A stretch of 64,000 bases of DNA from Aquisalimonas sp. 2447 (GTDB lineage Bacteria > Pseudomonadota > Gammaproteobacteria > Nitrococcales > Aquisalimonadaceae): positions 1,828,501-1,892,500 of the forward strand of contig NZ_CP050695.1 in the NCBI RefSeq assembly GCF_012044895.1, read 5' to 3'. A program made the position numbers and the translations under genes. Under the pieces are notes generated by a model. It had not been told where the DNA came from and made no database searches. It was given only the letters and a program-made list of their open reading frames with translations. Each line of letters opens with the position of its first letter. Within the stretch, counting starts at the first letter, position 1. Of the stretch, positions 1-64,000 are shown in pieces.

Positions 1-519
1 AAGTACTCCGTGCCCATGCGCTACCAGCAGGGCCGCGTCGGGGTCGTTGATGACGGCAGCACGCTGCACGTCATGGATCTGGAGACCGGCGAAGTGGTCG
101 CCACCCATGGACTGTGCGCCGGCAAGGGCGAGACGGTGCGCAACACCCACCACTACCGCGACCACGCGCAGCGCGTGGCGGATCTGGAGGCGAGCATCCA
201 GACCCGTCTGGGCAGCGCCCTGGGGGAGCAACTCTGTGGCCAGCTCAAGGCCACCGACCCGCGGATCTACAAGGACCAACTGCGTGGCGTCCGGGAGCTG
301 CTGCGCCGCTATCCGCAGGCCGACGCCGGGCTACTCGCGGAACTCGCCGACCGCCCCGGCACCAGCGCCAGCACCGTCAAGCACTACCTCGAGGCCAGCG
401 AGCGCGCCGATGCCCGCGGACGGGACGATACCGCCGGGACCGCAGCCGCCTCGCGGCTGCCCGACACGGGGCTGGAGGCGTACGCCCGCCTTGCCGCCCC
501 AGCGGCCACCAGGAGGTGA
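1..519 (+). CDS. istA: IS21-family transposase IstA, C-terminal part (5' truncated by window edge)
   Basis: The reading frame is open from base 1, so the true start lies upstream of the window. The first residues (KYSVPMRYQQGRVGVV) match the conserved KYSVP region near the C-terminal beta-barrel domain of IstA, downstream of the DDE catalytic core, which is not in the window. IstA catalyses strand transfer together with the helper ATPase IstB. The stop is followed at once by an AGGAGGTGA ribosome binding site and the istB start, the usual tight istA-istB arrangement. The C-terminal tail is alanine/arginine rich and of low complexity. Confidence 0.85.
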   Translation, partial: KYSVPMRYQQGRVGVVDDGSTLHVMDLETGEVVATHGLCAGKGETVRNTHHYRDHAQRVADLEASIQTRLGSALGEQLCGQLKATDPRIYKDQLRGVRELLRRYPQADAGLLAELADRPGTSASTVKHYLEASERADARGRDDTAGTAAASRLPDTGLEAYARLAAPAATRR

Positions 520-522
520 CCC

Positions 523-1263
523 ATGAGCCGGCTTGAGGACACCGCAGGGCGCTACCGTAGCCTGCGCTGCAGTGCCGTGGCCACGGAGCTGCCGGATCTG
601 CTCGCCCGGGCCGAGGACAACGCGCTGTCGTATCTCGCCTTCGCTGATCTGCTCGCTGAGCGCGAGCAGCACGCCCGCGAGGCCAAACGCCTGCAGGCCA
701 ACCAGCGCAAGGCACGGCTGCCTGGCGACAAACGTCTGGAGGCGTTCGACTACCGCCACCAGACCACGATCACCAAGCGCCAGGTCAACGCCTTGCTCGA
801 CTTCGGCTTCGTGGATAACCGCGAGAACCTGGTGTTCATCGGCCCGCCCGGGGTGGGCAAGACCCACCTGGCCATCGGCATCGCCCGGAAGGCCCTGGAG
901 GCCGGTTACAAGGTGGCGTTCCGCAACGCCCTAGCCCTGGTCGAAGAACTCGAACTCGCCGAGATGAAAGGCGAGCTGAAGAAGAAGATCAGCCACCTGG
1001 CACGCTTCGATGTACTCATCATCGATGAGCTCGGCTACCTGCCCATGAGCCGCCAGGCACGCTACAACCTCTTCCAGCTCATCCACAGCCTCTACGAGTA
1101 TCGCTCGGTGATCCTGACCACCAACAAGGACTTCACCGACTGGGGCGAGTTCTTCCACAACGACAACGTCGCGGTGCCGATCATCGACCGCGTCATCCAC
1201 CACTCACACATCTTCATGCTGGGAGGCGAGAGCTACCGACTCAAACAGAAAACCGCCGGCTAG
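523..1263 (+). CDS. istB: IS21-family helper ATPase IstB
   Basis: This is a 246-residue AAA+ ATPase related to DnaC. Walker A GPPGVGKT lies at about residues 107-114, Walker B as VLIIDELGYL at about 165-174, and the conserved sensor region SVILTTNKDF near 203. The length and the C terminus (DRVIHHSHIF) are typical of complete IstB proteins. IstB selects the target DNA and stimulates the IstA transposase. The start ATG lies 3 bases after the istA stop, with AGGAGGTGA just upstream, so the two genes should be translated together. The gene looks intact. Confidence 0.93.
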   Translation: MSRLEDTAGRYRSLRCSAVATELPDLLARAEDNALSYLAFADLLAEREQHAREAKRLQANQRKARLPGDKRLEAFDYRHQTTITKRQVNALLDFGFVDNRENLVFIGPPGVGKTHLAIGIARKALEAGYKVAFRNALALVEELELAEMKGELKKKISHLARFDVLIIDELGYLPMSRQARYNLFQLIHSLYEYRSVILTTNKDFTDWGEFFHNDNVAVPIIDRVIHHSHIFMLGGESYRLKQKTAG

Positions 1264-1323
1264 TCACCGGCACCCGGGTCAAAGTTGTTGGCCACGAACG
1301 GGTCAAAATAAATGGCCATTGAC

Positions 1324-1479
1324 AGCCAGCTCCCCGTCGAGCACTGGCACGACTACCTCGGCGAGCCCACGCTCGCCGACGCCATCCTCGACCGGCTGCT
1401 GCACAACGCCCACCGCCTGCCCATGAAAGGCGCGTCCATGCGCCAGACCACAACCACCAACAAGGAGGCCGATCAATGA
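1324..1479 (+). pseudogene. istB: istB C-terminal fragment of a second IS21-family element
   Basis: Directly after the first element the plus strand reads [20 protein letters not shown] and so on for 51 codons to a TGA at 1477-1479. This is the C-terminal motif of IstB ([25 protein letters not shown]). The N-terminal part is missing because the first IS21 element interrupts the gene here. The stop overlaps the ATG of the next small gene (ATGA), the usual layout in IS21 elements that carry an extra small ORF. Confidence 0.85.
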
Positions 1480-1901
1480 GCCCCTGGGAACCCGGCCTGT
1501 CGCGCAACACGCGCTTCCACCTGCGCCTCGGTGAGCGCCGCACCACCGTCATCCTGGATACACTGCTATCCAGCTACCTCGCCATCCGCCTGGGCCTCGA
1601 GCCCGAGACACCCCTGGCGCATCAGGCCGTGCGGCGCTGGCTACAGCACCGCCTCGATGAGCACAACGACCCCGGCCGCGTCGCCGTCAGCCAGTGGCTC
1701 CAGCGCGAGGTCCTCACCGTCGTGGCGGATACAAAACTATCCACCCACTACGCCAACTGGCTCCTCGACGGCACGCCTCCACCACCGGTCGCGCTTGACC
1801 CATCGTGACCGATCACGCTCAATGAACACGGCCCAGCGCACACCGCGCCGCGAACCGGTCACGAACAGCGGAATCAGCGGTCACGTTCACCGGAATACGC
1901 A
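1325..1901 (+). mobile_element. Right-hand remainder of the second (outer) IS21-family element
   Basis: This comprises the istB C-terminal fragment, the small ORF at 1476-1808 and an end sequence 1881-1901 containing GTTCACCGGAATACGCA. Read on the other strand the end starts TGCGTATTCCGG. Its junction with the sterol-desaturase gene is exact at 1901/1902, because the desaturase reading frame changes from family-like sequence to element sequence there. The left part of the element is displaced by the inner IS21 copy and lies outside the window. Confidence 0.7.
1476..1808 (+). CDS. Small protein encoded in the 3' part of an IS21-family element
   Basis: This is a 110-residue protein overlapping the istB fragment stop by ATGA, so it was probably translationally coupled to istB. 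The sequence is helix-rich and basic/acidic ([33 protein letters not shown]), with a ribbon-helix-helix-like feel at the N terminus, but no assigned domain is recognisable. I infer that it is an accessory ORF of this IS21 subgroup because it ends shortly before the element terminus. Its function is unknown. Its promoter side is lost because the upstream istB is interrupted. Confidence 0.55.
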
Positions 1902-2651
1902 GGGGTCACGGAAGAGGTTGATACCGATGGTCATTCCAGTATGGCCGTCCCGAGGCTGATCACGGTACGTGCCGAATAGCCGATCCCACCAAGGTAGGTT
2001 GAAGCCGAAGTTGGAGTTGGTCTCGTTCGGGTGCCAGGAGTGATGCACGCGATGCATCTCTGGGGTGACGACGACCCAGCGCAGCAGGCGATCAAAGGTA
2101 CGGGGCAAGCGTACGTTCCCGTGATTAAACATCGAGGTGGCGTTAAGCAGTACCTCGAAGACAAGCACGGCGATGGCTGGGGCGCCTAGAATGATGATCA
2201 CCCCCGCCTTAATGAACATGGAAAGCAGGATCTCGATGGGGTGAAACCGCAGCCCGGTTGTTACATCGAAATCGAGATCCGCATGGTGCATGCGGTGCAG
2301 CCGCCAGAGCATGGGGACGGCATGGAACAGTACATGTTGTGCCCAGATAGCGAAGTCGAGCACGATCACGCAGATCAAAACCAGCAGCCAGTAGGGCAAT
2401 TCGATCAGGCGCAGCAACCCCCAGCCCTGGGCCTCTGCGAACAACGCTGTGCCGACGGCTGCTGCAGGAAAGATTACGCGCACCACGGCCGCGTCGACCA
2501 AAACAATGCCCAGGTTGTTGAGCCATCGGTAGCCGCGCTTCACGCTCCACTCCCGCCGCGGTGCGCATACCTCCCAAAGCGCCATCAGAACGAACACACC
2601 GGTAAACGCACCCATGCGCACGAGCGGTTCTTGCACGAGCAAAAAGTCCAT
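1887..2651 (-). pseudogene. Sterol desaturase / fatty acid hydroxylase family protein, C terminus cut by IS21
   Basis: This is a membrane di-iron enzyme of the fatty acid hydroxylase superfamily. The histidine motifs are visible: HVLFH at about 106-110, HRMHH at about 119-123, and HRVHH near 202-206, with several hydrophobic segments between. The start ATG at 2651 is preceded by AAGGGG. The family-like sequence runs to GINLFRDP; the last residues (CVFR and stop) are encoded by the IS21 end, since 1902 is the junction. Relatives usually continue for roughly 10-30 residues. All histidine boxes survive, so some activity is possible. The gene is divergent from the ArsR-rhodanese gene and shares its operator region. 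Confidence 0.8.
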
Positions 2652-2807
2652 AAGCCGTCCCCTTACCTAGTGCTCTGCTGTTCGGAGTTGCCGCGCTGCC
2701 ATCGCGATCGCCGGTGTCCAAGCCAAGCGCAGACCGTCGTGGAGGCGCTCGGTGTCATAAAGGGGGCGATGATGATCAAGCTGACCATGGCGCTTGCTTC
2801 TGGTATA

Positions 2808-2825
2808 TTCAATTGATGAATTGAA
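2808..2825. promoter_or_regulatory. Inverted-repeat operator (ArsR type) upstream of ArsR-rhodanese gene
   Basis: A perfect 7-bp inverted repeat with a 4-bp spacer, TTCAATT-GATG-AATTGAA, lies 22 bp before the ArsR-rhodanese start. It overlaps a plausible -10 TATATT (2804-2809), with TGACCA at 2782-2787 as the -35. Overlap with the -10 suggests repression. The same arrangement (TTCWATT-N4-AATWGAA) recurs at 4824-4841 before trxA. Binding by the adjacent ArsR protein is an inference. Confidence 0.6.
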
Positions 2826-2846
2826 GAATCATTCCAGGAGTCACCA

Positions 2847-3551
2847 ATGTCAAGCGAGCGTCCTGCCAGTGACCCACCGAACGAGGCGTGCCAGTCCGGC
2901 TATCGCCAGGAAGTGTTCGACACGCTCTCCCAGGTCGGTCGGGCGCTGGGCAATGGCAACCGGCTGGAACTGCTGGAACGCCTGGCGCAGACGGAGGCAT
3001 CGGTGGAGGTGTTGGCGCACGGCACCGGTCTCTCCGTTGCCAACGCCTCCCAGCATCTGCAGCACCTGCGCCGGGCGGGCCTGGTGACAACGCGCCGGGA
3101 AGGGCGTCAAGTCGTCTACCGTCTGACCGATACCCGCATCATCACGCTAATGACACTCATGCGCGAGATCGCCGAGACCAACCTCGCCGAGATGGAGCGA
3201 CTTGTCGGCAAACTCTTTGCAGGAGACGACGCCGGTGGTGCCCTGGAGCCGATGTCCCGGCATGCGTTGCGGGCGGCACTCGACAGCGGCGAAGTGACCT
3301 TGCTCGACGTTCGCCCGGAGGAGGAGTACCAGGCGGGTCACCTGCCGAACGCGATCAACGTGCCCATCGAGAAGCTCGAGCAGATGCTGGAACGCCTCCC
3401 CCCGGATCAAGAAATCGTTGCCTACTGCCGCGGCCCCTACTGCGTTCTGTCGCATGAGGCCGTGCAACTCCTCCGGCGCAAGGGCTTCCGCGTGCGCCGC
3501 TATGAAGAGGGATACCCGGAGTGGAAGGCGGCAGGGCTGCCTGTTGACTAG
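2847..3551 (+). CDS. ArsR-family regulator fused to a rhodanese domain
   Basis: A 234-residue protein with two domains. The ArsR winged helix-turn-helix spans about residues 25-120, with the recognition helix near VANASQHLQHLRRAGLV. The rhodanese-like domain spans about 140-232 and carries the active-site loop CRGPYC (Cys194 and Cys199). Fusions of this kind are known as thiosulfate/persulfide-linked regulators; the rhodanese cysteine could sense sulfane sulfur. The start is set by AGGAG 7 bases before ATG 2847. It is divergent from the desaturase gene, with an inverted-repeat operator in between. A paralogue with the same architecture is encoded at 9235-9903. The signal sensed is an inference. 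Confidence 0.88.
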   Translation: MSSERPASDPPNEACQSGYRQEVFDTLSQVGRALGNGNRLELLERLAQTEASVEVLAHGTGLSVANASQHLQHLRRAGLVTTRREGRQVVYRLTDTRIITLMTLMREIAETNLAEMERLVGKLFAGDDAGGALEPMSRHALRAALDSGEVTLLDVRPEEEYQAGHLPNAINVPIEKLEQMLERLPPDQEIVAYCRGPYCVLSHEAVQLLRRKGFRVRRYEEGYPEWKAAGLPVD

Positions 3552-3688
3552 ATGCGGTCACAGAGTCCGGAGACCTGAAGCACAGGGCTGCGGATTCCAC
3601 GCATCGATTGTCAGTCAGCGTTGCTGGTATGGGAATCGAACAAGCAGCCTGCTCCAACTGTTGGAGAGCAGTTGCGCTTCACAGGTAG

Positions 3689-3934
3689 ATGATCACGATG
3701 CGTGAGAACCGGCTTTCATGCGAAGAGCTGGCTGAGAAGCTCTTCGCTTATCTGGATGCGGACCTGGATGAGACCACCAGCGCCCAAATCCAACGTCACC
3801 TGGAGACGTGCGACGCATGCCGGAGCCGAGTGGAATTCGAGAAGCGCCTGCGCACCAGGGTTCAGGAATCTGGAACCCAGCAAGCACCGAGACAACTGCA
3901 TCGACGTATCAAGAAGATTCTTGATCGCCATTGA
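3689..3934 (+). CDS. Orphan zinc-finger anti-sigma-factor-like protein
   Basis: An 81-residue protein with the zf-HC2/ZAS pattern: CEELAEKLFAYLDADL near residues 10-25, then HLETCDACR (HxxxCxxC) at about 37-45. These small zinc proteins bind ECF sigma factors, and some are redox-responsive. There is no sigma factor gene beside it and no membrane segment, so it is either an orphan soluble anti-sigma factor or a related zinc regulator. It is convergent with the methyltransferase gene with only 16 bases between stops. An alternative start is the ATG at 3698 (MRENRLSCEE). Confidence 0.65.
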   Translation: MITMRENRLSCEELAEKLFAYLDADLDETTSAQIQRHLETCDACRSRVEFEKRLRTRVQESGTQQAPRQLHRRIKKILDRH

Positions 3935-3950
3935 CGGCAATCTGAGGCGC

Positions 3951-4610
3951 TCACGCGGAGTCCCTGGAAATATCCGCCACGACCAGGACAAAGGCGCCCG
4001 TGCGGAGCCACTGCGGCCACACGGGCTCCGCGCACTGCGCGAGTCGCCCGCCACCCGGTAGGTGAACGGCGGTCCGCACATGGACATTCTTAACGGGGAG
4101 GCCTTCGAACAGCTCGGCAGCTTCGGCCGTCGTGTGCCAATGCGCACCCTGGTAACTACCACTGCCGCCGTTCCGGCCCTTCCGGAACCAGAGAACGCTG
4201 CGGCGATTCAGCAGGCCCATCGCCACCCGTCGACGCGCAACGCGCACCAGTTCTTGCACAGCAGCGCGTTCTTCCTCAACGAAACAAAGCGCTGCGATCG
4301 AAACGACGAGATCAAAGCTGGCGGCTGCATACGGTAAGGAACGTGCGTCGGCGAGGACGTAGGACGCGCTGGCGGTCTCCCTGCGACGCGCATACGCGAC
4401 CATGTCTGGGCTGATGTCGACGCCGGTCGTCGGCCCTCCGATCGCTGAGGCAAGAGCGCGTGTGAAGTAACCCGTGCCGCAGCCAACATCGAGTAGGGAT
4501 TCGCCTGGGTGAGGTTGCAACCCTCTCAGAAGCAACTCGACCTCGCGCTGCGCGATCCATTGGCCTCGGGGGGTTTCGTACCACTGATTGTAGGTCTCTG
4601 CATCCACCAC
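3951..4610 (-). CDS. Class I SAM-dependent methyltransferase
   Basis: A 219-residue methyltransferase with the SAM-binding motif LLDVGCGTGYFTRAL at about 39-53, the acidic residue after beta 2 in TGVDISPDMV, motif II near VLADARSLPYAAASFDLVVS, and the usual UbiE/methyltransferase-11 fold order. The substrate cannot be told from the sequence. The apparent start is one of two consecutive GTG codons (4610 or 4607), with a weak ribosome binding site, so the N terminus is uncertain. The gene stands alone, convergent to the anti-sigma-like gene. Confidence 0.8.
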   Translation of the reverse strand: MVDAETYNQWYETPRGQWIAQREVELLLRGLQPHPGESLLDVGCGTGYFTRALASAIGGPTTGVDISPDMVAYARRRETASASYVLADARSLPYAAASFDLVVSIAALCFVEEERAAVQELVRVARRRVAMGLLNRRSVLWFRKGRNGGSGSYQGAHWHTTAEAAELFEGLPVKNVHVRTAVHLPGGGRLAQCAEPVWPQWLRTGAFVLVVADISRDSA

Positions 4611-4798
4611 GCCTGACCCGGGTTATCGAGAAGAATGGAAGCAACCTGAATACCCGGACGCTGCTTGGCACAGGGAACCGGCGCCCCTTGGACGCCCTGA
4701 ACTGAGCAAACGTGCGCACCCACCGCACCCGTTTTTCTCTCTAACAGGGTAACCGGTCTGGCCCATCAGGTGACGCAAGGATGCGGGAAGGCAGCCCA

Positions 4799-4841
4799 TT
4801 GACGACCCCACATCGCTGCATTATTCTATTTTCCAATAGAA
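4799..4841 (+). promoter_or_regulatory. Promoter and inverted-repeat operator of the trxA sulfur/redox operon
   Basis: A -35 TTGACG (4799-4804) is followed after 17 bp by a -10 TATTCT (4822-4827). A perfect inverted repeat TTCTATT-TTCC-AATAGAA (4824-4841) overlaps the -10. Its format matches the operator at 2808-2825, so one of the two ArsR-rhodanese proteins probably represses both promoters. A leader of roughly 100 bases separates it from the trxA start at 4945. Confidence 0.6.
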
Positions 4842-4944
4842 CGTCGAGAGACAGAGGACTCAATACAGTCCTCACACCTCGCTACAGAACCACGTGGGAT
4901 TTCCCCATGCTCGTGCGAACCGACGCGATCACAGGAGAGTAAGC

Positions 4945-5280
4945 ATGACGATTGATGTTTCCGCACAGGATTTCGAGCAGAACGTACTTGGGAACGACAA
5001 GCCGGTACTGGTGGACTTCTGGGCGCCCTGGTGCGGCCCCTGCAAGATGGTCGCGCCCATCCTGGACGCCCTCGAGCAGGGCATGGGCGACCGCCTGACC
5101 GTGGCGAAGGTGAATGTGGACGACAACCAGGAGTTGGCGGGCCAATACGGAGTGCGGGGGATCCCCACCCTGATGCTCTTCGACAACGGTGACCTGATTG
5201 CCCAGCAGACGGGCGTCATGAACCAGGCTCAGATCACCGAATGGCTGAACAAGCATCTGAGTCTGGGCGCCGCTAGCTAA
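4945..5280 (+). CDS. trxA: Thioredoxin
   Basis: A 111-residue thioredoxin with active site WCGPC (residues 29-33), the buried aspartate in VLVDFW and the cis-proline in GIPT. It reduces protein disulfides using electrons from the thioredoxin reductase encoded next to it. The start at 4945 is chosen because AGGAGA lies 7 bases upstream and the protein then begins as normal thioredoxins do; an upstream in-frame start would add 17 unrelated residues. It is the first gene of an eight-gene plus-strand run with sulfur-related functions, so it may be a second, specialised thioredoxin rather than the housekeeping one. Confidence 0.93.
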   Translation: MTIDVSAQDFEQNVLGNDKPVLVDFWAPWCGPCKMVAPILDALEQGMGDRLTVAKVNVDDNQELAGQYGVRGIPTLMLFDNGDLIAQQTGVMNQAQITEWLNKHLSLGAAS

Positions 5281-6327
<1,047 letters not shown>

Positions 6328-6352
6328 CGCCCAGTGCCACCGGAGGTATGCC

Positions 6353-7219
6353 ATGTGCGAACTGCTCGGCATGAGTGCGCGCTACCCCAGCGCTCTCGAC
6401 ACATCCCTGGAGTTGTTCCGGCCGCGTGGGGGGCAGGTCGGCCCCCATGCGGACGGCTGGGGGCTGGCCTTCTTCGAAGGGCGTACGGCGCGCATCTATA
6501 AGGAGCCAATCCCGGCCTCAGAGAGCCAGTGTCTGGAGTTTCTCCAAGGGTATGGACTGCAGAGTGACACGGTGATTGCGCACATCCGCAAGGCGAATCC
6601 CCCCGGTGTCGGCCGTGCTTACGCGAACACGCACCCGTTCGAGCGCGAGGCTGAGGGCCGTTCCTGGGTGTTCGCGCATAACGGCGTCCTGCCCGGAATT
6701 CAGGAGTATGCGCCGGGACGGTACCTGCCCATGGGTGACTCGGACTCGGAGTGGGCCTTCTGTCTCCTCATGGAGGCCATTCACGACTGCATTACGCATA
6801 CCGGGCGGCTGGGGAACATTGACCAGACCCTGCGCTGCCTGGAGCCGGTCATCTCCGGGATCAACGCGCTGGATGAATTCAACTTCCTTTTGGGCAACGG
6901 TGAGCATCTGTTCGTGCACGCGCACTCGGAGCTGCACATGCTCAGCCGCCACTGCCGGATCAACGGCTGTGATCAGCAGGTACGCCTGATCGCAACCAAA
7001 CCCTTGAGCGACGAGCCGTGGCAGTGCCTTTTGCCGAACACCCTGCTGGTGCTCAGGGCGGGCGAGGTGGTTCGGGAACGACAAACACACGGCGCACCGT
7101 CTGCAGAAGCCTGGCAGCGCCGACGGGATCAGGAACACCAGTTGCTGGCCTATCAACGCGAGCAGGGAGCCGTGCCCCACCACGGCTCCCGGGACCAAAT
7201 GCGCACACCCTCAACGTAA
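6353..7219 (+). CDS. Class II glutamine amidotransferase (YafJ/EgtC-like)
   Basis: The start is fixed by chemistry: an N-terminal nucleophile hydrolase needs Cys at position 2, and ATG-TGC at 6353 with GGAGG upstream gives MCELLGMSAR. The core shows the glutamine-site signatures HADGWGLAFF, AHIRKANPPG, NTHPF and FAHNG. The protein is 288 residues; the C-terminal 30 or so are polar and probably disordered. Members of this family include YafJ and the ergothioneine enzyme EgtC (gamma-glutamyl hydrolase); no egtB or egtD is next to it. Its role inside a sulfur/thioredoxin operon suggests action on a gamma-glutamyl thiol compound, which is an inference. Confidence 0.85.
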   Translation: MCELLGMSARYPSALDTSLELFRPRGGQVGPHADGWGLAFFEGRTARIYKEPIPASESQCLEFLQGYGLQSDTVIAHIRKANPPGVGRAYANTHPFEREAEGRSWVFAHNGVLPGIQEYAPGRYLPMGDSDSEWAFCLLMEAIHDCITHTGRLGNIDQTLRCLEPVISGINALDEFNFLLGNGEHLFVHAHSELHMLSRHCRINGCDQQVRLIATKPLSDEPWQCLLPNTLLVLRAGEVVRERQTHGAPSAEAWQRRRDQEHQLLAYQREQGAVPHHGSRDQMRTPST

Positions 7220-7230
7220 CGGAGGTCGCC

Positions 7231-7575
7231 ATGTATAAGGACTGGACTAATAACGCGAATGAACTCTCTAAGCTACTCGGCGAGGTCCAAAAAGGGATCC
7301 CTCAAGTCGCCAAAGGATTCTCCAGTCTCGCCCGCGCCGCCACTGCCGATGGGGCACTGTCACCGGCGCAGAAGGAACTGATGGCAATCGCCATCAGCGT
7401 CGCGGTGCGCTGCGAGGGCTGCATCACGTTCCATGCCAAGGCTGCGGTCAAGCACGGCGCGTCACGAGAGGAACTGCTTGAGACCATCGGCGTGGGCACC
7501 TACATGGGCGGCGGCCCGTCCCATGTTTATGGCGCCCAGGCCCTGGACGCCTTCGACCAGTTTGCAGCCGCCTGA
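7231..7575 (+). CDS. Carboxymuconolactone decarboxylase / AhpD-like protein
   Basis: A 114-residue protein with the CMD/AhpD signature CEGCITFH (CxxC-x3-H), the redox pair used by AhpD-type alkylhydroperoxidases, followed by the conserved AAVKHGASREELLE helix. The ATG at 7231 has GGAGG 5 bases upstream. With thioredoxin and its reductase in the same operon it is probably a thiol peroxidase or disulfide reductase partner. The exact substrate is unknown. Confidence 0.88.
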   Translation: MYKDWTNNANELSKLLGEVQKGIPQVAKGFSSLARAATADGALSPAQKELMAIAISVAVRCEGCITFHAKAAVKHGASREELLETIGVGTYMGGGPSHVYGAQALDAFDQFAAA

Positions 7576-7585
7576 AGGAGGCACC

Positions 7586-8800
7586 GTGAGCACAACAACC
7601 GTCCCACGCGAGAAGACCAACGTCGCCATCCTGGCGTCCAGTCAGGCGCTGTTCCTGATCGCTGCCATCACCGTCATGACCCTCAGTGGCGTGGTCGGCC
7701 AGCAGCTCACCCCGGATCCGGCCCTGGCCACTTTGCCTGTGGCCCTTATGCAGGTGGGCACGCTGCTCGCCACCTTCCCGGCGTCGATGCTCATGAAGCG
7801 CATCGGCCGGCGGCCGGGGTTCCTCATCGGCACAACGGTGGGTGGTGCTGCTGGCGGCGGGCTCGCCGCCATCGGCGTGGCGCAGGAGAGCTTCTTGCTG
7901 TTCAGCCTGGGCAATCTGCTGCTGGGCATCTACCAGGCCTTCGCCATGTACTACCGCTTCGCCGCGGCGGACTGCGCCAGTGACACCTTCCGCAGCAAGG
8001 CGATCTCGCTGGTGATGGCCGGTGGCGTGCTGGCCGCCATTTTCGGCCCCTGGAACGCCAATTACGGGCAAGCACTGTGGGGTGCTCACCCCGAGGCGGG
8101 TCCGTACCTGATCGTCATGGCCCTGGCGGTTGTGGCCACGGTTCTGATTGGGCTTCTGCAGGTTCCTGCCGCCAGCGAGCCGGGTGGGGCCAAGCCGCAA
8201 CGCGGGCTGCCCGAGATCGTCACCCAGTCGAAATTCGTGGTTGCCCTGCTGGCCGCGGCCATCGGTTACGCAGTCATGATCCTGGTGATGACCGCGACCC
8301 CTCTGGCCATGCGCCAGAGCGGCTTCGAGATGGGGCAGGCCGCCTTCGTCATGCAGTGGCACGTGCTGGGCATGTTTGCGCCGTCGTTCTTTACCGGCTC
8401 GCTCATCGCCCGTTTCGGGGTGCTCAACATCCTGCTCACGGGCGGCGTGATCCTGCTGCTGAGTGTGGCCGTCGCCGTCAGCGGTGACACATTGCCCCAG
8501 TACTGGGCCGCCCTGGTGCTACTGGGGGTGGGTTGGAACTTCCTGTTCATTGGCGGCAGCACACTTCTGACGGAAACACACACCGCCGAGGAACGGGGCA
8601 AGGTCCAGGGCATGAACGATCTGGTGGTGTTCGGACTGGTGGCGCTTGGCTCGTTGATGGCCGGCGCTCTGCTTCACCACCTGGGCTGGGTCGGACTGAA
8701 CCTGACAGTGCTGCCGTTCATCGCAGTGACACTACTGGCCACGGCCTGGCTGCGTTTCGGTACGCCCAAGCGCGCCGAGTCGCTTGAGACCAAAACCTGA
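7586..8800 (+). CDS. MFS transporter
   Basis: A 404-residue inner-membrane protein with about 12 hydrophobic segments and the loop 2-3 motif (MKRIGRRPGFLIG, residues about 66-78) of the major facilitator superfamily. Conserved family features include YQAFAMYYRFAAAD in the fifth helix and HTAEERGKVQG in the second half. The start is a GTG at 7586 with AAGGAGG 7 bases upstream; translation from earlier in-frame codons would add unrelated residues from inside the CMD gene. The substrate is unknown. The position between redox and sulfur-transfer genes suggests export or import of a small sulfur compound or an oxidant. Confidence 0.88.
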   Translation: MSTTTVPREKTNVAILASSQALFLIAAITVMTLSGVVGQQLTPDPALATLPVALMQVGTLLATFPASMLMKRIGRRPGFLIGTTVGGAAGGGLAAIGVAQESFLLFSLGNLLLGIYQAFAMYYRFAAADCASDTFRSKAISLVMAGGVLAAIFGPWNANYGQALWGAHPEAGPYLIVMALAVVATVLIGLLQVPAASEPGGAKPQRGLPEIVTQSKFVVALLAAAIGYAVMILVMTATPLAMRQSGFEMGQAAFVMQWHVLGMFAPSFFTGSLIARFGVLNILLTGGVILLLSVAVAVSGDTLPQYWAALVLLGVGWNFLFIGGSTLLTETHTAEERGKVQGMNDLVVFGLVALGSLMAGALLHHLGWVGLNLTVLPFIAVTLLATAWLRFGTPKRAESLETKT

Positions 8801-8830
8801 TTTCGATGCAACAGATGGAGGGATAATCCC

Positions 8831-9187
8831 ATGCATTACCTGATCATCCTCAATGATCCGCCCTATGGCACCGAACGCTGCTACAACGGGCTGCGCCTCG
8901 CGCACACCCTGATCAAGCAGGACAAGGGCAACCAGGTGGACGTGTTCCTGATGGCGGACGCGGTCGCCGGGGCCAAGCACGGCCAGAAGACACCGGACGG
9001 CTTTTACAATGTGGAGCGCATGCTGCGCCGCGTGCTTGCCGGTGACCGCGGCCGCATTCTCCTGTGCGGCACCTGCATGGACGCCCGCGGGATAACGGAT
9101 GATGATGTCATGGACGGGTCCCGACGCAGTACCATGGATGAACTGGGGCAGATCACCACGGACGCGGACAAAGTCCTGGTGTTCTAA
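8831..9187 (+). CDS. DsrE/DsrF-like sulfur-relay protein
   Basis: A 118-residue protein with the DsrE-like fold pattern: MHYLIILNDPPYGTERCYNG at the N terminus and the conserved cysteine region LLCGTCMDARG near 78-88. TusD/DsrE proteins carry persulfides on such a cysteine, and this subgroup often sits next to rhodanese or cysteine desulfurase genes, as here. It is likely a cytoplasmic sulfur carrier between the rhodanese and desulfurase neighbours. It lies 30 bases after the MFS gene. Confidence 0.85.
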   Translation: MHYLIILNDPPYGTERCYNGLRLAHTLIKQDKGNQVDVFLMADAVAGAKHGQKTPDGFYNVERMLRRVLAGDRGRILLCGTCMDARGITDDDVMDGSRRSTMDELGQITTDADKVLVF

Positions 9188-9234
9188 CTGTCTCGTCATG
9201 GCAGCCATTGCGTGACCGTCAACGAGGAAGCTCC

Positions 9235-9903
9235 GTGCAAGAGACCGCAAGCAAGCGACAGCTACTCCAGCATCTGGCCACCGCGGCAAAAGGCCTGGGC
9301 CACGAATACCGGCTGGAGCTCCTGGAGCTGGTGGCCCAGGGTGAGCGCAGCGTCGAGGCGCTCACCCATCTCACCGGGCTGCCTCTGGGGACGGTGTCCC
9401 AACACCTCCAGCAGCTCCGCCGCGCCGGCCTGGTGACGACGCGCAAGGAAGGAAAGTACGTCTACTACTCTCTGTCCGATGATCGTGTCCTGGCTCTGCT
9501 CAATGCGCTGCGGGAGGTGGCCGAGGCGAACATCGCGGAGATGAAACACCTGCTCAGCGCCTATTACCGGGATGAACCCGCCCTGGAGCCGGTGCATGCC
9601 GACAACCTGCTCGCCCGCCTGCGGGATGACTCGGTCACCCTGCTGGACGTGCGCCCGCCGGAGGAGTTCGAGGCCGGCCACATCCCCGGGGCGCTGAACA
9701 TCCCCATCGAGGAACTGGAGCAGCGCCTGGGCGAACTCGACCAGGGCCGGGAAGTTTTCGCCTACTGCCGCGGGCCTTACTGCGCCCTGTCCGTGGAGGC
9801 GGTGCGGCTGCTACAGAGCCACGGCGTGCGGGCGGTACGGCTGCAAGAGGGGTATCCGGAATGGAAGCTCGGTATCACTGATGCCCAGGGCTCCTGGGAC
9901 TGA
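9235..9903 (+). CDS. ArsR-family regulator fused to a rhodanese domain (second copy)
   Basis: A 222-residue paralogue of the protein at 2847. The ArsR helix-turn-helix covers about residues 8-105 (TVSQHLQQLRRAGLVTTRKEG). The rhodanese domain covers about 125-215, with active-site loop CRGPYC (Cys178). The GTG at 9235 is chosen because GAGGAAG sits 4-10 bases upstream; a TTG further upstream lacks such a site. It is embedded in the operon it probably regulates, through the inverted repeat at 4824-4841. Two nearly equivalent regulators close together suggest cross-talk or heterodimers. Confidence 0.87.
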   Translation: MQETASKRQLLQHLATAAKGLGHEYRLELLELVAQGERSVEALTHLTGLPLGTVSQHLQQLRRAGLVTTRKEGKYVYYSLSDDRVLALLNALREVAEANIAEMKHLLSAYYRDEPALEPVHADNLLARLRDDSVTLLDVRPPEEFEAGHIPGALNIPIEELEQRLGELDQGREVFAYCRGPYCALSVEAVRLLQSHGVRAVRLQEGYPEWKLGITDAQGSWD

Positions 9904-9929
9904 CAAGCACCTTTCCGGAAGAGGCGCAT

Positions 9930-11093
9930 ATGAGCGGGCCTGTCTACCTGGATCACAACGCCACCACGCCAGTGGCGCCTGCGGTGGCCGACGCGATGGC
10001 AGAGGCATTACATTGTCTCTACGGCAATCCATCATCGGCGTACGCGCCGGGCCGTGAGGCGGCCCGACGCGTCGGCGTTGCCCGGCAGCAGGTGGCTGAC
10101 CTGGTGGGTGCATCGCCGAAGGAGCTGATCTTCACCGGCTGTGCCACCGAAGCCAACAACCTGGCGCTGCTGGGAGTAGCAGCCACCCGAGCCACACCGG
10201 GCCACTTGGTGATCAGTGCGGTGGAACATCCTGCCGTTGCTGAACCGGCCCGGCACCTGGAGAGCCAGGGGTGGCGGCTGACCGTCGTTTCTGTCGACAG
10301 CCGCGGGCAGATCTCTGCAGATGATGTAGTGGCAGCGGTCGCTGAGGACACCGTTCTGGTGTCCATCATGCTCGCCAACAACGAGGTCGGCACCCTGCAG
10401 CCGGTGCGCGAAATCGCGGGCCGGCTGCAGGGTCGCGGCGTACTAATGCATACGGATGCGGCCCAGGCCGTGGGCAAAATCCCCGTGCAGGTCGATGAGC
10501 TGGGCGTGGACTTCCTCACCCTGGCGGGGCACAAGTTCAGGGCAAGCAAGGGCGTGGGTGCCCTGTACGTCCGCACTGGGGCCCCAGTCCAGCGCATTCT
10601 CCACGGTGCCGGTCACGAGCAAGGCCTGCGCCCCGGCACGGAGAACGTGCCAGCCATCATTGGCCTGGGTGTTGCCGCGGAGCTTGCCGGGGAGCATCTG
10701 GCCAGTTCCCCGAATCGTCTCCAGGAGCGGCGAGACACGCTTCACCGCATGCTTGCCACGGGTGTGGCCGACCTGGCCCTGAACGGCCACCCTGACCAGC
10801 GTCTGCCCAATACCTTGAATGTCTCTTTCCCAGGCGTCACCGGCCAGGCACTTCTTGAGACCGTGGGCGATACGGTTTTCGCCTCCGTGGGATCAGCGTG
10901 TCATTCCGGCACTTCCGCCCCCAGTGGGGTACTAGGGGCCATGGGGCTGGATACGGCACGGGCAAGCGGCGCAGTGCGTCTCTCGGTGGGCTGGGACACC
11001 GCCGAGAACGAGCTGCAATGTGCGGCGGAAGCACTGGTTCGTGCCTGGCAGACACAACAGAGGTCCGAGAAAGGATCGGCATCCATTTACTGA
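9930..11093 (+). CDS. Cysteine desulfurase (NifS/IscS family)
   Basis: A 387-residue PLP enzyme. The N terminus has the family motif VYLDHNATTPV, the PLP-binding lysine lies in LAGHKF (Lys202), and the catalytic cysteine in GSACHSGTSAPSGVL (Cys324). It removes sulfur from cysteine as an enzyme persulfide. The active-site loop resembles group I NifS/IscS proteins. No iscU or other Fe-S genes are adjacent, so with DsrE and rhodanese neighbours it probably feeds a sulfur relay rather than general Fe-S assembly. It is the last gene of the operon and starts 26 bases after the previous stop. Confidence 0.92.
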   Translation: MSGPVYLDHNATTPVAPAVADAMAEALHCLYGNPSSAYAPGREAARRVGVARQQVADLVGASPKELIFTGCATEANNLALLGVAATRATPGHLVISAVEHPAVAEPARHLESQGWRLTVVSVDSRGQISADDVVAAVAEDTVLVSIMLANNEVGTLQPVREIAGRLQGRGVLMHTDAAQAVGKIPVQVDELGVDFLTLAGHKFRASKGVGALYVRTGAPVQRILHGAGHEQGLRPGTENVPAIIGLGVAAELAGEHLASSPNRLQERRDTLHRMLATGVADLALNGHPDQRLPNTLNVSFPGVTGQALLETVGDTVFASVGSACHSGTSAPSGVLGAMGLDTARASGAVRLSVGWDTAENELQCAAEALVRAWQTQQRSEKGSASIY

Positions 11094-11479
11094 GTCACTG
11101 CACTCGCCACTCACCACTCGTCGGCCGGCTGCATTGAGGAATGACGGACTGAACCGCATCTCGGGGTCGAGAGCCTCATCGTGTTAGCGACCCGGCCTGT
11201 AAAACCAGCAACGGGTCAAAGTGCCATGGTTCGATTCACCTCCACCGCCAAGGGCAATTCAGAGGTGTAAGTGCCGTTAATTTCCCGTACCCGAGAACCA
11301 TGGCACTAAGGAAGCAAGTAACGAACTGACCTCCAAAGCGGCCATTGGGCCACTCGGGTCGCACTGACCGCTTCGGGTCGAATAGCACCATCATGCGTCT
11401 CATGGGCTGTCGGTCGATGTCGGGCGGGAACCGGCCTACCCAACCTGAGCATCCGCGAGTGATTCGGGTGTTGGGCGCT
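11094..11479. other. Intergenic region without a supported gene
   Basis: No convincing coding frame. The short frames lack a ribosome binding site and family likeness. The stretch contains GGGTCAAAGTGCCATGGTTC and the repeated pattern CGACCCGAAGCGGTC/CGACCCGAGTGGCC (minus strand), which look like degenerate mobile-element or intergenic-repeat debris. It separates the cysteine desulfurase (plus) from yceI (minus), which converge here; no clear terminator hairpin with a U-run was found. Confidence 0.4.
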
Positions 11480-12118
11480 TCAGTCCTGCCGCCGTGCCTC
11501 GAACTCCAGGATGATATCCACCTCGTCACCCACCAGTTCGTCCTCCAGCGCGTAGGTCATGCCGTATTCGCTGCGCTTGATGGTGCCGCGCAGGGAGGCG
11601 CCGAGCACATAGGGCGGGCTGGAGAGAATACCGCCGCCGATGGGGTATTCCTCGATACGATTGATGGTGATGTCGAGTTCGATGTCGCGGGTGGTCCCGA
11701 GCAGCGTGAACTCACCGTACAGCGTTCCCGCATTGGGATCGTAATCGGTAGCCCGAAAGTGCATCTCCGGATACTCCTCGACGTGCAGAAAGTCTTCGTC
11801 CCGGACATGGTTGTCGCGCTCTTCGTGATTAGTGAAGACGCTGTCGCTCTGGATGGTGACCTCGCCTGAGTGCAGTTCATCGGCCTCCTCGTCGTAGACG
11901 AATTCGCCCTCGGCATTGAGGAACATGCCGAATTGCTGCGCATAGCCCGCATGCGATACCTCGAACGCGATCGAGAAGTGCTCATCGTCAATGACCCAGT
12001 GATCGCCGTCGCCGGAGGCACTGAGCGGTATCAGTGTCAGGGCGGCAAGGACCGTGGTGGGAACTGCGGCGGCCGCGGCGAGACGGGTGCGACGGCGGTA
12101 TCCAGAAAGTGTGAGCAT
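11480..12118 (-). CDS. YceI-family periplasmic protein
   Basis: A 212-residue secreted protein. An N-terminal signal (basic RRRTRLAAAAAV, hydrophobic stretch, then PLSASGDG) precedes the YceI lipocalin-like domain, seen in WVIDDEHFSIAFEVSHAG, FLHVEEYPEMHFRATDYD and the terminal DEVDIILEFEARRQ. YceI proteins bind long isoprenoid or amphipathic ligands. The ATG at 12118 is preceded by GGAGG, and the residues upstream in frame do not fit a signal peptide. An FNR/CRP-like palindrome lies about 110 bases upstream. Confidence 0.85.
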   Translation of the reverse strand: MLTLSGYRRRTRLAAAAAVPTTVLAALTLIPLSASGDGDHWVIDDEHFSIAFEVSHAGYAQQFGMFLNAEGEFVYDEEADELHSGEVTIQSDSVFTNHEERDNHVRDEDFLHVEEYPEMHFRATDYDPNAGTLYGEFTLLGTTRDIELDITINRIEEYPIGGGILSSPPYVLGASLRGTIKRSEYGMTYALEDELVGDEVDIILEFEARRQD

Positions 12119-12834
12119 TGTCGACCTCCGGGGCGATTTCGGTGACGGTTGCAGGCGTGGCCAGCAGCCAGCGGACATCGGTGGCGAATGCGGGGCCGGT
12201 GATCGGTGTGAGACAGAATATCATTGCCGTGATCTGGATCACGCAGACCGCCTTGCGGCACAAGCTCAGCGGCAGCGGCTATTACAGTGCGGGCGCGACC
12301 AAGGCCGCCGGCGACAAAGCAATAGCGCATCCGACCGATAAGCAGCATCCAGGCTCCGACATTGTCGAGCGGGGTGGCTGATTCGCCCCCTAAGGGTGAT
12401 GTGGAACTCTGTCGCTCGGCGACCCACAGCGGTCAGTGGAACGCGTCGTTACCGATGGCCGCTATGGGTTCTACACTAGGTAGAATCATGAGATCGGTAG
12501 TTTTCGAAATACCGCATATCTAACGTCAACTATCGTGGCCGGTCAGAATCATTGTCGTCGTATAACCGCATTCAATTTGCGTTAGCAGTGTGAGGACAAA
12601 GGAATTGGGGGGCCGTTCGAGAGCGGGCGCGACCACGACGCATTGACGAACTATGCTGCATAAAGGGCATGCTTCGGGGGCTTCGTCGGTCTTCGTCAGC
12701 GCCCAGTCAACTGCTATCGGTGGAACAGTCAAGGCGGCACTTCGAGGTGGGAGAGTGGGTTCCTGCATGCCTGAGTCGGTGCCATGTGAGCCAAGAGACA
12801 CCGTAGTGGTTGTGCGCTGGTGTGTATCGGCGGT
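12119..12834. other. 716-bp intergenic region; no supported gene
   Basis: The region between the yceI start and the stop of the large GGDEF-EAL gene. Apart from the palindrome at 12228-12243 no gene, RNA or repeat is convincing. Short frames on both strands lack ribosome binding sites and recognisable content. Several AT-richer stretches near 12480-12560 could hold promoters, but no gene starts there. Confidence 0.4.
12228..12243. promoter_or_regulatory. FNR/CRP-like palindrome upstream of yceI
   Basis: CGTGATC-TG-GATCACG is a perfect 7-bp inverted repeat. Its core GTGAT-N4-ATCAC resembles the FNR consensus TTGAT-N4-ATCAA and also the CRP half-site TGTGA. It lies 110-125 bases before the yceI ATG on the minus strand, a reasonable distance for an activator with a leader. 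Which regulator binds is not decidable from sequence. Confidence 0.4.
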
Positions 12835-15591
12835 TCAATCCCGGTGCGCCAGCAGGTAGTCCTCGGCGTCGGGAGCCGGCAGGGGGTAGGCGAGATAAAA
12901 GCCCTGCGCACCGTGGCATCCCCAGGCAGACAGGCGGTGGCATTGCTCCGCAGTCTCTACGCCCTCCGCGATGGTGCTGAGCCCCAGGCGAATCGCCATG
13001 GTCAGGATCGCCTCGACCACGTCGGCAGAATCGTGGCCGTCGCCTAGCCCCTGAACAAAGGAGCGATCGATCTTGATTGTCTGTAGAGGAAGCTGGGTGA
13101 GATAGGCCAGCGAGGAATATCCGGTTCCGAAATCGTCCAGCGCAATGCTGATGCCGTGTTGCTGGAGAAGGCGGAGCTTGGCAGTGGTATCCGCCATGTG
13201 CCGCACAACCACACCCTCGGTGATTTCCAGATTGAGTCGCTCGCCGGGAACGCCGTAATGGCCGAGGAGTTGCGTTGTTCGCTGGACGAAGTCGGCTTGC
13301 GCAAACTGTGGCGGACTGACGTTGACGCTGATCTGCTGGCCCGGTTGCATCAAGCCGATGTCGATCCAGCGCCGCACAGTCCGTAGTGCCTGGTTCATGA
13401 CCAGGTTCCCCAGGTCGATGATCTGTCCGGTCTGCTCGGCAACCGGGATGAACTCCGCCGGGGAAATCATTCCGCGGGTGGGATGCTCCCAACGCAGCAG
13501 TGCCTCGAAGCCCAGGATTTCCTGCCCTGGCAAAGCCAGGATGGGCTGGTAGCTGAGGTGAAGCTCCTCCATATCCAGTGCGCGTTGCAGGTCCTGCTCC
13601 AGGTCGAGTCGGCGACGTACGTTCTCCCGCATGGCTGGATCGTAGAAGCGCACGACGCCTCGACCGACGCGCTTGCCTGCATACATGGCCGTATCAGCCT
13701 GCCTGAGAACGTCCATGGGGTCAGCGGTGCTGTTGTACGGGAACCCCGTGATGCCGATGCTCAACGTTACGTGGAGGCGATGGCCGTGGGCTTCGATTGG
13801 GACGACCAGCATGTCCAGGAGTTCACTGGCAACGCGCTGAGCTGCTAGTGCCGCGGCCTCCTGATCGTCGCCGAGGTCACCAAGGAGCATGACAAACTCG
13901 TCGCCGCCGATTCGGGCCAGCGTGTCTTCGGCGCGGAGGCGGCCGGACAGGCGTCGCGCCAAGGCCTTGAGAAGCGCGTCGCCGACGGCATGCCCGAGGG
14001 AGTCGTTGATGGCCTTGAACTCGTCCATGTCCATGTAGAGCAGGGCACCGAAACGACCCTGGCGAAGGGCACGCCTGTAATCCATCTCCAGATGGTCGAG
14101 CAGCAGGGTACGGTTCGCCAGGCCCGTGAGCGCGTCCTGGTATGCCAGCTCCCGGATCTTCTCCTCGGACTCCTTCTCGTGACTAATATTCCGGGCAATG
14201 GTGGAGAAGTGCGTGACTTCACCCTGGTCGTCACAGTGAGCGATGATCACCTGTGAGAAGGGGATGCAGCGCCCTTCGCTGTCCACGAATTCCGTCTCCC
14301 CTCCCCAGGTACCCTGCGTTTCGGCGGCTTTGAGTCCCTGAGCCACCTTGCGGCGGCCTTCGCCCGTATGGCAGTCGGGTATGCGCCCCAGGTCCTGCTC
14401 CTGATTCAGAAACCGCCGGGCCGCCGGGTTATGGTAGAGAATACGCCCCTGCGGGTCCGAGATCCCGACAAAGTCCGGCGTTGCCTCAAGGATTTCGACC
14501 AGTCGGCGTCGCTCCTGATGGTGATCGAAGTTGTCCAGCGAAAAGGAGGCATCCATTACCAGTTCGTCGAGCAGATGGAGCAAATCGGAGGTGAAGTAGT
14601 CTTCCTCGTCGGAATAGACGTTGAGGCTGGCAACGACCTCGCCACCGCGGAACACGGGAAAGGCCGCGGAGCTGCGGAGCCCCGCCTCATGGGCGGCCTG
14701 CTGCCATGGGCCCATGGACGGGTCGGTTTGCATGGCATGGACGACCATGCGCCGTTTCTCGCGCATTGCTGTGCCGGTCGGCCCCTGCCCCTCACGCAGA
14801 CGGCCATCAACGCAGATCCGAACGTGGTGGAGGTAATCGCGGGCTGCACCACGGGATGCGACTGGACGGATCCAGCCGGCCTCGTCCGGCATGCCGATCC
14901 AGGCAAGTTGCAGGTGGCCGTAATCCACGGCGACCCGGCAGAGCTGCTCGAACAGCTCCTCTGGCGCCGGCGCTTTCAGTACCACGAGCTGGTTAAACTC
15001 CGATAGCGCCGCGTAGAGATTTCTTTGCCGCCGCAGTGCCTTCTCTGTGGGCGATTCCCCGCTGACGTCCAGTAGTGACAGTGCGACCCCCGCAAGCTTT
15101 CGCTGGCGGCCATGCACCGGACGTGCAGTCACCAGCAGTTGCCCGCATTGCGGTGCCGGCGTCTCGCCCACGCACAGGGTTTGCTCGGCGACAATGCGGC
15201 TGCCCTTGAGCGCCCGCGCTAGGGGGTGCTCGATCTCCGACACAACTGTTGCGCAGTCGCGCTGGTACAGGGGCATTCGGGCGTAAGCCGATTCGCCCAG
15301 TGGTGTTTCCTCCCAACCGAACAGGTCTCTGGCTCGCGGGTTCGCGTGGATGATCCTGGCCTGAGCGTCACAGACGACAACCCCGTGTTCCACGATGTCC
15401 AGGACGCCGGGGTCAATGGAAGGTGAGCTTGCGTCCCGATTCTGGCGATGCGGGCGCAGCGTCCACTCGACACCCTCGTCGCCATGCCCTTCCTGACGGG
15501 TGATTCCGAATCCGGCCGCCTCGAGGCGGTGCCTGATTTCGTCGAGGTCATGTTGGGCCTCATCGTCGAGGCGAATCACAAGCTGGGGCAT
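12835..15591 (-). CDS. PAS-GAF-PAS-GGDEF-EAL c-di-GMP sensor protein
   Basis: A 918-residue protein without clear membrane segments. Order: N-terminal region 1-55, PAS about 60-180, GAF about 200-355, PAS about 365-475, GGDEF about 485-645 (IGGDEFVML, residues 561-569, with the inhibitory RxxD site five residues before it), EAL about 665-915 (FEALLRWEH, DDFGTGYSSLAY). Both catalytic signatures are intact, so it could make and degrade c-di-GMP. The ATG at 15591 (MPQLVIRL) is chosen; an in-frame TTG seven codons upstream is the other candidate, and the ribosome binding site (GGAGG or GAGAG) fits neither ideally. It is transcribed away from the next three c-di-GMP genes. Confidence 0.9.
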   Translation of the reverse strand: MPQLVIRLDDEAQHDLDEIRHRLEAAGFGITRQEGHGDEGVEWTLRPHRQNRDASSPSIDPGVLDIVEHGVVVCDAQARIIHANPRARDLFGWEETPLGESAYARMPLYQRDCATVVSEIEHPLARALKGSRIVAEQTLCVGETPAPQCGQLLVTARPVHGRQRKLAGVALSLLDVSGESPTEKALRRQRNLYAALSEFNQLVVLKAPAPEELFEQLCRVAVDYGHLQLAWIGMPDEAGWIRPVASRGAARDYLHHVRICVDGRLREGQGPTGTAMREKRRMVVHAMQTDPSMGPWQQAAHEAGLRSSAAFPVFRGGEVVASLNVYSDEEDYFTSDLLHLLDELVMDASFSLDNFDHHQERRRLVEILEATPDFVGISDPQGRILYHNPAARRFLNQEQDLGRIPDCHTGEGRRKVAQGLKAAETQGTWGGETEFVDSEGRCIPFSQVIIAHCDDQGEVTHFSTIARNISHEKESEEKIRELAYQDALTGLANRTLLLDHLEMDYRRALRQGRFGALLYMDMDEFKAINDSLGHAVGDALLKALARRLSGRLRAEDTLARIGGDEFVMLLGDLGDDQEAAALAAQRVASELLDMLVVPIEAHGHRLHVTLSIGITGFPYNSTADPMDVLRQADTAMYAGKRVGRGVVRFYDPAMRENVRRRLDLEQDLQRALDMEELHLSYQPILALPGQEILGFEALLRWEHPTRGMISPAEFIPVAEQTGQIIDLGNLVMNQALRTVRRWIDIGLMQPGQQISVNVSPPQFAQADFVQRTTQLLGHYGVPGERLNLEITEGVVVRHMADTTAKLRLLQQHGISIALDDFGTGYSSLAYLTQLPLQTIKIDRSFVQGLGDGHDSADVVEAILTMAIRLGLSTIAEGVETAEQCHRLSAWGCHGAQGFYLAYPLPAPDAEDYLLAHRD

Positions 15592-16062
15592 GACGTGCTC
15601 TCGTACCTCCAACAGGTCGGGAAGTCGCAGTCGTTAGTCACTGGGATGTCACAGCGCGCCGCGCTCCACTGTCTGCAATGAGCGACACCGGGTCAGCGTA
15701 TCAACGGGTTATGCGCGGGGATTGATTCGAATCAAGTAATAGCCAAAATAGAGTACCACTTAAAGGGTACTCGCTTCGCGTTAGAGGATGAAGGGCCCTC
15801 GCAAGAATATGAACGCAGCCTATCGTCCGGTTGAAGACTCATGCCGACGCTTTGGAGAAGCAGCGCGTCATTCCGGTACGTTGTGTTCGGCCATTACGAA
15901 CCGGCGTCGTGGACTGCGGGTGTAGCTGGGCAGACTGCGACTCCGACCAATTGGCTAGCACGAGATGCAGGGAGAGGGACGGATCCGTGTACAATCTCAG
16001 CGCCAAACAGCCGCAGGGGCAGCGCGGAAAGTGTGCCGTTGCATGAAGAGCGAGATCCGATA
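15592..16062. other. Divergent intergenic region between two c-di-GMP genes
   Basis: About 470 bp separate the start of the minus-strand GGDEF-EAL gene from the plus-strand PAS-GGDEF gene. It should carry both promoters. AT-rich stretches (for example AATAGAGTACCACTTAAAGG near 15747) are present, but no hexamer pair is convincing enough to name. An open frame upstream of 16063 exists, but it lacks a ribosome binding site and family likeness. Confidence 0.35.
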
Positions 16063-17025
16063 ATGAGCGCCGGACTCGATTCAAGCGTCTCGGAGGCCTA
16101 TCAACCGTTCACGACGGACTTGATGAGCGGGCTGATCGACAGCCTTGGTGACGCCCTGATCGGCATTAACGCCGAGCAACAGATTGTCCTGTTCAATCGA
16201 GGAGCCGAGGAGTTGTTCGACTACTGCGCCCCCGACGTGCTCGGCCGGCAGTTGGATATCTTGCTGCCACCGGACAACCGCGCAGCCCACGAAGCCCACC
16301 TCGAGACATTCGCGAAGGAAGGTGTCCGTACGCGTCGCATGGGCCACCGGCGGTCGATCCGTGCCAGGCGCGCAGACGGGACTGAGTTTCCCGCTGGTGC
16401 CACCATCAGCGTGGCCGACCTGGATTGCGGGAGAATCTTTTTCGCCGCCGTGCGTGACATCACGCACCATGTGGAGACGCGGAATCACCTCGCGGAATCG
16501 CTGAATGAGCACCAGCGCCTGGCCCGGCTTGACCCTCTGACCGATGTGCTCAATGGACGGGTGTTCAAGAAAGCCATTGAGCAGAGCATCAAAGAACTCC
16601 GGGAAAACGGTGTGCCGTTTACGCTGGTGTTCATCGACGCAGACCGATTCAAGGAAGCGAATGACGTGCATGGTCACGTCTTCGGAGACGAATTGTTGAA
16701 AACCGTTGCGGCCCGTCTGAGCAGCGGTTTCCGCAGCACGGACGTTGTCGCCCGGGTGGGTGGCGACGAATTCGGTGTCCTCATGCCCGACTGCACGGCG
16801 GAGATCGCCCGCACCCGTATCCCCAAGCTGCGCACCGCACTGCTTGCTGACATGCAGGCCATGGGGGCTTCGGTGACGTTCAGTATTGGCGTACTGAACT
16901 GCATTCAGCCCCCAGAGTCCGTCGGAGCGTGCCTGCACGCGGTGGACTCGCTCATGTACAGCATCAAGTATTCCACTGGCGACGGCATCGCTTGGGGGGA
17001 GCTGGACGGCGTTCAGCAAGTATAG
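16063..17025 (+). CDS. PAS-GGDEF diguanylate cyclase
   Basis: A 320-residue soluble protein. A PAS domain at about 18-140 (IDSLGDALIGINAEQQIVLF, DGTEFPAGATIS) is joined to GGDEF at about 155-315. The active loop VGGDEFGVLM is intact and preceded by RSTD, the product-inhibition site. The ATG at 16063 is preceded by the purine-rich GAAGAGCGAG. The usual DPLTGLxNR stretch reads DPLTDVLNGR, a minor deviation. It is the first of three plus-strand c-di-GMP genes. A 304-bp gap with no gene follows. Confidence 0.87.
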   Translation: MSAGLDSSVSEAYQPFTTDLMSGLIDSLGDALIGINAEQQIVLFNRGAEELFDYCAPDVLGRQLDILLPPDNRAAHEAHLETFAKEGVRTRRMGHRRSIRARRADGTEFPAGATISVADLDCGRIFFAAVRDITHHVETRNHLAESLNEHQRLARLDPLTDVLNGRVFKKAIEQSIKELRENGVPFTLVFIDADRFKEANDVHGHVFGDELLKTVAARLSSGFRSTDVVARVGGDEFGVLMPDCTAEIARTRIPKLRTALLADMQAMGASVTFSIGVLNCIQPPESVGACLHAVDSLMYSIKYSTGDGIAWGELDGVQQV

Positions 17026-17329
17026 GGGTGCAGCCGTCCAGAACAGGGCGCAGCACGTGCACGATCTTCGAGTGGGCCATAGTCTTCCGGGCGTCCAGCG
17101 CTGCAATCGCTGTATGCCGCCGGCTGAACTCCCCTTAACCATCCAGTAACTGACGCGGTGCGACGGGGTGGCAAAACCATCGGTCGAGTCGTAGACTTCC
17201 CTCCTCGCAGAGTCCGGAAGATTCGTGGGTCCATTCTGCTTACCACGACGCAATTGCACGGCCCCGCCTTCTTGTCCGGCACAATGTCCAGCTCCTACCC
17301 CCCCGCCGGGGGAATGAAGAATTTGCCGT

Positions 17330-18598
17330 ATGGATCAGGAATTCCACCAGCACCTTGCGGTGCTACTCGTCGAAGACACGCCAAGGGATGCGCAGTTCGT
17401 CACGGATCTCCTGCAGGACGTCGAGGACACCGCGTTCGCGGTGACACGTTGCCGTCGAGTGCAGGAGGCTCTCGAGCGCGTGCGGACGGAGTCCTTCGAT
17501 GTAGTACTGCTTGACCTCGGCCCGCCCGATTCGGATGTTCTGGACGTGGTTCGGCAATTCCGGGACGGGGGAGGGGCCCGCTTGCCTCTGGTCGTCATGA
17601 CCGGTCAACGCCGTCGCGGACTCGGGCAAGAGGTGCTGCAGCTAGGCGCGCAGGACTACCTCCCGAAGGACGACCTGGCACCGGCCATGCTGGAGCGGGT
17701 CCTGCTCTACGCCGTGGAGCGACACCGGACGCAGCGGCGACTGGAACTGCTGTCCGCCGCCTTCAACAGTGGCCAGGGCGTATTCATTACGGATAACCGG
17801 CCGCGCATCATCGAGGTCAACAGAGCCTTCACGGAGATCACCGGCTATCACGCCGAGGAGGTCGTGGGCTGCAATCCGCGGGTTCTCTCCTCCGGTCATC
17901 ATGACGAGGTTTTCTACCAGGCCCTCTGGGAGCGTGTACACCGCGACGGCCAGTGGGCCGGCGAGATCTGGAACCGCCGCCGCGACGGCGAGATCTATCC
18001 GCAGTGGGAATCAATCAGCGCGGTTTCCGATGTCAGCGGTGAAGAGACCCACTACGTCTCCGTCTTCCACGACATCAGCGAACAGAAGCGGCTAGAAACG
18101 GAACTCGAGCGCCTCGCGAGCCGCGATCGCTTGACCAACGCCTACAATCGGCATCGCTTCTACGAGTATCTCGACCAAGCCATGATCGTCTACAAGCGGC
18201 ACGGAACGTCCTTTGCGTTGGTGATGTTCGACCTGGACCACTTCAAGCATGTAAACGATCGCTGGGGCCACCCGGTCGGGGATGCGGTCCTGCGAGAAGT
18301 GGTCCATCGGTGCAACGCGACGCTGCGCGACACGGACTTCCTGAGCCGCTGGGGCGGAGAGGAGTTTCTGGTCCTCGCCAACCATGCGGACGAGGATGCT
18401 GCTGCCGTGCTGGCCGAGCGCCTCCGCGAGGTGGTGGCCGCGACGCCGTTCCCGACCGTCGGGCCGGTCACAATCAGCGCTGGAGTTGTGGTGGTTCATC
18501 CGGAGGAGCGTATTGAAAAGCTTCAGGAACGGGTCGACCGCGCTCTTTACACGGCGAAGGCAGCAGGCCGGAACTGCGTGCGGCTCGCCACCGACTGA
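17330..18598 (+). CDS. Response regulator: REC-PAS-GGDEF diguanylate cyclase
   Basis: A 422-residue protein. The receiver domain at about 8-125 has the acidic pocket (LLVEDTPRDA), the phospho-acceptor aspartate in VVLLDLGPPDSD and the conserved lysine in LPKDD. A PAS domain covers about 140-255 and GGDEF about 260-420, with the active motif GGEEFLVL and an RDTD inhibition site. It should be a phosphorylation-controlled cyclase. No histidine kinase is adjacent, so its partner is elsewhere. Confidence 0.9.
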   Translation: MDQEFHQHLAVLLVEDTPRDAQFVTDLLQDVEDTAFAVTRCRRVQEALERVRTESFDVVLLDLGPPDSDVLDVVRQFRDGGGARLPLVVMTGQRRRGLGQEVLQLGAQDYLPKDDLAPAMLERVLLYAVERHRTQRRLELLSAAFNSGQGVFITDNRPRIIEVNRAFTEITGYHAEEVVGCNPRVLSSGHHDEVFYQALWERVHRDGQWAGEIWNRRRDGEIYPQWESISAVSDVSGEETHYVSVFHDISEQKRLETELERLASRDRLTNAYNRHRFYEYLDQAMIVYKRHGTSFALVMFDLDHFKHVNDRWGHPVGDAVLREVVHRCNATLRDTDFLSRWGGEEFLVLANHADEDAAAVLAERLREVVAATPFPTVGPVTISAGVVVVHPEERIEKLQERVDRALYTAKAAGRNCVRLATD

Positions 18599-18720
18599 GG
18601 GTTGCCGTTCCCGCGGTTGTTCAAGCGTACTCTGTGAACCCGCGCTTGCCGTTGCCCCGCCCCCAGTCCATGGCCTGGTATCGGGTTAACCCGTAAGGGA
18701 CTCGGTCTGCTCTTGCTTTG

Positions 18721-20736
18721 GTGTTACAGTCCGCGCTTCCACAGGCAACCAGTTCGACCAGCTACTTGGCACACCGACGCGTCTGTCTATCCCCAATACG
18801 GATTGTTGGCATCTATCTGGTCGTCAGCGTCCTGTGGATTGCCCTTTCTGACCGCCTGCTTCTCATGACGCTCCCCCAGACTCTGGGGCCGGAGGCCATT
18901 ACCTTCGCGCAGACCATCAAGGGGTGGAGCTTCATTGTCGTCACGGCGGTCATGCTGTGGCTCCTGATCCAGCGCCTCAGTGATCGCCAGGCTCTGATCA
19001 TCGGTGATCTTGAACTCCACAAGCGCATCCTCGAGAACGCTCACAATGGGGTGCTTGTAACCAATGGCAACGGAGAGATCATTTACGTCAATGAAGCCCT
19101 AGAGAGGATTACCGGATACAGACAGGAAGAACTGCTCGGCCGGAACCCCTCGGTGCTGAGCTCGGGATTCCATGACCGGGAGTTTTACCGCCAGATGTGG
19201 GAGACACTGGAGCGTGATCATGCCTGGCAGGGCGAGATCGTCAACCGACGCAAGGACGGCAACCGATTCACCGAATGGATCACGATTACCAAGATCGTCG
19301 ATGGAACCTCCGGAGATGCCCGCTATGTCTCCGTGATCAGCGACATCAGCAAGGCCAAGGCGGATCAGGATCGTCTGCAATACCTGGCGTTCCATGATCC
19401 GCTTACGAGCTTGCCCAACCGCGCCCTGATGCAGGAGCACCTGAAGACGGCACTCCACCAGGCAGCCTTGGAGCGAAACCAGATTGCTGTCCTGTTTCTG
19501 GACCTGGACGACTTCAAGATCATCAATGAAACGCTGGGGCATCAGACGGGAGACCTGATACTCAAGCAGGTTGCCCGCCGCCTGAGCGGCGTTGTTGATG
19601 ATGCCGCTCTCGGACGCTTCAGCGGCGACCAGTTCATTCTGATCACACCAGCGGTCGAGTCGCCGGATCAGGTGGCAGGACTCGCTGAGCGGCTATTGGA
19701 GAGCCTGAGCGAACCACTGCGCCCGCAAGGACACCATCCCATCAGTGTGCGTTGCACCGTGGGCATCACCGTGAGCGACGGCATGCGCGACGTGTCCGAA
19801 GAGGGCCTCGCGTCGCTGCTCAGCGAGGCGGATGCCGCGCTCAATGAGGCCAAAACGAATGGCAAGAATGGGTTCGCCTTTTATAGCAGTGACATGATGG
19901 AGCGTTCCCAGAGACGACTGGAGCTGGAACAGGCCCTGAGTCATGCAATCCAGAACGATGAGTTGCGACTCCACTTTCAGCCCGTTTTCGACGTAGGCTC
20001 CGAGCAACTGGTGGGGGCCGAGGCGTTGTTGCGCTGGGCGCACCCTCACAGAGGGCTGATCTCCCCCGGTGAGTTCATTCCGGTAGCGGAGGAAACCGGG
20101 TTGATTCTGCCTCTCGGCGAGTGGGTCATGCAGGCGCTCATCGGGCAGATCCAACGGTGGCTTGACGCTGGTCTCGACCCTGGCGTGGTCGCATTCAACG
20201 TTGCCTCACGGCAGGTCGCCCAGGGCGAGTTCTCGGCGGCGCTGACGCGGGCTCTCGCAAGCCACGAGCGCGTATCGCACCACCTTGAGGTGGAACTGAC
20301 CGAGAGCGGACTGATGTCACTCGGTGACGGCACCATCGACAAGCTGCACGCTGTCCAATCCAGCGGGGTGAGGCTCGCTGTCGATGATTTCGGAACCGGC
20401 TATTCGTCGTTGGCGTATCTTCGTCGGTTCCCGCTGAACAAACTGAAGATCGACCGCAGTTTCATCGCGGAGCTACATGACGACAACGAGAACGAAGCCA
20501 TCATTCGCGCCATTCTCGCCATGGCGCACACGCTCAACCTCAAGGTTCAGGCCGAAGGGGTGGAAACCCGAGAGCAGCTTTTGCTGCTCCGCGAACTTGG
20601 CTGCGATACCTGGCAGGGGTTTCTGGGGGCAGCGCCTCTGCCGGCAGAGGGTTTCGAAGCCGGTTACTTGCGGACAAGCGCGGCGACCGGGCCATGGCCC
20701 CACGCTGTGCGGGGCGTGACGCAACACCGGACGTGA
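18721..20736 (+). CDS. Membrane PAS-GGDEF-EAL protein with degenerate GGDEF
   Basis: About 671 residues. Two membrane segments at about 25-48 and 65-90 enclose a short periplasmic loop, followed by PAS (about 100-220), GGDEF (about 225-390) and EAL (about 405-650). The cyclase loop reads FSGDQF instead of GGDEF and lacks the RxxD site, so cyclase activity is unlikely. The EAL signatures are intact (AEALLRW, DDFGTGYSSLAY, EGVET), so it is probably a phosphodiesterase. The start is uncertain: TTG 18718 and GTG 18721 are the only candidates before the first membrane helix. Confidence 0.85.
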   Translation: MLQSALPQATSSTSYLAHRRVCLSPIRIVGIYLVVSVLWIALSDRLLLMTLPQTLGPEAITFAQTIKGWSFIVVTAVMLWLLIQRLSDRQALIIGDLELHKRILENAHNGVLVTNGNGEIIYVNEALERITGYRQEELLGRNPSVLSSGFHDREFYRQMWETLERDHAWQGEIVNRRKDGNRFTEWITITKIVDGTSGDARYVSVISDISKAKADQDRLQYLAFHDPLTSLPNRALMQEHLKTALHQAALERNQIAVLFLDLDDFKIINETLGHQTGDLILKQVARRLSGVVDDAALGRFSGDQFILITPAVESPDQVAGLAERLLESLSEPLRPQGHHPISVRCTVGITVSDGMRDVSEEGLASLLSEADAALNEAKTNGKNGFAFYSSDMMERSQRRLELEQALSHAIQNDELRLHFQPVFDVGSEQLVGAEALLRWAHPHRGLISPGEFIPVAEETGLILPLGEWVMQALIGQIQRWLDAGLDPGVVAFNVASRQVAQGEFSAALTRALASHERVSHHLEVELTESGLMSLGDGTIDKLHAVQSSGVRLAVDDFGTGYSSLAYLRRFPLNKLKIDRSFIAELHDDNENEAIIRAILAMAHTLNLKVQAEGVETREQLLLLRELGCDTWQGFLGAAPLPAEGFEAGYLRTSAATGPWPHAVRGVTQHRT

Positions 20737-21114
20737 TCGCAATGATTCGAGGTTGTCAGTCACCCGCCGGGCCAATCGATCCGGCAGTGATGTCCTACCT
20801 GGAAACGCTTCAGTGCGAATCTGCGGCCGACTACCCGATTGTTGGGTTCCACTCGTGGTTGTGAGCGTGCCCAATGGCGATGCCGGCATCTATGAGCAGG
20901 GCCAGGATGCCGCCCGGTTGCCGACCTTCACGCCGAGTCCGCTAGCGTCAACTCTAGCCAGGCTACGCCACCCAAGCGCAGGTCGTGGATACAAGCCCGG
21001 TTTCTACTCCCTTCCGATGTCCGGTGGGTTAAGTGTTTGCACTACCCTTGGTGGCGCGCAAGTCAATAAAGCAGACCGTCGCAGCAATTCGGCGACTGGC
21101 GGCTCTGGGTCGGA
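20737..21114. other. Intergenic region, probable gene debris
   Basis: No supported gene. A plus-strand frame covers most of it, but it has no ribosome binding site and no family likeness. The region marks the change from the c-di-GMP cluster to the accessory island and adjoins the broken iscB 3' end. Confidence 0.35.
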
Positions 21115-21415
21115 GTAAGACAATTCCTCCCCCGCCGTGCCCGGCGGAATGCCTGGCGGTCATTCAGCCGCTTGCGGATCTGCGCCGAGCGGTGCTCGTG
21201 TCGAGCTCACCGGCCCAGACAACCCGGCTCGACCGGTCGCCCTCCGCCGCCAGGGCGATACCGGTGATCCGGGCACCCGGGTCAATCTTCAGACGCACCG
21301 GCTGCGTTGCCCCCGACGCCCGATCCAGAAGCCGGATCGTGAAAGGGGTGCGGCGCAGCGCCCGGGCCCGGCCATGGCGGAGCAGACGCCGGGCGCGTGC
21401 CGGGTGGCAGGGCAT
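21115..21415 (-). pseudogene. iscB: iscB remnant: RuvC-I part and bridge helix, frameshifted
   Basis: From ATG 21415, with AGGAGGTGA just upstream, the minus strand reads MPCHPARARRLLRHGRARAL and continues to LKIDPGARITGIALAAEG. This is the N-terminal domain and RuvC-I motif (catalytic Asp in KIDPG) of IscB, the RNA-guided nuclease ancestral to Cas9. After GELD a frameshift near 21196-21206 moves the match to the next frame, where HRSAQIRKRLNDRQAFRRAR is the arginine-rich bridge helix. Family likeness stops near 21120. The HNH domain and the rest are gone, so no nuclease can be made. Confidence 0.82.
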
Positions 21416-21419
21416 CAGC

Positions 21420-21660
21420 CGCTCACCTCCTAGAGGTATGCGCTTCCAAGAAAATGTTTACCCCTTAGTCGACCCATGGGTACACGGTAGGTACACAGAT
21501 GTTGCGAAACCCGAGCAAGACGAGGGGGCTGAGTTGGAAAATCGAGATTAGTCGACCCATGGGTACACCAGAGGTACACAGAGAGCGATCTTCAGGAGTG
21601 ATGCCGCGTTTATGGGTCGCTGCTGTCACGGTTCGACTGGTCACTTGCAATAAATAGCGA
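21420..21660 (-). other. Conserved non-coding block upstream of the iscB remnant (possible omega-RNA region)
   Basis: This lies directly upstream of the iscB start, where IscB loci carry their guide omega RNA. It contains the repeat TTAGTCGACCCATGGGTACA at 21465 and again at 21548, each followed by a GGTACACAGA motif, implying an internal tandem duplication of about 83 bp. A single related copy stands at 32704-32790, 11 kb away, without any iscB. Conservation between the copies supports a functional or mobile non-coding sequence. Assignment as omega RNA rests on position only. Confidence 0.35.
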
Positions 21661-21677
21661 TTCAAAGCCGGTCGTTT

Positions 21678-21726
21678 TGCATGTTTGCCGGGGGCGGCGA
21701 TGGGATAATGCTGTCCTTGCAAAAAA
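21678..21726 (+). promoter_or_regulatory. Conserved leader before hairpin array A
   Basis: The leader TTGCATG...GCCGGGGGCGGCGATGGGATAATGCTG (shortened here) precedes the first hairpin. Near-identical sequence precedes copy C (32873-32922), and a diverged form precedes copy B (28556-28598). The element GGATAATG resembles a -10 box, but no -35 at normal spacing is clear. Conservation of 40 or more bases outside any gene suggests a promoter or a protein-binding site for the array. Confidence 0.4.
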
Positions 21727-21729
21727 TAA

Positions 21730-22250
21730 GCAAATTCCCCTTCTCTAGGGAGGGGGAATTTGCAAAGAATACAGGAGGCAGATAAAAGCCTTCAAAATCA
21801 ATTACGTAGAGATGTTGCTTTGGGGTCTTGCAAACCGTACAAAAATTCCCCTTCCCTAGAGAAGGGGAATTTTTCAAGACTACAGGAGACAGATAAACGC
21901 CAGTAAAATCAGGGACTTATAGATTCTGCTCTGGGCTCGCGCAAAACGTACAAAAATTCCCCTTCTCTAGGGAAGGGGAATTTTCAAGAGTAAACAGTTG
22001 GCCAGAATAAATCGCAAAAACAATTACTTATAGCCTGACTAGCTAGGTCATTGGAAAAATCATGGAAAATTCCCCTTCTCTAGGGAAGGGGAATTTTGAG
22101 AGGAAAAAGAATGCACGAAAAAAATTTCGTAAAAACCGGTAGTTACGCCTCTGCGCAAAATGGTCAAAGGGTTTTGCTAAAACATTCCCCTCCTCTGCGC
22201 GCGCGCAGGGAAGGGGAATTTAAGAAATTCCCCCCAAGGCAGTAGGAGGG
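21730..22250 (+). repeat. Hairpin array A (five long hairpins plus terminal hairpin)
   Basis: Hairpins lie at 21730-21763, 21841-21874, 21953-21984, 22066-22097 and 22184-22219; centre spacings are 111, 111, 113 and 120. The core arms are TTCCCC...GGGGAA around TTCTCTAGGGAA. The fifth hairpin is topped by an alternating GC stem. About 47-50 nt after each of the first four centres stands an A-rich box followed by TTAC/TTA (AAAAACAATTACTTATAG is the clearest, at 22016). A last small hairpin, 22229-22250, has stem CCCCCC/GGAGGG and loop AAGGCAGTA. The region is AT-rich between stems and open to no gene. Two related arrays occur at 28.6 and 32.9 kb. It may be an oriT-like DNA element or a structured RNA; its function is unknown. 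Confidence 0.9.
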
Positions 22251-22256
22251 ACAGGT

Positions 22257-22733
22257 ATGGAGTACAGTCAAATAGAGGAAAGTCTCGATCAGAAGGAGCG
22301 TGAGATTGCGGAGACCGCGAATCACTACGCAAGCGAGTTCTGGAATAGCCACTACAGCGGTAACGCTGAGCGTCCAAAGCATGAAAGAAGCCATCTCGGC
22401 GTAAGGGTCAGGCACCGGCCGAACACAGGAAACCTCGAGATTTTCTGGGTTCGCTTTTCATGGGTTCAATCAAAGGATGGCAAGAATCACCTCCGCTCCG
22501 AGCATCTCCGGAAGGGTGTGTCCAGCCATGGGGACTCGGAGACGAAGCTTCTTCGGTATGCCCAGGAGTGGGAGCGCGAACTGGTTCTTGAGGTCGAGCG
22601 GAACTTTACGCGCCTGCGCGAAGAGTTCGCGTCGGTCCGTAAAGCGAGGGTCCCTCTCCGCAAGGCGCGCAAGCTGTCAGCGGAAGGGGGTATTGGTAGC
22701 ACCAACAAAGAGAGTGAGAACACTGATGAGTGA
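22257..22733 (+). CDS. MobI-like conjugative transfer protein
   Basis: A 158-residue polar, helical protein. The start ATG at 22257 has AGGAGG at 22243-22248, inside the terminal hairpin of array A. The pattern (EFWNSH near the N terminus, LGVRVRHRP, LEIFWVRFSW, YAQEWERELVLEVERNFTRL near the C-terminal half) resembles MobI of SXT/R391 and IncA/C elements, the auxiliary factor whose gene lies beside oriT. I rate this similarity as suggestive, not proven. The start region recurs after arrays B and C in broken form. It overlaps the next gene by 8 bases. Confidence 0.5.
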   Translation: MEYSQIEESLDQKEREIAETANHYASEFWNSHYSGNAERPKHERSHLGVRVRHRPNTGNLEIFWVRFSWVQSKDGKNHLRSEHLRKGVSSHGDSETKLLRYAQEWERELVLEVERNFTRLREEFASVRKARVPLRKARKLSAEGGIGSTNKESENTDE

Positions 22734-23241
22734 AGAGACGATTTTCAACAAAACCACACGGCCGGCGAAGCGCTCCTTCTGGCGTGCGTGGCTCCTGGTC
22801 CTTATCGGCGCAGTCATGGCACTGGCGCCTCAGTTGGTCGGCGCTTTAACGATCGCCGGTCTGAACGCGCTGATCGAGGTTGCTCCGGATGGGAGGATTG
22901 CCGGGGTGATCGCGGGAGGGAGTGACATCATCCGTTACGTCGGTCTTGGCGTTGCGGGCTATGGCCTCGTGATCGTGATCGGGTACCAGTGGCTCGCCAA
23001 CCGGTACGTTGTCACGCCAACGGATGTCAGCGAGGTCTACGGCCTGATCGCCAAGAAGAAAAACACCACCAAGCTGGCACACATCCGGCGCGTCGGCGTT
23101 CATCAAACCATAATCGGGCGCATTCTCGGGTATGGCGACGTGCTGTACTACTCCGCTGGGACGGGTATACGGTTAATCGGAATGGGTGGTCACGATGGGC
23201 CGGAATACGCAAGCGTCCGAGGGTCGGCTCTTGGGCTCTGA
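22726..23241 (+). CDS. Membrane protein with bacterial PH domain (YdbS-like)
   Basis: A 171-residue protein. Two hydrophobic segments at about 18-45 and 58-90 are followed by a bPH2-type domain (NRYVVTPTDVSEVYGLIAKK, HIRRVGVHQTIIGRILGYGD). The ATG at 22726 overlaps the end of the mobI-like gene (ATGAGTGA), so the two are translationally coupled. Such PH proteins are inner-membrane components of unknown role. Together with array A the two genes form the only intact module in the window. Confidence 0.72.
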   Translation: MSEETIFNKTTRPAKRSFWRAWLLVLIGAVMALAPQLVGALTIAGLNALIEVAPDGRIAGVIAGGSDIIRYVGLGVAGYGLVIVIGYQWLANRYVVTPTDVSEVYGLIAKKKNTTKLAHIRRVGVHQTIIGRILGYGDVLYYSAGTGIRLIGMGGHDGPEYASVRGSALGL

Positions 23242-23262
23242 CCGCTTGAATCCAACAGTCCT

Positions 23263-23661
23263 TTAGCCGCCAAAAACCACCACGTGCATGATCCGCCCCG
23301 GCAGGAAGGTGAACGCGCCCGCCCCCACCAGTGCGAACACAAAGAGGGAAATCATGATGCTGCGATGAGTGGCGACATCCCGGCGGCGCGCCGCTCGGAC
23401 CGCGAGAACCAGCATGACCAGGGTGAATATTGACAGCAGGTGGATGGGGCTCCAGATCCCGAACACCCGTCCCATGTGAATGAAGAACGACGACCCGGCG
23501 GTGACTGCCATCAGCCCGACCCAACTCCACCCCACCACACGGTGTACGGTCGACCCTCGTGGGAGGAGGAACTGTCCGATGCCGATGCCAAAGGCCAGGA
23601 CGGCAGCCAGGGTATGAACCTGGACCGCCAGCGTACTTTGCAGCAAGGGTTCTAGAGTCAT
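23263..23661 (-). CDS. DUF2306-like membrane protein
   Basis: A 132-residue protein with four hydrophobic helices and the pattern of DUF2306 (VQVHTLAAVLAFGIGIGQFL, RRRDVATHRSIMISLFVFAL, GRIMHVVVFG). The ATG at 23661 is chosen because GAGGA lies 8 bases upstream; upstream in-frame codons add a hydrophilic stretch. It is divergent from the padR gene with an 81-bp region full of palindromes, so it is the likely target of that regulator. Confidence 0.72.
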   Translation of the reverse strand: MTLEPLLQSTLAVQVHTLAAVLAFGIGIGQFLLPRGSTVHRVVGWSWVGLMAVTAGSSFFIHMGRVFGIWSPIHLLSIFTLVMLVLAVRAARRRDVATHRSIMISLFVFALVGAGAFTFLPGRIMHVVVFGG

Positions 23662-23676
23662 GACGCTGTCCTCATG

Positions 23677-23732
23677 TGCAACTTGTTGCATAATGATGCC
23701 TCGGCATCACGTTGTATGCAACAAGTTGCATA
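23677..23732. promoter_or_regulatory. Palindromic operator region between DUF2306 and padR genes
   Basis: Three palindromes lie in 56 bases: TGCAAC-TT-GTTGCA (23677-23690), GATGCC-TC-GGCATC (23695-23708) and TATGCAAC-AA-GTTGCATA (23715-23732). The outer two share the TGCAAC/GTTGCA arms and flank the middle one. The right one ends 10 bases before the padR ATG. They are likely PadR dimer sites giving autoregulation and control of the divergent gene. Confidence 0.6.
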
Positions 23733-23742
23733 AGGAGTTGTC

Positions 23743-24279
23743 ATGGCCTTGCGATATGCCCTTCTGGCGGCACTGCACGAGCGCCCCGCGACGGGGTATG
23801 ACCTGAACCAGCGATTCGGACGCCGCCAGGGATTCGTCTGGAATGCGAGCCACCAGCAGATCTATCGGGAGTTGGGGCGGCTACACGACGAAGGCCTGTT
23901 GAGCATGGAGGCGGAACCCCAGGCGGAGCGCCCCGATCGCAAGCGGTATACCATCACCCCGGCGGGGGAGGTGGCACTGCGTGAATGGTTGGCGACACCC
24001 CAACCACGGCCGGCGACACGGGACCCGCTGCTGGTGAAATTTTTTGCCGGCGACTTGGTGGAGGACCGTGTCCTTTTCGACGAACTTGTCTCACTGCGCC
24101 ACGCCTGGGAGGAGCGACTCGCCGCCTACAGGGAGATTGAAGCGACATGGTTCAGTGAACCAGAGACTCTATCCCGCCACTATCGCCTCCAGTACCTGGC
24201 CCTGCGCCGGGGCATCAGCGCAGGTCAGGCGTGGCTGGGGTGGCTAGACGAGGCGGAAACGCTCTTGCGGACTCCTTAA
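23743..24279 (+). CDS. PadR-family transcriptional regulator
   Basis: A 178-residue protein. The N-terminal winged helix (MALRYALLAALHERPATGYD, then NASHQQIYRELGRLHDEGLL and the wing RPDRKRYTITPAG) is typical of PadR. The C-terminal helical domain (about 95-175) matches the Vir_act_alpha_C dimerisation region. AAGGAG precedes the ATG at 23743. It is expected to repress itself and the divergent DUF2306 gene through the palindromes between them. The inducer is unknown. Confidence 0.87.
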   Translation: MALRYALLAALHERPATGYDLNQRFGRRQGFVWNASHQQIYRELGRLHDEGLLSMEAEPQAERPDRKRYTITPAGEVALREWLATPQPRPATRDPLLVKFFAGDLVEDRVLFDELVSLRHAWEERLAAYREIEATWFSEPETLSRHYRLQYLALRRGISAGQAWLGWLDEAETLLRTP

Positions 24280-24537
24280 GCGAGAGCCCGCCCCGTGGTG
24301 TGCACGGTTTGGCAGAGAGCTCGTTCCCTTCCAACTGGGCGAAGGCGGTACAGGCATGCGCCAGCCAAGTGCAGCTGGCTGGCTCTGGCGCGGGCCGATA
24401 TCCTGGCAGCCAACCCGCACAACAAGCAGTCCTGGTTGTGAGAGCGAAACCCACAAGCGAGGTCGTCCCGGTCGCTCGCACGCGGCTCAACGGACTGCGC
24501 TAGACTGGAGATCCTGAATCATCGGTGACGAAGCGAC

Positions 24538-25206
24538 ATGTGCGGGCGATTCGTAAGCAAGACCGATGCGGCCATCGAGCGGGCGTTCAACGTGATTCCC
24601 CGCGAGTGGACCCATGACTGGGTCAAGTACAACGTTGCGCCCACACAGAACGTGCCCGTGATCCGGCTGGCTAATGGGCAGCGTGAAGGGGTGATGCTGC
24701 GCTGGGGACTTGTCCCGGCGTGGGCCAAAGGGCAGCCGACGAAGTACAGCACGATCAACGCCCGCGCCGAGACAGTAGAGACAGCTGCCACATACCGGAG
24801 CCCTTGGAAGCGCGCTCAGCGCTGCATCATCCCGGCAATCGGATACTACGAGTGGCAAGAGGTCGCTGGGGGGAAACAGCCGTACTTAATTCGGCTCGCC
24901 GGCGGAGAGCCATTCGGATTCTGCGGACTGTGGGAAACATCGGTTGGGCCTGATGGAGGGACGGTTGAGTCGTGCACGATCATTACCGTTTCCGCCAATC
25001 CCATGGTCGCGCAGATCCACGCCAAGGCGCGGATGCCGGCGATGGTTACGCCTGAGTATTGCGGTGTCTGGCTTGAAGGCTCTAGCAGTGATGCCCGAGA
25101 GGTGCTGGGGCCGTTCCCCGTCGAGCTGATGGACGCCTACCCGGTGAGCACACGCGTGAACTCCCCCCGGAACGACAGCCCAGAGCTTCTAGAGCGCGTA
25201 GCGTAG
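24538..25206 (+). CDS. SOS response-associated peptidase (SRAP/YedK/HMCES family)
   Basis: A 222-residue protein starting MCGRF, so Cys2 becomes the N-terminal catalytic residue that crosslinks to abasic sites in single-stranded DNA. Other conserved residues are visible: NARAE (Asn74), YYEW (Glu105) and the histidine in QIHAKARMP (His161). No LexA box is evident upstream. A C-terminal fragment of a second SRAP gene lies at 33930-34103 beyond array C, suggesting that this part of the island was duplicated. SRAP genes are frequent in mobile elements. Confidence 0.92.
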   Translation: MCGRFVSKTDAAIERAFNVIPREWTHDWVKYNVAPTQNVPVIRLANGQREGVMLRWGLVPAWAKGQPTKYSTINARAETVETAATYRSPWKRAQRCIIPAIGYYEWQEVAGGKQPYLIRLAGGEPFGFCGLWETSVGPDGGTVESCTIITVSANPMVAQIHAKARMPAMVTPEYCGVWLEGSSSDAREVLGPFPVELMDAYPVSTRVNSPRNDSPELLERVA

Positions 25207-25552
25207 GTATCTCTTTGGCTCGAACCGACGCTGCTTGGTCATCACCCAATCAACTACAAGCGTCCGCTCTCAAGTGACGGGCAAGAAGCGCCATGTCGTC
25301 GCGCCGTTGTATGCTCCGAGAGCAGCACGAACGATCTCACCTCGGGTATCATCGACTCGTAGGGCGGGACTTCGAACGGCGATCACTTGCCCTCTCTGGC
25401 CTAGCCCCGACGCCGTGCTTGGCGGTAGGTTCAACGGTTCGAACGTTTAATGACGCTCGCGCATGGCATGGTCATGCCTTCCGGTGACCTCGAGAACCAG
25501 CCAGCCGGGGGCGGGCGTCTTCCTCGCAACCCCTACCAGGCAGGACTCCACG
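25207..25552. other. Intergenic region with possible gene debris
   Basis: No intact gene. On the minus strand about 25268-25400 a protein-like stretch can be read (GQVIAVRSPALRVDDTRGEI and on to WRFLPVT) without start codon or ribosome binding site; it may be a remnant. The promoter of the outer-membrane protein gene should lie near the right end. Confidence 0.3.
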
Positions 25553-26320
25553 ATGCACAGGATCTATCAGCACGGTCTCCTGTTCTTGATGGTGTTGGCT
25601 TTGCCGGCTCCTGCGCAGGTGCAGGCGTCGGGTTCTGATTCATCTGGCTGGACCGCCGAGCTGGAGACCGGTGGCCTGTGGTTCAGCCGCAACCGCGCAC
25701 GCATTCCATCCGACACTGGGACCACCGTTGACCTGCGTGATCTGACAGGGAGCGGCGGTGACCCTTACGTTCGCCTCTACGTGGGCTATGACTTCAACGA
25801 GCGGCACAGTGTTCGCCTCAACCTGGCGCCCGTAAGGAAGACCGGGCGAGGAACCCTGAACAGGGAAGTGGAGTTCGACGGCGAAACGTTCGAGGCGGAC
25901 ACCCCGACGCGTGCCAGCTACAAGTTCAATACATATCGACTGACCTATCGCTGGATGTTCCATCGGGATGACGACTGGGATCTCGGCCTGGGCGCCGCAC
26001 TGCTGGTCAGGGACGCCCATATCGAATTGCGCCAGGACAACGTTCGCGCAAGGAACGAAGACCTGGGGTTCGTGCCGTTGCTCCACCTGTATGGCGCCTA
26101 TCACTTGACCGATCGTACGTCGCTGGTGCTCGATTTTGAGGGCGCGGCCGCGCCGCAGGGGCGCGCCCTGGACCTTGCCGTTCAGGTGCGCCACACGCTG
26201 CCCACGGGCTGGCATGTCTTCGGCGGTTATCGCACGCTGGAGGGCGGTGCGGATAACAGCAGCGTGTATACCTATGCATGGCTCCATCACGCCACCGTTG
26301 GCATCGGTTACCGCTTCTGA
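25553..26320 (+). CDS. Outer-membrane beta-barrel protein
   Basis: A 255-residue protein with a signal peptide (MHRIYQHGLLFLMVLALPAP, cleavage near QVQA-SG). Alternating hydrophobic strands and turns follow, and the C terminus GIGYRF ends in Phe, as needed for BAM recognition. The overall pattern (YVRLYVGYDFNERHSVRLNL, LRQDNVRARNEDLGFVPLLH) suggests a small barrel of 8-10 strands of unknown specificity. ATG 25553 with AGGA upstream gives the signal peptide directly; earlier in-frame codons would not. Confidence 0.75.
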   Translation: MHRIYQHGLLFLMVLALPAPAQVQASGSDSSGWTAELETGGLWFSRNRARIPSDTGTTVDLRDLTGSGGDPYVRLYVGYDFNERHSVRLNLAPVRKTGRGTLNREVEFDGETFEADTPTRASYKFNTYRLTYRWMFHRDDDWDLGLGAALLVRDAHIELRQDNVRARNEDLGFVPLLHLYGAYHLTDRTSLVLDFEGAAAPQGRALDLAVQVRHTLPTGWHVFGGYRTLEGGADNSSVYTYAWLHHATVGIGYRF

Positions 26321-26346
26321 CATCACTGTCTCAATGGAGCAGCGAT

Positions 26347-27556
26347 ATGGGGGCCGCTGGACTTGCGAGAGTCATTCTTCATGGAAGGGTTCCGCCAGCC
26401 GTCGAGAAGGTGCTGGAGCGTGCGGTCGAGGACCTGGCTGGTCTGCGGGGGATCCGGAACGTCGTCCTCGGCGTTGAGCCGGGTGACGGTTCGTACCGCT
26501 GGGTCGGTGCCACCGGCACCGCAACCCCGTCCGGGGCCCCGATGACGCCGGAGACCCCCTACTGCCTCGCCAGTGTCACGAAGCTCTACATCGGTGCTGC
26601 AGTCCTGCGTCTCGAGGAACAAGGCCGGCTCTCCATCGACGATCCGCTCACGGACCATCTCCCCGACGAACTGGTGTCCGGTCTGCATCGACGCCGGGGG
26701 CAGGACAGGACGGCCGATCTCACGCTGCGCCACCTCCTGGGGCATGCCTCCGGGCTTCCCGAGTACCTCTCCGAGGCGCCGAGGGGGCAGAAGGGGTTGC
26801 TGGATCGCGTCATTGAGCAGGGTGACCTGAGCTGGGACACGTCCGATGTGATCGACATGGTTCGGGCTGCCAGGGGGGCACACATTCGTCCCACGGCCGT
26901 TCGATGGTCACCGGCACACCGTGCGCTATTCGGACACCAACTTTCAGCTTCTCATGGCCGTCATCGAAGCGGTGACCCGCAGACCGATCCATGAAGCGTT
27001 CGCGACGCTCATCTACGAGCCGCTTGGCCTGACCCGGACGTGGCACCCCGGAACGCCTCCAGAGGCATCCATGCCACCCGCCGCAGTGCCATGGGCAGGC
27101 GACGAGCCGATGGACCGCCCGCTCGCCTTGCGCTCGTTCCGGGATCTGTTCAGCACGGCGGAGGAGACGCTCCGATTCCTGCGCGCCCTCATCACAGGGG
27201 AACTGTTCGACGATCCAGCGACCGCAGAACGGATGCGGCAGCACTGGAACCCGCTGGGGTTTTCCCTGATTCCCTCTGCGCCAGGCTGGCCCATCGAATA
27301 CGGGCTCGCGATGATGCGGTTCCAGGCTCCACGCCTCCTGAAGCCGTTCTTCCCGATCCCGACGCTCATTGGCCACACCGGGGCGTCCGGCTCCTGGCTG
27401 TTCTACGCCCCGGATTCAGACCTCTACCTCACCGGGACAGTGGACCAGTTGACGGCCCCGGCCGTACCGTTCAAGAAACTGCCACGACTGGTGCGCCAAA
27501 TCCCCTCGTACGCCACCAAGAGCGAAAGAGAAGGCGGCGAGCATACGTCCAAGTGA
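26347..27556 (+). pseudogene. Serine hydrolase (beta-lactamase family) with a frameshift
   Basis: Two overlapping frames make one class C beta-lactamase-like protein. The first, from ATG 26347 (GGAGC upstream), has the SxxK motif SVTK at about residue 79 and HLLGHASGLPEY. The second contains YSDTNFQLL (the YxN motif), HTGASGSWLFY and a normal C terminus. Reading one frame to about 26878 and then shifting gives the expected VPRPFDGHRHTVRYSDTN. The shift coincides with a run of six G at 26873-26878, consistent with a one-base insertion. It is either a real pseudogene or a sequencing error; the total length of about 402 codons fits the family. Confidence 0.78.
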
Positions 27557-27611
27557 AGCTTGGCGGCCCGCCTGAGCTCACAACTGCGCCCGCAGCGCAC
27601 TCCGCACTCCC

Positions 27612-28316
27612 ATGACAAGCAAGCAAGACATCCCCAGCGAAGCAATACAAGGCCTTCGGGTTGTCCAGGACGCTCTCGGTGAATCGGTCGTCGCGGCTTA
27701 CCTGTTCGGTTCCGCCGTCGCAGGAGGGCTGCGAGCCGCGAGCGATGTCGATGTCCTCGTCATCGTTGAGCGTGGACTGCCCGAGCTAGTGCGCAGCAGA
27801 CTCATTGCGGACCTCCTGCAGGTCTCGGGTCCAGTTGGCAATGACGAGGGCAGAAGGCCGCTCGAGTTGACGATCGTTTGCCAGTCTGACGTTGTCCCTT
27901 GGCACTATCCCCCGAAGAACCAGTTGGTCTACGGGGAATGGCTGAGAGAGGAGTTCGAGCAGGGGCGAATTCCCGCTCCCGGCGCTGATCCCGATCTCGC
28001 CATTGTGCTGAAGAAGGTTCGGGATAACAGCCTCCCTTTACTCGGTCCCACTGCCTCAGCCACCCTCGACCGCGTGCCAATGGCGGATGTCCGACGAGCG
28101 ATCAAAGACTCTCTGCCGGAAGTCATTGAGGGCATCGGGGGAGATGAGCGCAACGCGCTGCTGACACTTGCCCGAATGTGGCTGACGGCCAGACAGGGAG
28201 TAATCGCACCGAAGGACGCGGCCGCAGCATGGGCGATGGCGCGGCTCGATGAAGACAACGGGTTTCTACTGGACCTCGCTAGGAGAGGCTACCTTGGCCA
28301 TTGCGAGGATTCCTGA
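27612..28316 (+). CDS. AadA-like aminoglycoside nucleotidyltransferase, early stop
   Basis: A 234-residue nucleotidyltransferase. The catalytic motif LFGSAVAGGLRAASDVDVLV (GS-x(n)-DxD) and the AadA-type stretches LELTIVCQSDVVPW, YGEWLREEFEQG and LTLARMWLTARQG place it with ANT(3'')/ANT(9) enzymes, which adenylylate spectinomycin or streptomycin. The frame stops at TGA 28314 after YLGHCEDS. The same frame then stays open for 26 more codons (KQAELEALMATMKQAIEASL) to TAA 28397, which would give the usual length of about 261. So the C-terminal helix is probably lost by a nonsense mutation. Whether it confers resistance cannot be inferred. Confidence 0.8.
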   Translation: MTSKQDIPSEAIQGLRVVQDALGESVVAAYLFGSAVAGGLRAASDVDVLVIVERGLPELVRSRLIADLLQVSGPVGNDEGRRPLELTIVCQSDVVPWHYPPKNQLVYGEWLREEFEQGRIPAPGADPDLAIVLKKVRDNSLPLLGPTASATLDRVPMADVRRAIKDSLPEVIEGIGGDERNALLTLARMWLTARQGVIAPKDAAAAWAMARLDEDNGFLLDLARRGYLGHCEDS

Positions 28317-28607
28317 ACCGGGAAACAAGCGGAGCTTGAAGCGCTCATGGCAACGATGAAGCAGGCGATCGAGGCCTCTTTGGCGGAAGAGTCGTAAAGG
28401 CGGCCATTTCCTGACCCACGAACGACTCGAGCCCATAAACTGCCCGGGTAGAGAGCGACCCAGGCACTCCGGAAACAGCGTGCTCTGACCGCGAGCCTCA
28501 CCCCGCACGAAACGCGTCATCGCTCAGCCTCCCTTGTACTCCAGCGATTGTGCATGTGTGACGGGGGCGGCGGTTGGATGATGCTGTCCTTGTAAAGAAA
28601 AGCCGAA

Positions 28608-29019
28608 AATTTCCCTTCTCTAGAGAAGGGAAATTCTTGAAGAAAATCATGGTTCGCCGAAATGAGAATGAAAAACAGAGACTTACAGAATATAGAGGTG
28701 ATGGCGTTGATAAATCTTTGAAAACTTCCCTTCTCTAGAGAAGGGAAAATTGAGGATGAAAGCGCGAAAATCCATAAAATCCATTAAAAACATATAGATA
28801 GAGATATTGCGCTGACAGCCCCGGCAACACTAAACAAACTTCCCTTCTCTAGAGAAGGGAAGTTTGTTGGGAGAAAGGCTGGTGGAGTGATTATCTTTCA
28901 AAAACAGACGGTTATGACGTCGATACAATTGGGCGCAGTAGCTGCAAAAAAACTTTCCCTCCTCCGCGCGCGCGCAGAGAAGGGAAATTAAAAAGATTTC
29001 CCCAAAGGCAGTAGGGGGG
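28608..29019 (+). repeat. Hairpin array B (four long hairpins plus terminal hairpin)
   Basis: Hairpins lie at 28608-28635, 28726-28747, 28833-28868 (a perfect 36-bp palindrome) and 28954-28987; centre spacings are 115, 114 and 120. The stems read TTCCC...GGGAA around TTCTCTAGAGAA, so they are one C-G pair shorter than in arrays A and C throughout. A-rich boxes follow (AAAAACAGAGACTTACAG at 28671). The last hairpin has an alternating GC top as in A and C. A final small hairpin (TTCCCC, loop AAAGGCAGTA, GGGGGG) precedes a GTG start at 29025. The diverged leader lies at 28556-28598. Confidence 0.88.
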
Positions 29020-29024
29020 AAGAG

Positions 29025-29069
29025 GTGCACTACGACAAAATCGATGACTTGCTGTACTCCCGTGAGTAG
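29025..29069 (+). pseudogene. Start of a mobI-like gene after array B (14 codons left)
   Basis: GTG at 29025 follows the array at the same distance as the mobI-like start after array A. It reads MHYDKIDDLLYSRE then TAG, comparable with MEYSQIEESLDQKERE of the intact copy. The rest of the gene is absent. A hairpin (GAGTAG...CCAGCG-CTTAT-CGCTGG...CTACTC, 29064-29098) immediately follows the stop. Confidence 0.55.
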
Positions 29070-29749
29070 CCACCAGCGCTTATCGCTGGCGACTACTCGT
29101 TAGGCCCTCTATACGGGGCCGCCCCGTCCCATCGGAGGTCATCTCCAAGTCGCCGCACATGTTTTCCGCTAAGGTCCGACCGAGCCAGAGAAACGCCTGT
29201 TCGCTGCCGCAGAGTTTGTCGGTCAACGCGTGCTCCAGCGTACAGACCCGACACCGGTGAACGAGCATGCTCGTACATAGAGCAAAGAGACGCGAGCTGA
29301 AGGAATCACCATGCACAACGCAGCAGATACGGGCCCCCTCTCGTGCTGGAACGAGAACCCGGCTACAAACGACGTATCCGGCACGGTGGCACCACTGAGC
29401 AATCGCAGGCAACACGTCCTGTCACAACAGGCTGCGATCGAGCGTTGGGAGGAGGAAGGAGGTCGCGTAACTTCATACTCCCGAGCGGCTGAAATAACCG
29501 GATGACGCCTGTGTCGGTATCGGCGCTGCACTACCCGTGAATTCGCAGAGGTGGAATTCCAGGGTTCTAGCCCACAACATACCCTCCATTAATCGCCGCA
29601 ACTCTGCTTGAACCAATATCCGGTGTCAGCCAGATGGAGTTCATCGATGACTTTGCCGGGCCCTATTCGCTAGAGATGGCGAAGGAGAGTGAGGAGAGTG
29701 CGCATGCGGTTATTCAGATCCTGGGACGCTTGCAGTACGTATCTGCGAG
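29070..29749. other. Region with no well-supported gene
   Basis: It begins with the 29064-29098 hairpin. The only reasonable coding candidate is 29311-29505 (listed separately). The rest shows no family likeness, repeat or RNA. It ends at the 3' end of the minus-strand acyl-CoA synthetase gene. Confidence 0.35.
29311..29505 (+). CDS. Small hypothetical protein
   Basis: A 64-residue frame with a fair ribosome binding site (AAGGA 7 bases before ATG). The sequence (NPATNDVSGTVAPLSNRRQH, QQAAIERWEEEGGRV) has no recognisable domain. It stands alone in a region of debris, so it may be spurious. Confidence 0.25.
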   Translation: MHNAADTGPLSCWNENPATNDVSGTVAPLSNRRQHVLSQQAAIERWEEEGGRVTSYSRAAEITG

Positions 29750-31381
29750 TTAGCTTTCGGATTCTCCAGTATCTCGCCATTCCTGTTCCCGAAGCACGCG
29801 CCGGCGCAGTTTCCCGGTGGGCGTTTTCGGCAAATCGTCACTGAAGGCAATCTTGCGCGGATACTTGTAAGGGGCAGTGAGCCGGCGGGCATGGTCCTGT
29901 AGCTCGCGCACGAGCTCGTCGCTGGATGCGTGCCCTTCGCGTAGAACGACGAACGCCTTGACCACCTCGCCACGCTCCGGGTCGGGACTACCCACCGCTG
30001 CGCATTCCAGCACCGCCGGATGCTCCATGAGTGCGTTCTCGACCTCCAGGGGGCCAATGCGATAGCCGGAGGCGTTGATCAGATCATCGTCCCGGCCATG
30101 GTAGAAAAGGTACCCGTCCCCATCCATGACCACCCGATCGCCGGTGATGAAGTACTGTTGATCACCGACCGTGGTCATGGCGGCCCGCGTCCGGTCAGCG
30201 TCGTTCCAGTAGCCAAGCATCACCTGGGGGTTGGGCAATGCGATTGCCAGCCGCCCGGGCACGCCCGTGGCTGCGGGGCGGTCATTGTTGTCGTCCAGAA
30301 CGGCGACCTCGGTACCCGGCAAGGGGCGACCCATGGAGCCGGGCTTGACCGGCATGGCGACGAAATTGAGCACCGTCATCAAGGTTTCGGTCTGGCCGTA
30401 TCCATCGAGTAGCGGGATACCCATGGTGTCGGACCACGCCTTGACCGTTGCAGGGTCCACGGATTCACCGGCCGAGACGGTCAGCCTCAGGCCACGGTAA
30501 TCCTCGGCCTGGAGTGGTTCGCGGAGAAGCCGGCGGAGCTCTGTGGCCGCAGCGCAGAACACGGTGACCTTGTATTGGCGCAGCAGGGCAAGGCGGTGTT
30601 GCGGATCAAACGGTCCGTCGTAGAACAGAACCGGCGTCCCGCAGCTCCAAGGACCGAAAAGGATGCTGGTCCCGGCCTTGCTCCAGCCGGTGTCCGCCGT
30701 GCACCACATCAGATCGTGCTGGTCCAGGTCCAGCCAGTACCATGCTGACACCCTCCAGGCGTAGAGCGACCGTGCGCCATGGGTGACGCCCTTGGGATGC
30801 CCGGACGAGCCGGAGGTGTAGTACATGATGGCCGCTTCATCGGCACCGGTTCGCACCGCGGTGAACGACTCCGAGCCATCCCGGAGGAGGTGGGAGAGAG
30901 TGTGCCATCCCGGGGCATCGCCCACGCTGATGCGAATAAGGGATTGAGGCGCAAAGGCGAACTTGTCCGCGTTGGCTGCCGTGCAGACCACTGCACGGGC
31001 GTTGGCGTGTTCAACGCGGTACTTCAGATCCCGTTCCGTGAGCATCTCCACGCAGGGAATAGGGACAAGGCCTGCCTTGAGGCATGCAACCATGGTGAGT
31101 TGCCACTCCGGTATTCGGGGCAGAACCACCAGCACACGGTCACCGCGCTGCAGTCCCAGTGCCGTCAGAGAGTGTGCCAATCGGTTGCTGGCGAGACTTA
31201 CTTCCCGGAACGTCAGGCGCCGCTCTTCACCCTCGGCGTTACACCAGATCATGGCTAGGTGTTCTGGATCCTCAGCCCAGGCATCGACCACGTCAGCGCC
31301 GAAGTTGAACGTTTCAGGCACGTCCCAGCGGAATGCCGCAGCGGTGGCGTCGTAGTCGGTCATGGGGATTCGCTGGGTCAT
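29750..31381 (-). CDS. Acyl-CoA synthetase (AMP-forming, medium-chain/benzoate type)
   Basis: A 543-residue class I adenylate-forming enzyme. The P-loop-like motif YYTSGSSGHPKGVTHG lies at about 188-203, the ATP-binding A5 motif in DGYGQTETL, the hinge region in GDRVVMDGDGYLFYHGR, and the catalytic C-terminal lysine in PKTPTGKLRRR. Overall it resembles medium-chain or aryl acyl-CoA synthetases rather than AcsA. It starts 21 bases after the stop of the upstream iron-type alcohol dehydrogenase gene in the same direction, so alcohol oxidation and acyl activation may be coupled. The substrate is not known. Confidence 0.88.
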   Translation of the reverse strand: MTQRIPMTDYDATAAAFRWDVPETFNFGADVVDAWAEDPEHLAMIWCNAEGEERRLTFREVSLASNRLAHSLTALGLQRGDRVLVVLPRIPEWQLTMVACLKAGLVPIPCVEMLTERDLKYRVEHANARAVVCTAANADKFAFAPQSLIRISVGDAPGWHTLSHLLRDGSESFTAVRTGADEAAIMYYTSGSSGHPKGVTHGARSLYAWRVSAWYWLDLDQHDLMWCTADTGWSKAGTSILFGPWSCGTPVLFYDGPFDPQHRLALLRQYKVTVFCAAATELRRLLREPLQAEDYRGLRLTVSAGESVDPATVKAWSDTMGIPLLDGYGQTETLMTVLNFVAMPVKPGSMGRPLPGTEVAVLDDNNDRPAATGVPGRLAIALPNPQVMLGYWNDADRTRAAMTTVGDQQYFITGDRVVMDGDGYLFYHGRDDDLINASGYRIGPLEVENALMEHPAVLECAAVGSPDPERGEVVKAFVVLREGHASSDELVRELQDHARRLTAPYKYPRKIAFSDDLPKTPTGKLRRRVLREQEWRDTGESES

Positions 31382-31402
31382 GGCGTAATTCCTCCGATTG
31401 GC

Positions 31403-32617
31403 TCAGTAAGCGCTCTCCAGGATTTCCACGATGTTGTCCGTGCTCTTGATCGGACGCGGGTTGGTGCGCACCCAAAGGTTGTCCATGGCGCCTTCGGCAA
31501 TGACGGGAAATAGATCTTCGCGGATGTCCAGATCCCGCAAGCGAGTAGGCAAACCCAACGCCTTGATCAGTTCCGCCACCGCCGCGGCCGCATCGCCGTC
31601 ATCGCGCCCCAGCGCGGCGGCGATGCGCGCTTGGCGGGCCGCTCCCTCCGCGGCGCCGCGATTCCAGCGCAAGACTGCCGGCAACAGCACGCAGGACGTA
31701 TAACCATGACTCATGCCGGTGACCGCCCCCAGACTGTGCCCGATGCCATGACTGGCACCGTATGGGACGCGCAGAATGCCCTGGCTGGCGAGCCAGGCGC
31801 CGTGCATGCACTGTTGCCGGGCCGCAAGATCGTCCGGGTTTGTGCGTGTGCGTGGTAGCGCCTCGGCCAGAAGCTCCAGGGCATAGAGCGCGCAGCCGTC
31901 CACGAGCGGGACGGGTGCGACGGAGGTGATGGATTCCACTGCGTGGTCCACAGCACGGATGCCCGTGGACAGCCAAAGCCACGCAGGCGTGTGACGTGTT
32001 GCAGCAGGATCGAGAATGACGGTGGCTGGGCCGATTTCACGCCCGGTGAATGCATGCTTTGCTTTGCGTCTAGTATCCGTCGCACCTCCCAGAGCGGAAA
32101 ACTCGGCGCCGGAGAGCGTTGTCGGCACAGCAATCTGGCGCAGCGGTGGCGAGCGGACCGCTGGGATGTGTCGACTGCCGTCGGCATTCACGCGCACATG
32201 CCAGTGATCGAGTTCGTCCGGGGTTTGCACGTCCTCAGCCAGCGCCACCAGTAGCACCTTGACGGTGTCGATGACGGTTCCGCCGCCGACGGAGACAATC
32301 AGATCCGGATGGCATTGGCGCACCGCGTTGGCGGCGGCGATCACCGTCTCCCGAGGCGTATGCTCGCGGCACTCGTCAAAGACCCCGACGCAGCGGTCGC
32401 CCAATACATCGCTTACGGCGCTGACCACGCTCGTCATCTGGTTCAGAGTGCGGCTGGCGACGATGAAGACCCGACTCGCGTCGCGCCGGTTGGCTTCCGC
32501 GACCACTGCCTCAGCCGCCGGCGTGCCCCAGATGACCCGGTCCTGCGCTATGGATTCGTACAGACCCTGGTGCACAAACTCCTCCCGCCACGGTTTTTCT
32601 CTTGCAAGTGCGCCCAT
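31403..32617 (-). CDS. Iron-containing alcohol dehydrogenase
   Basis: A 404-residue group III dehydrogenase. The NAD(P)-binding motif is VSVGGGTVIDTVK, followed by AVPTTLSGAEFSALGGAT and the metal-site histidines in GIRAVDHAVES and GASHGIGHSLGAVTGMSHGY. Maleylacetate reductases and iron alcohol dehydrogenases share this architecture. The ATG at 32617 (MGALAREKP) has AAAGGG upstream; an in-frame extension of 20 codons lacks a site. It forms a two-gene unit with the acyl-CoA synthetase downstream. Confidence 0.87.
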   Translation of the reverse strand: MGALAREKPWREEFVHQGLYESIAQDRVIWGTPAAEAVVAEANRRDASRVFIVASRTLNQMTSVVSAVSDVLGDRCVGVFDECREHTPRETVIAAANAVRQCHPDLIVSVGGGTVIDTVKVLLVALAEDVQTPDELDHWHVRVNADGSRHIPAVRSPPLRQIAVPTTLSGAEFSALGGATDTRRKAKHAFTGREIGPATVILDPAATRHTPAWLWLSTGIRAVDHAVESITSVAPVPLVDGCALYALELLAEALPRTRTNPDDLAARQQCMHGAWLASQGILRVPYGASHGIGHSLGAVTGMSHGYTSCVLLPAVLRWNRGAAEGAARQARIAAALGRDDGDAAAAVAELIKALGLPTRLRDLDIREDLFPVIAEGAMDNLWVRTNPRPIKSTDNIVEILESAY

Positions 32618-32703
32618 AGTAACCCTTTCGGTGGTGTTGGAACTTGGCTTCTCGGACGGAATCACCTCCCAGAGCACCTACATCAGTTTCAATTTGTGTG
32701 CTT

Positions 32704-32922
32704 CAGCTCCTGGAGGTATGCGCTTTCAAGAAAATGTTTACCCCTCAGTCGACCCACGGGTACACCAGAGATACACAGAGGTCGCGCTCCAGGGGCTATG
32801 CCGCTTGTGCCCGTCGCTGCCGCCTGGGGCTCATCTGTTTCATGCAATAAGTAGCGATCAAAAGGCGGGCGCTTTGCATGATTGCCGGGGGCGGCGATGG
32901 GATAATGCTGTCCTTGTAAAAA
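32704..32922. other. Second copy of the conserved non-coding block and array leader
   Basis: It matches 21426-21726 in order: TCCTGGAGGTATGCGCTTTC, GAAAATGTTTACCCC, one GTCGACCCACGGGTACAC unit (two in copy A), then TGCAATAA-TAGCGAT and the leader GCCGGGGGCGGCGATGGGAT. The match to copy A starts just where the iscB ribosome binding site lies in copy A, but no iscB sequence is present here. The likeness continues into hairpin array C. Confidence 0.6.
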
Positions 32923-32930
32923 AAATCAGC

Positions 32931-33339
32931 AAATTCCCCTTCTCTAGGGAGGGGGAATTTGTAAAGAGTACACGAGATAAATAAAATCCCTAAAAAACAG
33001 TTATTTAGAGATGGATGTCTGGGCTGCTACGAACCGTACAAAAATTCCCTTTCCCTAGAGAGGGGGAATTTTTCATGGGTAAACAGGGAGCCAGAATAAG
33101 AAGAAAAAACAATTACCTACAGTAGACCCAGCTAGATCGCGGGAAAATCATGAAGAATTCCCCTTCTCTAGGGAAGGGGAATTTTTAGAGGAAAAAGAAT
33201 CTACGAAAAAAGTCTTCTTAAAACAAGCAGTTACAGATTTGCGCAAAACGGTCAAAGAGTTTTACTAAAACATTCCCCCCCTCTGCGCGCGCGCAGGGAA
33301 GGGGAATTTAAGAAATTCCCCCCAAGGCAGTAGGGGGGG
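32931..33339 (+). repeat. Hairpin array C (four long hairpins plus terminal hairpin)
   Basis: Hairpins lie at 32931-32960, 33040-33073, 33156-33183 and 33272-33307; centre spacings are 111, 113 and 120, the same as the last three spacings of array A except for one missing 111-bp unit. Several stem changes relative to A keep pairing by G-T (G-U), for example TTCCCT opposite GGGGAA in the second hairpin. The GC-topped last hairpin is retained. The terminal hairpin (33313-33339) is perfect: TCCCCCC, loop AAGGCAGTA, GGGGGGA. Confidence 0.9.
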
Positions 33340-33344
33340 ACGGT

Positions 33345-33395
33345 ACGGATTAGGGTCAGATAGAGGAGAGTCTCGATCAGAAGGAGCGCGAGATA
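33345..33395 (+). pseudogene. Broken mobI-like start after array C
   Basis: The sequence aligns with the first 17 codons of the intact mobI-like gene at nucleotide level (CAGATAGAGGAGAGTCTCGA and on), but the ATG is ACG and codon 3 is TAG. Likeness stops at about 33393, where IS5-type sequence begins. The gene is therefore dead by three separate lesions. Confidence 0.7.
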
Positions 33396-33414
33396 GTCCG
33401 TCCTGGATAACCCT

Positions 33415-33925
33415 TCACGCGGCGGCCTTCATTAACGGGTCAAAGTCCTGAACCTTGATTCCGGCACCGATCATCAACACGAGCCGGCGGAGTAATTGAC
33501 GCAAAAGGGTGGCCATCGCCCGGAGCAGCAGCCGGATGTTGTGCCCGGCGGCGACCAGCACGGCGTTGAGCGCATCGCCCAAAGCACCTTTGAGCCGGCA
33601 GCGGTCCATGCGGCCGTCCGTTTTCATGTGCCCGATCACCGCCTCGACGGCGCTGCGGCGTTTGAGCTCCATCTTCAGCGTTCTGGTGTTCACGCCGCGC
33701 TTTTGCCCGGAGCGGAAGATGCGCACGCCGGGGACCCACCGCGCCCTGGTAGCCACGATCGACGTAGCAGCGCTTCGGTGCCACACCGCTCAGGATCTCG
33801 GTCTGCTCCAGCGTCTCCCTGCGAGGATGTGGCCGTCGAACGGGTTATTCGGCATGGAACGGCAGCCGACCAAGAAGCTCTACCGGTTGGGTACCGCCAC
33901 CGAGACCTTCACGCCGAACTCCCAG
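33415..33925 (-). pseudogene. IS5-family transposase remnant (C-terminal half, frameshifted)
   Basis: The longest frame contains GVRIFRSGQKRGVNTRTLKM, RRSAVEAVIGHMKTDGRMDR and LNAVLVAAGHNIRLLL, the C-terminal catalytic region of IS5-group transposases (Glu in the second motif). Further upstream on the same strand other frames hold CYVDRGYQGA and NPFDGHILAG, so at least two frameshifts occurred. The N-terminal half is missing. The remnant lies between the dead mobI start and a truncated SRAP gene, so it likely replaced the DNA between them. Confidence 0.8.
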
Positions 33926-33929
33926 GGCA

Positions 33930-34103
33930 ATGCCGGCCATGGTAACTCCGGAGCAGGGCGATGCGTGGCTTGAAGGCTCGGGTGACGATGCCCGGGCGGC
34001 GCTGGCGCCGTTCCCGGCCGAACTGATGGATGCCTATCCGGTAAGCACCCGTGTTAATTCCCCGCGGAATGAGGGCCCCGAGCTTCTCGATCGCGTCGCG
34101 TAG
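33930..34103 (+). pseudogene. SRAP C-terminal fragment
   Basis: 57 codons read MPAMVTPEQGDAWLEGSGDD and on to SRVNSPRN-type sequence ending LLDRVA, closely related to the last 58 residues of the intact SRAP protein encoded at 24538-25206. The upstream part is replaced by the IS5 remnant. This supports an old duplication of the array-to-SRAP block. Confidence 0.85.
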
Positions 34104-34211
34104 CGACGCAGCGGGTCGCACGGAACGCTGAACGCCACCTCAACGTGGCGCCCAGCGGATCAAGACGCGGTTGCAGCCGGGACACGGAAGTCGCCGGGGG
34201 TCCGTCGCGAT

Positions 34212-35201
34212 TCAGTCTGTCTTTGGCACGATCAGCACTTTGCCGTCGCGACCACCCTTGCCGGCTTCCGCAATGGCATCGCGAATATCCCGCACATCAT
34301 AGGTGCGACCCACGCGGGCCTGAAGCTTGCCGCTGGCGATCAGGGCGGTGAGTTCCCCGTAGAGCGCCTTTTGCTGTTCGCGGCTTGATGTCTGAAACCA
34401 GTGCGCCAGCCAGAAGCCCTTGAGGGTGATGTCCCGGAAGACCAGCGCTTTCGGTGAGACGTGACACGGCTCGCCACTCATCAGGCCGTAGTTCACCACC
34501 AGGCCACCGTCCGTGAGGCAACTCGCCAGATGGTCGGTCGCGGGGCCGCCGACCGCGTCGATGCCAAGGCGGATTGCCGCACCATCCGTGGCCGCGTGTA
34601 CGCGCTCCGGGAGATCGTCCCCGTCGGTCAGGACGACGTCGGCACCCATGGCGTGCAACTCCGCGGCTGCAGACTCTCGGCGTACCACGTTGACCGTGCG
34701 GATGCCCCGCATCTTTGCAAGTTGGATGAGGTAGCCGCCGACACCGGAGTTTGCCGCATTCTGGATGACCCAGTCGTCCTGACCCAGATCCACGAATTCG
34801 CTCAGGAGCAGGGACGCTGTGGGCGGATTGACGGTCACCATCGAGAGCTGCTGGGGGTCGGCCTGGTCCGGGAGAGGGATCAGGTGAGGCGCCTTGGCGA
34901 CAATGTGGCTTGCCCAGGTGCCGATGCCGACCGGCAGCAGGACTGTTTGCCCCTGCTCGAGACTGCTTGCGTTCGGACCGAGTTCCCGAACCCGACCCAC
35001 GCCCTCGTTACCTGCCGTGGCCGGCAACTTCGGCAAGACGCCGTAATCCCCGGTGAGCGTGAGCAGGTCAGAGGGATTGATGGGAGCTGCGAGCACGTCG
35101 ACAAGGACTTGGTCATCCTGCAGGGTCGGTGGCTCAAACTCGACGACCTCGACGACGTCCTCCGGCACCGGGCCGCGTTGGCTGTATTGCACCCTGTACA
35201 T
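34212..35201 (-). CDS. Zinc-independent MDR-family reductase (MECR/quinone reductase-like)
   Basis: A 329-residue medium-chain dehydrogenase. The N-terminal GroES-like part (INPSDLLTLTGDYG, GNEGVGRVRELG) lacks the structural zinc cysteines. The Rossmann part has NAANSGVGGYLIQLAKMRG and the GGPATDHLASCLTDGG loop. It resembles mitochondrial-type 2-enoyl thioester reductases (MECR/Etr1) and quinone oxidoreductases, which use NADPH. GTG 35204 and ATG 35201 are adjacent possible starts behind AGGAGG. No operon partner is evident. Confidence 0.85.
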   Translation of the reverse strand: MYRVQYSQRGPVPEDVVEVVEFEPPTLQDDQVLVDVLAAPINPSDLLTLTGDYGVLPKLPATAGNEGVGRVRELGPNASSLEQGQTVLLPVGIGTWASHIVAKAPHLIPLPDQADPQQLSMVTVNPPTASLLLSEFVDLGQDDWVIQNAANSGVGGYLIQLAKMRGIRTVNVVRRESAAAELHAMGADVVLTDGDDLPERVHAATDGAAIRLGIDAVGGPATDHLASCLTDGGLVVNYGLMSGEPCHVSPKALVFRDITLKGFWLAHWFQTSSREQQKALYGELTALIASGKLQARVGRTYDVRDIRDAIAEAGKGGRDGKVLIVPKTD

Positions 35202-35712
35202 CACGGATCGAAACCTCCTCTGCGAAAGGATGTGGCGACTTCGGCCGCCACGGTGGCGTTACCTTGGGGGAGGTTGGGGGCCTTTGCAATTGGTCTCTGT
35301 GGGGAGAGAGTGGCGAGTTGGCAGGATTCTCCACGGACGCGGCGTCGGGCGAAGGCTGCACGGTCTTGCAGAGAGTCCTGCGATAGAAGCCAATGATTCG
35401 GATGGATGCTCCTGATCACTCTCCGGTCAACTCAACAACAGCATGCAGTGAGCCCGCTCTCTCTCTCGATAGTTGCAACGTTTGGTGCCGCCGGTGTTTC
35501 TCCTGAGACATGACCACGGCCGATGGCCGCGGGTTGTCAGGTGAGAGTCAGGCCTCAGAGGGAGATTGGGCGTGGGCGAGGAACCGGGGGCATGTGGGAT
35601 CTCCGTCCGCGGGGCACGGGAAAGCTGCCGCCGACCCGGATTCGGCCGGCGGCAATGGGTTTACCGTAAAAGGCCCTCCCCATCCGTGGGGAGATGATGC
35701 CTGTCTATTGGT
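35202..35712. other. 511-bp region without a supported gene
   Basis: Short frames only, none with both a ribosome binding site and family likeness. A small inverted repeat CTCCCC-ATCCGT-GGGGAG lies at 35676-35693, close to the 3' end of the minus-strand gene beginning at 36368, and might act as its terminator, though there is no U-run. Confidence 0.35.
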
Positions 35713-36368
35713 TTAGTCTGCGTCGTCCGTATCGACGGCCCTGTCGTGACTCTGCTCCAAAGCAGTCCATGCTGCTTCAAGTCCACCGAATTCATGGAGC
35801 AACGCAAGGTAGTGGACCTGCCGGAGCTCCAGTGCTTTCGGTCGCCTGCCGAGTTCACGGCCCTTTGCTAGCAGGTCATCCAGCATTTGGTCCCGAGAAC
35901 GGTACTGCTTCTCATGAATCGGCGCGGGCATGAGGCCCAGGCGTCGTTGCAGCGGGCCGAAACCGCCGCACCACGTGTGGATCGCCTTGACCAGGTCTGC
36001 CCGCCCATCTGCATGAAGCTGGGACTGACTTGGCATGTATCCGCCATTGTTCGCGGCGTATGCCATTACCTCATCGCGGACCTTCTCGCGCGTCCACTGC
36101 GGTGCTGTATAGCGATCCCAGCTGCCTTGGGCCAAGCCCACTGCTGTGACCGGAACCGATTCTGGTTCGAGGTTCGCGAGTCGTGTAATCAGTGACTCAG
36201 GATCCTGGAGGTCGCTTGGAGTAATCGTGATATAGGGAAAGCCGTTCTCTTCATAGGTGCGCTTCCGGCGTTGCCAGTTCCTCGCGTACTCGCTCTCAAC
36301 GTCTCCCTTGGCTGTCCCCTCATCTGTCATGAGAACTTCAACCGCCACGTTGTGCTGTTCGCCAAACT
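35713..36368 (-). pseudogene. C-terminal part of a large gene split by IS1595 (homing-type repeats)
   Basis: Joined to 37418-38338 after removal of the IS1595 element and one target copy, this part restores a 522-codon open frame, reading across the junction as LIQFG-EQHNVAVEV. It contains a nuclease-like strand pattern (VAVEVLMTDEG) and then two helical repeats (WTREKVRDEVMAYAANNGGY, YRSRDQMLDDLLAKGRELGR) like the homing-endonuclease-associated repeats of the N-terminal part. No ribosome binding site serves it alone, so it is probably not made on its own. Confidence 0.75.
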
Positions 36369-37417
36369 GGCTCTGTTCAAGTTAAGGGTTGATTGGTATA
36401 ATGGCCGTTTCCTCGCAACGGCCTGATTGTCTATGGATTCCAAGAAATTCAAAGAGTTGCTTTCCTCTGTCGAGAGCCTGACCCCGACTCAAAGCAAGCG
36501 CTTGCGCGAGACGCTGACCCAAGGTCAGGGCGCGGGGTCGAGCCTCGCTGTGATTGAAGCCGCCAAGCCGCCGGCATGCGCTTTTTGTGTGAGTGAGCGC
36601 GTTGTGCGCAACGGCCGTCGCCGTGGACTTCAGCGCTGGCTGTGCCGGGAGTGCGGCAAGACCTCGAACGCCACCACAGGCACGCCGCTGTCCCGGCTGC
36701 GCGACAAGGAGTTGTTCGCTGCGTATGCGGACTGCATGCGCCAAGGCATGACCATCCGCGCCACCGCTCGGGAACTCGGCATGACCATCGACAAGGCGTT
36801 CCGCTGGCGCCACCGCTTCCTTGAGAATGCGGTGGATCACCAGCCTTCGAGCGTCTCGGGCCTTTTGGAAGTCGACGAGACCTACTTCCGGCGCTCCCAG
36901 AAGGGATCGCGCAAGATGGCGCGTGCGCCGCGCCGGCGTGGCGGCGGACAAGGCGGCGGTGGTGGCCGCAGCAACGACGAATGGGTTCCTGTCCTCGTCG
37001 GGCGCGTGCGCGGTCAGCCGTTCACGACAGATCGCGTGCTGGGGCGCGTCTCGGGTGTCGAGATCAGCAAGGCACTCGCGCCTGTGGTCAAGAATACGGA
37101 CACGGTGGTCTGCACTGACGGCCACTCCGCCTATGAGCGCCTCGGTGAGAGGTTGGGCGTGACCACGAAGCATTTCGTCGCCAGTTATCACGGCCACGTG
37201 CGCGAGGGCGGCTTCCATGTGCAGAACGTCAACAACTACCACGGCCGCCTCCAGGGCTGGATTCTCTACCGCCTTCGCGGCGTTGCCACGAAGTATCTGC
37301 CGAACTACCTGGCGTGGATGCGGCTGACAAGCTGGAAGCATCAGGGCATCCATGCGGACGAAATCGTTGCCTCAGCGATGGGACGACAAGCAATCAACCT
37401 TTAAGTTGAACAGAGCC
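36369..37417 (+). mobile_element. IS1595-family insertion sequence, complete
   Basis: The element is 1049 bp with near-perfect terminal inverted repeats: left GGCTCTGTTCAAGTTAAGGG, right (complement) GGCTCTGTTCAACTTAAAGG, both continuing into TTGATTG. It is flanked by an 8-bp direct repeat GCCAAACT at 36361-36368 and 37418-37425, the size expected for IS1595. It carries one transposase gene that looks intact, so the insertion is probably recent. Confidence 0.95.
36433..37404 (+). CDS. IS1595-family transposase (ISXO2-like)
   Basis: A 323-residue transposase. An N-terminal zinc ribbon (CAFC at about 53-56 and CREC at about 75-78) and a helix-turn-helix (MTIRATARELGMTIDKAFRW) precede the catalytic domain, with the acidic residues in LLEVDETYFR and VCTDGHSAYE and the third position in NNYHGRLQGW. 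A glycine-rich loop near 175-190 is unusual but inside the normal variable region. ATG 36433 starts MDSKKFKELL; an in-frame TTG two codons earlier is less likely. Confidence 0.93.
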   Translation: MDSKKFKELLSSVESLTPTQSKRLRETLTQGQGAGSSLAVIEAAKPPACAFCVSERVVRNGRRRGLQRWLCRECGKTSNATTGTPLSRLRDKELFAAYADCMRQGMTIRATARELGMTIDKAFRWRHRFLENAVDHQPSSVSGLLEVDETYFRRSQKGSRKMARAPRRRGGGQGGGGGRSNDEWVPVLVGRVRGQPFTTDRVLGRVSGVEISKALAPVVKNTDTVVCTDGHSAYERLGERLGVTTKHFVASYHGHVREGGFHVQNVNNYHGRLQGWILYRLRGVATKYLPNYLAWMRLTSWKHQGIHADEIVASAMGRQAINL

Positions 37418-38338
37418 GCCAAACTGGATGAGAAAGTCCGGCTCGCGCCTCGTTCCATCGGAGAAAACCAAGCAGTCTCGCGTCACCGGAATCCCCAGAT
37501 GGTGCAAGGCAACGGCAACGCGAAGCTCGGCCGTTGACGACACGGAAAACCCTTGGGGCGCCATAAGCTCCCGGGATTCGATGCCGAGCTTCTCCTGCAG
37601 GGACCTGAGCGAACCGTAGCGACGCTGAACGGCACGGACGAAGCCTGGTGAGAGAATGCGAGTAAGATCGCGCATGCTGGTGCGCCCGTGACGGCGGACG
37701 ACGTCAAGATACAAGCGCTCAATCTCGTCGCAGGACCACTTCTTTCTTGCGCCGACAACCTCGAAGCCGAGCGCGTTGGCTCCGCTTTCCCAAGACCCGT
37801 AATGGTAACGGACGAAGGCCTCGAGCGAACTGTCCAGGGCGCGCATCCGCAAGGCCGACGGGAGCCGATGGCCACCGTCCGTATGCTTCACCAGCTCATC
37901 GTGGAGTGCCTGGGGATCGTTATGCCAGCCGTTCTGCCGAGTGTCCTTCGTGGTCGCAATTCCTGCGGCCTCCCGGAGTCCATCGATTCCATCGAAGTGC
38001 TTCCCGATGTACACGAGAGCAGACCCATACCCGGCGTTGATAAGATCCTGTCGAGTCGGGGCCCGGCCCACCTGAAGAGCGACAGTCTGGGCAACGCTGA
38101 TCAGCTCGTTCCGGTCGTTCCACCGACCGCGCCGGGTACTAGGGAACAGAAAGCCACGCTCTTGAGCAGCCGCACGCCAGCCGCCTTCCATCTTCATCAG
38201 GTCTTCATAGACCTTCCGGTTAACTTTCCTCAAGCGAGAGGCCGTGACCGTCCCGTTCCTGTCAGCGGCCTTTCCCAGTGTTTCCGCGATCTGAGATTCG
38301 TCCGTGTCGAACGCTGCAATCGTGTTTTCTTTACTCAT
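37418..38338 (-). pseudogene. N-terminal part of the gene split by IS1595: homing-endonuclease-type repeats and PD-(D/E)xK-like start
   Basis: 307 codons from ATG 38338 (AGAGG upstream) to the IS boundary; the frame runs on into the IS for only 8 codons. Three or four similar helical units of about 55 residues are visible, each ending in a G(S/G)-L/W-x(3)-LG-type turn (GYGSALVYIGKHFDGIDGLR, HYGSWESGANALGFEV, RYGSLRSLQEKLGIE), like homing-endonuclease-associated repeats. The end, RVAVALHHLGIPVTRD then REPDFLI, looks like the first strands of a restriction-endonuclease-like fold. Function is unknown; a DNA-targeting nuclease is an inference. Confidence 0.75.
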
Positions 38339-39318
38339 TGTATAAACCTCTTTAAATGGTCAGAAAGGATTTGCCTCGTGAAAAGGCAGAGCAACCATCT
38401 CATGGATTTAAAAAAGGGCAAGTTTTCGGGTAAAAGAAGGAGAGTTAGATGTTCGCGTGCGCATTAGCATATTTGAATAAATGGGCAAGATTGAAAGGAG
38501 AACCGATGCGCAGTTCACAAGGGGTTGGCACTCAGTAGAAAATTGTTACTGGACTTCGCTGCATCTGCTTCGTATTCAGGTCTGATTCGAAAAGCGGATC
38601 TCTTGCTCCAACCCAGCCAGTCCGGATCCAATTTAGAGAGTTTTCCCCCATCATTGAGTACGTGGGGAAAGAAGATGGTCCCTGGACGCTGAATGCTCCC
38701 TGTAGGCCTCGGTGGCGGTTTGGGGTGCAGTCATGTGGGCAATGACGTTTCTGCAATAGGTAGGCGCGCTATGGCGGCGCTGCCAGGAACGCAAAGGAGT
38801 TTCCTGCTCTGTAGGGACTTTTGCGACTCGCGTGTTCCTGCGGCGACGACTGCGGGAACTTGAGGGAAGGAACGCAGCTTGAGGATGGGAAGCGCGGCGG
38901 GGGAAACGTCTTGGTCGGTGAGATTAGGCGAGCAAAGCTCCGTATCCGAACTTCGTCGTCCTCAAGGTGGCAAACAACGCCGCAGACGTCACCGCGTGAT
39001 GAGTAACCGGTGCGTTCCGCCTCCCACACTCGAATGGCCCGATTGTCCTGGATGCCAGACAGCTGGTCCAAGCGCAGCTGATGCTGGTGTCAATGCACAT
39101 CGTCGACGGGTCGACTAGACGATGGGCGGGAAAACGCGTTGGGTGGGCGCTGGGAACAGATGGTCGAGTTCTGCGAGCTGATCCCGGTCGAGCGTGATCT
39201 CCGTGGCTGCGCAGTTCTCCGCGATGAATCATTGAGGTTTTTCGATCGACACGGCGAGAGCCTCCCCGGCTAGCCGAGGAGGCTCTCGATTTTCTGCTCT
39301 CCTATGAATCCATGAGGG
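38339..39318. other. About 1 kb of intergenic debris
   Basis: It includes the promoter side of the split gene (38339-38400, AT-rich), then sequence with no supported gene. From 38997 to 39228 it is a diverged copy of 43922-44146: the alaX upstream region plus the end of an aldo-keto reductase gene. Short frames here (for example 38769-39071 minus) derive from that non-coding copy and are rejected. Confidence 0.5.
39115..39228 (-). pseudogene. Aldo-keto reductase C-terminal fragment
   Basis: The minus strand reads IAENCAATEITLDRDQLAEL then a DHLFPAP-type ending and PPIV stop. This corresponds to the last 37 residues of the intact aldo-keto reductase encoded at 44033-44866 (ENRAAAEITLDQNQLAELDG). 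The rest of the gene is missing. Confidence 0.75.
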
Positions 39319-39663
39319 TTACCGGATTGCCTCCGCCCGGTGACGATGAAAGTAAAAGCGTTGCACTTGACGGAGAAACCGCATTCGGAGGAAGTCGGTG
39401 CCTGCGTCTTTGCGGTCGTAGAGGCTGTAAAAAATGGCGGCTAGAACGTCGAAACGAGTCGGGTCTTCCCCGGTTCTTGCTTCGGTGCGCTCCAATGCCT
39501 GGACTGCCTCGAGAATGTCATCATAAGAGAGCGGATCGGGTTTTTCGTTCTCCAGGTCGCGGCTCGCCGTCCCCGGGGTGATGTTGCGCAGCATCTGGTT
39601 GCAACGATCAGGGAAGCGAGGGTCGTCTTCACGTTTTGGCGTGCGGGATTTTTCATCCGTCAT
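39319..39663 (-). CDS. Small hypothetical cytoplasmic protein
   Basis: A 114-residue charged protein (DDILEAVQALERTEARTGED, DVLAAIFYSLYDRKDAGTDF). The start ATG 39663 has AAAGGT about 8-10 bases upstream. Codon use is consistent with a real gene, but no domain is recognised. It is monocistronic as far as visible, with no close neighbour in the same direction within 370 bp. Confidence 0.55.
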   Translation of the reverse strand: MTDEKSRTPKREDDPRFPDRCNQMLRNITPGTASRDLENEKPDPLSYDDILEAVQALERTEARTGEDPTRFDVLAAIFYSLYDRKDAGTDFLRMRFLRQVQRFYFHRHRAEAIR

Positions 39664-40052
39664 GAGAAATTACCTTTTCAATGGATACCAATTAGCCCGT
39701 AGGGCTTTGGGATTGATGTGCTCTTAATGTGTCACTCGAGTTTTATCGAGCTTGTCAGTATGAAAACACGAGATCGAAAATGGGCAAGCCAACGGGTTTT
39801 CCGTTCTTTGCGGGTTCAATCAACCCGAGCTGAAGGGATGTGTATGTTTATTCGCTGCGTCTTATTCGGACAACGGGAAGGATTGCTGCGGGCGCGGCAA
39901 TGGATGCGTTCACAGCCATGGGAAAAGCGCAGAGATCACGGCGGAATCCGGAAAAGGGCGACGCGATGTGCCGGGCATGTCTCAGGCGCCGAGTGAAGGC
40001 CGCATACGAAGGGGAGGGGAGAGCGCCTGGCTGTCGCGTTGTGCACAGGGCT
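39664..40052. other. 389-bp region without a supported gene
   Basis: It lies between the start of the small hypothetical gene and the end of the antitoxin-like gene. A long plus-strand frame passes through here and through the next three minus-strand genes, but it is an antisense shadow of them. No terminator or RNA is evident. Confidence 0.35.
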
Positions 40053-40388
40053 CTACGCATAACCGCCTTCTGCAATGTGCTCGATGTAGGAAATTACGTC
40101 ATCAGCCCACCCGGATCGCACGATGGCTGCCGGAGTATCGCAGAGTGCGGGGATGGGCGTTGTGACATACCACTGCCAGGCGGTATTCGGGGAGCCGGCC
40201 CACGCCTCGGTGCGCTCGAGAATCTCGACGACCTCCCGCAGCCGCTGTTGGGTTGCCTCGTCGGCGGAGGCGGTATCCAGACCGAGGATAATGAGGACTT
40301 GATCCTCTGGCTCGCCGATCTCGCTGGCAAGGCGCTTGACGGTGAGATGGCCGTCGTCGTCCAACATCCTGTCCGTGAGCGTTCCCAT
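40053..40388 (-). CDS. Xre/MbcA/ParS-type antitoxin-like protein
   Basis: A 111-residue protein. The N-terminal helix-turn-helix part (HLTVKRLASEIGEPEDQVLI) and the C-terminal toxin-binding part (RLREVVEILERTEAWAGSPN, then WYVTTPIPAL and SYIEHIAEGGYA) follow the Xre/MbcA/ParS pattern. Such antitoxins normally pair with RES-domain NAD-consuming toxins, but no RES gene is adjacent. It follows the phosphatase gene by only 3 bases and is the last gene of a three-gene operon with an ADP-ribosylglycohydrolase. Confidence 0.72.
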   Translation of the reverse strand: MGTLTDRMLDDDGHLTVKRLASEIGEPEDQVLIILGLDTASADEATQQRLREVVEILERTEAWAGSPNTAWQWYVTTPIPALCDTPAAIVRSGWADDVISYIEHIAEGGYA

Positions 40389-40391
40389 GTT

Positions 40392-40964
40392 TTACTCCCG
40401 CCAGTGTGCTCGACGAATGTACTGCTCTTGTGGGGCTGTCTCCACCGCCCCGGGCCTTGCGGTGCGAACCTCTTCGAGGGCTTGCTGTGGCGTCATGCCC
40501 CGCTCGATCAGGATACGGCAGGCGACGAGTCCAGTGCGCCCCAGGCCGCCCAGGCAGTGGATGACGATTCGCTCGCCCCGGCCGAGCCGGTCATGGAGCG
40601 GGTCGCGCCAGAGTTGCCACTGTGCTTCCCAAACAGCATCCGGCGTGCTGCAGTCCATGATCGGCAGATGCAACCAGCCGGACTCACCGTACTGGGCGCG
40701 GGCCCGCTCCCCCAGATCCTGGGCCTGGTAGTCGATCAACTCGTGGAGCTCCATAAGCGTGATCAGGCAATCGGTACCCCAGGCATCCAGGGCGTCCAGA
40801 TCCCGCTCCAGGTTCCGCACCCATGGATGCCGGTTACCCGGGCCGATCTTGCCCGGGCACAGCGTCATCCCGATCACGCCGCCACCGGGTGCGTGCACCG
40901 CGGCGATTTGCAGCGGCGAGGAATGACTGGTGGCGACACCCTTCTCGAGCCCTGTCTTCGACAT
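40392..40964 (-). CDS. Dual-specificity / CDKN3-like protein phosphatase
   Basis: A 190-residue cysteine phosphatase. The signature HCLGGLGRTG (CX5R) lies at about residues 145-154, and the general-acid region is near PIMDCSTPD. The architecture matches bacterial relatives of the cyclin-dependent kinase inhibitor 3 phosphatases. Here it is sandwiched between an ADP-ribosylglycohydrolase and an antitoxin-like gene, with gaps of 19 and 3 bases, so the three act together. The substrate is unknown. Confidence 0.83.
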   Translation of the reverse strand: MSKTGLEKGVATSHSSPLQIAAVHAPGGGVIGMTLCPGKIGPGNRHPWVRNLERDLDALDAWGTDCLITLMELHELIDYQAQDLGERARAQYGESGWLHLPIMDCSTPDAVWEAQWQLWRDPLHDRLGRGERIVIHCLGGLGRTGLVACRILIERGMTPQQALEEVRTARPGAVETAPQEQYIRRAHWRE

Positions 40965-40983
40965 TCCGATACCTCCCTTGTAA

Positions 40984-41760
40984 TTAGTCCGTCCGGTTCG
41001 CCGCTTCCCTGTAGAACCGCTCGACTAACGCGATCTGCTCGGGCTCCAGGCGCTCCATCACCGCCTCACGGATCCACGCCGGCACCCCGAACCGTGCCTC
41101 GGCGATGCCCCCGGCAATACAGGCCAGGGTGTCAGTGTCCGCGTCGAGTCCGATGCACACGTGCATGACTTCCTCGAACGAGCCCGCATCGCAGGCAATG
41201 CGGATCGCCGGCGGCACCGTTCCCTGGCAGATCTCGTTGTACCGGGAGGTGCGCTGGATGACGGGAATCGGTTCATCCAGTGCGTAGCCGTGGTTCTCGC
41301 GCACCGCCTCCAGGATCACCTCGCCGGACGCTCCGGTGCGGGCGAGCACGATGGCGTGTGCGGTCGCCTGGGCACCGCGGATGCCCTCTGGGTGATCGTG
41401 GGTAACGGCTGCGGAGCGCTCGGCCTCACGGAGTGCTTCCTCCAGGGACCGCGTCCAGAACCCGATGGGGCTCACCCGCATGGCCGAGCCATTGCCGAAG
41501 CTGTTGTACGGACCGCGGTTCGGGTCATTCCCCCACTCAATGAACCGAAGCCCCCAGGACTGGCCTCGATTCGCCTGGTAGGCCTCCCGGTAGGCCGTGG
41601 CGTAGTCGATGCCATCGAGCAGACAGCGGGCGGTGGCAAGGGTCAGCACAGTGTCATCGGTGTAGTGACTGTGGGGCTGGATCAGCGGTGTCCCCGGCAC
41701 CGCCGGCGGGCCGAACTCGTGGATGGATCCGATGATGTCGCCGGCAATGGCTCCGAGCAT
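40984..41760 (-). CDS. ADP-ribosylglycohydrolase (DraG/ARH family)
   Basis: A 258-residue enzyme. The start MLGAIAGDIIGSIHEFG, the metal-binding HYTDDTVLTLAT and the C-terminal GLDADTDTLACIAGGIAEA contain the two aspartate-rich dimagnesium sites of the ARH fold. It should remove ADP-ribose from a protein or nucleic acid. It is the first gene of the operon with a CX5R phosphatase and an MbcA/Xre-like protein. GGAGACGCTC precedes the ATG at 41760. Confidence 0.9.
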   Translation of the reverse strand: MLGAIAGDIIGSIHEFGPPAVPGTPLIQPHSHYTDDTVLTLATARCLLDGIDYATAYREAYQANRGQSWGLRFIEWGNDPNRGPYNSFGNGSAMRVSPIGFWTRSLEEALREAERSAAVTHDHPEGIRGAQATAHAIVLARTGASGEVILEAVRENHGYALDEPIPVIQRTSRYNEICQGTVPPAIRIACDAGSFEEVMHVCIGLDADTDTLACIAGGIAEARFGVPAWIREAVMERLEPEQIALVERFYREAANRTD

Positions 41761-41888
41761 GAGCGTCTCCTGTTGTTGGGCATTCAGTGTGGCATTGCGC
41801 TGCGACGCTTCGTGTCGCAGAAAGACGCCCAGCGGGTTGCCTCCATTCTCAATGGTTCGTCATGATAGTGTATATAATTACAGTACTC
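41761..41888. promoter_or_regulatory. Divergent promoter region (ADP-ribosylglycohydrolase operon / hypothetical gene)
   Basis: An AT-rich 128-bp gap. On the plus strand TATAAT (41873-41878) would place a transcription start about 41885, only a few bases before the ATG at 41889, so the plus-strand gene would have a very short leader or use the ATG at 41901. On the minus strand TATCAT near 41864 could serve the operon. Confidence 0.4.
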
Positions 41889-42269
41889 ATGGTGAGCGGT
41901 ATGATCGAAGAAGTCACCTTTGATTCGGTTCAGGTCCACAGCCCCGGCTGGCGGGGCCTTGCCCGCGCCGGCGCGGCCTCCCTGCGCGAGGCCCGCAGTG
42001 TGGTGATCCGGGAGCGGCCCGGGCAGCTCATGGTCCACTGCGACGTCACGGGCCTCGCTGTCGCCCAGCGCAAGGCCTGTGCGCGAGTGATTACCTGGTT
42101 GCAGACAACGGCCGCGCAGACCTGCCAGGTCTGCGGTAGCCAGGACGAGGGCGTTGCCTCGCCCGATGGCCGGAGCCCATTGCGGCTGTGTACCGGGTGT
42201 ATCAGTCGTAGCGGGCAGCCGCCTGTCGCAGCGTCGTTGCAATGGTCTCACGCAGAGACTGCGGGCTGA
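41889..42269 (+). CDS. Hypothetical protein with a zinc-finger-like C terminus
   Basis: A 126-residue protein. The N-terminal half (VTFDSVQVHSPGWRGLARAG, REARSVVIRERPGQLMV) is of unknown fold. The C-terminal part carries TCQVCGSQDEG and LRLCTGC, two CxxC knuckles that may bind zinc. ATG 41889 and ATG 41901 are both possible starts. Its 3' end overlaps the end of the convergent WYL fragment by 68 bases, which hints that one of the two 3' ends is not native. Confidence 0.5.
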   Translation: MVSGMIEEVTFDSVQVHSPGWRGLARAGAASLREARSVVIRERPGQLMVHCDVTGLAVAQRKACARVITWLQTTAAQTCQVCGSQDEGVASPDGRSPLRLCTGCISRSGQPPVAASLQWSHAETAG

Positions 42270-42609
42270 TCACTTCCACCTGGTCGCCAAGGCCGAGCAG
42301 CCACCAGCGCACCTGGGCGGTGTCGGCCACGGTCGCGGTGAGCCGGACGCGTCTGTCTGCCGTCTCCTCCATGACCTGATCCTGGCTCAACGGTGTCTCG
42401 CGCAAGTGGAACGCGGTCTCAGGGTCCAGTAAAAGCTCCAAAGTGAGCGACCCATCGCTCAGCGTGAAGTTAAGACCCCCTTCATCGACATAGTGCGCCA
42501 GATCGAAGCCTTCTGGTCGCCGAGCCCGGGTTTCCAGCGGCTCAGCAGCGAGCAACCGGTGGAGGGCGAGCTGAAGCACATCGTCGTAGTCGTAGAGCGT
42601 GCAGACCCC
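42202..42609 (-). pseudogene. WYL-domain transcriptional regulator, C-terminal fragment
   Basis: The minus strand reads TLYDYDDVLQLALHRLLAAE, then EGFDLAHYVDEGGLNF, ETAFHLRETPLSQDQ and WWLLGLGDQVEVISP. This is the C-terminal WCX extension of WYL-domain (YafY-type) regulators. The N-terminal helix-turn-helix and most of the WYL domain are missing. The fragment is in frame with, and directly after, the TGA of the membrane protein gene upstream, so a deletion joined the two. Confidence 0.72.
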
Positions 42610-43044
42610 TCAGACCTGGCGTCGAACTTTGTCGGTCAGCCATGGGGCGACGGTGATGACAGTGAGCACGAGCACCCAGAGGTTGCCCTCGGCAAACGTG
42701 TACTGGCGGAGCACCTGCTCCCATGTTTGTCCCGACACCAACAACCCAAGACCCGATTCGAACAAGATGGTGAGAACAAGCCAGTAGACGCCGATCCCCA
42801 CCAGGAAGGGTGTCGATCGGGATTTGTACCAGGGTGAACCGCCGTAGGTGACCAGGAGCACCAGTACCGAGAGCATGAGGCCACTGAGGGTGAGCGCCAG
42901 GGTGGGTCCCAGGGCCGGCTCCAGTAGCGTGTCCCGCACGACGCCGTTGACTGCGGCCAGGATGCCGATGGCTGCCCATAAGACTGTGGCCTTGACTACC
43001 GCGGCATTGACACCTGGACGCTGATCTTGCGTCGTGCTCGTCAT
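42610..43044 (-). CDS. Small membrane protein of unknown function
   Basis: 144 residues with four hydrophobic helices (about 19-40, 50-68, 80-100, 120-138), e.g. AAVVKATVLWAAIGILAAVN and VGIGVYWLVLTILFESGLGL. No family is recognised. GGAGA precedes ATG 43044. Its stop abuts the WYL fragment in the same frame, so the native C terminus may be altered. Confidence 0.6.
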   Translation of the reverse strand: MTSTTQDQRPGVNAAVVKATVLWAAIGILAAVNGVVRDTLLEPALGPTLALTLSGLMLSVLVLLVTYGGSPWYKSRSTPFLVGIGVYWLVLTILFESGLGLLVSGQTWEQVLRQYTFAEGNLWVLVLTVITVAPWLTDKVRRQV

Positions 43045-43187
43045 TGGGCCGCATCTCCTTTAGCCGCTAAAGCTATGAATCCCGACTGCTCGCCAGGCTC
43101 CCGGATGACGTCGACTAGCGGACCGTAGCCGCTGGCCGAGGCGGCGGTATCTCCCTGCAATAGCTCCATATTGACGCAGAAGCCATC

Positions 43188-43913
43188 TCACTCTTCGAGG
43201 ATGATGCTAACGCGCCGATTGTGACGGCTTTTCTTTTCGATCTTGCGGACCCGCATGGGCCCAATCTCAGAAGTGGACGCGACGTGGGTTCCACCGCAGG
43301 GCTGAAGATCGATATCGCCAATGCGCACGAGGCGCACGGAGCCTCCTGTGCGCGGCGGTTTTACGCTCATGGTCTTGATGAGTTCCGGGCGGGCATCAAG
43401 TTCTTCGTCAGTGATCCACTCGGTGGTTACCGGGTAATCGGCGGTGATCAGCTTGTTGAGCTCGTGGGTTACCGATTCCCGGTCAATGGTTGCCTCGGGC
43501 AGATCGAAGTCGAGGCGGCCCTGGTTGTCGCCAATGGAGCCACCTGTCACAGGCGCTGGGATCACTACTGATAGCAAATGCAGAGCCGTGTGAACCCGCA
43601 TTCGCTGGTGTCGCAGCGACCAGTTGATTGTGCCCCGCAGCCGGTCACCAATCTTCGGGAGCGTGACTCCGTCGGCCGCGAGGTGGCGGACGGTGCCAGA
43701 GGTATCGCGACGCGTGTCGTGGATAGCCAGATGCGTCCCATCCTCCATGGTCAGGGTGCCGGCGTCACCGGGCTGACCACCGCCCATGGGATAGAAGAGG
43801 CTGCGATCGAGCACAATACCGGTCTCGTCGACGGCGAGAACGGTCGCTTCGAAATCCGCTTGGTAGGGCGTCTGACGATAGAGTGGTTCAGTCACGAGGC
43901 TTTCGGTCGTCAT
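43188..43913 (-). CDS. Alanyl-tRNA editing protein (AlaX family)
   Basis: A 241-residue trans-editing hydrolase. The zinc ligands appear as HTALHLL (HxxxH) and CGGTHV, and the N-terminal beta part contains LDRSLFYPMGGGQPGDAGTL, as in the AlaRS editing domain. It deacylates Ser- or Gly-tRNA(Ala). The length fits AlaX-M/L types. The ATG 43913 (MTTESLV) is preferred; the in-frame upstream extension belongs to a repeated non-coding stretch also found at 38997-39114. The ribosome binding site is weak. Confidence 0.88.
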   Translation of the reverse strand: MTTESLVTEPLYRQTPYQADFEATVLAVDETGIVLDRSLFYPMGGGQPGDAGTLTMEDGTHLAIHDTRRDTSGTVRHLAADGVTLPKIGDRLRGTINWSLRHQRMRVHTALHLLSVVIPAPVTGGSIGDNQGRLDFDLPEATIDRESVTHELNKLITADYPVTTEWITDEELDARPELIKTMSVKPPRTGGSVRLVRIGDIDLQPCGGTHVASTSEIGPMRVRKIEKKSRHNRRVSIILEE

Positions 43914-44032
43914 TGATGGATATCCGGTGCGTTCCGCGCGCCAGGATCTAATGGCCTGATGCTCCTGCGATGCCAGGCAGTTGATCAAAGCGTACTTGAT
44001 ACTGGGTGAAGTGCACATGGTGGAATGGGCGA

Positions 44033-44866
44033 CTAGACGATGGGCAGTGGACTGCGCTCCCTCGGCGCTGGGAACAGGCCGTCTAACTCTGCGAGCTGAT
44101 TCTGGTCGAGAGTGATCTCCGCCGCAGCGCGGTTCTCGACCTGGCGGTCAGTGTCGCTCGTCTTCGGAATCGCGATAACGTCCTCATGGGACTGCAGCCA
44201 GGAGAGTGCGGCCTGCGCCGGGGTCATTCCATTGCGCTCGGCGAAGTCCCGCAGTGCGGGCTCGTTCAGCAGCCGCCCCTGGCCGAGCGGGCAGTAGGCC
44301 ATCGCCGGGAGTCTGCGGGCCCGCATCCAGGGTAGCGGGTCTTGTTCAATGGTCCGCTGACCCAGGTGGTAGAGGAGCTGGTTGGCGCTGCAGTTCTCAC
44401 CGCCGGATACTGCCCAGAGGTCGGCTAGGTCGGTTTCGTCGAAGTTACTCACGCCCCAGTAGCGAATCAGCCCTTCGCGTCGCAGATCCTCGAAGCCGGC
44501 GACTGCCTCCCCAAGGTTTGCGCCGCCGCGCCAGTGCAGCAGGTAAAGGTCGAGCCGGTCGGTGCCGAGGCGCTCAAGACTGGCCTCGCAGGCGGCGCGG
44601 ATGCCCGAACGTGATGCGTTGTGCGGGAACACCTTGCTGACGACGAAAAGCTCGCCCCGGCGGTCGCCCATCGCTTTGCCGACGATGCGCTCAGCCCCGC
44701 CGTCGGCGTACATCTCCGCAGTGTCGATCAGCGTCAGGCCCGCGTCGATTCCTGCGCGCACGGCTGCGATCTCGCGCTGGCGGTCTTGGACTCGCTCGCC
44801 CATATGCCAGGTTCCCTGGCCCAGCGCAGGGACGCGTTCGCCGTCGGGGAGTTCGATGTACTTCAT
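44033..44866 (-). CDS. Aldo/keto reductase
   Basis: A 277-residue NADPH-dependent reductase. The catalytic tetrad is visible: Asp in LIDTAEMYADGG, Tyr in the same stretch, Lys in VVSKVFPHNAS and His in LYLLHWRGG. The C-terminal cofactor region reads VIAIPKTSDTDRQVENRAAA. A fragment of a second copy, 37 codons long, lies at 39115-39228 together with the flanking sequence. The substrate is not known. It is followed (117 bp) by alaX in the same direction. Confidence 0.92.
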   Translation of the reverse strand: MKYIELPDGERVPALGQGTWHMGERVQDRQREIAAVRAGIDAGLTLIDTAEMYADGGAERIVGKAMGDRRGELFVVSKVFPHNASRSGIRAACEASLERLGTDRLDLYLLHWRGGANLGEAVAGFEDLRREGLIRYWGVSNFDETDLADLWAVSGGENCSANQLLYHLGQRTIEQDPLPWMRARRLPAMAYCPLGQGRLLNEPALRDFAERNGMTPAQAALSWLQSHEDVIAIPKTSDTDRQVENRAAAEITLDQNQLAELDGLFPAPRERSPLPIV

Positions 44867-44974
44867 TGGTGGTCCAGATCGGCGCCGTATGAACGGCTGT
44901 CGTGTAAGAGTGTAACTGCTCGCGTCGAACCAGGTCGCCGGGCACAGAGCGAACTCCAGGCAGCGGCGTGGCGT

Positions 44975-45529
44975 CTACGTGGCGCGGGGCAGCTCCGCCC
45001 ACCGGGTCGTGTAGGCGGGTGACAAGTGGTCCCGGCGTATCCGGAAGTTTGGGTCTTCCCGGCGTTGTGCGGCGAAGAATACCCGGCCATGGGGGCTCGC
45101 GTTCATTGCACCCATCGCGGCCATGAGCCGTCCGGAGCGTTCGCGTGCCGCATTGTCCTGGAATAGGTCCCCCTGGCGAGCCGTCTTCGCAGTGAACTCG
45201 ATCAGCACTACGGCTGCCTTGGAATAACGGAAACCGGGCTGAACCATTCGCTCCACCATTGCGCGCACGGTGCAGAGCAGAACCCGCGTGTCATCGCTGG
45301 GCTCCGCTAAGGGGCCAGTGGCCTGTGGTGTGTGCTGTGGCTCATCGGTATTGAAGACGTTGGTGCGCAGAAAAACGTGCACCACACCAGTGAGCTGGCC
45401 CTCCCTGCGAAGTTTCTCTGCGGCCTTGGTGGTGAACTGTGCCAGGGCCTCTTGCAGAGCGGCCGCGCCCTCAATGCGCTGACCGAAGGTGCGGCTGACC
45501 ACGAGCTGTTGCTTGGCGTTGGGTGCATC
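44975..45529 (-). pseudogene. umuC: umuC C-terminal remnant
   Basis: The frame carries QLVVSRTFGQRIEGAAALQE, VVHVFLRTNVFNTDEPQHTP and QGDLFQDNAARERSGRLMAA, the little-finger and C-terminal region of UmuC (pol V catalytic subunit). The polymerase core with its catalytic acids is absent. At about 45530 it joins, out of frame, the N-terminal part of umuD, so a deletion of more than 1 kb removed the end of umuD and most of umuC. Confidence 0.85.
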
Positions 45530-45531
45530 TA

Positions 45532-45747
45532 CATCCCTGGATGGATGCCCGCGCCGAGCATGGATTCGCCGCTGGCGCGCACAAAGTACGTTGCCGTTGG
45601 GTGGTCGATGCACAGGTCGTTCAGATCCCGCGAGCCGTCGACATAATCCTGGACAGGGGAGAGGAAGCTGGCAGCAACCCGCTTGAGGAAAAGGGGGTGC
45701 TCGCAAGAGGGTGCATGCGGATCGGGGCAGGCGAACACTGAAGTCAT
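45532..45747 (-). pseudogene. umuD: umuD N-terminal remnant
   Basis: From ATG 45747 it reads [20 protein letters not shown] to [20 protein letters not shown] and then stops. The catalytic serine motif SGESM of the LexA-like peptidase is present, but the catalytic lysine part is lost in the deletion that fuses this fragment to the umuC remnant. Upstream at 45765-45778 GAACATATATACAG keeps one half of a LexA box (ATATACAG) while the other half is degenerate. Confidence 0.82.
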
Positions 45748-45871
45748 GGCCATTCAGGAAAGGTGAACATATATACAGTTATCGAGTGCACTGATGTGTT
45801 TCAACGCTGGATGGTTAAGACATCGTCCCGTAAGCGACAGGGCGACCCCAGCCCGAGTGAGCTTTGCAGCC

Positions 45872-47176
45872 TTATGAGGAGCCCCCACGCTGTTGCTGGC
45901 CGAAGGTCTCCCGGGTGAATGCAAGCAGGACCACGGCTGCTGCTGTCCAGATCAGCATGGCGCTGAAGGCCCACTGGTATGTGGTGAGTGAATAGACGGG
46001 CGTGCCGTCGACTCTGGTGCCGTCCCAGGACCTCTCCAGGAGCCAGCCGACAAGCGGCTGCAGGGTCATCGGGCCTACCATGACACCCATGTTGATAAGG
46101 CCGGCGCTCGTGCCGGCGAGATGGGGCGGGACCGATTCCTTGCCAAAGGCGAAGGAGACGATCATGGCGCCGGAGGCCAGGCCGATGACGATCAGCAAAC
46201 CGAGCAACACGACACGCGGGAGCGCCGGGACCTGAATGACCAAGAGCCAGCCCGCGAGCAGGATAATCACCCCCGCCAGGTAGACACTCTTGCGTCTTTG
46301 CATGCGATCGGCGAGCGCTCCGAAAGCGGGGCCTCCGGCGGCCCATGCCAGCAGCAGCGCCGAGGTGTAAACGGCTGCTTCGTTGGCGGACATGCCATAG
46401 TGCCTGGTTAGGAAAGGAACGCCCCAGAGACCGGCGAAGGTGAGCAAGGGGCCAACTACGCCCCCGGGGATCAACACCAGCAGCCAGGAATTGCGGTAGC
46501 GGAAAACGCTCAGAATGCCTTGAAGGATGCCTTCGTTTTCCGGCGGTCGGGCGTCCTTCGGGGCATGGCTTCGATATCCGTACGCACTCGGGTCTTCGCG
46601 GACGAACCATGCGATAAGCACGGCGATCATCAGCGTGGCCACACCGATGATCACCATCACTGGCCGCCAGCCGAATGCATCGACCCCCAGGCGCAGAGGC
46701 GCGCCGGCGGACACCGCACCAATCATCCCGACACAAAGGGCCATGCCGCTGGCCAGAGCGAAGCGACGCGCATCAAGCCAGTGAGCAGCCAGCTTTAGCA
46801 TGCAGACGAAGGCCACCGCGACGGAGGCACCAATCAGGGCCCGGCCGGCGGCGGCCACCGCGAAACTGGGAGCGAGGGCGAACATGAGCGCGCCCGCAGA
46901 GGCAATCAGCGCGCCCCAGCCCAGCAGCGGTCGAGGTCCCAGGCGGTCCGCGAGAATCCCGGTCGGGACCTGCATTGCGACGTAGGTATAGAAATAGAAC
47001 GCCGACAGGCTCCCAAGCCCTGCGGCACCCAGGTTGAACTCGCGCATGAGTTCTTCGGTGATGACCCCGGGAGCCACGCGGTGGAAAAACCCCGCGAAGT
47101 ACAGGGCTGCCCCGAGTCCCCAGATGGACCAGGCGAGTCGTAGGGGAGGTGGATGCCAAATGGCGTTCTGGGTCAT
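45872..47176 (-). CDS. MFS transporter
   Basis: 434 residues with 12 predicted helices. The family loop motif is GILADRLGPRPLLGWGAL at about residues 73-90, and a related motif GALADRMQRRKSVYLAG occurs in the second half. It resembles the hexuronate/phthalate-like and NarK-like branches of MFS (WGLGAALYFAGFFHRVAPGV at the N terminus), but the substrate cannot be assigned. It stands alone, downstream of the umuDC remnant. Confidence 0.87.
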   Translation of the reverse strand: MTQNAIWHPPPLRLAWSIWGLGAALYFAGFFHRVAPGVITEELMREFNLGAAGLGSLSAFYFYTYVAMQVPTGILADRLGPRPLLGWGALIASAGALMFALAPSFAVAAAGRALIGASVAVAFVCMLKLAAHWLDARRFALASGMALCVGMIGAVSAGAPLRLGVDAFGWRPVMVIIGVATLMIAVLIAWFVREDPSAYGYRSHAPKDARPPENEGILQGILSVFRYRNSWLLVLIPGGVVGPLLTFAGLWGVPFLTRHYGMSANEAAVYTSALLLAWAAGGPAFGALADRMQRRKSVYLAGVIILLAGWLLVIQVPALPRVVLLGLLIVIGLASGAMIVSFAFGKESVPPHLAGTSAGLINMGVMVGPMTLQPLVGWLLERSWDGTRVDGTPVYSLTTYQWAFSAMLIWTAAAVVLLAFTRETFGQQQRGGSS

Positions 47177-47602
47177 AGGTCAGCGACTGTCCGAGGGATG
47201 TGTCAAGAGCCCGGCAAAGCTGGAAAGGATACAGGCATTGCGCGGTTGATCGCAGCTTGTGGGGCAGAGTGCAGGGCAAGAGAACGCCCGATCGGCGGCA
47301 AGCCGAAGTGGACTAGAGGGGGAGAGAACCCACGTCTGTGAGGGCGAGAGCGACCCGTTGCCGACCTTCGATCAACGGTTGGGAACGTCTGCTTGCGTCG
47401 TTAATAAACCTCGGGTTTGTGTGCCGATTCCGCACCCGGTGGACGTGAACGTCCACCCGATTCCCAAGCTTTTCTAGAAGTCACCGAGGCGTTGTTCCCG
47501 CCATTCGTCATCGTTGTACGGACGATACGAAGCGACCAGGCTCCCCCCTGCAGCCGGTCGTCAAGGGCTGGTCATCCCCGTCTGATCTGCCAAAGCTTGG
47601 CC
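47177..47602. other. 426-bp region with an inverted repeat
   Basis: No supported gene. A 9-bp perfect inverted repeat GGTGGACGT-GA-ACGTCCACC at 47438-47457 lies about 260 bp upstream of the MFS start and 145 bp downstream of the secreted-protein gene on the same strand. On the plus strand it is followed by CTTTTC; on the minus strand no U-run follows. It may be an operator or a terminator. Confidence 0.4.
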
Positions 47603-48295
47603 CTAACGGACAAGCTCTGCGGTGCGCCGTGTGGTCGAGCCGAACCACATGGGTTTGTCGACGACGAACTTCATCGAACGTTTCACCAGACCTTTGCCGG
47701 GGAAGAAACCAAGATCGAGCCACAGCCGGATCACAGCCGGCGCCTCAAGATCGATGGTCTGCTCGATTGGCACCAGGAAGCCTTCGTAATCACCCGCCGG
47801 GGTCGCGTACCGCTCTCGAGTGATGGGCATGACTCGGTGCTGGTACTGACCCTTGTGTACAGCTTCTTGCGTCTCTCTGTTAACGACCGTAGCCCTGCCG
47901 GAGGCACTCCATGTCTGGTCGGGCACGATCCTGTTGGGTAGCAGCAGTACGGGCGGCTCGTACAGCACGGTCTGGCCTTGCGTCAGCACGTCCAGACCGG
48001 TGAGCAGCAGGCTGCCATCCCGAAGCTCTTGAAGATGGAGGATGTTGTAGTCGCCGAATCGAACCTCCCAGCGGCCTTCACCTTCAGCGGAACTCAGTTC
48101 CAGCACGACCTGCCGTCCCTCTCCGTCTCCGTCCACCACCTCAAACGTGCTTTCACCTGGGACCAGAGGGAAAAGCTCCCCAGCCTCAACCTCTTGAACC
48201 GTCGATGCCGGCGGCGCCGACGTCTCCGCGAGGGTGGCCCCGGCGGTGCAGAGACCGACGCCGATCAGTATCGCTCGTGCGCAAGACAGGTACAT
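47603..48295 (-). CDS. Secreted protein of unknown function (DUF3108-like)
   Basis: 230 residues with a signal peptide (MYLSCARAILIGVGLCTAGA, cleavage near LAE-TS). The mature part is beta-rich (SLLLTGLDVLTQGQTVLYEP, VLLLPNRIVPDQTWSASGRA, PAGDYEGFLVPIEQTIDLEA), like periplasmic DUF3108-type proteins. An 18-bp tandem duplication gives a second in-frame ATG at 48313 with an identical ribosome binding site (AGGAGA), six codons upstream; either start keeps the signal peptide. Confidence 0.6.
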   Translation of the reverse strand: MYLSCARAILIGVGLCTAGATLAETSAPPASTVQEVEAGELFPLVPGESTFEVVDGDGEGRQVVLELSSAEGEGRWEVRFGDYNILHLQELRDGSLLLTGLDVLTQGQTVLYEPPVLLLPNRIVPDQTWSASGRATVVNRETQEAVHKGQYQHRVMPITRERYATPAGDYEGFLVPIEQTIDLEAPAVIRLWLDLGFFPGKGLVKRSMKFVVDKPMWFGSTTRRTAELVR

Positions 48296-48325
48296 TGCAT
48301 CTCTCCTGTACATTGCATCTCTCCT
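48290..48325. repeat. 18-bp perfect tandem duplication across the start codon
   Basis: The unit GTACATTGCATCTCTCCT occurs at 48290-48307 and again at 48308-48325. On the minus strand each unit contains AGGAGA, a 6-base spacer and ATG, so it duplicates ribosome binding site and start codon in frame (six codons). Confidence 0.9.
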
Positions 48326-48840
48326 GGAGCCCGTGGGCGAGGTGCGGCGCAGCACTCGTAGCAGTGAAGCGACGTCAACGCGAGAGACGGCGGCACTGGC
48401 CGAGGTTTGTCGAGGCCTTCCCCTGAAGCGCTTCCCGACCAGAATTCGCGACACCCAACCTTCTCCGCTGGAGTTTAGACAACACCCGGCCAGCCGCCAC
48501 CGCAGCCGCGACGTAGACGTTGCACCGCCGGAGGGGAGTCGTAGGATTATCCCGGTCAATCAAACAGTCCGCGACTGCGACCGGCAACACCGCTGTCCGT
48601 GGACACACGAACGCGATTTCACACCGAGGGTCAGAACGCTTCTGATCGCCGATAGGTCGAGCCGACATCACTTTTCCGGCCCTTTTCCGAAGCCCTGCAC
48701 GGTGCGTTCTGTAGCGCACAGACAACATCCATTGACGGAATTAATCTAACGCCTAAGCAGGTTGCCGCCGGATCCCGTCGGTAAGACCGGAATCGCACTG
48801 CGACTTGCATGGTCCGTATTAGTAATTAGAGAGTCGCTGG
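48296..48840. other. 545-bp divergent intergenic region
   Basis: It lies between the minus-strand secreted-protein gene and the plus-strand desaturase gene. No gene is supported apart from the tandem duplication at its left edge. Just before the desaturase start the sequence becomes AT-rich (GTATTAGTAATTAGAGAG), a likely promoter zone, but hexamers are not clear. Confidence 0.35.
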
Positions 48841-49926
48841 ATGAGTGTACAAGCGTCGAATATCGACACCACGGACGACCCCCGGGCGTGGCGCCGCCTG
48901 CTGAGTGGCTATCGTGAACCCCGCATCGTGCGAAGCGTTGTGGAAATCCTCATTACGGCAATCCCGTTCGCGCTCCTGTGGGGGCTGACATGGCTTGCCG
49001 TGAGCGCAGGCCACTGGGTTGGGTTGGTGCTTGCCTTGCCGGCGGCAGGCTTCCTCGTGCGTTTGTTCATGATCCAGCATGATTGCGGCCACGGGTCGTT
49101 TTTCCGTTCTCGACGTGCCAACGACTGGGTTGGCCGGGTCATCGGGGTGTTTACGCTTACGCCGTATGATTTCTGGCGCCATAGCCATGCGATCCACCAC
49201 GCTAGTTCCGGCAACCTGGACCGACCCAATGTCGGCGGTATCGATACGTTGACCGTGCGGGAGTACCAAGCGCTTCCAAGGCGTCAAAAGCTGCGCTATC
49301 GCTTGTACCGCCATCCACTGGTCCTGTTCGGGATCGGCCCGGCGTACGTGTTCTTGCTCGATCAGCGGCTACCGGTGGGTTTCATGCGCTCCGGGTGGAT
49401 GCCGTGGGTGAGCACCATGGGCACGAATGCAGGCATCGTTCTGGTGGCGGCCGGCGTGATCGCGCTCGTTGGTGTCGGGGATTTTCTGCTCGTGCAGCTT
49501 CCCATTACGCTGCTTGCCTCGGCAATGGGGGTCTGGCTGTTCTATGTCCAGCACCAATTCGAAGATACCTACTGGGAGCGCCAGGACGAGTGGGAATTCC
49601 ATGAGGCGGCCTTTCATGGGAGTTCGTACTACGCGTTGCCGGGCTTGCTGCGATGGTTCAGCGCCAACATCGGCGTGCACCATGTCCATCACCTGTCCAG
49701 TCGCATTCCGTCGTACCGGCTCCGTGAAGTGCTGCAGGACCATCCGGAACTCCGGGACGTGGGGCGCATCACCTTCCGCCAGAGCCTGGCGGGCGTACCG
49801 CTTGCCCTCTGGGATGAGGACCAGCGGCGCCTGGTCTCCTTCAAAGAGGCAGAGCGTACCCGCGCCGAGGGCGGACACCCCCTGGGCGGTGCTGAAGATC
49901 TCCAGACACCTCGTTCGATGACCTGA
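48841..49926 (+). CDS. Membrane fatty acid desaturase
   Basis: 361 residues with the three histidine boxes of acyl-lipid desaturases: HDCGH (about 80-84), HAIHH (about 117-121) and HHVHH (about 280-284), plus hydrophobic segments at about 40-75 and 190-240. It resembles the omega-6/delta-12 branch. It introduces a double bond using a di-iron centre. With the cyclopropane synthase and the flavoprotein 650 bp downstream it forms a lipid-modification group. GAGAG upstream of ATG 48841 is a modest ribosome binding site. Confidence 0.9.
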   Translation: MSVQASNIDTTDDPRAWRRLLSGYREPRIVRSVVEILITAIPFALLWGLTWLAVSAGHWVGLVLALPAAGFLVRLFMIQHDCGHGSFFRSRRANDWVGRVIGVFTLTPYDFWRHSHAIHHASSGNLDRPNVGGIDTLTVREYQALPRRQKLRYRLYRHPLVLFGIGPAYVFLLDQRLPVGFMRSGWMPWVSTMGTNAGIVLVAAGVIALVGVGDFLLVQLPITLLASAMGVWLFYVQHQFEDTYWERQDEWEFHEAAFHGSSYYALPGLLRWFSANIGVHHVHHLSSRIPSYRLREVLQDHPELRDVGRITFRQSLAGVPLALWDEDQRRLVSFKEAERTRAEGGHPLGGAEDLQTPRSMT

Positions 49927-50579
49927 AATGCATAAGCACAGACCTATGGCCAAGGTGGACGGTATATACCGACATCAGGACAACGTCATTAACCGGCAGC
50001 GTTCCCGACTACTTACCGGCCGCCGCTTTCTCGCCCATCTTCCAGACTTTTGCCGTGCCCAGAGCGACGACGGATATCTAAGGCCGGATGCTGGACGATC
50101 CCTGCGATACCAAGCACGTCGCCCTCGGCGTAGAGTCGCAAGACGGATGCGCAGCCATTGCTGTCTATGCTGCAGCGCTTGAAGGCCCTGAAATCACCAT
50201 GCACGGCCTGGCTGGATACCGATACGCCGGCGCAAGAAAGGTGCTCCCCCTTCGACAGGACGCGGTCGCCACAAGGCGTCTGTTCGTCAGCCGCCTTGTG
50301 CCCCGAGAAATGCGGAAACGCAATGGATAGCCCTGGGAATCTAGAGGGCGCGCACTTCGTGTTTTGTTATGTGCAGGGCATGGAATCCTTTATCGAGCTG
50401 AGACTGGCGAAGTTCGATCCCGACGTGCAAGGCGAGGACAACCTGCTGGGCATTTCGAGCCGCGCATCACCCGCCCGCTGCGGTGGCTGGCGGACTCCCG
50501 CGTTCCGCGTGAGGTTGACACCATTCTGAAACGATCTCGCCGGAGGGGACTACAATGGGCAAGGACGAGGGAAGTAGCC
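49927..50579. other. 653-bp region with possible gene debris and promoter
   Basis: No intact gene. From about 50340 a protein-like stretch runs in changing frames (MESFIELRLAKFDPD, then ITRPLRWLADSRVPREVDTI), which may be a decayed gene. TTGACA at 50515-50520 could be the -35 of the downstream operon; the matching -10 is not clear. Confidence 0.35.
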
Positions 50580-51881
50580 ATGCCGCACGATACAGAACAC
50601 ACCTATGTCAACGAGCGTAATCCTCTGGCGGTACCCCACGGCGAGCGCGTTTCCAGCGGGCCCTCGGCTGCACCGGAGCGTTGGCTGACCCGTCGGCTCT
50701 ACGAGCTGGTGGGCTCACCAGCGTTGGAGGTACGCCTGTGGGACGGTTCGTCCGTTGGATCCGGCGACAGCACTCTGGCGGTCGAGATCATGGATCGCGG
50801 CGCCTTGTACGAGCTGCTTCGTAACCCGAACCTGGGCTACGGGGATCTCTACAGCACCGGGCGTATCGAGGTGCATGGCGAGCTCAAGGAAGTAATGAAT
50901 ATCCTGGTAAGAGCCGTGAATGAACGCGAAGGCCGCAAGCCTGCCTGGCTGGAGTGGCTCTGGCGCGATAAGCCGAGCATTGGCGCGGATGTTTCCGGGG
51001 CGCGGGGCAATATCCATCACCACTACGATTTGGGCAATGAGTTCTACAGTCTCTGGCTGGACCACGCGGCCATGCAGTATACCTGCGCCTATTTCGAAAG
51101 CCCCGACAACACCCTCGAGCAAGCGCAACTGGCCAAGCTGGAACACGTCTGTCGCAAGGTGCGGCTGCAGCCCGGCGAGACGGTCATCGAAGCCGGCTGT
51201 GGCTGGGGCGGGCTCGCACGCTACATGGCGAAGCAGTACGGGGCAAAGGTACGCGCATTCAACATATCCCGGGAGCAGATCGAGTATGCCCGCGAGCAGG
51301 CCCGTAGGGAGGGCCTGGACCATCTGGTTGAATACGTTGAGGACGACTACCGCAATATTTCCGGCTCCTGCGACCACTTCGTTTCGGTGGGTATGCTCGA
51401 GCACGTGGGACCCGCGAACTACGAGGCCTTGGCCAAGGTGGCGCGGCGCTGCCTGCATCCGGAGGGTCTGGGCCTGATCCATACCATCGGGCGTAATCGA
51501 CCGCGGCCGGTTAACAAGTGGATCGAGCAGCGCATATTCCCGGGCGCCTATGTACCCAGCGCGGCGGAGCTTATGACGCTGTTCGAGTATGATGATCTTT
51601 CCGTGCTGGACGTGGAGAACCTACGGCTGCATTACGCGCAGACCCTGGATAACTGGCTGGAGCGTTTCCGGGTCCATCGGGACTGGGTGGCGCAACAGTA
51701 CGACGAGCGCTTTGCTCGTGCCTGGGAGCTGTATCTGGCCACCTCCAGTGCCACCTTCACGCAGGGAGGGATGCAACTCTTCCAGGTTGTGTTCGCGCCG
51801 GCCCGGTCCAACAACGTACCCCGCAATCGCGCGCATCTATACGAAACCACGGCGGCGCCTCGGGAGTGGGCCGATGGATGA
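50580..51881 (+). CDS. Cyclopropane-fatty-acyl-phospholipid synthase family protein
   Basis: 433 residues. The N-terminal lipid-binding part is followed by the methyltransferase core: HHHYDLGNEFYSLWLD, the SAM motif VIEAGCGWGGLARYMAK, the bicarbonate-site region CDHFVSVGMLEHVG and YAQTLDNWLERF near the C terminus. It transfers a methylene or methyl group from SAM to unsaturated phospholipid acyl chains. ATG 50580 has AGGGAAG upstream. It overlaps the next gene, an FAD oxidoreductase, by 8 bases, so the two are coupled; paired methyltransferase/flavoprotein systems can make methyl-branched rather than cyclopropane acids. Confidence 0.9.
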   Translation: MPHDTEHTYVNERNPLAVPHGERVSSGPSAAPERWLTRRLYELVGSPALEVRLWDGSSVGSGDSTLAVEIMDRGALYELLRNPNLGYGDLYSTGRIEVHGELKEVMNILVRAVNEREGRKPAWLEWLWRDKPSIGADVSGARGNIHHHYDLGNEFYSLWLDHAAMQYTCAYFESPDNTLEQAQLAKLEHVCRKVRLQPGETVIEAGCGWGGLARYMAKQYGAKVRAFNISREQIEYAREQARREGLDHLVEYVEDDYRNISGSCDHFVSVGMLEHVGPANYEALAKVARRCLHPEGLGLIHTIGRNRPRPVNKWIEQRIFPGAYVPSAAELMTLFEYDDLSVLDVENLRLHYAQTLDNWLERFRVHRDWVAQQYDERFARAWELYLATSSATFTQGGMQLFQVVFAPARSNNVPRNRAHLYETTAAPREWADG

Positions 51882-52998
51882 ATACGACCTGATCGTTGTC
51901 GGAGGCGGACCCGCCGGCTCCAGTCTCGCCCACGCCCTCACCCACCGGGGCTGGCGGGTGCTGGTCATGGACAAGGCCCGGTTTCCCAGGGACAAGACGT
52001 GCGCGGGCTGGGTGACCCCGGCGGTGCTGGAGTCCCTCGACGTTAACCCTGAGACCTATGGCCGCGATCATGTGCTCCAGCCCATTCGTTCGTTTCGGGT
52101 GGGGTTGATGGGTCAGGAGCCCGTGGAGACTGATCACGGCGAGGAGCCGGTGAGCTACGGCATTCGTCGGTGTGAGTTCGACAATTATCTGCTAGAGCGC
52201 TCGGGAGCCGACATGGCGCTGGGCGAGAAGCTCCACGACCTGCGCCGCACGGAGGGGGCCTGGGTACTTAATAAACGTTTCCGGGCCGCCTGGCTAGTGG
52301 GCGCGGGGGGTCACTTCTGTCCCGTTGCCGCCCGTCTCGGAGACGGCCCGGGTGGGTACGAGCAGCCTGTGACCGCCAAGGAAGTGGAATTCGAAATGAC
52401 GCCGGAGCAGCAGCAGCGCTGCCGGGCCCGAGGCGATACGCCGGAGCTGTGGTTCTGCCGGGACCTGAAGGGCTATGGCTGGGTGTTTCGCAAGGAGGAG
52501 TACCTTAATATCGGACTGGGCCGTCAGGAGAACCACCAGCTTTCGGTACACTTGGCAGAGTTCGTCCGGTTCATGCAGGACGCCGGGCGTATCCCGGAGG
52601 ATCTGCCCAGGCGATACAAGGGGCACGCCTACCTGCTGCACGGCCACGCCCGTCGTCCACTGACCGACGACCATTGTCTGTTGGTCGGTGATGCCGCTGG
52701 CCTGGCCTATGACCAGAGCGGCGAGGGGATTCGCCCGGCGGTGGAATCCTCCTTGCTGGCGGCGGATCTGCTCGCACGCCTGGGAGATCGGCCGGAGACG
52801 GTGGTCGCGGAATACGATCGGGCCATTCGCGCTCGTTTCGGCCGGCGTGGCGACGAATCCGGTGGTGTGCGCTTGCCCGAATGGCTGAAAGCCACGGTGG
52901 CCCCCCCGTTGATGCGCACGGATTGGTTTACCCGGAAGGTGGTCACGGAGAAGTGGTTCCTCCACACCGACGTGCCGCTACTGCATCTCAGCGCCTAA
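51874..52998 (+). CDS. Geranylgeranyl-reductase-family FAD oxidoreductase
   Basis: 374 residues. The FAD motif DLIVVGGGPAGSSLAHAL at residues 5-22, the family motif FPRDKTCAGWVTPAVLES and the C-terminal LLVGDAAGLAYDQSGEGIRP belong to the geranylgeranyl/digeranylgeranyl reductase-like group, which reduce or rearrange double bonds in lipids. The ATG at 51874 overlaps the end of the cyclopropane-synthase gene by 8 bases (ATGGATGA). I infer action on a lipid double bond or methylene intermediate made by the neighbour. This pairing is distinct from known TmsA or UfaD partners, as far as I can judge. Confidence 0.85.
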   Translation: MDEYDLIVVGGGPAGSSLAHALTHRGWRVLVMDKARFPRDKTCAGWVTPAVLESLDVNPETYGRDHVLQPIRSFRVGLMGQEPVETDHGEEPVSYGIRRCEFDNYLLERSGADMALGEKLHDLRRTEGAWVLNKRFRAAWLVGAGGHFCPVAARLGDGPGGYEQPVTAKEVEFEMTPEQQQRCRARGDTPELWFCRDLKGYGWVFRKEEYLNIGLGRQENHQLSVHLAEFVRFMQDAGRIPEDLPRRYKGHAYLLHGHARRPLTDDHCLLVGDAAGLAYDQSGEGIRPAVESSLLAADLLARLGDRPETVVAEYDRAIRARFGRRGDESGGVRLPEWLKATVAPPLMRTDWFTRKVVTEKWFLHTDVPLLHLSA

Positions 52999-53091
52999 TA
53001 GACAAGAGTGGAAAGTGAAAGCTGCCAGGCGGCGAGCAACTCACGGCACTTCAATATTCGAGTAGCAATCGTAATGATTTTTTTATCGCGG

Positions 53092-53550
53092 CTACTTGTC
53101 ATCATCCCGAGTCAACTTCTGATAGACGCCCAGACCTACCACCACAAAAATAGCTGCAATTAATAGAAAAGTTGGATAGATCAACGTGGTAATATCTTTT
53201 GTCCCGGCGTCAAAGACGAACACGAGGGCTTCCAAGTTTACGGCAATAGCAATTATGACGAGAAACTTTAATAAAGTCGCTCTCTGTTTTGCGGGCGATT
53301 TCGTGGCACTGCTGCTAAAAACTTCTTCCTCCAACAAGAACTTGGAAACATCAAATACAGCCATTCCAATCACGATCAAGCCGATGGCATTAAGAAGGGC
53401 TGTAACGAGCAAGGTGTCTCCGTGTATCGAGAGCCATATATCCCACAAGGCGACACCCATCATTGTGAGACTGATAATACCCAAGCTTAAACTGATGAGT
53501 CCATAAACAGCACGCCCTATCCAATCAGAAATACCTTGCGTTTTATTCAT
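53092..53550 (-). CDS. AT-rich membrane protein of unknown function
   Basis: 152 residues with three or four hydrophobic helices (AVYGLISLSLGIISLTMMGV, NAIGLIVIGMAVFDVSKFLL, LKFLVIIAIAVNLEALVFVF, LLIAAIFVVVGLGVYQKL). ATG 53550 has CGGAGC upstream. Its codon use and base composition (many A/T-ending codons) contrast with neighbours, suggesting acquisition from elsewhere. It may have a four-helix arrangement like YqhA-type proteins, but this is not certain. Confidence 0.62.
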   Translation of the reverse strand: MNKTQGISDWIGRAVYGLISLSLGIISLTMMGVALWDIWLSIHGDTLLVTALLNAIGLIVIGMAVFDVSKFLLEEEVFSSSATKSPAKQRATLLKFLVIIAIAVNLEALVFVFDAGTKDITTLIYPTFLLIAAIFVVVGLGVYQKLTRDDDK

Positions 53551-54009
53551 CTTTGCTCCGATTCGCCAATTTATTTGTCCGCATAGAAGCCGTCGCTGGA
53601 GTCGACAGGCTTTATGCAGCATATACAGGAGCGTAGCGCGAATTGGCCATAGGACACCAACCAAAACTTTGACGGCGTGTTTTCCCGCCGTCACCTACGA
53701 AGCGGACACTGATCAATGGTGGGGCAAGGTCCGCTACGGGTCGGAGGACAGCGCCCTTCTATGGACGCGGCCCGGGAAGAAGCCCCGTCTAGACGTCGGT
53801 TTGTTCCGACACCTCGAGAGCGTGGTCAACCTCGAACTCAAGCGCTTCGACGAGGTGATCACGATTGGCTTCGCCTTTCAGGCGCTCTAGCAGCTTCCCA
53901 GAATAAATCCGCCCGGCCATCTGCTTCCTCAGAAGGTGTCTAAAACTTCCCCAGTGCTGGATCGGCAATCAAAGGCTTATAAGCTAGTAGCTTAGATACC
54001 GATTAGACG
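53551..54009. other. 459-bp region; possible gene fragment
   Basis: A plus-strand stretch 53690-53890 reads TYEADTDQWWGKVRYGSEDS and on to LKRFDEVITIGFAFQAL stop. It looks protein-like but is short, lacks a ribosome binding site and is not recognised. The rest is AT-richer spacer. Confidence 0.35.
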
Positions 54010-54198
54010 TTACAAAGTGTTGAATGCTGTGTAAGCGCCTGAATAGGAGGGGGTTTGATAGGATTCGAGCGCATACTGCCCCATGACGGCGGCGCTGGTC
54101 AGAATGAGGAACAGGCATGCCTGGGCGGCGAAACCCCAGCCCAGGCGCTGCTTCCGCAGCGCCTGGGCCTTGTTGGATTCGTCTCGTAATGTATTCAT
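54010..54198 (-). CDS. Small single-helix membrane protein
   Basis: 62 residues: a basic N terminus, one hydrophobic segment (GWGFAAQACLFLILTSAAVM at about 20-39) and a short polar tail with several tyrosines. The ribosome binding site is weak. The sense of the helix and charge pattern suggests a real inner-membrane miniprotein, but there is no family assignment. Confidence 0.4.
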   Translation of the reverse strand: MNTLRDESNKAQALRKQRLGWGFAAQACLFLILTSAAVMGQYALESYQTPSYSGAYTAFNTL

Positions 54199-54343
54199 AC
54201 GCGGTCTGTCGCGGTTGCGCCCGCCGGGGCGGGATCGCCCGCTCTCGTTGTTCTCGTTGCCGCGGCCAGAATGGGTGCGAAGACCGGGATGACACTGTTA
54301 CAGCGAATCTACACCGCATTTCTGCACAAAAAAAAGGCCCGGT

Positions 54344-55894
54344 TCACATTTCGTACGTCTCGCGCAGCTCCCGCTTGAGGACCTTGCCGATGGCCGAGTG
54401 GGGCAGGGCGTCGCGCAACACCACGTCCGCCAGGCGCTGGGTTTTACCCAGGCGGTTGTTGGCCCATTCACGCACGGCCACGGGGTCCGGCTGGCGGCCC
54501 GCCGCGGGCACCACGAATGCCACCGGGGTCTCGCCCCAGCGCTGCGAGCTCACCCCCACCACCGAGCACTCGCCGACGTCCTCGTGCTGGCGCACCACGG
54601 CCTCGATGTCGGCGGGATAGATGTTGAAGCCGCCGGAGATGATCATGTCCTTCTTGCGGTCGATGATCATCAGGAAGCCGTCCTCGTCGAAGCGGCCGAT
54701 ATCCCCCGTGCGGATGAAACGCCGGCCATCCGGTGCGAACCACTCTGCCTCGGCGGTTTTCTGCGGCTGGTTGTGATAGCCGAGCATCAATCCGGGCGAG
54801 TGGCCGACCACTTCCCCGGGTTCACCCGGTGCCACCTCGTTGCCGGCATCATCGATCAGGCGGATGTCGTGGCCTTCCACGGGCTGGCCGACGGTGTGCA
54901 GCTTGTCCGGGTGCCGGTGGGCGAGCAGGCTGCAGACGCCGCCGCCCTCAGTCATGCCGTAGTTGTCGATGAGCCGCCCGGGCCAGCGGCGCAGCACATC
55001 CGCCTTGAGATCGGCGCGGAACGGCGCGCTGGTGCAGAGCTTGCACTCGAAGGCGGAGAGGTCGTAGTCGTCGAACGTGGGCACGTCCATGAGCCGCTGG
55101 TACTGCACCGGCACCAGAATGGTATGGGTGACCCGGTGGCGCTCCGCCAGTTGCAGGTAGCGTTCCGCGTCGAACTTGGCCATGAGCACCAGGGCGCCGC
55201 CCAGAGCGATGGTCTGGAAGAAAGGCACCAGTGTGGTGTTGGAGTACAACGGCGTGGAAAGCAGGGTGACGCTCTCGGGGCCGATGCCGTACTCCGGCGA
55301 CAGACCCCGGCGGATGTGTCCCCAGCGCAGGCGATGGGGCTGGACGATCCCCTTCGGGCTGCCGGTGGTGCCGGAGGAGTAGATGATGTTGAACGGCCAG
55401 TCAGGCTCGATGGTAACGGGTCCGGGCTCTGCCCCTTCCGGTGCCAGCCATTCCCGGAACGGCGTCCCGTGGTCGGAGTCGTCCAGGGTGATCCACCGTG
55501 ACTGGATGCGGTCGGCCACCGGCGCCAGGGCCCGGGCGTTGTCGGCGTCCAGGAACAGGTGGCGTGTCCCGGCGTCGGCGATCATGTCAGCAATGCTCTC
55601 AGGGGTTGCCGATGGCGCCAGCGGCGCTGCCACCACGCCTGCCCGCAGGGCTCCGAGAAATACCACGGCATAGTTGATGGAATTGGCCGCGCAGATACTG
55701 ACGATGTCGCCGGGTGCGAGACCGTCGCGCTGCAGGGCGGCAGCCACCTGGTCAACGATGGTGTCCAGTTCGCCGTAGTCGACGACCTGGCCATCCTGGA
55801 TGAACGCCGTTGAGCGGGGGCTCCGGGAAGCGTGCATGCGGATGAGTTCCGGCACGCTCATGAAGGGTTGCTGGGCAAGGGTGGCCGCATCCAT
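54344..55894 (-). CDS. Acyl-CoA synthetase / fatty-acid--CoA ligase (AMP-forming)
   Basis: 516 residues. The adenylation motifs are clear: IIYSSGTTGSPKGIVQPH at about 190-207, DNYGMTEGGG, RTGDIGRFDEDGFLMIIDRK (hinge) and the catalytic lysine in HSAIGKVLKREL. It activates a carboxylate as an acyl-AMP and then a CoA thioester; long-chain or aryl acids are possible. It stands alone, with a different sequence type from the enzyme at 29750. The start ATG 55894 gives the family-like N terminus. Confidence 0.88.
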   Translation of the reverse strand: MDAATLAQQPFMSVPELIRMHASRSPRSTAFIQDGQVVDYGELDTIVDQVAAALQRDGLAPGDIVSICAANSINYAVVFLGALRAGVVAAPLAPSATPESIADMIADAGTRHLFLDADNARALAPVADRIQSRWITLDDSDHGTPFREWLAPEGAEPGPVTIEPDWPFNIIYSSGTTGSPKGIVQPHRLRWGHIRRGLSPEYGIGPESVTLLSTPLYSNTTLVPFFQTIALGGALVLMAKFDAERYLQLAERHRVTHTILVPVQYQRLMDVPTFDDYDLSAFECKLCTSAPFRADLKADVLRRWPGRLIDNYGMTEGGGVCSLLAHRHPDKLHTVGQPVEGHDIRLIDDAGNEVAPGEPGEVVGHSPGLMLGYHNQPQKTAEAEWFAPDGRRFIRTGDIGRFDEDGFLMIIDRKKDMIISGGFNIYPADIEAVVRQHEDVGECSVVGVSSQRWGETPVAFVVPAAGRQPDPVAVREWANNRLGKTQRLADVVLRDALPHSAIGKVLKRELRETYEM

Positions 55895-56014
55895 GAATCG
55901 AATCCTGGTTTTTGAACGGATAGCGCGTGTCTGGATTCCGGGCGTCTCAGGGTTCTGGCGCCCTGATCCTTTGCGCTGCGAGCGTCGAAGGTAGAGTATC
56001 GGCGCGGGCGCTGT

Positions 56015-57295
56015 CTACTCGGGATCACTGCTGGCCGGTGCCGGGAATGTGGCCGCGGTCTCTCCGGGCGGGGTCGTTCCAGGTTCGCCGGCTCGCAGGA
56101 TGACCACTTGGTTCCTGCCCTGATCCTTACCGCGGTAGAGCGCCTCGTCGGCTCGGGCGATCATGTCCTGGAAGCTGTCATCGGCGGCACCCAGGTCGGT
56201 GACACCGATGGTCACCGTCACCGCAACCGTGGCAACGCCCAGTTCCCGGGGAACGCTCTCGGTGTGACGGCGCAGGCGTTCCATGACCTCCGCCGCCTCC
56301 GGGGCGGCGGTGTCCGGCATGAGCACCACGAATTCTTCGCCTCCCAGGCGACCCAGGATGTCCGGCCCGCGCAGGCGCTGCGACCATTCCCGGGCGAGGC
56401 TCTTGAGAACCTGGTCACCGGCGCCGTGGCCATAGGTGTCGTTGAGGTTCTTGAAGCGGTCCAGATCCAGGATGGCGACGCTGAGAGGGGCGTTGAGGCG
56501 CTGCGCGCGCTTGAGCTCCTGCTCGAAGAGCAGTTCGTAGCCCCGGCGGTTGTGCAACCCGGTGAGCGGGTCGGTGGCGGCCTGCTGTTCCAGTTCCTGC
56601 TCGAGGGCTTTACGGCGCTCCACCTCGCGTTCGAGCTCCTGGTTGCGCTGCTCTGCCTCCAGCAGCAGGGCGAACTGACCGCGCCGCAACAACTGCAGCC
56701 GGTGGGCAATAAAGAAGCCGGTCAGTGCTGGCAGCAGGTAAATGACGAACAGCGACGCGAGGCCAGCAGCGCTGGTGCCGTGCGTCAGCCAGACGCTCAG
56801 CAACGAGGTTGCGATAATGTAGCTGATCACCAGCGTGTTCCAGGAGAGCAGGTTGGGGATCAGCAGGTAAGCGCCCACGATCATGACCATGGTCACGCCA
56901 ATCACGAATCCGACCACGTCCGGCCGCAGGAAGTAGATCAGCACGAAGCCGGTCATGGCGACGATCACGATCAGGCTTATGGCCGGAAAATTGTGAGCCA
57001 GATTGCGCCAGCGCAGGCACGCCAACGCATAGCCCAGAATCATCACGGCACTGGCAGCACGCATTGCGAACATTGCCGCGAACTCGGGCCCGGCTCCAAG
57101 GTCCGCGTAGTCGGGGACTGCGAAAACGAGGATCAGTGCGGCCCAGACCAGAAATGCGATCACCAGGTGGCGGCGGGTTTCCCCGGCAACGTGATCCAGG
57201 AACTCGCGCTCGGTGGCCGGATCGGTGAACCGCGCGAACACCGGATGGATCAGCTTGTAGACCGAGTGCAAGGGGCGGGTGGTGGGTGTCGTCAT
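56015..57295 (-). CDS. Membrane diguanylate cyclase
   Basis: 426 residues from ATG 57295. The N-terminal half has six hydrophobic helices (about 45-210), an unnamed membrane sensor, then a short coiled coil (EAEQRNQELEREVERRKALE) and a GGDEF domain with LGGEEFVVLM and the inhibition site RGPD five residues before it. It should make c-di-GMP in response to a membrane signal. An in-frame ATG at 57361 would add 22 residues; neither start has a strong ribosome binding site. It is separate from the c-di-GMP cluster at 12.8-20.7 kb. Confidence 0.87.
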   Translation of the reverse strand: MTTPTTRPLHSVYKLIHPVFARFTDPATEREFLDHVAGETRRHLVIAFLVWAALILVFAVPDYADLGAGPEFAAMFAMRAASAVMILGYALACLRWRNLAHNFPAISLIVIVAMTGFVLIYFLRPDVVGFVIGVTMVMIVGAYLLIPNLLSWNTLVISYIIATSLLSVWLTHGTSAAGLASLFVIYLLPALTGFFIAHRLQLLRRGQFALLLEAEQRNQELEREVERRKALEQELEQQAATDPLTGLHNRRGYELLFEQELKRAQRLNAPLSVAILDLDRFKNLNDTYGHGAGDQVLKSLAREWSQRLRGPDILGRLGGEEFVVLMPDTAAPEAAEVMERLRRHTESVPRELGVATVAVTVTIGVTDLGAADDSFQDMIARADEALYRGKDQGRNQVVILRAGEPGTTPPGETAATFPAPASSDPE

Positions 57296-57434
57296 CGCGT
57301 TGTCAGGCTCGGGGCCGGCGTGAGTATCGGAATTCGTTATTATTTCATTGGAAAGTAACATTGTTGTCGTCCCGCTGCCCCAATCGGGTGCACGAAGTGT
57401 GAACGCGTTAACGCCTTTTCCCGGAAGGAGTCCC

Positions 57435-57989
57435 ATGCCAACAGTCTTTCTGATACGCCACGGACAGGCGACTGCCGCCTGGAACGAGGACCGCGACCCG
57501 GGGTTGGATGCCACTGGGCAGGCCCAGGCCGAGCAGCTTGCGGCGTCGCTGCACGCTCAGCTTCCTGCGGCGGTGCAACTAGTCACCAGCCCACTGCGGC
57601 GGGCACAGGAGACCATGGCGCCGCTGGCACGGCAACTGGGCGGGGAGCCAATGGTGGAGTCCGCCGTGGCCGAGGTGCCTTCCCCGGGGTTGAGCCTGGA
57701 ACAGCGTGGTCCGTGGCTGCAGCGGTTACTGCGGTCGCGGTGGGTGGAGGTGGACGGGGTGGTCCGCCAGTGGCAGGCACAGGCCGTGGAAACCGTCGCC
57801 GCTTACCAGGGGAACGTGGTGGTGGTGACCCACGCGGTCCTCATTAACGCCGTGGTGGCGGCATGCACCGGAGAGGAAGATGTGCTGGTGTTCAGGCCGG
57901 ATTACTGTTCCGTGACGGTGCTGGAAGCGAGCGAGAGCGGAATGAAGGTGCACAGCATGGGGAGTGATGCACGCACGCGCATTCTGTGA
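57435..57989 (+). CDS. Histidine phosphatase family protein
   Basis: 184 residues. The catalytic RHG motif (FLIRHGQATAAW) lies at the N terminus, SPLRRAQETM follows, and the second histidine is in VVVVTHAVLINAVV. This is the phosphoglycerate-mutase-like/SixA branch; the substrate is unknown. ATG 57435 has GGAAGGAG upstream. It ends just before a strong terminator shared with the convergent ABC binding-protein gene. Confidence 0.88.
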   Translation: MPTVFLIRHGQATAAWNEDRDPGLDATGQAQAEQLAASLHAQLPAAVQLVTSPLRRAQETMAPLARQLGGEPMVESAVAEVPSPGLSLEQRGPWLQRLLRSRWVEVDGVVRQWQAQAVETVAAYQGNVVVVTHAVLINAVVAACTGEEDVLVFRPDYCSVTVLEASESGMKVHSMGSDARTRIL

Positions 57990-57996
57990 GGTCGAT

Positions 57997-58031
57997 GTGC
58001 TGCCGGCCGCCCGGTGGGCGGCCGGCAGCAC
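57997..58031. terminator. Bidirectional hairpin terminator
   Basis: A perfect 15-bp stem (arms GTGCTGCCGGCCGCC and its complement) with a 5-base loop CGGTG lies exactly between two convergent stops (57989 and 58035). No long U-run follows on either side, so termination may be only partly intrinsic. Confidence 0.75.
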
Positions 58032-58034
58032 CTG

Positions 58035-59237
58035 TCAGTCGAGGAACGGGCAGTCACTTTCCTCGAGGGGCACGAATGCATCCTCCGGCGCGATGCTGCC
58101 CTGGATTTCGTAGTAGTCCCCGGGGGCGGTGGAGTCAGCCGGACTCTTCACGCGAGCCAGGTACATGTCGATCATCAGGCGGCCGTCCTCGCGGAGCCGG
58201 GCTCCCCGGCCGTAGACGTCGTCCACGGGCATGGCGCGCATCTGTTCCATCACTGCTCCGGCGTCATCGGTGCCTGCCGCTTCGACAGCCCGGAGATAGT
58301 GCTTTACAGCGGAGTACTGCCCGGCACTGAACTGACTGCCGAACAGGCCCGAGCGGGTCCCGAAACGCTCGGCCCATTCGCGGGTTTCGTCGTCCAGATT
58401 CCAGTACCAGCCAGTGGTCAGGCGCAGGCCCTGGGAGACGTAGAGCCCGAGTTCCTGGGGCAGATCCTCGGTGGTCATGAGGGCGGCGATGACCTGGTCC
58501 TCTTCAGGGATGCCCATTTCGTAGGCGGTGCGCACGGCACGCCCGGTGTCGTCCCCGGCACTGGCCAGCGCGATGACATCGGCCCCCGAGGCCGCCACTT
58601 CCAGGATTTCGCCGACAAGGTCGTCCGTCTGGAACGGGTGCATGACGGAGCCCGTAACAGTGCCGCCGTGTTGTTCGATCACCGCGCGGGAGTCGGCCTC
58701 GAGACTGTGACCCATGGAGTAATCGGCGGTGAGGAACTGCCAGCTTTCATGGCCGTCTTCCAGGAGTGCGGAGGTGATGCCGGCGGCCAGGCCCCGGGTA
58801 TCGAACATCCAGTGGGCGCCGTAAGGGCTGCAATGCTCTCCCGTGAGGCTGGATGCCACCGAACTCGTATGCAGGGTCACGATTTCGTTTTCGCGGGCGT
58901 AGTGCTGGAGCGGAATTGCGACGTGCGAGCCCACCATGTCCAGGAACATGTCCACGTTGTGCTCTTCGTGGAGTTCGCGGGCATGTTCCATGGCGAGATC
59001 CGCATCCAGCTGATGGTCACGGATGAACACCCGGATGTCGCGGCCGAGCACTTCACCGCCGAAGTCGCGAATGGCCATATCCACGGCGATTTCCGCGCCT
59101 TCGCCCACCGTGCGATAGGACTGGCTCATGTCGGAAATCAGGCCGATGCGCACCTCGTTGTCGGATATGTCCGCCTGGGCGGTGGTGCCTGCCGCCAGCA
59201 GACAGACCCCGCATAAACTGATGGCAAAGCGCTTCAT
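58035..59237 (-). CDS. ABC transporter substrate-binding protein (branched-chain amino acid type)
   Basis: 400 residues with a signal peptide (MKRFAISLCGVCLLAAGTTA, cleavage near AQA-DI). The mature part follows the Leu/Ile/Val-binding (peripla_BP_6) pattern: VRIGLISDMSQSYRTVGEGA, DMFLDMVGSHVAIPLQHYAR and GADVIALASAGDDTGRAVRT. ATG 59237 has GGAGGAG upstream. No permease or ATPase genes are adjacent, so it is an orphan binding protein. It may bind amides or aromatic compounds; the ligand is not known. Confidence 0.88.
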   Translation of the reverse strand: MKRFAISLCGVCLLAAGTTAQADISDNEVRIGLISDMSQSYRTVGEGAEIAVDMAIRDFGGEVLGRDIRVFIRDHQLDADLAMEHARELHEEHNVDMFLDMVGSHVAIPLQHYARENEIVTLHTSSVASSLTGEHCSPYGAHWMFDTRGLAAGITSALLEDGHESWQFLTADYSMGHSLEADSRAVIEQHGGTVTGSVMHPFQTDDLVGEILEVAASGADVIALASAGDDTGRAVRTAYEMGIPEEDQVIAALMTTEDLPQELGLYVSQGLRLTTGWYWNLDDETREWAERFGTRSGLFGSQFSAGQYSAVKHYLRAVEAAGTDDAGAVMEQMRAMPVDDVYGRGARLREDGRLMIDMYLARVKSPADSTAPGDYYEIQGSIAPEDAFVPLEESDCPFLD

Positions 59238-59419
59238 GCCGCTCCTCCTGTCCGTGCGTGTTAGTGATGGTCGCGATGCCTGTTGCTGCGCCCTGGCTCC
59301 GCACGACGGGCGCAAACAGGTATCCCTGATGATCGGCGATGACGTCCCGGTGGCATGCCGGATCTTCTCGTTATGAGGCGCCGAGTATCGCATGAATCTG
59401 TCTTTGTAGGGAGACAGAT

Positions 59420-60886
59420 TCACTGTGTACTCCGCTGGCGGTTCCAGGCGCTCTCCAGTATCTGCGTGATACGCGAGAACCCCTGGCGGGCAGCATCGTT
59501 GAGCCGGCACTCCGGCGCGTGGCGGTCGCCGAAGACGAGGGCCAGAGCGGACCCGGGCCCACGGACCAGTCGGATGAGGTATTCCTGGGTGTCGAACAGG
59601 TGGCCGCCGGCGGCGCGGAGCTGCTGTCGCAGTTCGGAGGTCTCGCCGGAGCGAAGGCAGCGCGCTCCGCCGCCAGCTGGGAAATGCTGCTCAAGCCAGC
59701 CGCCCTCGACGCGAACGGTGGTGGCAAGCAGGGCGGGGTCCGTGTCCGCACCGAGTGCCACGTATGGGGTCATGGCGTCGAGCTCCTGATTCATCAGAAA
59801 AATCACGGCCCGGTTCAATCCGAGTCCATGGTGCAGGGCACGCGCCGCCAGTGTGAGCACGGCGGCGTCAGGGTCGGTGCGGTCGTGACGCCGTGCCAGC
59901 TCATGCTCGATCCGCTCCAGGCGGCCATCTTCGAGCTCGCCGATCAGCCGCTCCATCAGGTCGCGCTGCGGCATCAGGCATAGACCGCGGGGCGGTGGCT
60001 CGTGGGCAGGCGGCGCTTCGTTGTCCGCCAGCGGCAGCCAGCGCGGGTTTTCAATCTTCGGATATTCCTCCAGGACAGCGCGGGCGATGCCTGGAATGGT
60101 GTCCGCCGCTTTGTCACGATCCGTTCCCAGGTAGTTGGCCAGGGCGGGCAGCAGGCGCTTCATGCCCGGAGAGAACCAGCCCAGGTGCCCGATGCGACGC
60201 AGTTGCATGGCCAGCCGAATGCCCAGGGTGCGGCGCGCATTGATGTTCTCCGGCAGCAGGTACTCCAAGGCCAGGGTGGGCAGGCGCCAGTTCGTGTTCA
60301 GCACGGTGGCGAGTTCGTCAACGCCGAAACCCAGCACCACATACTCGGCTTCCGGTGGCTCAATGCTGCAGCGTTCCCGGATTTCATTGATGGCGTCCAT
60401 GCGATGCCGGCCTTCGGGGTGCGCCTGTAGCGCGAGACTGCCGGAATGTCTGGCCAGGGCAGCGCAGTAGATTTCCGCCGGCAGGACGTCGCTGCGCAGC
60501 TCTGCCCAGTACGCGGCCAGCCGGGCGGTGAAGCAGGCATCTGCCATGACTTGCCGGTAGCCTGCGCGGGCATCGTCGGTCATGGATTCGCTGGCACAGG
60601 GCCATTGCGCCGCCAGGTCCAGAGTGCGCGCCGTGCCCAGCATCAGCGCTGCCTGGTCGGCGGTGGTGGTCTGGCCGTCCAGGTGCCGGTGGCGGAACGC
60701 GTTCGCGGAACGCAGGATGTTCAGGGCGAACGCCGGGTCCCGCACCAGCATCGGATGAAGATCCCGCACACCGAGATCCTCCATGCCGGCGCCTGCCATT
60801 TGCTCCAGGGCCACCCTGGTGGACGGACGCACGGGCAGATACGCCTCAGTCAGGCTGTTGAACCAGTCGTCCAGGCGTTGCGCCAT
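59420..60886 (-). CDS. HDOD-domain protein
   Basis: 488 residues. The N-terminal HDOD domain (about 10-240) shows MLVRDPAFALNILRSANAFR, AALMLGTARTLDLAAQW and YCAALARHSG; the metal-binding HD residues of true HD phosphodiesterases are not conserved. The C-terminal half (about 330-485) has a GAF-like pattern (LNRAVIFLMNQELDAMTPYV). HDOD proteins link to signalling and motility, and motAB follow on the opposite strand. The start ATG 60886 is in a modest ribosome-site context. Confidence 0.8.
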   Translation of the reverse strand: MAQRLDDWFNSLTEAYLPVRPSTRVALEQMAGAGMEDLGVRDLHPMLVRDPAFALNILRSANAFRHRHLDGQTTTADQAALMLGTARTLDLAAQWPCASESMTDDARAGYRQVMADACFTARLAAYWAELRSDVLPAEIYCAALARHSGSLALQAHPEGRHRMDAINEIRERCSIEPPEAEYVVLGFGVDELATVLNTNWRLPTLALEYLLPENINARRTLGIRLAMQLRRIGHLGWFSPGMKRLLPALANYLGTDRDKAADTIPGIARAVLEEYPKIENPRWLPLADNEAPPAHEPPPRGLCLMPQRDLMERLIGELEDGRLERIEHELARRHDRTDPDAAVLTLAARALHHGLGLNRAVIFLMNQELDAMTPYVALGADTDPALLATTVRVEGGWLEQHFPAGGGARCLRSGETSELRQQLRAAGGHLFDTQEYLIRLVRGPGSALALVFGDRHAPECRLNDAARQGFSRITQILESAWNRQRSTQ

Positions 60887-61128
60887 GAAAGCTCCCGCGA
60901 AGATACCCGTTATTGTTTGCGCCGATTGTGGCGCAGACGCGGCGGCGAGTTTGCGAACCAGTTGGCCGTTATGAAGATCGCGGGTGGTTACGATGTGACT
61001 CGAACGGGGATTCAGCGGACTTCAGTTTCCGCGCCGTCGGCCGATTCCCCTGGCTGGAAGCCGGATCATTACGGCCACGTTATCGGGTGGGTGGCGGGCC
61101 ACTGCGCCAGTAGTTCTGGGAGTAAAGC

Positions 61129-61980
61129 ATGCTGATTGTTCTGGGTGCGCTGATCGTCGTTTTCTCGGTGATCACGGGCTACGTCGCTCATGGCGGCCAG
61201 GTGGCCATTCTGTGGCAGCCCTACGAGGTGCTGATCATCGCCGGCGCTGCCTTCGGCGCGTTCATGATCTCGAACCCCGGCAAGGTCATCCGCCAGGTCT
61301 TCAAGACGGTGCCGTCCCTTTTCAAAGGCACGGTCTACAGCAAGTCCATCTACATGGACCTGCTCGCCATGCTCTACGAACTCTTCTACAAGGCCCAGCG
61401 CGAGGGGTTACTGGCCATCGAGGCGGACGTCGACGACCCGCACAACAGCGAGCTTTTCCAGAAGTATCCGAAGGTCCTGGCGCAGGAAGAAGCCATGACT
61501 TTCCTGGTGGATTACCTGCGCCTGATGGTCGGTGGCAGCATGAACCCCCACGAGCTTGAAAACCTCATGGACCTGGAGCTGGAGACCCTCCACCAGGAGG
61601 AAGAGATGCCCGCCCATGCGGTGAACAGCGTCGCCGACGCACTGCCGGGCTTCGGTATCATCGCCGCGCTTTTGGGCATCACCATCGCCATGGGGGAGAT
61701 CGACGGCCCCGTGGATCTCATTGGCGAACTGGTCGCCGCCGCCCTCATCGGTACCTTCCTGGGTATTCTCTCCGGTTACTCCTTCATCGGCCCGCTGGGC
61801 AAGGCCATGGAGCACCGGGCGCGGGAGCGGGCGAAGTTTCTCGAGATCATCAAGGTCACCATCATGGCGATTCTCAACGGGTACAAACCGGTGCTGGCGG
61901 TGGAGTTCGGTCGCAAGGTGATGTACGAGAATGAACGCCCGAGCTTCCAGGAGCTCGAGGACCACGTGAAGGGCAAGTGA
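61129..61980 (+). CDS. motA: Flagellar motor stator protein MotA
   Basis: 283 residues with four membrane helices (about 1-20, 34-52, 170-190, 200-222). The cytoplasmic loop holds the charged residues that contact FliG, and the conserved prolines are in ADALPGFGIIAALLG. The start MLIVLGALIVVFSVITGYV is typical of the MotA/LafT branch. With MotB it forms the ion channel that drives rotation. GGAG lies upstream of ATG 61129, and motB follows after 16 bases. Confidence 0.93.
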   Translation: MLIVLGALIVVFSVITGYVAHGGQVAILWQPYEVLIIAGAAFGAFMISNPGKVIRQVFKTVPSLFKGTVYSKSIYMDLLAMLYELFYKAQREGLLAIEADVDDPHNSELFQKYPKVLAQEEAMTFLVDYLRLMVGGSMNPHELENLMDLELETLHQEEEMPAHAVNSVADALPGFGIIAALLGITIAMGEIDGPVDLIGELVAAALIGTFLGILSGYSFIGPLGKAMEHRARERAKFLEIIKVTIMAILNGYKPVLAVEFGRKVMYENERPSFQELEDHVKGK

Positions 61981-61996
61981 CGCCCACCGGAGCGCC

Positions 61997-62884
61997 ATGA
62001 TGGATGACAAGACGCAGCCCATTGTCATCAAGCGCGTCAAGAAGGTGCAAGGGGGCCACCACGGCGGTTCGTGGAAGGTCGCCTTTGCGGACTTCATGAC
62101 CGCCATGTTCGCCATGTTCCTGATTCTATGGGTGGTGACCGCCATGGATGAGGAGCAACGGGCGGGCGTGGCCGGCTATTTCCGTGATCCCACCGGCTTC
62201 CAGGCCCCGGAGCGGGAGGAGGGCGCGCCTCCCGGGGAGAACCTGATTGACCTTGAAGGGGGCAGCGAAACGCCGCTGGATATGGGCGATTCGCCCCTGG
62301 CGCCCCGGGACGAGGATCTGTTTGAAGAGGCGCAGCGACGCCAGCTGGAACGCATGGAATCCTTGCAGCAGGATCTGGAGCACGCCATCGAGCGCAGCCA
62401 GGCACTGGAGCCGTTCAAGGACCAGCTGTTACTGGATATCACCCCGGAGGGGCTTCGCATCCAGTTGGTGGACCAGCGCAACCGGCCCATGTTCGATCTG
62501 GGCAGCGACGACATGCGCAACTATGCCGAGTCCATCCTCATGGAACTGGCAGACGTCATCAACGAGGTGCCGAACAAGATCAGCGTTACCGGCCACACCG
62601 ACGCGGTGGCCTTTGCCGACCCCCGGGACTACGACAACTGGGAGCTTTCCGCGGACCGTGCGAACAGTGCACGCCGCGCGTTGTTGCGGGGCGGCATCGA
62701 GCCCGGCCGGATCGCCCAGGTCACTGGGCTGGCAGATACCGTCCTGTTCGACAAGGAGGATCCGGAGAATCCGATCAATCGCCGGATCAGCATCGTAGTG
62801 CTGAACCCCGACGCCGAGCAGGCCATCTCCGACCGCGCGGATTCAAGGCGATTTACGCCGGACGACGGGCCGGACGGTGGCTGA
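61997..62884 (+). CDS. motB: Flagellar motor stator protein MotB
   Basis: 295 residues. The ion-binding aspartate is in AFADFMTAMFAMFLILWVV (single membrane helix, about 29-48). A coiled-coil-like linker (ERMESLQQDLEHAIERSQAL) and the OmpA-like peptidoglycan-binding domain (SVTGHTDAVAF, LSADRANSARRALL, INRRISIVVL) follow. Anchoring of the stator to the cell wall fits this layout. Two consecutive ATG codons (61997, 62000) can serve as start. Confidence 0.93.
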   Translation: MMDDKTQPIVIKRVKKVQGGHHGGSWKVAFADFMTAMFAMFLILWVVTAMDEEQRAGVAGYFRDPTGFQAPEREEGAPPGENLIDLEGGSETPLDMGDSPLAPRDEDLFEEAQRRQLERMESLQQDLEHAIERSQALEPFKDQLLLDITPEGLRIQLVDQRNRPMFDLGSDDMRNYAESILMELADVINEVPNKISVTGHTDAVAFADPRDYDNWELSADRANSARRALLRGGIEPGRIAQVTGLADTVLFDKEDPENPINRRISIVVLNPDAEQAISDRADSRRFTPDDGPDGG

Positions 62885-62960
62885 TCGCGGCGCTGAGCCC
62901 TGGCCTTACTTGCTGAAAGGTGAGTAGACTGCGCGCTTACACAGTCTGATCGAAACCGCC

Positions 62961-63803
62961 ATGCCTTGCCTTTTCGTGGAACAGCTCACCGTGATCGACT
63001 CCTCGCGGCTGGATCCGGTCCAGGGGCTTGTGGGCGAGAGCTGGATCGTCGATGTGGAACTCACCGGCACGCTGGACGACCAGGGGATGGTGTTCGATTT
63101 CGGCGACGTCAAGCGTGAGCTCAAGGCTGCCATCGATGACAGCGTCGATCATCGGTTGCTGGTGCCGGAGGCCACAACGCGGCTGAAGCGCGCCGATGGC
63201 TACGTCGACGTGGGCTACCGCAGCGAGCTCGGCCCCATAAGCATGAGCGGCCCGGAACACACGGTTGTCGTGGTTCCCGGCAACTCGGTGGACGCCGCCG
63301 CCGTGCGCGATTTTCTGCATCGATCCATCCGCCACCTGTTACCCGCCAACGTCACGGAACTGGGCCTGCGACTGCGTGCGGAGCGTATCGACGGCGCGTG
63401 GTACGCCTACAGCCACGGGCTGCAGGCCCACGGTGGTGCCTGTCAGCGTATCGCCCACGGGCACCGCTCCCGCATCGAAGTGTACCGCAACGGACACCGC
63501 GCAGAGGACTGGGAGACCTACTGGGCCGAGCGCTGGCGCAATGTCTATCTGGGCTCCCGGGAACACCTGGTGGACACCATGGACGTGGAAGGTATCCGCT
63601 GCCACCGGTTCGCCTACAGCGCCCGCGAGGGCGAGTTCAGTGTGACCGTCCCCGCTGCGGCCTGCGAAATCCTCGAGACCGAGAGCACCGTCGAGCAGAT
63701 CGCGGCTCACCTGCATGCAGTCATGCAGCGCCAGGAGCCGGGCAAACGTTTCAGCGTGCGTGCCTTCGAGGGGGTGGGAAAGGGCGCTCGCGCCTCGGAT
63801 TGA
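62961..63803 (+). CDS. 6-carboxytetrahydropterin-synthase-like (QueD/PTPS) protein, two-domain
   Basis: 280 residues. The second half has the PTPS signature CQRIAHGHRSRIEVYRNG with zinc-binding HGH, preceded by LRLRAERIDGAWYAYSHGLQ. The N-terminal half (FVEQLTVIDSSRLDPVQGLV, DFGDVKRELKAAIDDSVDHR) is a second, related domain whose zinc histidines are incomplete. It is longer than QueD (about 120), so the activity may differ from queuosine precursor synthesis. It lies upstream of hemN. Confidence 0.78.
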   Translation: MPCLFVEQLTVIDSSRLDPVQGLVGESWIVDVELTGTLDDQGMVFDFGDVKRELKAAIDDSVDHRLLVPEATTRLKRADGYVDVGYRSELGPISMSGPEHTVVVVPGNSVDAAAVRDFLHRSIRHLLPANVTELGLRLRAERIDGAWYAYSHGLQAHGGACQRIAHGHRSRIEVYRNGHRAEDWETYWAERWRNVYLGSREHLVDTMDVEGIRCHRFAYSAREGEFSVTVPAAACEILETESTVEQIAAHLHAVMQRQEPGKRFSVRAFEGVGKGARASD

Positions 63804-63813
63804 CCTGAATCAA
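63800..63813. promoter_or_regulatory. FNR-like box before hemN
   Basis: TTGACCTGAATCAA matches the FNR consensus TTGAT-N4-ATCAA with one mismatch. It overlaps the stop of the PTPS-like gene and lies 61 bases before the hemN ATG, about the distance expected for a class II activator site with a short leader. Oxygen-dependent control of hemN by FNR/Anr is known in relatives. Confidence 0.6.
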
Positions 63814-63874
63814 TGTGACCTGCAGCGGTTCCGCTACCGTAGGCGCATCAGGCAACCCAACAGGGACGGAATCC

Positions 63875-64000
63875 ATGGCGGACCCAGTCTTCGACCGGCC
63901 GTTGTACGAGAAATACGATGTGCCCGGCCCCCGATACACGTCCTATCCGACGGCACCGCATTTCCATGAGGAGTTCGATGCCGGGCAGTACATGGCGGTG
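63875..64000 (+). CDS. hemN: Oxygen-independent coproporphyrinogen III oxidase HemN (5' part, cut by window end)
   Basis: From ATG 63875 (MADPVFDRPLYEKYDVPGPR, then YTSYPTAPHF) the frame is open to the window end, 42 codons. The motif YDVPGPRYTSYPTAPHF is the diagnostic N terminus of HemN; the radical-SAM cysteine motif lies beyond the window. The enzyme makes protoporphyrinogen IX without oxygen. An FNR-like box stands upstream. Confidence 0.92.
   Translation, partial: MADPVFDRPLYEKYDVPGPRYTSYPTAPHFHEEFDAGQYMAV

Follow-up and report, generated by a model that had tools for sequence, protein, structure and literature searches.

The locus and its features

The window, by which we mean the whole stretch of DNA analysed (64 kb), contains a module made up of an array of palindromes, a mobI gene and a gene for a PH-domain membrane protein, referred to here as copy A. 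Its features are as follows.

21423..21716, plus strand: leader block common to copies A and C, in pieces of 87% and 77% identity (sequence comparison, direct reading)
21465-21499 and 21548-21582, plus strand: 35-bp repeat, TTAGTCGACCCATGGGTACAC..GGTACACAGA, present twice in the leader (direct reading)
21690..21720, plus strand: block kept in copies A, B and C (GGGGGCGGCGATGGGATAATGCTGTCCTTG), perhaps an extended -10 promoter for mobI transcription (alignment)
21731..21762, no strand: palindrome 1 of array A (palindrome search)
21841..21874, no strand: palindrome 2 of array A, its centre inverted relative to palindromes 1, 3 and 4 (palindrome search)
21952..21984, no strand: palindrome 3 of array A (palindrome search)
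22065..22097, no strand: palindrome 4 of array A (palindrome search)
22184..22220, no strand: fifth hairpin, with a GC-alternating centre (TGCGCGCGCGCA) and outer arms as in palindromes 1-4
22213..22233, no strand: overlapping alternative palindrome GGGGAATTTAAGAAATTCCCC (palindrome search, alignment)
22257..22733, plus strand: mobI (PF19456), 158 aa, intact (profile match; AlphaFold2 model, pLDDT 88.5)
22726..23241, plus strand: gene for a bPH_2 membrane protein, overlapping mobI by 8 nt; the protein resembles its relatives up to about residue 147 (near 23166)
23161..23214, no strand: remnant resembling an IS21-family end region, which supplies the C-terminus of the PH protein (84-89% matches to three plasmids)

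The DNA directly 5' of the module (12835-20736) encodes, by sequence reading, several GGDEF/EAL and PAS-GGDEF proteins. On the other side, at 23677-23730, a PadR-like regulator gene is preceded by a divergent promoter region with a 16-bp perfect inverted repeat, TGCAACTTGTTGCATA, a probable operator. Within the leader, the copies of the 35-bp direct repeat are 83 bp apart, 5' of the palindromes, and the repeat occurs once in copy C, near 32747-32786; its position is like that of the parM-proximal direct repeats on a Marinobacter plasmid described below, which makes a relic partition site a possible reading.

The 158-residue product of the open reading frame at 22257-22733 matches the MobI profile PF19456 with 92.9 bits (cut-off 26.6; E=1.9e-26), its residues 19-134 aligning with profile positions 3-115. 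The preliminary description of this DNA, made from the letters alone, had noted a resemblance to MobI in the motifs and called for a profile search; FWNSHYS, LGVRVR, WVRFSW and AQEWERELV are all present, and the search places the protein above the curated cut-off of the family. Two outcomes had been named as refuting its interpretation, namely no match to MobI and homologues that never occur near transfer genes. Neither is seen: the protein matches PF19456, and homologues lie beside transfer genes on the Marinobacter plasmid and in locus L032.

The 3.97-Mb genome encodes no other MobI. The window protein is 32% identical to the MobI of the Marinobacter sp. SBY-1 plasmid (E=2e-11), which in turn is 28-29.5% identical to IncC MobI (E about 1e-7), and a direct comparison with IncC MobI also gives a match (E=5e-10). 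Scans of single MobI proteins against the genome contigs and viral contigs gave no relatives, and neither did a search of the PDB by sequence with the MobI profile as query. The AlphaFold2 model consists of a helix, three strands and two helices; Foldseek and VIA-align 2 returned nothing for it at E<=0.001, merely middling coiled-coil arrangements and no match to a DNA-binding fold, and we therefore take no mechanism from the fold. As of the 2017 paper on the IncA/C oriT, the exact role of MobI was not established (PMC5587640).

An array in the position of a transfer origin

The mobI gene sits directly 3' of a repeat-rich intergenic region, array A, whose palindromes 1-4 are near-perfect, 28-34 bp long (AAATTCCCCTTCTCTAGGGAAGGGGAATTT) and spaced at 111, 111 and 113 bp. 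The array pattern has 16 matches in the window compared with 0 in 100 shuffles, and five palindromes lie 5' of mobI compared with at most one in 60 shuffles. The block is AT-rich, with 46.7% GC against 61.9% for the window. At its mobI end, an additional half-site beside the ribosome-binding region of mobI pairs with the last arm to form the alternative palindrome GGGGAATTTAAGAAATTCCCC.

The oriT of IncC plasmids was placed experimentally directly 5' of mobI, where it overlaps the mobI promoter in an AT-rich region built from inverted as well as direct repeats; transfer was abolished when either oriT or mobI was deleted, and the nic site had not been found as of that work (PMC5587640). Array A occupies the same position and likewise combines inverted and direct repeats with AT-rich sequence, in line with the preliminary description. 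Judged by this position, the array is most likely the oriT, or a large part of the oriT, of a lost IncC-like element.

The chief rival, which we consider unlikely, is that the array is a transcribed leader, whose hairpins would act as attenuators or be processed to a small RNA that controls mobI or participates in transfer. A conserved block with GATAAT precedes the array in copies A and C (GATGAT in copy B), mutually exclusive hairpins adjoin the mobI start, and SGI1 offers a precedent in sgm-sRNA, which is encoded between mpsA and oriT and is needed (PMC9299015). Palindromes followed by T runs also resemble two-way terminators, at 11 sites compared with a shuffle mean of 2.0, an excess that is a direct outcome of the palindromes themselves. 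Against a leader RNA, both strands carry the palindromes in near-perfect form and palindrome 2 has an inverted centre, as expected of DNA sites and not of one RNA strand; the arm sequences are wholly different between elements; and an Rfam search gave no family at its gathering score. A consensus promoter scan made no call at 21690..21720, so the GGGGGCGGCGATGGGATAATGCTGTCCTTG block is treated here as a putative promoter.

Two broken copies and the distribution of the array

Arrays B and C lie 7 and 11 kb from array A, all three within 12 kb, and each is followed by what is left of a mobI gene.

28548..29024, plus strand: array B, three palindromes and a GC-centred hairpin, with arms TTTCCC/GGGAAA instead of TTCCCC/GGGGAA
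29025..29069, plus strand: broken start of a second mobI, reading VHYDKIDDLLYSRE and then a stop, after 14 codons
32703..33344, plus strand: array C, with leader, three palindromes and a GC-centred hairpin, 77-87% identical to A
33345..33398, plus strand: mobI remnant of copy C, with start ACG and a stop at codon 3, ending after about 17 codons
33418-33744, minus strand: transposase fragment (DDE_Tnp_1_6) near the point at which the mobI of copy C is cut

Array C aligns with array A in three pieces, and in this alignment conservation is higher in the palindromes (131/136) than in the flanking DNA (267/337; Fisher p=6e-7). The swap to TTTCCC/GGGAAA in array B affects both arms of the sites, and the alternative palindrome of the GGGGAATTTAAGAAATTCCCC type that it retains beside mobI carries matching changes on its two sides. 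Such joint changes would be expected from co-evolution with a diverged binding protein. Behind copy A lies an intact SRAP (HMCES/YedK-type) gene (24538-25206), and behind copy C a 174-bp SRAP fragment (33930-34103) with 78% identity at the DNA level, as if SRAP had been duplicated with the module.

Beyond these three places the array pattern occurs neither in the rest of the genome nor in 53 further genomes of the order, indicating that the segment was probably acquired; viral contigs also lack the exact pattern. This distribution bears on a further explanation, a chromosomal REP- or MITE-like repeat family unrelated to transfer, which would suit three copies lying within 12 kb, none of them surrounded by transfer genes. 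We regard it as exceedingly improbable given the three places in the genome, the absence from the genomes of the order and from the viral contigs, and the fact that every copy ends at a mobI start, and we rejected a REP-like repeat because the array is confined to the three mobI copies.

Related modules on conjugative plasmids

The complete plasmid NZ_CP152382 of Marinobacter sp. SBY-1 carries mobI-PH-UvrD-ERCC4 behind its own mirror-repeat array. Its transfer set comprises MobH relaxase, TraD, TraC, TraN, TraU, TraFHG and FlhCD-type activators, and the plasmid is typed as non-mobilizable by MOB-suite. At locus L032, TraF-TraH-TraG lie about 4 kb before array-mobI-PH-UvrD. MOBH relaxase or F-type transfer genes accompany MobI homologues on the Marinobacter plasmid and at L032, L033, L031 and L043; to our knowledge, the MobI systems described to date rely on relaxases of the MOBH class.

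A parM gene is divergent from mobI in IncC, the Marinobacter plasmid, L039, L040, L057 and L061, an arrangement that would fit a partition (centromere-like) site for a ParM/StbA filament system, which is often divergent from mobI. On the Marinobacter plasmid, however, direct repeats of its own (GGTCTACTGAGCGTACC) adjoin parM, separate from the mirror repeats that adjoin mobI, and no ParM was detected in the window or at L032, which both retain array and mobI. For these reasons we rejected a ParM centromere, and a partition site seems quite improbable as an account of the array.

Repeats before mobI in other elements

We compared the DNA 5' of mobI at 22 loci, counting 9-mers that occur three or more times against dinucleotide shuffles over a span of 600 bp (500 bp for one plasmid set). 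Repeats exceeded every shuffle at 17 of the 22 loci, with sequences specific to each element; L035, L036, L042, L043 and L044 had no such excess. Before mobI, the Sulfuricystis plasmid (L039) has TTCCTCACCATTATGGTGAGGAA four times, Acidovorax and Diaphorobacter plasmids have CATCCTATTAGGATG units, and a Delftia plasmid has a hairpin with 20-bp arms. Repeats alone are not specific to mobI, because tiles elsewhere in some loci also carry them, and with five blanks and the near-duplicate pairs L037/L038, L059/L060 and L056/L057 among the loci, arrays before mobI are a strong tendency and not a rule. The most enriched 5-mer 5' of mobI is GGAAA/TTTCC, raised in 6 of 15 loci and marginal after an estimated correction for the number of 5-mers; as a lead only, it may be a core common to MobI sites.

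The membrane PH protein behind MobI

As the preliminary description had noted, the gene behind mobI is coupled to it, starting at 22726 inside the mobI end. The protein matches bPH_2 (PF03703) with 40 bits (curated cut-off 22; E=4.7e-10) and is hydrophobic in two stretches, near residues 20-45 and 67-86. Among the loci examined, the order mobI-PH occurs in three unrelated elements (the window, the Marinobacter plasmid and L032), and the PH protein of the window is 36-38% identical to that of Marinobacter and 33-34% identical to that of L032. Further relatives are found on Halomonas plasmids, with F-type pilus genes within about 5 kb in pHAL1, and on an Aromatoleum plasmid, where the PH gene adjoins TraG. 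In plasmids of the methanotrophs Methylobacter and Methylomonas (L062/L065), which MOB-suite types as non-mobilizable, a related PH gene lies directly before mobH-traD.

Since bPH_2 is a broad family, any role of this protein is assigned through association with its neighbours. Depending on the element, its gene adjoins either mobI or the relaxase gene, which suggests that the membrane PH protein is part of the transfer machinery, in the relaxosome or in coupling. It had been put forward as a partner new to MobI systems: the pairing is real and recurrent, and as to its novelty, the literature searched, which covers few subscription journals, holds no paper linking a PH protein with MobI.

Decay of the module and its present state

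Copy A had been described as intact, which is correct for the array and mobI but not for the PH gene, where the similarity to relatives is lost after about residue 147. The IS21-like remnant found there has a match in pMAQU01, a plasmid of Marinobacter nauticus VT8, where the matching sequence lies outside istA at a distance of about 165 bp. The simplest reading is that the PH gene was truncated at an IS21-type end and that the UvrD and ERCC4 genes were lost. The proteins of the Marinobacter plasmid, compared with the window, matched no transfer genes there besides mobI and PH, no integrase was found in the window by eye among open reading frames of at least 180 aa or by phmmer with the Marinobacter plasmid integrase, and F-type TraH is absent from the genome.

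The preliminary description had proposed that the arrays are transfer origins of a mobilisable island and suggested a search for a helper relaxase. The sole MOBH relaxase found in the genome lies about 1 Mb away at L045 (C1:812501-832500), where a relaxase (TraI_2, TraI_2_C) is accompanied by its own tyrosine integrase and an ArdC anti-restriction gene; it is another mobile element or its remains. No T4SS was recognised by eye in the 20 kb of this locus, nor a matching F-type set. An island that is still active, with array A (perhaps also C) as oriT for a helper in the same genome, could draw on this gene, relaxases of its class being those used by MobI systems so far, yet the distance, the integrase and ArdC of its own and the lack of a recognised T4SS make such an arrangement very improbable. 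The mobilisable island of the preliminary description is not supported: these comparisons found no integrase or further transfer gene in the 64 kb, TraH is absent, the PH gene is truncated and copies B and C are broken.

The module is probably not self-mobile; at most it is possibly an oriT target in cis for an incoming, matching helper. If it still has a function, the chromosome would be mobilised passively by a matching element that enters the cell, or mobI would be autoregulated.

A probable relic oriT-mobI module and its possible mechanism

We propose, with a probability of roughly 0.74, that the locus is a relic oriT-mobI module of an element of the IncC/SXT kind, with MobI acting on the arms of the array and the PH protein as a tether, copy A being the least damaged. 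For this module we computed the identity of MobI and of the PH protein, the array, the recurrence of array-mobI and of mobI-PH, the PH-mobH-traD neighbourhood and the decay. From these sequence patterns we infer the arms as MobI sites, the array as oriT and the PH protein as a relaxosome tether. The source would have been a conjugative element with a MOBH relaxase and an F-type pilus, of which three copies of the module are left in the chromosome. MobI would bind the repeated arms (AAATTCCCCT, AAATTCCCC), which form mirror pairs about 111 bp apart; once on the array, MobI would place the MOBH relaxase on oriT, with the PH protein keeping the MobI-relaxase complex membrane-bound close to the coupling protein TraD.

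More tentatively, and at somewhat under even odds, MobI-type transfer origins may form a diverse class of arrays whose mirror sites are long and element-specific (with a common core near TTTCC/ATTCC) and are recognised by MobI as repeated units, to which a PH protein is added as a relaxosome part.

IncC plasmids and SXT/R391 ICEs are major carriers of multidrug resistance, and MobI is essential for their transfer. Arrays that differ in sequence across the family supply testable candidate binding sites for MobI, and they offer a way to locate transfer origins of MOBH elements missed by typing tools; several of the plasmids compared are typed as non-mobilizable by MOB-suite. The PH protein is a candidate membrane partner for the relaxosome, and if its association with mobI or mobH-traD has this meaning, it would be a previously unrecognised relaxosome part at the membrane.

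Comparison with known transfer systems

The module resembles IncC (IncA/C) plasmids in its MobI family and in the AT-rich repeats directly 5' of mobI, and the 14-bp repeats of IncC (AAATTCCAGATAG) share an AAATTCC core with the window array. The IncC oriT spans about 150 bp of short repeats, a mixture of inverted and direct ones, whereas the window has five long palindromes, more regular, over about 490 bp. IncC has a divergent parM and the window has none; behind mobI, IncC has a 95-aa open reading frame without a Pfam match and then repB, in place of the PH gene. In SXT/R391 ICEs, mobI likewise adjoins oriT and is needed for transfer (as reported in PMC5587640), but no integrase or SXT backbone was found around the window copy. 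Islands of the MGI and SGI1 types, which copy the oriT of SXT/R391 or IncC, are similar in being oriT-like chromosomal DNA away from transfer genes; they differ in carrying an integrase and attachment sites, and SGI1 in carrying unrelated mobilisation genes, and neither an integrase nor such mobilisation genes were found in the window. The Marinobacter SBY-1 plasmid shares the order of mobI and PH with overlapping ends and an upstream mirror-repeat array whose last hairpin has a GC-rich centre; its arms read GGGTAGG, and its operon continues into UvrD helicase and ERCC4 nuclease genes that are absent in the window. The window module is a relic of a type already known, set apart by its distinctive array.
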